Source: a virus. From it: 22,818 nucleotides of DNA. The stretch is from positions 1-22,818 of IMG/VR virus record IMGVR_UViG_3300025645_000492; one strand, written 5' to 3'. The notes beneath the pieces were generated by a model. The model did not search any database and was not told the origin of the DNA. It saw nothing but the letters and a program-made list of their open reading frames with translations. This document shows, piece after piece, positions 1 to 22,818 of this stretch (its first letter is position 1; each line of letters opens with the position of its first letter). The position numbers and the translations under genes were made by a program.

Positions 1-2
1 TA

Positions 3-1013
3 GTAGATGGCACAGATTACACTGCCACTAATGGCTCTACTGTTACACTAGAAACAGGTGCTACTGAAGGTGATCAAATTGTTATTGTGTCCCACGGTAG
101 CTTTGAAACAAGTGATACAGTAAGTAAGGCATCTGGTGGTACGTTTGCTGCAGCTATGAATTATCCCGGCGGTGCAGTTACTGGTAATGTTACATTTGGA
201 GATAGCAATAAAATATTAATGGGTGCTGGCTCAGACCTACAGCTTTATCACAATGGATCTGCAAGTTATATAACTGACCAAGGCACTGGAAATTTAGTTT
301 TAGGTGCAGCAGATAGCATTATTTTTCAAAATGCAGCACATAATGAGAATATGTTGGTGGCAAGTCAAAACGGTGCAGTTAGCCTTTATCATGACAATGC
401 AATTAAACTAGCCACAACAGCCACAGGCATAGATGTTACAGGTGCAATTACAGTAGGTGGTGCAGCTTTAGGCAGTGGAGGTATGGAGTTTATAACTTCT
501 ACTGATATTAGTAACGCCTCAACAGCTTCTTTTACAGGTTTTGATGCAAGTAAGTATGACTCTTATTTATTTACTTTCCACGCAATAGAAAGTGCTAATG
601 ATGGTGTAGTTTTTTATGCAAAAACAAGCTCTGATACATCTTCTCATAGTTATGACGGCGGGTCAGGTAATTACGTTGGAGAACAAGTTTTTCAGAGTGA
701 TAATAGTAATACTACATCATATTTAAGTTATAGTACTTTTGCAGCACTCACATCAGCAACAAAGCCTTTAGGTACAGATAGTCCTGAACCTAGTACCCTT
801 AATGGAACAGTGGAAATTTTTTCCCCACATCTATCTAAATACACTTTGTTAGAAAACAATTTTGCGTATATTTCTCAAAATGATCAACATACAAGGTCTG
901 CTTCATCAATATGGAGAGCTGAAAATGCACAAGTTAATGCTATTCAGTTTTATATGAGTGTTGGTAATATAGCATCAGGAACAATTACCATGTATGGCAG
1001 AGTAAATTCATAA
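3..1013 (+). CDS. tail fibre protein, 5'-truncated by window edge
   Basis: The reading frame is open from base 3, so the GTG at 87 is internal and the true start lies before the window. The residues ahead of it (a TDYTATNGS segment, then a GDQIVIVS segment) match residues about 51-77 of the next gene, which marks the C-terminal half of a shared N-terminal module. Next come beta-rich repeats of the kind common in marine phage fibres (LQLYHNGSASYI, AVSLYHDNAIKLAT, GIDVTG). From the MEFITSTDISNA segment onward is a separate C-terminal domain with many aromatic and Gly/Ser residues, probably the receptor-binding tip. The likely role is adsorption at the distal tail. The gene ends 9 bases before the next fibre gene, which has its own AAGGAAA ribosome site. 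Fibre identity is fairly secure; the host receptor is unknown. Confidence 0.8.
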   Translation, partial: VDGTDYTATNGSTVTLETGATEGDQIVIVSHGSFETSDTVSKASGGTFAAAMNYPGGAVTGNVTFGDSNKILMGAGSDLQLYHNGSASYITDQGTGNLVLGAADSIIFQNAAHNENMLVASQNGAVSLYHDNAIKLATTATGIDVTGAITVGGAALGSGGMEFITSTDISNASTASFTGFDASKYDSYLFTFHAIESANDGVVFYAKTSSDTSSHSYDGGSGNYVGEQVFQSDNSNTTSYLSYSTFAALTSATKPLGTDSPEPSTLNGTVEIFSPHLSKYTLLENNFAYISQNDQHTRSASSIWRAENAQVNAIQFYMSVGNIASGTITMYGRVNS

Positions 1014-1022
1014 GGAAACAGA

Positions 1023-2522
1023 ATGTCAGGATATATAGGCGCAATACCTACCCCACAGGCTACACAGAGTCGGGACGTATATACAGCCACATCAAATCAA
1101 ACTACATTTACTACCCAAGGGTATACGCCTAACTTTGTTTCTGTATATCTTAACGGGGTACACTTAGCTAGGGCAGACTTTACAGCCACGAATGGGTCAG
1201 ACGTTGTGTTGGCCTCTGGTGCGGCTGCAGATGATGTAGTAGAGATTGTTTCTTTTGGTACATTTCAATCAGCAGATGCTTTGCCCTTAACTGGTGGTAC
1301 TGTAACAGGTACAGTAAATTTTCCAGACGGAAGTATTAGTATATCAGATTTAGATATTGATGGGGGTACTGATATTGGGGCTGCATTAGTAGACGCAGAC
1401 CTAATGGTTGTTGATGATGGCGCAGGTGGAACAAATAGAAAAGCCACTATGTCACGATTGGCAACGTACATGGGTACTAAAGGTCTTGGTCCTGCATATA
1501 CTAGAAGTGCAACAGCCCCTAGTTCTCCAAATGAAGGAGATTTTTGGTATCATACTGGTATGAATGCTTTGTTTATTTATGACGGAACTAACGGTTGGAT
1601 TACTGATTCTGAAAGAAAATTTGGGTCAGGTATTTTTATAGGAGCAAATACTTTTAGTTTACTTGCAGTCAATGACGCCAGAATAAGAAAAATCAGGTTT
1701 GAGCCAGAATCTGAAATGGCAATAGATCAAGACGAATTTGTTTCTCATACGTATACTGATGCCGCAAATTCAATGCAAGCTGTTTCTAATAGTTCAAGAG
1801 GTGTATTTACACAAGCCGACGCAGCTACAAGTAACGCATATGCCTATGTAACTATAGGAACTAATGGTCAAGCCTCTAATTTTGGAAATGCTAGTGTTAT
1901 AGTCAGAGAGGGTATAGGTTGTGACCATGCCACCAGAGGAATATTTGCCAATGGTGCTACAACTGATTCTACTCCCCTAAATTCTATGGAATATATTACT
2001 ATTGCTAGTACAGGTAATGGTACTGACTTTGGTGATCTTACTGTAGCAAGGCGTTATTCAGGTTCTCAAGCCATAGCAAATACTACTCGTGGTGTTTTTT
2101 GTGGTGGCTACTCAGGGGCTACTGAAGACGTTATGGACTATGTAACTATAGCTTCAACAGGTAATGCCACTGATTTTGGTAATTTAACTTCAGGGCGGTA
2201 TGGCCTTGAAACAGCAAATAGCATTGTTAGGGGGCTTATTTTTGCTGCTGAAGCTGGGGCAACAGGAATAGATTATATGACTATTGCTAGTACAGGTAAT
2301 GCTTCAGACTTTGGCGATCATTTAAGTACAACATCAATGGGGAACGGTTGGTGTGTTCATAATAAACTTTATGCTTATTATAGTAGAGAATCCATTGGAA
2401 CTCAAGAAAAACATACAATAGCTACTGCTGCTAATGCTACTGTTTTTCAATTTTCAAATGTAGCATTAGCAACAGCTTACACACATGCTCCCATTAAAGG
2501 TTGGATTGCTGCAAGTGGTTAA
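1023..2522 (+). CDS. tail fibre protein with beta-propeller-like repeats
   Basis: This 499-residue protein is probably a second receptor-binding fibre. Residues 1-80 (GYIGAIPTPQATQSRD, then VYLNGVHLARADFTATNGS) form an N-terminal module shared with the preceding gene and typical of marine phage fibres, presumably the tail-attachment end. Residues 155-195 hold a second common fibre segment (TAPSSPNEGDFWYHT, LFIYDGTNGW). From about residue 200 to the end, a unit of roughly 45-50 residues repeats. Each has a strand like RGVFCGG, then YVTIASTGNATDFG, as in a Kelch- or RCC1-like propeller. RG(V/I)F-type strands begin near residues 200, 258, 304, 355, 402, 447 and 491. The ribosome site AAGGAAA lies just before the ATG. 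There is no transmembrane or enzymatic motif. The propeller fold is inferred from the periodicity alone. Confidence 0.8.
   Translation: MSGYIGAIPTPQATQSRDVYTATSNQTTFTTQGYTPNFVSVYLNGVHLARADFTATNGSDVVLASGAAADDVVEIVSFGTFQSADALPLTGGTVTGTVNFPDGSISISDLDIDGGTDIGAALVDADLMVVDDGAGGTNRKATMSRLATYMGTKGLGPAYTRSATAPSSPNEGDFWYHTGMNALFIYDGTNGWITDSERKFGSGIFIGANTFSLLAVNDARIRKIRFEPESEMAIDQDEFVSHTYTDAANSMQAVSNSSRGVFTQADAATSNAYAYVTIGTNGQASNFGNASVIVREGIGCDHATRGIFANGATTDSTPLNSMEYITIASTGNGTDFGDLTVARRYSGSQAIANTTRGVFCGGYSGATEDVMDYVTIASTGNATDFGNLTSGRYGLETANSIVRGLIFAAEAGATGIDYMTIASTGNASDFGDHLSTTSMGNGWCVHNKLYAYYSRESIGTQEKHTIATAANATVFQFSNVALATAYTHAPIKGWIAASG
1620..2519 (+). repeat. propeller-type protein repeats in second fibre
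   Basis: The repeat unit encodes (M/I)(D/E)Y(V/I/M)TIASTGN..DFG followed by about 20 variable residues and an (R)G(V/I)F strand. At DNA level two copies share an identical 22-base stretch, at 1998-2019 and 2280-2301. The last partial unit ends in an IKGWIAAS strand that matches the first strand of the array (SGIFIGA). This is the usual 'velcro' closure of propellers. Confidence 0.65.
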
Positions 2523-2551
2523 TTGACAAACTAAAATATATAATATATAAT
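2523..2551 (+). promoter_or_regulatory. consensus sigma70 promoter
   Basis: A perfect -35 box TTGACA (2523-2528), a 17-base spacer and a perfect -10 box TATAAT (2546-2551) lie directly after the stop codon of the second fibre gene. It points into the plus-strand run beginning at 2580. A match of 12/12 consensus bases with ideal spacing in a 57-base gap is very unlikely by chance. Confidence 0.88.
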
Positions 2552-2552
2552 A

Positions 2553-2569
2553 CTGTTTGTTTAAAACAG
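2553..2569 (+). promoter_or_regulatory. inverted repeat at the expected transcription start
   Basis: CTGTTT (2553-2558) and AAACAG (2564-2569) are perfect inverted arms around a 5-base centre. They begin two bases after the -10 box, across the expected +1. The position suits a repressor operator. It could also form a short hairpin at the 5' end of the mRNA, just before the AGAGGA ribosome site. No regulator gene is visible in this window. Confidence 0.45.
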
Positions 2570-2579
2570 AGGAAACCTA

Positions 2580-3389
2580 ATGAACGACTTAACACTACTA
2601 ACACAAGAAAATATGTTACCTATTGCTGGGCCTAATGTAAATGTACCAGCAGTTAAAAAGGTTACAGAAAATTTACCTGCACTTACTGAGCAAGCTAAGG
2701 CATTTGGTAGCTCAAACAGCCAATCTATGTTGACTAATATGACCTTAACCATGATGAATGGTCACAGTCCTATGAGGATGTTACGTCAAGTATTAGCAGA
2801 AACAGAATCTCGTAGAAAGAACTTAGTTAGTGCACAAGTAAAACATGCAGAAGCTATAGAAAGATTAGAAAAGTTAGAGTCAATAGTTAATCCTACTAAT
2901 ATAGAGATTGCTAAGTTACGTGAAGCTAAGATTCAATTAGAAGACATGGAGACTGCAGTTAATGGCTCCTTTATAGATATAGCTGTTTTAGTTGATGCCT
3001 ATGAAAACATTAAAGAAAAGCATGGCATTGGTGAGTGGGATGCTTCTATGTTTGAAGCAGAAGAAAAACGCCACCACATTCGCAGAGGTTTTGAGCATCT
3101 GTATAGAAGCATGGTTCAATCTGGAGTGTCCTCAGAAGGACCGACTGAATACTTAATGCAGTATGGCGTACACCCACAGCAAGCAACCTTAGAGGTGATG
3201 GGTTACATAAAGCATACAGAGCAACGTATTATTAAAGGTGAACGTCTTAAAGGTAGTGACTGTGAAGACTTCCTAGATAAAATGGCAGACAGGTATTTAG
3301 ATTGTGCTGATGATGTAAGTGAAAGAATATTTGGCAAGACTGAGACTACTAATACAGACTACATGAGATTGTTGGAGGCTGCAGAATGA
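2580..3389 (+). CDS. coiled-coil phage protein of unknown function
   Basis: This is the first gene after the consensus promoter, with an AGAGGAAA ribosome site. I do not recognise a family with confidence. Its 269 residues lack a signal peptide or membrane segment. Residues about 70-140 (VLAETESRRKNLVSAQVKHAE through EIAKLREAKIQLEDMET) are charged and heptad-like, so a coiled coil is likely. The second half is mixed alpha-helical, with an EEKRHHIRRGFEHLYRSMVQSG segment. Its stop overlaps the start of the next gene by four bases (ATGA), which implies translational coupling. Its position between the fibres and the ejection proteins suggests a structural or assembly role, but nothing in the sequence proves it. 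Confidence 0.75.
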   Translation: MNDLTLLTQENMLPIAGPNVNVPAVKKVTENLPALTEQAKAFGSSNSQSMLTNMTLTMMNGHSPMRMLRQVLAETESRRKNLVSAQVKHAEAIERLEKLESIVNPTNIEIAKLREAKIQLEDMETAVNGSFIDIAVLVDAYENIKEKHGIGEWDASMFEAEEKRHHIRRGFEHLYRSMVQSGVSSEGPTEYLMQYGVHPQQATLEVMGYIKHTEQRIIKGERLKGSDCEDFLDKMADRYLDCADDVSERIFGKTETTNTDYMRLLEAAE

Positions 3390-3652
3390 TACTAGAGTAT
3401 AAGATGGTTAAGACTCAAGAAGGTATGCAAGTACCTCATTGGATTGAAGATGGGGGTTACTACGGCAAGCCTGACTTTTCGTTTGTAGGTTGGTCTCCTG
3501 ATGATGATGTTCGTGAGTACTACATTCCAGATACTGTAACTATACTTACTAATGAGCAATTTATTGCTAGGGTGGTAGCATTAAAAGATAGTAACACTAC
3601 AGAAGAACAAGCTACGGCCCAAGCTAATGCTTGGATTACGGCTAGAAGCTAA
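3386..3652 (+). CDS. small phage protein of unknown function
   Basis: Eighty-eight residues; not assigned to a family. The start overlaps the previous stop (ATGA) and the stop overlaps the next start (TAATG), so it sits inside a coupled operon. The N-terminal half is rich in aromatic and acidic residues (HWIEDGGYYGKPDFSFVGW, DDDVREYYIPD). The C-terminal half is an alanine-rich helix (EEQATAQANAWITAR). It has no Cys and no hydrophobic segment. The general style recalls small fibre-associated or chaperone-like proteins encoded near phage fibres, but this is a guess from context. Confidence 0.65.
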   Translation: MILEYKMVKTQEGMQVPHWIEDGGYYGKPDFSFVGWSPDDDVREYYIPDTVTILTNEQFIARVVALKDSNTTEEQATAQANAWITARS

Positions 3653-3906
3653 TGGATATAAACTGGACATTAGTAACAATAGCAGGAGCATTACTAGCAC
3701 AGGGTGCTGCTGTAGTATGGGCAGTGTCCAGTATGGTATCAGACATACAGTATAACAGGGCTGAGATAGCTGATGTAGAAAACAGCACAGCAAGACTAGC
3801 TGATGATATACATGAGAATGACGTAATGATTGCACGTATTGATGCAAATGTAGAAGCAATCAAGGAAGCATTAAATGTGGTTACAACTAATCACGCAAAG
3901 AGATAA
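3652..3906 (+). CDS. small membrane-anchored coiled-coil protein, possible holin or spanin-like
   Basis: Eighty-four residues. Residues about 6-28 (TLVTIAGALLAQGAAVVWAVSS) form one hydrophobic segment with few preceding charges. The rest (residues 34-78) is a charged helix with heptad spacing (RAEIADVENSTARLADDI, then MIARIDANVEAIKEAL). One N-terminal membrane anchor plus a coiled coil is the plan of many phage inner-membrane spanins and some class II or III holins. No lipoprotein o-spanin partner is obvious, although the gene at 4390 has a signal-like N-terminus. The start overlaps the previous stop (TAATG). The membrane topology is well supported; the lysis role is an inference. Confidence 0.65.
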   Translation: MDINWTLVTIAGALLAQGAAVVWAVSSMVSDIQYNRAEIADVENSTARLADDIHENDVMIARIDANVEAIKEALNVVTTNHAKR

Positions 3907-3910
3907 TTAA

Positions 3911-4390
3911 ATGATTGACCCCGTTACAGCTTTTGCTGCAGCTAATGCAGCCTTCAAAGGGGTCAAGATGCTAGTAGGTGCTGGCAGAGAAATACAAGAT
4001 GTATCACAGCAACTAGGTGCATGGTACGGTGCAGTAGCTGACATTACTAGGGCTGAGTCCCAACGTAAAAACCCTACATGGTTAGACAAGCAGACACACG
4101 GTACTGACAACATAGAACAAGAAGCAATGGACATTATTGTTCGTAAGAAGACATTGCTTGAGAAAGAAAAAGAAATAAAGTTTATGTTAGACTACAGGTT
4201 TGGTCTTGGCACATACGATGAAATGTTAGGTATGCGTAGACAAATACGTAAGGATCGTGAAGAGACTGTATATAAAGCTATGGAAGCTAAACGACAAATA
4301 CAGAATAACTTAGCCATAGCTACTCTTTCGTTCCTAATTCTTGGTACATTAGGTGGGGGCATTTATTTAGTAATACTAGGAGTTAGTTAA
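3911..4390 (+). CDS. conserved-looking phage protein with C-terminal membrane helix
   Basis: This 159-residue protein starts MIDPVTAFAAANAAFKGVK. It has an amphipathic N-terminal region (residues 5-45), a long charged helical middle (about 90-140, including TLLEKEKEIKF and RRQIRKDREETVYKAMEAKRQ) and a strongly hydrophobic C-terminal segment (residues about 136-157). It is therefore probably tail-anchored in the inner membrane or a proteolipid-like virion part. I recall similar proteins from marine podoviruses but know no function. The ribosome site is weak (AGAGATAA). Its last base is shared with the start of the next gene (TAATG). A lysis or membrane-associated ejection role is possible but not shown. 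Confidence 0.7.
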   Translation: MIDPVTAFAAANAAFKGVKMLVGAGREIQDVSQQLGAWYGAVADITRAESQRKNPTWLDKQTHGTDNIEQEAMDIIVRKKTLLEKEKEIKFMLDYRFGLGTYDEMLGMRRQIRKDREETVYKAMEAKRQIQNNLAIATLSFLILGTLGGGIYLVILGVS

Positions 4391-4656
4391 TGAGTGTACT
4401 TACAGTTATGCCTTTAGTGTTGGCAGGTTTATTAAGCAGCCCTGAGTTTGTAATATGCCAACTAGCAAAAAGAGTAAAGATAAGAGAAGAAAAGGTTTGC
4501 ATTTACCGTGGCCCTAATGGTACAATAGGATATCATTATCCTAGTTATAGTTTCAAGGAATGCCCAAAACAATTTATGTGTAGATACACACCTAATGCTA
4601 AGAAAAAAGTAAGTGTTCAAGATATACTTGACGGATTAAAAGATGGTTTTGAATGA
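4390..4656 (+). CDS. small exported Cys-containing protein of unknown function
   Basis: Eighty-eight residues. Residues 1-18 (MSVLTVMPLVLAGLLSSP) look like a signal peptide or anchor without a positive N-region. The rest is basic and contains four cysteines (residues about 23, 37, 58 and 64), which could form two disulfides in the periplasm. No enzyme motif is seen. The start is coupled to the previous gene by TAATG and the stop to the next by ATGA. With the two preceding membrane genes it forms a small block of envelope-directed genes. Confidence 0.6.
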   Translation: MSVLTVMPLVLAGLLSSPEFVICQLAKRVKIREEKVCIYRGPNGTIGYHYPSYSFKECPKQFMCRYTPNAKKKVSVQDILDGLKDGFE

Positions 4657-5072
4657 TAATAGATAATAGTAAAGCTATTGCAGATGGATTACAATTATTT
4701 ATTAACAGTAGTATTTATAACAGATACAGACTTAAAGATATAAATACATATTTAGTTTTACCTGTTAATAATAATAAAATTAGAATTTTTTATCAGCAAG
4801 ATCAACCTATAGGATTAATAACTTGGTGTTGGTTTACAAAAGAAAAAGCAAACAAATTTTTACAATATAAATATGACCCTGTTGAAGAAGACTACAAGAG
4901 TACAAAAATAAATAATAAACAATTATGGTGTTTAGATTTTATTTCTACTAAAGGAAAAGCAAAGCAAATGATAACTTCAGTTAGAAAAGAACATGCAGAA
5001 ATATATGGACATGGTAAAGTACACTGGCGTAGATTTTCTAATCCTACTAAAGAACACAAGAAAGAATTTTAA
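4653..5072 (+). CDS. HlyC-like (RTX toxin-activating) lysine acyltransferase homologue
   Basis: This 139-residue protein aligns by eye with the HlyC/toxin-activating lysine acyltransferase family, GNAT-like enzymes that move a fatty acyl group from acyl-ACP to a lysine of an RTX toxin. Supporting blocks are PIGLITWCWF (52-61; family form P(V/I)..C.WA), a ...EEDYKS... segment (about 79-83), LWCLDFISTKG (91-101; family W.ID.IAPFGD, with the catalytic Asp at D95) and a downstream basic segment. The catalytic His of HlyC (His23) appears to be Tyr22, in a segment otherwise similar (SSIYNRYRL against SPLHRNWPV). The protein is shorter than HlyC (about 170 residues). No RTX toxin is nearby, so a virion or host protein may be the target, or catalysis may be lost. 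The family call is by pattern recognition only. Confidence 0.62.
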   Translation: MIIDNSKAIADGLQLFINSSIYNRYRLKDINTYLVLPVNNNKIRIFYQQDQPIGLITWCWFTKEKANKFLQYKYDPVEEDYKSTKINNKQLWCLDFISTKGKAKQMITSVRKEHAEIYGHGKVHWRRFSNPTKEHKKEF

Positions 5073-5074
5073 TT

Positions 5075-7177
5075 ATGTTGTATAATCCTTTTATGCCTAG
5101 TGTTAAACTTAACAACCGTATTACTTTTGGTGGTGGGGGTGGAGATGCACCTGCACCTGTAGTTGCTCCATCGCCTGTTGCAGTAACACCTCCACCTCCC
5201 CCTCCTCCTGAGTTTACTTCTACTTATCCAGAGCTTGCAAATCAAAGATTTTCTACTGAAGAAGCTAAAACTACTGCTGAAGCTACTATTGATAAACAAA
5301 AAACAGATGCTAGTACTGCTGTTACTGGTGCTACTCAGTATGCTCAAGATGTAGGTAATGATGTTAATACTGCATCTAGAAATGTACAGAGTAAAATTAG
5401 TACTCTTCAACTAGAACTAAATAATCTTCTTACTGCTGATCAAGCTAACCCTCAAATAGCAGCAGCAGTAAAATCTAAACAAGATGAAATAACTAAAGCA
5501 CAAGCAGAGCTATCTAATCTTAGTGGCATTTTGCAAACACAAATGGTTCAAGGTCAAGAAGACCTAATGAGAAATACTCTTATTAACCCAGCTTCTGTAT
5601 TACAAAAAGCACAAGTAACTAATATAAATCCTAATGCTGCTGGTACTAATATAGACCCTAATACAGGAAAAGTACCTGATGTAATTACTCAGTCTTCTAA
5701 AGATGCTACAGCTACATCTATGGCAGGGCCAACAGATATTACTGCTGCAGGTATTGCTGCTAAAACTGCTGTAGATCAAGTAGGTCAAGCCTTAAAAAAT
5801 ATTACTCCTCAACAAGGTACAGTATCAGATGAAGCAACTATTGCGGCAGCAACAATGGACCCTAGCACTACTGCTGTAGGTAATTTAACTGCTGCACAAG
5901 GTACAGCTAATCTTATGAACAATCCTGTTCAAAGAGAAATCCAAGCAGGTGAACTTGTTTCAGGTGCTGCTGATGCAGCTAAAGCTGCAGTGTTTACAGA
6001 ACAAATCCAAGCTGCTACTGCAAGCCCTTCTGATAAAGCTACAGTACAAGGGCAGCTTACTGGACTTATGGAAGACTTTGAGGGTGGAGCCACACCAGCA
6101 TGGGCCGCAGGAGCCATGAGGACAGCCACAGCACAGATGGCTGCACGTGGACTAGGGGCTAGTAGCATGGCAGGACAAGCCATTGTACAGGCCACTATGG
6201 AAGCTGCACTACCTATTGCAGCAGCAGATGCTCAAACTGTTGCAGGGTTTGAAATGCAAAACCTTAGCAATCGTCAAGCTAGGGCAATGCTTGCAGCACA
6301 GCAACGTGCTACATTTATGGGTATGGAATTTGATCAAGACTTCCAAGCAAGAGTTTCTAATGCTGCTAAGATTAGTGACATAGCAAACATGAACTTTACT
6401 GCAGAGCAACAGATTGCACTAGAAAATAGTCGTGCTGCTAACAGTATGAACATGGCTAACTTGACTAACAATCAAGCTATGGTAATGGCAAATGCATCAT
6501 CCATTAGTCAGCTTGAAACTCAAAACTTAACTAATCAACAGCAAGCTGCAGTACAAAATGCTCAAAATTTCTTGGGTATGGATATGGCTAATTTAACTAA
6601 TAGGCAGTCAATAGAAGTATTTAAAGCACAATCGATGCAACAAACTATCTTAACTGATGTTGCAGCAGAGAATGCAGCTAGACAGTTTAATGCTACTAGT
6701 GAGAATCAAACTACTCAGTTCTTAGCTAATTTAAATTCTCAGATTGCACAGTTTAATTCTTCTCAAGCCAATGCTATTTCTCAATTTAATGCAGGACAAA
6801 CTAATGCTAACAGAGAATTTGTAGCTAAGTTACAAGAGCAACGTAATCAATTTAATGCTACTAACTCTTTAGCTATTGCACAAGCTAATGCTGTATGGAG
6901 ACAAAACACTTCTACTTTAAATGCTGCTGCAGATAATGAAGCTAATATGGAGTTTGCTAAAACAACTAATGGACTTACAGCAAAAAGTATTGATGAAGTT
7001 TGGCAAAGAGAACGAGACATTATGGATATGTTTTTTAACTCAGAGGAAAGTGCTAAAGATAGAACACTTAGTCTTATGGTTGCAGATAAAGATGCTGATG
7101 CAGCTAGAATGCAGTTAGAGTATGCAGAAGAAAGAGATAAGACAAGTACACTTATGAAATTCTTTTGGCCTTTTTAA
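5075..7177 (+). CDS. internal virion (ejection) protein with 11/22-residue helical repeats
   Basis: A 700-residue Ala/Gln/Asn-rich protein. After a Gly-rich patch (GGGGG at 19-23) and a poly-proline stretch (PPPPPPP, about 39-45) it is mostly helical. Residues 55-160 are coiled-coil-like. Residues about 330-395 include a GATPAWAAGAMRTATAQMAARG block and a hydrophobic alanine-rich helix. From 396 to 637 the chain divides exactly into eleven 22-residue units, many starting NLTN, and toward the end into 11-residue units ending in Phe (QF). The C-terminus is MKFFWPF, an aromatic patch suited to membrane contact. Length and place, followed by a lysozyme and a 1202-residue protein, suggest a counterpart of T7 gp14/gp15 ejection proteins. 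I know of no sequence homology to those. Translation probably couples to the previous gene (2-base gap). Confidence 0.72.
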   Translation: MLYNPFMPSVKLNNRITFGGGGGDAPAPVVAPSPVAVTPPPPPPPEFTSTYPELANQRFSTEEAKTTAEATIDKQKTDASTAVTGATQYAQDVGNDVNTASRNVQSKISTLQLELNNLLTADQANPQIAAAVKSKQDEITKAQAELSNLSGILQTQMVQGQEDLMRNTLINPASVLQKAQVTNINPNAAGTNIDPNTGKVPDVITQSSKDATATSMAGPTDITAAGIAAKTAVDQVGQALKNITPQQGTVSDEATIAAATMDPSTTAVGNLTAAQGTANLMNNPVQREIQAGELVSGAADAAKAAVFTEQIQAATASPSDKATVQGQLTGLMEDFEGGATPAWAAGAMRTATAQMAARGLGASSMAGQAIVQATMEAALPIAAADAQTVAGFEMQNLSNRQARAMLAAQQRATFMGMEFDQDFQARVSNAAKISDIANMNFTAEQQIALENSRAANSMNMANLTNNQAMVMANASSISQLETQNLTNQQQAAVQNAQNFLGMDMANLTNRQSIEVFKAQSMQQTILTDVAAENAARQFNATSENQTTQFLANLNSQIAQFNSSQANAISQFNAGQTNANREFVAKLQEQRNQFNATNSLAIAQANAVWRQNTSTLNAAADNEANMEFAKTTNGLTAKSIDEVWQRERDIMDMFFNSEESAKDRTLSLMVADKDADAARMQLEYAEERDKTSTLMKFFWPF
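6260..6985 (+). repeat. eleven exact 22-residue (2 x 11) protein repeats
   Basis: Residues 396-637 of the 700-residue protein split without gaps into 22-residue blocks: NLSNRQ..., EFDQDF..., NFTAEQ..., NLTNNQ..., NLTNQQ..., NLTNRQ..., DVAAEN..., LANLNS..., NAGQTN..., NATNSL..., NAAADN.... In the second half each block is two 11-mers, often ending in F (for example NSSQANAISQF, NAGQTNANREF, VAKLQEQRNQF). An 11-residue period equals three helical turns, as in hendecad coiled coils and apolipoprotein-like amphipathic helices. Confidence 0.8.
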
Positions 7178-7190
7178 TTAGGAAAATACA

Positions 7191-7949
7191 ATGGTAGAAC
7201 GAAACAGATCAGGATTTAAATATCGTGGCAACACACAACCTAAATATGAAAGAGGTAGTATTCTTAAAACAGCTAATAGAACTAAAGCTTTTGTAGATAC
7301 TTTACCTAATACTATGTCAACATTTAATAATGCTGTAGATACAGATATGAGAAATAGTATTTTTGATATTATGGAAAAACTACAGAAAGAAGAACAAGTT
7401 ACTCCTGTAACTAGGGCTGATGGGTTTGGTGCTACTGACATGGCAGGTGGTGATTGGGTTAATGTATCTACTAAAGCACTAATGAAGTTTGAAGGTTTTA
7501 GAAGTGAACCTTATGATGACCGTAAAAAAGGTGCAAATAAACCTGTATGGAGAATAGGTTATGGTAGTGATAAGTATATGGAAAGAGGTAAAATTTTTAC
7601 TGTAGATCAAGACACAAGAGTAACTGAAGTTCAAGCTAAACAAGACCTTGACCGTAGAATTAAAACAGATTTTTTACCTATCATTAAAAATAATATAGGT
7701 GACTCTTGGGATGGACTAAGTAATAATACTAAAGGTGCTATTATGTCTATCACTTATAACTATGGTAGAGTGCCTAACAGAATTAAAGACGCAATAAATA
7801 CTGGTGATACAAATAAAATATCTACAGCTATTAGGTCTTTAGCAACAGACGATGAAGGAATTAATAGAGATAGGAGATTAGCTGAAGCAGAACTAGTAAT
7901 GCTTCCTGATTTTAACTCTGATTCATTAATGAAAAGAAGGAATAAATAA
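7191..7949 (+). CDS. GH24-type (T4-like) lysozyme, probably virion-associated
   Basis: This 252-residue protein is predicted to cleave the glycan strand of peptidoglycan. The lysozyme domain starts near residue 93. KFEGFRSEPYDD (99-110) holds the catalytic Glu101, and Asp109/110 lies at the spacing of T4 Asp20. WRIGYG (120-125) matches the family TIGYG strand, and SITYNYG (187-193) matches the conserved helix. The third catalytic residue of T4 lysozyme, Thr26, is Arg at the aligned place (R121). Residues 1-90 form a non-catalytic extension that cytosolic endolysins lack, and there is no signal peptide. Flanked by ejection-type proteins, it is more likely a particle-borne enzyme that opens the wall during entry, but a lysis function cannot be excluded because no other endolysin is visible. 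An AGGAAAA ribosome site precedes the ATG. Confidence 0.78.
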   Translation: MVERNRSGFKYRGNTQPKYERGSILKTANRTKAFVDTLPNTMSTFNNAVDTDMRNSIFDIMEKLQKEEQVTPVTRADGFGATDMAGGDWVNVSTKALMKFEGFRSEPYDDRKKGANKPVWRIGYGSDKYMERGKIFTVDQDTRVTEVQAKQDLDRRIKTDFLPIIKNNIGDSWDGLSNNTKGAIMSITYNYGRVPNRIKDAINTGDTNKISTAIRSLATDDEGINRDRRLAEAELVMLPDFNSDSLMKRRNK

Positions 7950-8480
7950 GTGGCACTAGATAGAGAAATAGACCTACCTCAAAACACAGTGCCTATTCCC
8001 GGACAATCTCTATTAAGAGAACCGGGTAATGCACCCTATGAACGTCCCTCTGAAATACAAGGTAAAGATGCAGTAGAAAAAGTATTAATGGGGTACATGA
8101 ACCATCTCAATGATGCTGAAGTTTTAGATGGTGCTATGGGATTACTTGAGCAAGGTATGAGTGTTGAAACTTTAATTCAAGGTATGTTAAGAGGTGGTGT
8201 TGCTGAAGGTGTACACAGTGTAGATATCAGTCTTATTATTCAGAAAACACTTGAGAATTTTATTATTAATGTTGCTGATGCAGTAGGTATTGATTATGTT
8301 AAAGGTGATGAAAAAGAAGACTTAGATACTTCAGATGCTGAACTTTCTAAAATGGCTAGAGAAGACAGACCTGATAGCCCTGATATGTTTGCACCGATAG
8401 ATGCAATAGAAGAAATAGAAACAGAAGAACCTGTAGAAAAAGATGAGCCTGTACGTCAGGGTCTTATGGCGAGAGGATAG
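7950..8480 (+). CDS. phage protein of unknown function, possible virion component
   Basis: This 176-residue protein starts with GTG directly after the lysozyme stop (zero gap), with an AGAAGG ribosome site inside the lysozyme end. No family is recognised. A proline-rich start (DLPQNTVPIPGQSLLREPGNAPYERP) precedes a helical core (residues 40-120) with regular hydrophobic residues and several Gly-Met pairs. The last 50 residues are very acidic (EIETEEPVEKDEPV) and likely disordered. The position between the lysozyme and the largest protein suggests a virion or assembly part. Confidence 0.7.
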   Translation: MALDREIDLPQNTVPIPGQSLLREPGNAPYERPSEIQGKDAVEKVLMGYMNHLNDAEVLDGAMGLLEQGMSVETLIQGMLRGGVAEGVHSVDISLIIQKTLENFIINVADAVGIDYVKGDEKEDLDTSDAELSKMAREDRPDSPDMFAPIDAIEEIETEEPVEKDEPVRQGLMARG

Positions 8481-8484
8481 TTAG

Positions 8485-9528
8485 ATGGCATTAGGTTTTT
8501 GGGCTGGCGTTAGGCAGTATGATGTTGAAAGAACTGCAGCAGAAAAAGAAAGAAAAGAATTTCTTGCTAATCAGTTACTTAAAACTAAAGAGATAGTTTT
8601 GCCAGAGCTTATTAAAAGAATGGATACCCGAAGAAAAAAAGGTAAAGCTAAACAACAAAGAGTTGATGATGCAACAGGTATAGGATTTACACTACAAACA
8701 GCTACTGCTTTAGAAAGAAGTGGTCAATTGGAAGATGTTCTTACAAGAGTGACAGACTTACGTAAGAATGAAAAACTTAATCCTGAATATATACCTATGT
8801 TAAATGAGTATGTAAATAATAAACTTTCAAATGATGCTGATCGTTTAGCTGCAGTGCAAGAAGGCTTAGGTGGTAACTCTTATATAACAGAAGATGAACA
8901 ACTTCAAGGATTATTAGCTTCTGTTTCTGCTACAGATGAAAGTTCATTTAGTGAAGCTATTAAAAAACTATCTCCTACACAAAATAAAACACTTACAGAT
9001 GTTGACCCTTTTAACTTTGCTCCGGGAAAAGGCCAAACTATTTCAGAGTCAGATAAAAGAGCAATTAAAAATAGATTAACAAATAGTTTAGCAGATGCTC
9101 TTGATATACGTGTAATAGAAACTGGTACAGGTGAAGACATGTACAGATCGTTTGATGACGATAGTGCTAATGCATTAATATCTAAAGTTACAGATAGTAT
9201 TTTAAATTTTGAAACAAGTCTTGACTTTACACTAAGTAGAGATACTTTAGTAGCAGAAGCAGTAGAAGTTATGGAAGCTTTAAGTCCAGCTTTAACCTCT
9301 GAAACAGGTAAACCTTTTGGCACTGCTACAAACCCTCAGTTTGGCACAGAATGGGCAGGACAAAACTTTGCAGAGGCATATAAAAGGAATCTAACTTCTG
9401 ATTATACCTCTCCTTTAAATCCTGTTGATATATGGGGTCCATATATTAATCCAACTACAGTTCCTGTTATGCCACCTCCTCAAGACGGTGGTGAAGAGGA
9501 ACCTATTGACCCACTTAATCCTACATAA
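8485..9528 (+). CDS. phage protein of unknown function in ejection-protein cluster
   Basis: A 347-residue protein with no family I recognise. Residues 1-65 are strongly basic and helical (ERTAAEKERKEFL, KRMDTRRKKGKAKQQR). The middle is acidic and helical. The end, from about residue 305, is proline-rich and probably extended (YTSPLNPVDIWGPYINPTTVPVMPPPQ), closing with an acidic tail. No signal peptide or membrane segment. The ribosome site GAGAGGA lies in the end of the previous gene. Its size and neighbours fit an internal virion protein, but this rests on context. Confidence 0.72.
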   Translation: MALGFWAGVRQYDVERTAAEKERKEFLANQLLKTKEIVLPELIKRMDTRRKKGKAKQQRVDDATGIGFTLQTATALERSGQLEDVLTRVTDLRKNEKLNPEYIPMLNEYVNNKLSNDADRLAAVQEGLGGNSYITEDEQLQGLLASVSATDESSFSEAIKKLSPTQNKTLTDVDPFNFAPGKGQTISESDKRAIKNRLTNSLADALDIRVIETGTGEDMYRSFDDDSANALISKVTDSILNFETSLDFTLSRDTLVAEAVEVMEALSPALTSETGKPFGTATNPQFGTEWAGQNFAEAYKRNLTSDYTSPLNPVDIWGPYINPTTVPVMPPPQDGGEEEPIDPLNPT

Positions 9529-9550
9529 TAAAGTTAGAGGAAACTAATTA

Positions 9551-12500
9551 ATGGCACAGTACGTAGATGCTGCACAAGATAACTACTTTATGGATTTAGT
9601 TGAAGACGAAACTTTTCAATCTGATCTTAAAAGTTTTTTTACTGGTGGTAGGTATAACTATTCACCAGAAAAAATAAAAAAGTTAGGTGTTGAAGGATTA
9701 GCTGATAACTTTGTAGAGCATATGCGGTTTCAAAACATGAATGAAACCACAGCAGTAAAAGATTTATTGTATGTAAAAAGGGATTATAGTACGCCTAAAA
9801 ACCAACAAGACCCTGAGATTATTAAAAGAGATAATAAATTTAACGAAGGTAAACAAGCTTTTGGTAGATTAATGTCAGCTTATGATATTAGTGAAGGTGG
9901 TGGTACTGGGTGGTTTGAAGGTGCATGGGATTATGGAAGGGCTTTTGCAAGCTCCCCTTCTACATTAACTACAGTAGGTACAATGGGCTTTGGTATCGGC
10001 ACTAAGATAGCTGCTCAATTCTCTAAGAAAGCTACACAACTAGCTATACGTGCTGAAATATCTCGTCAACTACGTAAAGGTGTGTCAGGTACTGCAATAA
10101 AAGAAACACTTAAAAAGAACTTAGGTACTGAAGCTCTTAAAGATGGAGTTAAAGCATTTGCTTTTGAAGGTACTATGGGTGCTGGTGCTTCTTATGCAGA
10201 GAATGAAACAAGGGAAGAAGTAGTAGAAGGTTATGAGTATGGTGCAGGAGATATTATTATAGATGCTACTATAGATGGCACACTTGGTGCATCAGTAGGT
10301 TCTTTCTTTGGATTTCTTGATAATAAATCTAACAATAGGGCCATTGACCTTATGTACGATAGTGTAAAGGATGGAGAAAACACAAGAAAGATAGCATTAG
10401 AAGCAGCAAATAAAACTATTTCAAAAGCTAAACCTGATTTGTTGTCTGAGTCTATTGATGATATAGTTCAAGTAGCATCACTATTTAAAGCTAAAGAACA
10501 AGGGGTTAAGCTAGAAAAACTAGATGAAGATTTAGTTGCACTAGGTGATGGTCTAAGAAGCCTTGTCCTTTCATCTGAAATTAATCAAGAGCTAACAACA
10601 TCATTAAGTTTAGATACTATTAAAGGTGTAGTGGGTGCATCTCTTGATATTAAAAAATCATTAAAGATGAAACCCGGAGAAAGAATTTCTACTGTATTAG
10701 CTAGAGCTATTGCTGATGGTAAGATAGATACTCCAGCCCTTGAAACAATTAAAAATAAATATAATATTAGTAATGAACAATTCTCTTATATCTTTTTGTC
10801 TGACTTGTCACGTGCTGGTAAAGTCTTGCAATCAGGGTCAGCAATAAAACAAGCATTACTAAACATGGATGTGTTATCTAAAGCTAATGTATCTAGTATT
10901 ACTGATATTGAAGCAGAAGAAATATTTAAAACTGCTGGTGGAAAAGTAGCAGGTACTCCTAAGAAACCTAACATAGGAACTAAAATTGTTGAAGGGGCTG
11001 TCGAGGGTGCTAGACAAGCAGACTCTTTACGTATTGCCTTTATGACCTCACAGTTAGGTACTACTGCTGCTAATGTAGGCACAGGTGTTTTTAATTTAAC
11101 AGTAGATATCTCTGATCAATTCTGGAAAAATGTACTTAGAAGTACTGTCGGGGAAACTATGGCTGATGGCTCTGTAAGGAGAGGTTGGGTTAAAGGTACA
11201 ACATCTATTCTAGGTGGTATGTCTTTTAGTAAGGCAGAGTCTATAGCTTTAAAAGGTTTGTTACAAGAAGAAGCACCACTAGCATTTCGTGATTTGTTTT
11301 ATGAAACAACTAGGTCAATGGACTTTGCTAATGCATCAAGTACTTTACCTAAAATAGGTAAGTTTTTTAACACGTTAAATATTGCAACTGATTCTGTATT
11401 TAAAGAAGCAGCACTGTATGGTTCTTTAGATCGTAAGCTAAGGGAACAAGGTAGTAGTCTAGGAAAGTTTTTAACTGCACGAAAAGATAATGGTGCACCT
11501 ATGAGACTAGAAGATTTACCTGAAGATACATTAGCCTTTGCAATAAACGAAGCTAAACGATTTACTTTCCAAAAAGATTTTAAGAAAGACACTTCTTTGT
11601 TTGGTGCTGGTGCAAGGAACTTGCAAAAGCTACACCATAAATACCCCTTCCTTATTTCTGTTGGACTAGACACACCCTTTCCACGATACATAGCAAATCA
11701 TTTAGAGTATGCTAATGACTATAGCTTTATAGGTACTGCAACAGGTGGTATGAAAAAGCTTGATGAAATGATAGGGGGTTTTAATAACCCTGACTATGAG
11801 GGTATAGGTGGAGACAAGTCAAAGCTCTTTGGTGGTGATCCTTTTAAAACAAACTTAGATCGTGGTGCAAGGCAGCTTACAGGTGCTATGATGGTCATGG
11901 GTGCTACTGCTTATGCAGCAGAAAAAGAAGGTATGATTGACTTTGATAGACTAGTTTCAGATGATGGTGGTGAGACTGATCTTAGTCGTATGGCTGGGCC
12001 TTTTGCTATCAATCTCCTAACAGGTGATTTAATATATAGGTACCTGGCTGGACTACCTTTAAATTCTAAAGCTTCTCTTGATACAGTTAGAGAAATATTA
12101 GGCGGTGTACCTGATTTAAGTAAAGGTGCTTTTACTTTTGAATTTGAATTGATAAAAAATATTAGTGACTCCTATAAACAAGGAGAAATGTCTGAAGGTT
12201 TAGAAAAACAATTAGGTAATATAGTTGCTACCTTTAGCTACCCACAAACATTTGCAAAAGATATCTATGGTCAGTTTGAATTTAAAGCAGCAGGTAGTCC
12301 TTACACAAGAGATTTAATGTTAGAAGGTGAAGAAGGTGGTGTATCAAACTATGGAGAAAGAAACTATTTAGAAGATATAATAGGAAGTAACGTATTTAAA
12401 AACCAAGCCTCAAGATTTTTAATAGACTTACCTATCTTTAGTTATACACCTTCTTATTCAAGAGGAGAGAAAAAAGGATTTGATTTTAAAAGGTGGACAC

Positions 12501-13159
12501 CCTTTAATGAAAACCCTGTAGGTTCTTGGAACCCAATAACTAAATCTTTTGGTGCAGTACAAGAACCACCAAGTTCTACAATACAAAAAGAAATGACATT
12601 GTTAGGTCTTAAAGGTTGGAAGACTTATAGAAGAAATAAAAAAGATGTAAACCCAATGGTTGCTTATCTTGCAGAGTATACAATGTCTCAAACTATGTCA
12701 CCTAAATGGGATGTATGGAAAAAAAGTTTTGATTTAAGTACAACAATGCCTATTTACCCACCGGGTACTACGTATGATAGCCTAGGTGATAATTACGAAA
12801 ATAAAAGATTACTCTTAGAAGGTTTTATTGAAAGTCAAATTGCAATCAATGTTGATGCTGCAAGATCAAGACTTGATAAAGTTTCATCAGACCCAAAGAC
12901 ACGTAATAAATATGCTGGGTATATTAGAAATATATATGCTTTAAAGAAACATGAATTTCAGGCAGATGGTAAAGACTTAGATCAAGTGCTTAGAGCTTTC
13001 CCTGAAAAGTTTAAAGGTTTTGATAATGCTAAAGACTATATAGAAAATTCTGGCAGTGTTGCAGAAGAACTAAATAGGCGTCAACAAATTCTAGACTATG
13101 TAACTAAGTATGTTCTTGATAGTGATCTTGGCCTCAAGAAAGAAGCCAAGAAATTTTAA
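9551..13159 (+). CDS. large internal virion protein (T7 gp16-like in position and size)
   Basis: At 1202 residues this is the largest gene and the last of the plus-strand run, in the order seen for T7 ejection proteins (gp16 has 1318). Residues 1-110 are charged and helical. Residues 115-255 are Gly/Ala-rich with hydrophobic stretches (TLTTVGTMGFGIGTKIAAQ, GAGDIIIDATIDGTLGASVGS), separated by a basic helix and an AENETREEVVEGYEYG segment. Another hydrophobic stretch (TGAMMVMGATAYAAE) lies near residue 780. Such membrane-active segments suit a protein that enters the envelope during DNA delivery. I see no transglycosylase motif like that of T7 gp16; the separate lysozyme at 7191 may supply it. 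The ribosome site is AGAGGAAA. Its stop codon overlaps the stop of the opposing gene. Confidence 0.75.
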   Translation: MAQYVDAAQDNYFMDLVEDETFQSDLKSFFTGGRYNYSPEKIKKLGVEGLADNFVEHMRFQNMNETTAVKDLLYVKRDYSTPKNQQDPEIIKRDNKFNEGKQAFGRLMSAYDISEGGGTGWFEGAWDYGRAFASSPSTLTTVGTMGFGIGTKIAAQFSKKATQLAIRAEISRQLRKGVSGTAIKETLKKNLGTEALKDGVKAFAFEGTMGAGASYAENETREEVVEGYEYGAGDIIIDATIDGTLGASVGSFFGFLDNKSNNRAIDLMYDSVKDGENTRKIALEAANKTISKAKPDLLSESIDDIVQVASLFKAKEQGVKLEKLDEDLVALGDGLRSLVLSSEINQELTTSLSLDTIKGVVGASLDIKKSLKMKPGERISTVLARAIADGKIDTPALETIKNKYNISNEQFSYIFLSDLSRAGKVLQSGSAIKQALLNMDVLSKANVSSITDIEAEEIFKTAGGKVAGTPKKPNIGTKIVEGAVEGARQADSLRIAFMTSQLGTTAANVGTGVFNLTVDISDQFWKNVLRSTVGETMADGSVRRGWVKGTTSILGGMSFSKAESIALKGLLQEEAPLAFRDLFYETTRSMDFANASSTLPKIGKFFNTLNIATDSVFKEAALYGSLDRKLREQGSSLGKFLTARKDNGAPMRLEDLPEDTLAFAINEAKRFTFQKDFKKDTSLFGAGARNLQKLHHKYPFLISVGLDTPFPRYIANHLEYANDYSFIGTATGGMKKLDEMIGGFNNPDYEGIGGDKSKLFGGDPFKTNLDRGARQLTGAMMVMGATAYAAEKEGMIDFDRLVSDDGGETDLSRMAGPFAINLLTGDLIYRYLAGLPLNSKASLDTVREILGGVPDLSKGAFTFEFELIKNISDSYKQGEMSEGLEKQLGNIVATFSYPQTFAKDIYGQFEFKAAGSPYTRDLMLEGEEGGVSNYGERNYLEDIIGSNVFKNQASRFLIDLPIFSYTPSYSRGEKKGFDFKRWTPFNENPVGSWNPITKSFGAVQEPPSSTIQKEMTLLGLKGWKTYRRNKKDVNPMVAYLAEYTMSQTMSPKWDVWKKSFDLSTTMPIYPPGTTYDSLGDNYENKRLLLEGFIESQIAINVDAARSRLDKVSSDPKTRNKYAGYIRNIYALKKHEFQADGKDLDQVLRAFPEKFKGFDNAKDYIENSGSVAEELNRRQQILDYVTKYVLDSDLGLKKEAKKF
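13127..13157 (+). terminator. possible rho-independent terminator inside the last plus-strand gene
   Basis: CTTGGC (13127-13132) and GCCAAG (13145-13150) can pair as a 6-bp stem with a 12-base loop, followed by AAATTTT. It lies in the last codons of the 1202-residue gene. The stem is short and the T-run is only four bases, so termination would be weak. On the minus strand no T-run follows. Confidence 0.35.
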
Positions 13160-13359
13160 TAGTCCTCTAACATAAAGTCTGCCCACTCATATGCAGTACG
13201 TCTTACCTCAGACATATTTAAAGCCCCTCTACTATTAGCTAGTATACCAGCAAGTGCTTGACCTGCTAGATACCTGCGTGTAGTAAGGGGCTTTAATGTT
13301 TTAGAGTTAGTCTTTTTTGCCTTGTACTTTTTTGCCTCGTTCTCTAGTTCTTTGCTCAT
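13156..13359 (-). CDS. small phage protein of unknown function
   Basis: A 67-residue protein, last in the minus-strand run. It is basic at the start (KELENEAKKYKAKK). A core (RRYLAGQALAGILANS, then RRTAYEWADFML) resembles short proteins I recall from many marine phages, none with known function. The chosen start lies 53 bases inside the previous gene and has no clear ribosome site, so the true start may be further in. The conserved-looking core argues that the gene is real. Confidence 0.6.
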   Translation of the reverse strand: MSKELENEAKKYKAKKTNSKTLKPLTTRRYLAGQALAGILANSRGALNMSEVRRTAYEWADFMLEDY

Positions 13360-13501
13360 AATCTTTTACTTTTTTTAGATTAGAGAAGTATGCAGTATTA
13401 AACCCATACTCCCAACTCCTATTGTTGTTACTGTTTACTGCGTAAGGATTACCCAGTTTACCAACTCTAAAGGATTTTTGTCCTTCATCATAGGGATTCA
13501 T
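13307..13501 (-). CDS. RMF/CrpP-like small protein
   Basis: A 64-residue basic protein. NPYDEGQKSFRVG (2-14), GNPY (17-20), then RSWEYGF (28-34) follow the pattern of ribosome modulation factor and the related CrpP-type phage and plasmid proteins (G..A...G...NPY......R..W..GW). RMF dimerises and inactivates 70S ribosomes, but the many phage relatives have no established role. A longer frame opens at 13531, but the ATG at 13501 has a strong GAGGAGAG ribosome site and the upstream ATG has none, so I use 13501. It overlaps both neighbours slightly. Similarity is by motif only. Confidence 0.55.
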   Translation of the reverse strand: MNPYDEGQKSFRVGKLGNPYAVNSNNNRSWEYGFNTAYFSNLKKVKDYEQRTRERGKKVQGKKD

Positions 13502-13781
13502 TGTCACTCTCCTCTGGCGGTTCACTTTCATATTCTTGAATTAACCTGTCTAAATACCAACGTGCTTTCTTTAAGTCTTGTAACCCATTCTTGTAGGGCC
13601 ATCTCCAAAGATACTTAAAAGCATTCTGCCAACAGTATGCTTCATGTGCTGATACATTTAACACACCATCTGCCATAGCTCTCATAGCATCAATACACTC
13701 AAGACCTGATTGATTATAGTGTTCAGGGCGGTCAACAGGATCAAAGGGGTCTGTTATTTTAGGTAATGTCCACTTAGTCAT
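13488..13781 (-). CDS. DUF3310 protein (T7 gp1.7-related domain)
   Basis: A 97-residue protein. Residues 11-23 (DPFDPVDRPEHYN), GLECIDAMRAM (26-36) and YCWQNAFKYLWRWPYKNGLQDLKKARWYLDRLI (49-81, key residues W51, N53, K56, Y57, R60, K64, D69, K72, W75) match the DUF3310 pattern seen in many phage proteins, including part of T7 gp1.7, a nucleotide kinase. This is only the small DUF3310 unit, so kinase activity should not be assumed. The tail is acidic. The start overlaps the previous stop as ATGA. It probably acts around nucleotide metabolism, judging by family context. Confidence 0.85.
   Translation of the reverse strand: MTKWTLPKITDPFDPVDRPEHYNQSGLECIDAMRAMADGVLNVSAHEAYCWQNAFKYLWRWPYKNGLQDLKKARWYLDRLIQEYESEPPEESDNESL
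13507..13514 (-). promoter_or_regulatory. ribosome binding site fixing the RMF-like start
   Basis: GAGGAGAG on the minus strand is placed a few bases before the ATG at 13501. No comparable site precedes the upstream in-frame ATG at 13531. Confidence 0.7.
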
Positions 13782-14218
13782 AGTATTACTAACTCCGCAT
13801 TAGTGTAAGGAATGTGAAAAAACTTCTCACCTTTCCTAATATATTTACCTTTAGCTTCTGCTAGGCTTTCTTCAGTAAGACAAGTGTCTTTTATTCTCCA
13901 TGCTTGCTTCATGTCCTTTCTAAACACATAAAAATTTAATACTCCATTCTGTTCTGCATACATTTTAACAAGACGTTTCTTTCGTTCTGGTATTCTAATC
14001 TCAGCCCAATGTGAGGGCCAATCATTAGTCCAAGCTACCTTTACTTCTGCCTCGTTGTAGTAAGTAATACCATCTTTTTCTGAGACTACATCAGCATTGT
14101 AATCTTCTTTGTCACTTAAGATAGTGTGACCATTATTACTAAGAAACTTTATTAGTTTTTCCTTTGCTGCGTTGTCATAAGTTTCATATAGTTTCTTACT
14201 GAAAGGTCGTTTAATCAT
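13778..14218 (-). CDS. PD-(D/E)XK nuclease-like protein
   Basis: A 146-residue protein. An acidic residue followed by an E-x-K pair (D43, then E58-V-K60 in the segment NEAEVK) with a helical start (KEKLIKFLSNNGHTIL) matches the core of small PD-(D/E)XK nucleases. Next are a basic loop (RIPERKKRLVK) and a strand with aromatic residues (LNFYVFR). DNA cleavage or Holliday-type resolution would fit a replication arm, but no specific family is recognised and it could be an inactive relative. An AAGGAA ribosome site precedes the start. It is the first gene after the promoter at 14246-14274. Confidence 0.6.
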   Translation of the reverse strand: MIKRPFSKKLYETYDNAAKEKLIKFLSNNGHTILSDKEDYNADVVSEKDGITYYNEAEVKVAWTNDWPSHWAEIRIPERKKRLVKMYAEQNGVLNFYVFRKDMKQAWRIKDTCLTEESLAEAKGKYIRKGEKFFHIPYTNAELVIL

Positions 14219-14234
14219 GTCGATTCCTTACTTA

Positions 14235-14247
14235 GTTACAGGGTAAC
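14235..14247 (-). promoter_or_regulatory. inverted repeat overlapping the -10 box, candidate operator
   Basis: GTTAC and GTAAC form perfect 5-base inverted arms around a 3-base centre. The element overlaps the edge of the -10 box and the expected transcription start of the promoter at 14246-14274. This is the classic place for a repressor site. Its sequence differs from the inverted repeat at 2553-2569. Confidence 0.4.
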
Positions 14248-14274
14248 AATATCATTGCATAAAGTTCATGTCAA
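14246..14274 (-). promoter_or_regulatory. sigma70-type promoter
   Basis: On the minus strand a perfect TTGACA (14274-14269), a 17-base spacer and TATTGT (14251-14246; 4 of 6 consensus bases) lie in the 59-base gap before the nuclease-like gene. It would transcribe the last five genes of the minus-strand arm separately from nrdJ. Confidence 0.7.
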
Positions 14275-14277
14275 TAC

Positions 14278-14499
14278 CTATGTTCCTTTATCTACGTTAA
14301 AAGGGAAGGAAGTACATTGACTAATTGCTTCTGCACTTTCGTTTGGTCTTGAATTGTAAAGCCTTAGCATATCTGCCTCTCTCCATTTTTGACAAGACTC
14401 TTCACTTATAAAGGCTGTATTTGGTGAAAATACTATAAAAGTTTTTTCACTTGTTGTTGGTTCTATCATCATCATTACTACTGTATAAACCCATACCAT
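14278..14499 (-). CDS. small exported protein of unknown function
   Basis: A 73-residue protein. The start (MVWVYTVVMMMIEP) is a short hydrophobic segment that may be an anchor or signal peptide. The rest contains two cysteines (residues about 36 and 62) and ends in a basic, polar tail. No family is recognised, though short proteins with an MVWVY-like start and paired cysteines seem common in marine phages. The ribosome site AAGGA is present. It lies 15 bases after nrdJ, so it is probably on the same message. Confidence 0.6.
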   Translation of the reverse strand: MVWVYTVVMMMIEPTTSEKTFIVFSPNTAFISEESCQKWREADMLRLYNSRPNESAEAISQCTSFPFNVDKGT

Positions 14500-14514
14500 T
14501 TTGTGATATCCTTT

Positions 14515-16416
14515 CTAGGTTATGTCTACCATTTCACATACATCACCAGTACATGCCATAGTCTGCATACCACTAGTGTTATCTGTCTGCTCGTAAGTAG
14601 ATAGTTTAGTCCAATCAATTTTAATAGGTGATTTATCTACCATATCATAGAAATTTTCTTTTGTGCATTCTTGATATGGTGCTTGCTGATAAGTGTGTTC
14701 ATTAAAAGGTAGGAAAGATACACCAGACATTTCATCAAAGTGTTTAAATACAAAGGCTCCTACCTCTAACCATTCATCTGCCTTTACATTAATAGTTACA
14801 CTAGGCTTATGCTCACACCAATGACGTTGATATACCAGCCACATTTCTAGCTGTTGTATTGCTGTCATGTCAGCCGTATGTACTGCACCAATAGGTGACT
14901 GCATAGGAAAGCTAAACACTGTAGTAGCATCAGGCTTCATTACATCAGGCTCACTAGGAATACCTTGATCAATCATAAACTGTGTTAGTGGGTCTTTATT
15001 ATCTCCACGCACAGTACGGATATAATAGGGACTGTGACGAGCATGAATCCCAGAAGATGAGTCAACCAGTTGGGAAACTGTTCCACTTGGCTTGTTGCAA
15101 GTAATAGCAGTGCTATGAGGGATACCAAGACGGTCAGCCCACTCAGCATTAGTAGAAATAGCCACATTTTTTAGATGCTCCAATGTTTTAGACAGCCCTT
15201 TGTTTTCTAGGGTCATTAGTTTGTTATCCATTACCCCTGTGAGTGACACACCAAGCAGACGTTCTGCTTCTGTATTGGTGTTCCACACTTTTCGCAAGTA
15301 TGGGAAGTGTGTGTATGTAGATTGTATTGTTCCAAGTACAGTTGCAAGACGGACTTTTCTTGCAAGGTCTTCCAGACTATCGTTAGCACGGATGACAACT
15401 TCCGTAAGGTTACAGAACTGATTTGGCCTAAGAATGATTTCCGAACATGGGTTTGTTCCAAACTCGTAGCAAGTCTCCCGTCTTCCATTTTTGGATGCTT
15501 GTTTAACCGAAGCCTCTCTATTAAATATACCACGTTCACCACTCCCACTTTCCATAAGGGCTGTCCACTCACGCATGAATGCCATACTATCAGGTTTTTC
15601 TGTATAAGAAACTGAGTTATTAGCTAAGGCTCTATGCCCTGCGTTCTCCCACCAGTTACCTGACTTGGCATGACGCATACGATCATCAGATAGATTAGAT
15701 AAACTAATCATAGCACTGCGTCTGACACCACCTACCACTACTACCTCACCAATCTTACACATAAGATCATGACACTCTAGGCTAGATAACTTACGTCCTT
15801 CTGCTTGTCGAAAGGTAGTAACAGCAAAGTTAAACAAATCAATCAATGGTGCTGGGCCTGATGCCCTACCACCAAATGTCTTTAGTCTTGCACCTGCTGG
15901 CCTGACTTTAGATACATCCCACTTAGGGATTTCACCAGCCCATAGGAGTGCCAATACTTGTCTAAGACCTTTAGCCCATCCTTCCTTGCTATCCTTGATG
16001 ACAACAGTCGTTTCAGACTCGAAAAGACTAGGAACATCAGGGAGTTTAGTGATGAACTGTCTCTCAACACTGAAACCAACCCCCGTCCCACAAAGGAGGA
16101 TGAACATAGCCTCATCGAAAGACTTAGGATCATCTACGGGTAGATAGCTACAGTTATACATACAAGTATTGTCACGATCTGCAGCTTTACCTGCTGTCAT
16201 CATTGACCTCATACTGGGCATAACCTCAAGGCTAAGTATAGCATCCCGCATTTCGTCTAGGTCAACAGGCTTAAGCCATTTCTTAGCTATGTTTTGCAGG
16301 TATCGTTCTACTGTTTCTCCCCATGTTTCTCTACGTCCTTCATCATCTAACCATCTGGCATAACGACTAGTAGCAATAAAAGTTTGATAGTCTGTTGGTA
16401 AATAATTACTATTCAT
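14515..16416 (-). CDS. nrdJ: class II adenosylcobalamin-dependent ribonucleotide reductase
   Basis: This 633-residue enzyme reduces ribonucleotides to deoxyribonucleotides for phage DNA synthesis, using coenzyme B12 to make the radical. It is of the monomeric type of Lactobacillus leichmannii RTPR. The catalytic segment NPCSE (322-326) carries the thiyl Cys324. Cys335 follows at the same 11-residue spacing as RTPR Cys408/Cys419. Cys89 (in CMYNCSYL) fits the first redox cysteine, and Cys622/Cys627 near the C-terminus keep the 5-residue spacing of the RTPR swinging-arm pair. NKPSGTVSQLVDSSSGIHARHSPYYIRTVR (441-470, key residues P443, S444, G445, H458) is also typical. It is shorter than RTPR (about 739), mainly missing N-terminal and insert regions. 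The start overlaps the stop of mazG (ATGA), so the two are translationally coupled. It works without oxygen limitation or a second subunit. Confidence 0.95.
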   Translation of the reverse strand: MNSNYLPTDYQTFIATSRYARWLDDEGRRETWGETVERYLQNIAKKWLKPVDLDEMRDAILSLEVMPSMRSMMTAGKAADRDNTCMYNCSYLPVDDPKSFDEAMFILLCGTGVGFSVERQFITKLPDVPSLFESETTVVIKDSKEGWAKGLRQVLALLWAGEIPKWDVSKVRPAGARLKTFGGRASGPAPLIDLFNFAVTTFRQAEGRKLSSLECHDLMCKIGEVVVVGGVRRSAMISLSNLSDDRMRHAKSGNWWENAGHRALANNSVSYTEKPDSMAFMREWTALMESGSGERGIFNREASVKQASKNGRRETCYEFGTNPCSEIILRPNQFCNLTEVVIRANDSLEDLARKVRLATVLGTIQSTYTHFPYLRKVWNTNTEAERLLGVSLTGVMDNKLMTLENKGLSKTLEHLKNVAISTNAEWADRLGIPHSTAITCNKPSGTVSQLVDSSSGIHARHSPYYIRTVRGDNKDPLTQFMIDQGIPSEPDVMKPDATTVFSFPMQSPIGAVHTADMTAIQQLEMWLVYQRHWCEHKPSVTINVKADEWLEVGAFVFKHFDEMSGVSFLPFNEHTYQQAPYQECTKENFYDMVDKSPIKIDWTKLSTYEQTDNTSGMQTMACTGDVCEMVDIT

Positions 16417-16748
16417 CGGTTGTCTCCACTCCCCTTAAGAGTTCCTCTGGCTTCTCTACTATTTAACTTCATCATATTCTGTAACATAACATGTGTAAGA
16501 TTAGCATTATAATAATTAGCTAGTGCAGTGGTGTAGAACAGCACATCACCTAACTCACCTATGATAGCTTCAGGTGTTACTTTTAGTTTGTCCCTGATGC
16601 GTTTCTTAATTTTACCTGCTACTTCTCCTGCCTCTTCACACAGACCAAGTACATTTTCATTAAGTCGATCTTGAGGATCAGTAATGATCTTGTCTTCTAC
16701 CCATTTGCTGTAGTCATCAAAGTTCTGCATGTCTTCTTTACTTATCAT
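16413..16748 (-). CDS. mazG: MazG-like nucleotide pyrophosphohydrolase
   Basis: A 111-residue all-helical protein with the MazG metal-binding pattern EExxE (E38, E39, E42 in CEEAGEVAGKIKK) and ExxD (E65, D68 in IGELGDVLFY). The family hydrolyses (d)NTPs to monophosphates. In marine phages it is often found beside ribonucleotide reductase and has been proposed to act on nucleotide pools or alarmones, with the substrate debated. It is coupled to nrdJ by an ATGA overlap, and its start overlaps the end of the 55-residue gene upstream. Confidence 0.9.
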   Translation of the reverse strand: MISKEDMQNFDDYSKWVEDKIITDPQDRLNENVLGLCEEAGEVAGKIKKRIRDKLKVTPEAIIGELGDVLFYTTALANYYNANLTHVMLQNMMKLNSREARGTLKGSGDNR

Positions 16749-16905
16749 ATTTATTTACCTCGCATTCAAGTATGTTGATATCATCTATATCATACATAGC
16801 ATTTAGTGTTAGCTCTTTTAAAATTTCAGAGTGGTTGTCAATGCCTACCTCTAAGAAGTTTGCATTCTTGTCTACTTTTATTTTAAGTGAAAGCTCATAC
16901 TCCAT
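16738..16905 (-). CDS. 55-residue protein of unknown function
   Basis: This frame was found by translating the gap before mazG. It begins MEYELSLKIKVDKNANFLEV, continues through GIDNHSEILKELTLNAMYDIDD and ends CEVNKYDK. It fills the space between two genes, overlaps the mazG start by 11 bases and sits directly after the promoter at 16920-16947, with an AGGGG ribosome-site-like stretch before the ATG. The predicted pattern is strand, helix and strand with alternating hydrophobic residues, which looks like a folded protein. No family is recognised. Confidence 0.6.
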   Translation of the reverse strand: MEYELSLKIKVDKNANFLEVGIDNHSEILKELTLNAMYDIDDINILECEVNKYDK

Positions 16906-16919
16906 AGTGAAAGCCCCTA

Positions 16920-16947
16920 GTTATACTCATAGTACTTACGTTGTCAA
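16920..16947 (-). promoter_or_regulatory. sigma70-type promoter before the mazG-nrdJ genes
   Basis: On the minus strand a perfect TTGACA (16947-16942), a 16-base spacer and TATAAC (16925-16920; 5 of 6 consensus bases). The -35 box overlaps the stop codon of the preceding gene. Transcription would start only about 8 bases before the ATG of the 55-residue gene and run through mazG and nrdJ. Confidence 0.75.
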
Positions 16948-17177
16948 GCATCAACATTTATTTCAATCGGCTCAAGAAATTTTTGAAAGTGCTTGACCCA
17001 TTCATACGCATCATCAAAGTTATCAAAGTAATACTCACCATGTTCTATCTTCCCATCTATTTCTATCTTACAAAGATTACAGTAAAGAAGTTCACCACCT
17101 TCATCTACACCCATCGGGCCTTCTATAACCCCCCATACTTTTACTTTCTTAACAGGATAGTCTGAATTAATTGTCAT
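16944..17177 (-). CDS. small phage protein with CxxC motif, unknown function
   Basis: A 77-residue protein. YCNLC (residues 32-36) is a CxxC pair inside a predicted beta region (KVKVWGVIEGPMG, GELLYCNLCKIEIDG). An aromatic helix follows (YYFDNFDDAYEWVKHFQKFL). A single CxxC cannot make a full zinc site, so a dimer site or redox use is possible. No function is known to me. The start overlaps the stop of the nuclease gene by 11 bases and is preceded by AAAGGA. Confidence 0.68.
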   Translation of the reverse strand: MTINSDYPVKKVKVWGVIEGPMGVDEGGELLYCNLCKIEIDGKIEHGEYYFDNFDDAYEWVKHFQKFLEPIEINVDA

Positions 17178-17520
17178 CTTTCTTTGATCCTTTTAACAGT
17201 TCTAAATAGTGATCTAGCTCTGATACAACTAACCAAGGTTGCCTGTCTGACCTATAGAAAACTACTGGTGGTCCTTTGTCATGGTTAGTTGCTTGATCCA
17301 TCCAAGTGTATACAGTTTTTAAGCCTGTCTTTCTACGTTTAACTTCGATAGATATTGGTATAGACTTCTGTGCTAAGGGTGATAACTGTATATCAGCACC
17401 AGTATCACCCATAACTGTAGACTTAACATCATCAGGTTCAAGATGGTTAAAGGTTTTAAGTAAGGCATCCCTGATTTCTTGTTGACCTAACCTACCTTTT
17501 GCTTTAGCTGCCCTAGTCAT
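17167..17520 (-). CDS. small PD-(D/E)XK endonuclease (resolvase-like)
   Basis: A 117-residue protein. GRLGQQEIRDALL (9-21) supplies the first acidic helix (E15). GDTGADIQLSP (38-48) supplies Asp43, and ISIEVKRR (56-63) the E59-x-K61 pair. This is the full motif set of a PD-(D/E)XK nuclease of archaeal Holliday junction resolvase or VRR-NUC style. A basic patch follows, then VVFYRSDRQPWLVV. It lies between the exonuclease and the nucleotide genes, a position where T7-like phages carry endonuclease I, so resolving branched DNA or cutting host DNA is the likely task. The exact substrate is unknown. Confidence 0.78.
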   Translation of the reverse strand: MTRAAKAKGRLGQQEIRDALLKTFNHLEPDDVKSTVMGDTGADIQLSPLAQKSIPISIEVKRRKTGLKTVYTWMDQATNHDKGPPVVFYRSDRQPWLVVSELDHYLELLKGSKKDDN

Positions 17521-17526
17521 AGCTAC

Positions 17527-18309
17527 TTATATCCATGATGGTTTCTCCATTACAGTGTAGTCACCCCAACCTGTATCATAACACCAAGCTTCATCTGCTT
17601 TTGCAATAACAGCTAAAGTTTTATGTAGCTCTGCAGTAGCCCAAGCCATAACCTCTGGTCCCATTAAATGTAGATGGGAAAGATAAGGGCTTGCTTTTTC
17701 ACAAGCAATAAATGCAAAGTCAGTTATGTCATAACCTGCAAGCTGGCAAGTATAAACATAGTGTGCACCTTGCAAAAAATAACCATACTTTACACACTCA
17801 TTTAAGAAACCTTTGGGACTAGCATCTTGTGTAGTCTTAACATCATACACAGTTTTATTAGACTCAAGCATTAGATCAGGTCTAGTCTTTAACATTAGTT
17901 TTGATACAGGGTCTTCTACAAATATACTAATTTCATTTAACCTGTCAGGATTAGTTAAAATCTTAGAACATACAGGGTTGTCTAGTGCACCTTTAGTAAT
18001 ACGACTAGCTACATTAAATTCTACCTCAGTTAGTAGGACTTGGTCCTCAGTTAAGGCTTCCTTCATAGTTTTAAAAGAGCTACTTGTTTTAGTCTTTGGC
18101 CCTTTAATTACTAAGTTCTTTTCCCCTTCCAACAAGTTTGCATGAACAGCATTACCCATTGCAAATGCTGCTGATTGAACAGTCTTCTGTCCTTTCCAGT
18201 GAGCCAAAGACTTTTTATACACTGTCTTAACAGCACTAGAAGATATACCATCCATTGAATGATACTCTTTGTTAGACATGTTTGCTATCTTTTTCACTAT
18301 ATTTCTCAT
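17527..18309 (-). CDS. RecE/Cas4-like PD-(D/E)XK exonuclease
   Basis: A 260-residue protein with the order of motifs of the phage exonuclease family related to RecE, lambda-type and Cas4 nucleases: GNAVH (52-56), a KTRPDLM segment with Asp145, VYDVKTT (154-160) with the D156-x-K158 pair, and QGAHYVY (180-186), the QxxxY motif. It probably degrades DNA from ends, feeding recombination or recycling host DNA into nucleotides, as T7 gp6 does. The frame is open up to a GTG at 18360, which would add a hydrophobic LLFICTTLYLG stretch. I reject that start because the ATG at 18309 has an AGGAG ribosome site 5 bases away. No Redbeta-like annealing partner is visible. Confidence 0.85.
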   Translation of the reverse strand: MRNIVKKIANMSNKEYHSMDGISSSAVKTVYKKSLAHWKGQKTVQSAAFAMGNAVHANLLEGEKNLVIKGPKTKTSSSFKTMKEALTEDQVLLTEVEFNVASRITKGALDNPVCSKILTNPDRLNEISIFVEDPVSKLMLKTRPDLMLESNKTVYDVKTTQDASPKGFLNECVKYGYFLQGAHYVYTCQLAGYDITDFAFIACEKASPYLSHLHLMGPEVMAWATAELHKTLAVIAKADEAWCYDTGWGDYTVMEKPSWI

Positions 18310-18314
18310 TACAA

Positions 18315-18319
18315 CTCCT
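18315..18319 (-). promoter_or_regulatory. ribosome binding site fixing the exonuclease start
   Basis: AGGAG on the minus strand, with a 5-base spacer to the ATG at 18309. It decides against the longer GTG start at 18360, which lacks any such site. Confidence 0.75.
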
Positions 18320-18326
18320 AAGTAAA

Positions 18327-18360
18327 GTGTGGTGCAGATAAAAAGTAATACCCACACCAC
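18327..18360 (-). repeat. inverted repeat in the leader of the exonuclease gene
   Basis: GTGTGGTG (18327-18334) faces CCACACCAC (18352-18360), giving two alternative 6-bp pairings (GTGTGG/CCACAC or GTGGTG/CACCAC) around a loop of about 20 bases. It fills most of the 62-base gap between the SSB-like gene and the exonuclease. It could be a weak terminator, an mRNA processing site or a protein site. No good T-run follows on either strand. Confidence 0.45.
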
Positions 18361-18371
18361 TAAGTTTTATA

Positions 18372-18908
18372 TTAGAAAGGAATTTCATCCACCATTTCTT
18401 CTACTTTTTGAGGTGGTGGTGATGTATTCTCACCTACTACATTTGCTGTAAAGGGGTCTGGACCTGACCCACCACCTTGCGGATCATAGCCTACAGCTTT
18501 AAGTACCTTTACCCTTTCTAATCTGGTAGTGGTAGTACCATACTTAGTATTTTTATAAACGTCTAACTCAACTAAAACTTCTGAACCATTGCCAATAGTA
18601 CCATCAGATTCAAAAGACCAAGGTGTACCATCGGCTTTGTAAACTTTGGGTGCACCACCATCCCAATCATAAGCTGTTTCAAACTTACGAGTAAGCTTTA
18701 CTGCTGTGCCTCTCCCTTCAGGATCAGGCTTACCACGACTCATACATCCTGAGTCAGTAAGCTTTTGCATATTTTCCTGATCAAGGATCATCTCAATGGT
18801 ACACCGTCCGTTGGTGTCATGATAAGCACCCTGATAACCATCAAGGTCACGGTTATCTTCAAATACTTTTGCCCACTGAGCTAGTCCTGTTACTGTAATT
18901 TTTGCCAT
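18372..18908 (-). CDS. single-stranded DNA-binding protein (T7 gp2.5-like in role)
   Basis: A 178-residue protein. The N-terminal two thirds are beta-rich with aromatic and basic residues (KLTRKFETAYDWDGGAPKVYKADGTPW), as in an OB fold. The last 35 residues are Gly/Pro-rich and end acidic, EEMVDEIPF. This closely resembles the partner-binding tail of bacterial SSB (DDDIPF) and the acidic tail of T7 gp2.5. It should coat single strands and recruit polymerase and helicase. It sits directly after the polymerase gene, has a strong AAAGGAG ribosome site, and comes before the exonuclease. Confidence 0.85.
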   Translation of the reverse strand: MAKITVTGLAQWAKVFEDNRDLDGYQGAYHDTNGRCTIEMILDQENMQKLTDSGCMSRGKPDPEGRGTAVKLTRKFETAYDWDGGAPKVYKADGTPWSFESDGTIGNGSEVLVELDVYKNTKYGTTTTRLERVKVLKAVGYDPQGGGSGPDPFTANVVGENTSPPPQKVEEMVDEIPF

Positions 18909-18938
18909 ATCGACAACTCCTTTAAAGTTTAGATGTTA

Positions 18939-18968
18939 ATAGTAGCATGTATTAAAAAGCACATGCAA
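18939..18968 (-). promoter_or_regulatory. weak promoter-like element with inverted repeat
   Basis: On the minus strand TTGCAT (18968-18963), an 18-base spacer and TACTAT (18944-18939) form a poor sigma70 match. The spacer is bounded by perfect inverted arms GCATGT and ACATGC (18945-18950 and 18961-18966, 10 bases apart). The whole lies in the 67-base gap before the SSB-like gene. It may be a regulated internal promoter or only a hairpin that shapes the message. Confidence 0.35.
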
Positions 18969-18975
18969 GACTTTT

Positions 18976-20814
18976 TTAGTGTATTTCAGAATATTTATTT
19001 CCGAATTGTACATCAATACCAAGTTCTACATTTAGCTTTAACTCCTTATTTAGTTTATCCATAGCAGCAATTAGTGTTGCCTTGTGTTTATCTTCATCGC
19101 CTTTTTTAACTATATTAATAGACTCATCATGGAATTGTCCAATGATATTAGGTCTTGCTGATAGGTAGTAGGCTAACCATTTGTCAAAGCAATAAGCACC
19201 AGTGCTTTGATTAAGTGTAGAGAACACATCCTTTTCATACCTAAGTGTGTGCCAAAACTTACTGACAGGATTTTGTATCCACATTTGTCCTGCAACAGTC
19301 TTAACTTTCTTTAGATTGTCACTAGAGAATTGTGCAACAGACCAGTTTCTTTGCCAATAGGCATCAAGAAGTTTCTTTGCTTCTGGTACTGTCATACCTG
19401 TCTCCCTAGATAACTTAGCTGCTCCTACACCGTAGGTAGCAGAGTAGTTGACTACCTTGTAGTTCTTACGAAGAGACTTAAGGTCTATCTTACCTGCTTG
19501 ATGCTGATCAATTTGATTCTGTGTTACAGCACCAGCATGTTTAGCTAGGTCAAGGTGTGGATCAAAGCCCTCTTGCGACATTTCTTTTACATAAGCAGGG
19601 TCATATGGTTTCATATAGTGTCTCTTAGTTGTATCTTCAAGAGAGGTCATGTCAGCACCACACAATACATAATCTTCTTTAGGTGAGATAAGGCATCCTC
19701 TTATTTCTTTACCCCAAGGCTTATCAATTCCCGGAAGATTTACCAAAGGCTTTCTGTGTTTAAACCTAAGTGTATTAGTAAGACCTTCAATACCTGCTTG
19801 TACATACCCATCTACCTCACATTCTAGAAACCCTTTAAAGATACCTAGCCTGTGTTGTATTACTGTCAAGCCATCAAGTACTTTTACATGAGGGTTGTTG
19901 CTAATAAGCAACTTAACTGACTGAGTTAGCTGACCGTTCTTACGTACTTGTGGAACCTTTCTGTCTTCTTTGTAGTCATAAGTACAAGGCTTCCAACCTA
20001 ATGAAAACAACCAAGACTTAACCTGATCACTAGACTTTGGGTTGGGTTCTTCTACACCTTTTACTATCTCTATTTCACCGATATAGTCAGAGGGATGCAT
20101 GTGTTCTAGAAGTAAAGCATTCCATTCTAATCCTTGTTTAGATAGAGAACCATCTTTCTTGTACATTACTTTAGGTTTTGTTTTCTTTCTAAACAAAGTA
20201 CGCATAGGCATTACTGTTTTTAGTTCATCTATCTTTTCTTTCTGTTGTAGTTCTAGTTTATCTACACAATCTTGTGCAAGATCATGGTCAAGCTTCCATC
20301 CAAAGTACTCAGCAGTAAAGGCACACTTCATTTTAAATGATAAGTAATTAAGATACTTATCTAATGTATCTCTGCATTTATAAACCATCATAAATCTCTG
20401 GATAAGATTAGTCCAAAGCTTCCAGTTTATTTTAACATCTTCCTTACATCTATGTATATACACTTGTATATCTTGATCTGACCAATCAGTTACAACAGGT
20501 TTAGGTATACCAAACTCTTCTCCAAAAGACTCTAGCCCATGCTTAGGTCTGTCAGTATTAATAACCCAAGACATTGCAAGAGTATCATACAGTTTTGCTT
20601 TGATCTTAATACCTAATAACTTATTAAGTAGTGGTACATCATAACGTGTTATGTTATGACCTATCAAAACCTTTTGGTTAAGCAGTATGTTCCTCATTGC
20701 ATTATAGTCACATGTTGATACAAATGTTTTACCATCTGTAGTATAAGACATACAGTGTATCTTAGTGGCATCTTTAAATAAGCCATTAGCTTCTATGTCA
20801 AAGACTATCATCAC
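18976..20814 (-). CDS. T7-type family A DNA polymerase with 3'-5' exonuclease
   Basis: The 612-residue replicative polymerase. Exonuclease motifs: FDIEANG (D6, E8), GHNITRYDV (D59) and RCKEDVKIN (D126). Polymerase motifs: A, GADMTSLEDTTKRH (catalytic D388, steric gate E393); B, RKNYKVVNYSATYG (R449, K453, Y457, Y461); C, FHDES (H562, D563, E564). The residue matching T7 Tyr526/E. coli Phe762 is Tyr457, as in T7. It is about 90 residues shorter than T7 gp5 (704), so the thioredoxin-binding insertion of the thumb may be absent or reduced; I infer this from length only. One base separates it from the primase-helicase gene, so both are one transcription unit with the SSB-like gene downstream. Confidence 0.96.
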   Translation of the reverse strand: MMIVFDIEANGLFKDATKIHCMSYTTDGKTFVSTCDYNAMRNILLNQKVLIGHNITRYDVPLLNKLLGIKIKAKLYDTLAMSWVINTDRPKHGLESFGEEFGIPKPVVTDWSDQDIQVYIHRCKEDVKINWKLWTNLIQRFMMVYKCRDTLDKYLNYLSFKMKCAFTAEYFGWKLDHDLAQDCVDKLELQQKEKIDELKTVMPMRTLFRKKTKPKVMYKKDGSLSKQGLEWNALLLEHMHPSDYIGEIEIVKGVEEPNPKSSDQVKSWLFSLGWKPCTYDYKEDRKVPQVRKNGQLTQSVKLLISNNPHVKVLDGLTVIQHRLGIFKGFLECEVDGYVQAGIEGLTNTLRFKHRKPLVNLPGIDKPWGKEIRGCLISPKEDYVLCGADMTSLEDTTKRHYMKPYDPAYVKEMSQEGFDPHLDLAKHAGAVTQNQIDQHQAGKIDLKSLRKNYKVVNYSATYGVGAAKLSRETGMTVPEAKKLLDAYWQRNWSVAQFSSDNLKKVKTVAGQMWIQNPVSKFWHTLRYEKDVFSTLNQSTGAYCFDKWLAYYLSARPNIIGQFHDESINIVKKGDEDKHKATLIAAMDKLNKELKLNVELGIDVQFGNKYSEIH

Positions 20815-20815
20815 A

Positions 20816-22408
20816 TCATCCCTCTAAAAATGTATCCTCTCTTAAGATAGTAGTAACAGGATCGTAGTATACTGAACCAGCATTACCTAGTTTAGCAAAG
20901 GGTCTGTTCTTATCTACGATAAAGTTAGTAGTGTTCTGTTCTACTTCGTCTTCACTCTCTGCATTACGTTCTATCTTAATACAGATGATTGCTTCCTCTT
21001 CCAATGATGCAGCATACTTAGTACGTCCATCATCATTAACCTGTGATATAAATATCACACCTATGTTTAGTTCCTTAGCAAGCTGTGCCATACGTGATCC
21101 TAATGTAGTTAGTGTGCTAGTAGCACCATCAACACCAGAATTAGATAGGTAGGCTAGACGTTGTACATGGTCAACAAACACATAGTCTGCACCATAAGAT
21201 GATACTGCTAACCTAGTGTAGTCTAATAGCTTGAGAGGATCATCATGACTCATCATCTCAAAGATAATTGTTCTGTTGTTATCAGCATCAGCAATAGACT
21301 TAGCTGCTTCCTCTACCTGATCAAGGCTAACACCATTGTTATCTGCATCTTCTTTTGTTCTGACATTAGTCCCTAGCTGGTAGGTAGCCATAGCACGTAG
21401 TGTGGTAGACTTCATCTCTTCCATGTGTAGTAGAGCTATCTTAATCTCAGGGTCTTTAAGCAACCCTGTCTCAAAGTATCTGATTACTTCTGTCTTGCCT
21501 GTACCACGTGGTGCTTTAAGGAATGTAAGCCCACCCCTAACCATGCCACGTATCTTTTCATCAAGCCCAGTATGACCAGTAGATACATACTCGTAAGGAC
21601 TTTCATTACGTAGTGCATTAGTAAAGTCATCAGCAGAACAAAAGAAGTTCTCAGGTGAATACCTTTGTGGTGACTTAGCAGCCCACATAAGACTGTTAGC
21701 CTTACCATTCTCAAGAAACTCATTAGCATCTTTGAACTCTGTCATAGGTACAAAGTAAAACTTTTCAGGGAATGCTTGATATAGTTTGTTAGCTGCTCTG
21801 CGTCCGGGATCATCAAGCTCACCAGCATACACAACTTCTTTGAATGAAGATAGATATTTCATGTTGTGCTTGATAAACTTCTCACCAATAGAGGATGAAG
21901 GCAAAGACTTAACAGGAAAGGTCTTACCTAGTATCTGATACAGACTAGCAGCATCAAACTCACCTTCAGTAATGTAAATACGTTTACCTGTACCAGCATT
22001 AAACTCTGGCCCAAACAAATGATTCATACCTACACCACGATCCTTGATCCATGATTTAGATTTGTCATTACACATACGATACTTAGTAGTATGTGGATAC
22101 TTGAATGCATACCGTACCTCTTCACCCTTTGGGCCTGTCTGTATCTGTATACCATACAGCTTACATACATCAGGGTCTATGCTTCTAATGTCAGTATACT
22201 TTACACCTTGAACAGGTATGCTTTGTGGCTGTCGTTTATCTTCCAAAGGGTATTCCTCCTTGGCCCATCCAAAAGTGACAGGCATGTTTTTCATCGGGTA
22301 AGAATTGTGACAACTGAAACAATACCCAACACCCTCAGTATTCCAACTGAAGGCATCAGATGATGCACAGTCCTCATATGGGCAGGGTAGGTGAGATGTT
22401 TCAGTCAT
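20816..22408 (-). CDS. primase-helicase (T7 gp4-like)
   Basis: A 530-residue protein from the chosen start. A zinc-binding domain (C9, C14, C30, C33; CPYEDC and CFSCH) recognises template for priming. A TOPRIM primase domain follows, with ITEGEFDA (E148, E150) and GELDDPGRR (D199, D200). After a linker comes a DnaB-type helicase with Walker A APRGTGKT (299-306), HMEEMKS, Walker B YVFVDH (D413) and VIFISQV. The length is close to T7 gp4 (566). The ATG at 22408 overlaps the thyX stop as ATGA and has GGGAG upstream. The ATG at 22426 would add six residues but has no ribosome site; either is possible. It unwinds the fork and primes for the adjacent polymerase. Confidence 0.94.
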   Translation of the reverse strand: MTETSHLPCPYEDCASSDAFSWNTEGVGYCFSCHNSYPMKNMPVTFGWAKEEYPLEDKRQPQSIPVQGVKYTDIRSIDPDVCKLYGIQIQTGPKGEEVRYAFKYPHTTKYRMCNDKSKSWIKDRGVGMNHLFGPEFNAGTGKRIYITEGEFDAASLYQILGKTFPVKSLPSSSIGEKFIKHNMKYLSSFKEVVYAGELDDPGRRAANKLYQAFPEKFYFVPMTEFKDANEFLENGKANSLMWAAKSPQRYSPENFFCSADDFTNALRNESPYEYVSTGHTGLDEKIRGMVRGGLTFLKAPRGTGKTEVIRYFETGLLKDPEIKIALLHMEEMKSTTLRAMATYQLGTNVRTKEDADNNGVSLDQVEEAAKSIADADNNRTIIFEMMSHDDPLKLLDYTRLAVSSYGADYVFVDHVQRLAYLSNSGVDGATSTLTTLGSRMAQLAKELNIGVIFISQVNDDGRTKYAASLEEEAIICIKIERNAESEDEVEQNTTNFIVDKNRPFAKLGNAGSVYYDPVTTILREDTFLEG

Positions 22409-22818
22409 TTCTGTAGTGACTCCCATGAGATAGGAAATAAGTAATTCATTTCCTCAGATATAGTATTTGCTACTATCCTTGTTTCTAGTTGTGTATCTTC
22501 TTTACACCTAAGTTTACACATATCTGAGAAGGCGTCAAGACTCCCTGACCAATACCATTCAGTCATGGTGCTTTGTGGCAACACCATACGTGCTTGCTCT
22601 GGGCATACCCCTGCATTTAATAACTCTTGATAGGTAGCTAAAGCCTGATCATTTGAGTTAGACAAGTAGGCTAGTGTTTCTACATCAACTACACCAGCAC
22701 TGCCTTGCTTTTTATCGTCAGCCCTACCTCGCCATTGATCAGGCATAAAGAACTCAGGGTCATCATCTACATACCTACGACTAATCTCATTCCATCGTAG
22801 GAACTTATGTTTGACTAG
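22405..22818 (-). CDS. thyX: flavin-dependent thymidylate synthase, 5'-truncated by window edge
   Basis: The frame is open to the window edge, so the ATG at 22746 is internal. The last 24 codons give KHKFLRWNEISRRY, a variant of the ThyX signature RHRxxSxNExSxRY. EFFMPDQWR and, further on, ARMVLPQSTMTEWYWSGSLDAF and LRCKEDTQLETRIVA fit the family C-terminal half (R..LP....T.W..T.NLR....F...R....AQ.EIR). ThyX makes dTMP from dUMP using FAD, NADPH and methylene-tetrahydrofolate, and so complements NrdJ in this phage. The stop overlaps the primase-helicase start by four bases (ATGA). The N-terminal FAD-binding half lies outside the window. Confidence 0.9.
   Translation of the reverse strand, partial: LVKHKFLRWNEISRRYVDDDPEFFMPDQWRGRADDKKQGSAGVVDVETLAYLSNSNDQALATYQELLNAGVCPEQARMVLPQSTMTEWYWSGSLDAFSDMCKLRCKEDTQLETRIVANTISEEMNYLFPISWESLQK

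Follow-up and report, generated by a model that had tools for sequence, protein, structure and literature searches.

The 11-residue repeats of apolipoproteins, LEA proteins and perilipins are charged, one-faced lipid-binding helices. Peptidase_S74 is a domain of trimeric fibres and acts as an intramolecular chaperone. Among phage proteins, hendecads and heptads together form the decameric tube of the phiX174 DNA-delivery protein H, and most of the residues facing its lumen are Asn, Gln and Arg (PMC7354561). In the mature core of T7, gp14 is wrapped around the portal barrel, and it changes its fold when ejected (PMC11784390). The protein described here has relatives in HMO-2011-type phages, which are reported to be a dominant and broadly distributed group of marine viruses (PMC9038755).

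Two repeat classes in one 11-residue register

The window, the whole 22,818-nucleotide stretch of viral DNA that was analysed, encodes on its plus strand a 700-residue protein (positions 5075–7177) composed of a variable N-terminus, a conserved domain, a repeat array and a charged C-terminal tail. Residues 1–264 (5075–5866) are rich in Pro, Thr and Gly and very unlike among relatives in both length and sequence. In an alignment of 76 relatives this part has low occupancy and low conservation, and no insertion or deletion falls across residues 298–690. The same alignment places a conserved domain, WA..GA...(A)ARG.GASS...A......ALPIA..DA, at residues 333–387 (6071–6235), before the array.

The array covers residues 396–637, which correspond exactly to positions 6260–6985, and divides into eleven 22-residue blocks with zero insertions, as a preliminary description of this DNA had it. 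Six of the units had been said to begin with N(L/F)(T/S) or similar; five do so exactly (residues 396, 440, 462, 484 and 506), but the unit at 418 starts with EFD. Two repeat classes share the register. Six 22-residue units with the consensus N-L-[ST]-N-x-Q-Q-x-A-h-x-N-A-Q-(x)7-A/M fill residues 396–527 (6260–6655), and ten 11-residue units with the consensus N-A-x-x-x-N-x-x-x-Q-F fill residues 528–637 (6656–6985) with a hendecad (11/3) hydrophobic stripe. The Phe endings ascribed to the later 11-mers are found at residues 538, 549, 560, 571, 582 and 593. The 11-residue register runs on towards residue ~670, within the charged helical tail (residues 638–700, 6986–7174), in which W643 and R663 are conserved; both are invariant in a 10-sequence alignment starting at residue 265 (there W379 and R399). 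Invariant residues also occur within the array, whose units at present share about one-fifth identical residues with one another.

BLOSUM62 self-similarity across residues 396–637 was compared with 2000 shuffles of the sequence. Lags 11, 22, 33 and 44 each beat every shuffle (z = 5.3, 7.2, 5.6 and 7.1, respectively), and the 11- and 22-residue period noted from the letters is thus real. Lag 7 fell under the shuffle mean, indicating that there is no heptad in this region. In residues 1–395 the same test gave no lag-22 signal and a weakly raised lag 11 (z = 4.2).

The composition of the array is unusual. Arrays of the relatives contain one Pro and zero Cys in 60,359 residues, with Gly at 1.2%, whereas Pro makes up 6.4% of the N-terminal parts. 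Asn and Gln together account for 31% of the relatives' arrays and for 28.5% of the window array, compared to 8–10% in four other proteins of the window. Net charge of the array is near zero. The exclusion of Pro supports a helix, and AlphaFold likewise predicts the array to be helical. A single-sequence model (pLDDT 49.6) was replaced by a model of residues 265–700 built with 62 relatives, which has helices at 365–414, 421–505 and 508–697 and a mean pLDDT of 60. Only residues 534–695 are predicted fairly confidently (pLDDT ~67–87, compared to 45–58 before them). No globular fold appears in the prediction, in agreement with the helical, non-globular region first proposed.

The two halves of the array differ in their hydrophobic pattern. 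An amphipathic hendecad had been expected throughout, and Fourier analysis bears this out for residues 528–637, which carry a clear 11/3 hydrophobic stripe (p < 0.0005), but not for residues 396–505, where hydrophobicity has no 11/3 harmonic (p = 0.29) and its power is concentrated at 11/4. Over residues 396–637 as a whole, net 11/3 power of hydrophobicity is zero. Since residues 396–505 lack the stripe, the proposal of one amphipathic helix lying on a membrane is unsupported; a simple scan of the repeat protein found no hydrophobic segment, and the Asn and Gln residues are abundant and evenly distributed. The amides seem to be spread around the helix in the first half of the array, and its 11/4 pattern would agree with helices that interlock through Asn/Gln contacts on either side. 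The apolipoprotein, LEA and perilipin repeats also have 11- and 22-residue units. Unlike those charged helices, the array here is near-neutral, and its residues 396–505 are without 11/3 amphipathy.

Array length changes in whole units

Three small HMMs were used as anchors for measuring the array in relatives: anchor A is the conserved domain at residues 333–387, anchor C lies around residue 537, and anchor D is the NAxWR region at the array end. All three were found in 315 relatives, representing 261 distinct sequences and 16 architectures. The A-to-C spacings are 24, 46, 68, 90, 123, 134, 156, 200, 310 and 420 residues, all of them 2 mod 11 and nine of the ten 2 mod 22. The C-to-D spacings are 57, 68, 79, 90, 101, 112 and 189, again all 2 mod 11. 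Among relatives, therefore, the 22-mer part changes in steps of 22 residues, with one case of 11, and the 11-mer part in steps of 11. The full A-to-D distance takes 13 values between 114 and 510 residues, which fall into a single class mod 11 in every distinct relative (261/261). If lengths were arbitrary, the chance of 13 of them sharing one class would be ~3e-13. Lengths outside the array (138 N-terminal and 42 C-terminal) spread evenly over the mod-11 classes. With this rule, the repeat array of the preliminary description is confirmed and stronger than first stated.

As anchor C is itself within the array, where it might be displaced by one unit, we also measured the distance between two fixed motifs, PIA and WR, located outside the array or at its end. 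It takes 12 lengths from 141 to 537 residues, all 9 mod 11 (257 sequences), and mis-registration of the anchors was rejected as the source of the quantisation. A 44-residue hairpin repeat of two units was likewise rejected, as both odd and even counts of 22-mers occur. The array had also been suggested to span the envelope. An array length that the host dictates, as a ruler of its envelope, is disfavoured by two Pelagibacter phages, HTVC033P and HTVC115P, in which the same A and D anchors are 136 and 290 residues apart.

If the array is α-helical, each 11-residue unit would make three helical turns and measure ~16.5 Å. The whole-unit steps may then arise because 11 residues would be a whole number of turns, so that gain or loss of a unit would leave the helix faces unshifted. 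A continuous helical rod or tube would be expected to vary in this way. As a straight α-helix, 114 to 510 residues between the anchors would extend ~17 to 76 nm. The steps could also partly reflect tandem-repeat mutation. Whole-unit change is the outcome of tandem duplication, but the units are now only about one-fifth identical and other indel sizes have not been tolerated; none occur in arrays that have diverged to ~30–35% identity. The length rule is unusually clean and yields a falsifiable prediction, namely a continuous rod with a 16.5 Å repeat and a length given by the number of units.

Three arrays are extreme (L324, L325 and L345). The longest, L324 on contig JAAXIF010000071.1, has more than 20 consecutive 22-residue blocks, and L345 contains a long run of N-x-x-x-x-N-x-x-x-x-F 11-mers.

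Relatives and neighbouring genes

Searches with tblastn found 26 phage records related to the repeat protein, including HMO-2011 and Roseobacter CRP, Pelagibacter, Rhizobium, Sinorhizobium (among them phiM6), Vibrio CHOED, Aeromonas and Pseudoalteromonas phages. Where annotated at all, the features under these matches are called 'hypothetical protein'. Scans of IMG/VR add hundreds of relatives, and a genome collection adds 15 further contigs, mostly from metagenome bins, which are probably phage contigs. Neither the repeat nor the family matches anything in Pfam, PHROGs, NCBIfam or PDB sequences. Foldseek found nothing better than E 2.6 in the PDB, where the matches are trivial long helices, and only the protein's own relatives stand out among viral predicted structures. 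We found no description of the repeat or family in the open-access literature, in line with the preliminary description, to which the repeat was unfamiliar from ejection proteins, and the same literature yielded no proteomic (mass-spectrometry) evidence for the protein in the particle. This large protein is thus present in every relative examined, yet it is merely 'hypothetical' and has no Pfam, PHROGs or NCBIfam family. The homologues of CRP-3 and CRP-738 (L086, L089) and one other sequence (L341) end in a Gly-rich stretch and a Peptidase_S74 domain or motif.

The neighbourhood of the repeat gene is conserved in part. As originally reported, the repeat gene is closely followed by a lysozyme gene and, further on, by the gene of a gp16-sized protein. 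The lysozyme-domain protein (252 residues, 7191–7949, plus strand; Pfam PF00959, E = 1.5e-9; PHROG endolysin) has relatives in only 7 of 206 loci searched, all of them close relatives. Gene B (176 residues, 7950–8480, plus strand) is the conserved partner, and its relatives follow the repeat gene in 168 loci and in 9/9 reference phages. Gene C (347 residues, 8485–9528, plus strand) is fast-evolving, and its counterparts at the same position have 365–928 residues. Gene D (1202 residues, 9551–13159, plus strand) belongs to no known family and is the last gene of its strand. An iterated profile found gene D in 94 loci, with HMO-2011 (E = 1.9e-228) and HTVC033P (8e-68) among them, and large genes occupy this last position in other reference phages too. 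A block of repeat protein, B (~175 residues), C and D (~820–1900 residues) recurs in distant phages, with sizes resembling those of T7 14-15-16 and P22 7-20-16.

This resemblance does not extend to sequence. HMMs of T7 gp14 and P22 gp7 (PF24072, PF25688) and the PHROGs of T7 gp15 and P22 gp16 had no match in the window or in the genomes of nine relatives, and P22 and T7 as positive controls matched the HMMs. No member of the block formed by the repeat, lysozyme, B, C and D genes falls in any known ejection family. Kinship of the repeat protein with P22 gp7, raised by a G-L-G-S-T motif matched by eye, was rejected when comparison with a 9-sequence gp7 profile proved not significant, as was kinship with T7 gp14 (hhalign P 0.12–0.25 for the gp7 and gp14 comparisons). 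A Gly-zipper C-terminus as in P22 gp7 was also rejected; its loose pattern occurs in only 44 of 200 relatives. The kinship with T7-like ejection proteins implied at the outset is thus not borne out. Like T7 gp14 and P22 gp7, the repeat protein is helical, is encoded beside gp15- and gp16-sized genes, and by eye has a helix-G-x-x-S-S/T-helix motif before a long helix. Unlike here, however, P22 gp7, gp20 and gp16 have no 11-residue array. The order and sizes fit a gene before gp15- and gp16-like genes, but these downstream genes match no ejection family, and the gp14-sized member here is gene B, which intervenes between the repeat gene and genes C and D.

Candidate roles of the array

Our best explanation, which we hold tentatively, is that the repeat protein forms a rod or tube in the virion. 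Each chain would begin with an N-terminus that is variable and probably flexible, followed by a small conserved domain and one long, proline-free helical array, and several chains would pack alongside one another as a helical tube or bundle for DNA delivery, like phiX174 H. We infer the virion location from the position of the gene, and the oligomer and the delivery role would follow from this model. A tube for DNA delivery appears most likely because of where the gene lies, at the end of the structural operon beside a lysozyme gene and three genes with the sizes of gp14, gp15 and gp16, and because of a composition rich in Asn and Gln, nearly neutral and free of Pro. As no block member matches a known ejection family, the case for a role in ejection is made by position, size and composition together with the helical character.

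Comparison to the tube of phiX174 H (residues 151–271) shows a similar Pro-free, Asn/Gln-rich helix with 11-residue units; Asn and Gln make up 25.6% of the H tube and 31% of the arrays here. The two proteins have no sequence similarity (hhalign P 0.24) and belong to different virus realms. H also has a single tube segment of ~120 residues, three hendecads followed by heptads, whereas up to 510 residues separate the anchors here, all in 11-residue steps. Moreover, H is a tube, whereas the repeat protein is known here from its sequence and a predicted helix. Against a tube stand this lack of sequence relation to H or to the tested ejection proteins, the Peptidase_S74 domain in a few relatives, the independence of length from host, and a first half without an 11/3 stripe and with pLDDT of 45–58. 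If such a tube does exist, it would be the second solution of this type, similar to phiX174 H but unrelated to it, and the 13 natural lengths would be ready material for asking whether conduit length matters.

A trimeric helical rod could instead stand outside the particle or plug the tail, as a fibre or needle. A chaperone domain would mature its C-terminus in some relatives, and its length would vary by whole units, as happens in other fibrous proteins of phages. The CRP-3 and CRP-738 homologues have Peptidase_S74 above the Pfam cut-off at the C-terminus, as in S74-tailed phage fibres, and tail-fibre-like genes upstream and variable N-termini also agree with a fibre. However, the C-terminal SDxxLKxN(I/V) motif occurs in only 3 of 261 relatives, two of them being those confirmed by Pfam; it is absent from the other 258, and Pfam finds no S74 in the window protein. 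The strikingly Asn/Gln-rich array without a heptad and the constant neighbour B, which precedes C and D, also speak against a fibre, and we consider it unlikely. We judge improbable, too, an internal core or scaffold-like protein whose long helices bind the portal barrel, packaged DNA or neighbouring core proteins, with no channel. Genomic position, helical character and the known behaviour of T7 gp14 at the portal favour such a protein, and Asn/Gln side chains are able to bind DNA, but there is no sequence relation to gp14, and the up to 510 residues between anchors far exceed its length.

The regularity might also be no more than a trace of how tandem repeats mutate, in an Asn/Gln-rich linker that is disordered and has no rigid structure. 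Low AlphaFold confidence in residues 365–530, the low-complexity character and the missing 11/3 power in residues 396–505 point in this direction. The near-complete exclusion of Pro, the low Gly content, the lack of indels of other sizes at ~30–35% identity, the invariant residues within the array and the higher helix confidence of residues 534–695 all argue against a linker, which is very unlikely.

A different lead comes from the adjacent gene. Ending just before the repeat gene, a gene for 139 residues (4653–5072, plus strand) encodes a protein like the HlyC-type lysine acyltransferases of RTX toxins (Pfam PF02794, E = 2.8e-12, above the cut-off). Of the 43 loci with both genes, 41 have the two side by side, the acyltransferase gene being upstream in 13 and downstream in 28, and these loci belong to two separate lineages; in the HTVC115P group it is directly downstream. 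This adjacency is a good lead for a putatively modified virion protein. The repeat protein might then be a substrate or partner of the enzyme, fatty-acylated and attached to the host membrane, and the array would serve as a spacer. Among the 315 loci where the repeat gene is complete, an acyltransferase gene was detected in only 43 (their flanks are in part truncated), no lysine specific to the acyltransferase-bearing group stood out, and the encoded protein matched no solved acyltransferase structure at E ≤ 0.01, so that we give this explanation only a slight chance. Returning to the DNA-delivery tube, it is a decidedly speculative idea, and an unlikely one, that a family of dsDNA marine phages came independently to a helical version that is modular and lined by amides, built of 11-residue units with their turns in register and evolving in length by discrete steps, paired in some lineages with an HlyC-type acyltransferase that would lipidate a virion protein.

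Upstream of the acyltransferase gene lie small ORFs and two fibre-like proteins (positions 1–2522). Right after the fibre gene, at 2523–2551 on the plus strand, is a perfect 12/12 sigma-70 consensus (TTGACA-17-TATAAT), so that the block from 2580 on, including the repeat gene, may be transcribed as a separate unit. Past gene D, genes lie on the opposite strand. Among them, a large ORF (14515–16416, minus strand) matches, by position only, the adenosylcobalamin-dependent ribonucleotide reductase of HMO-2011.
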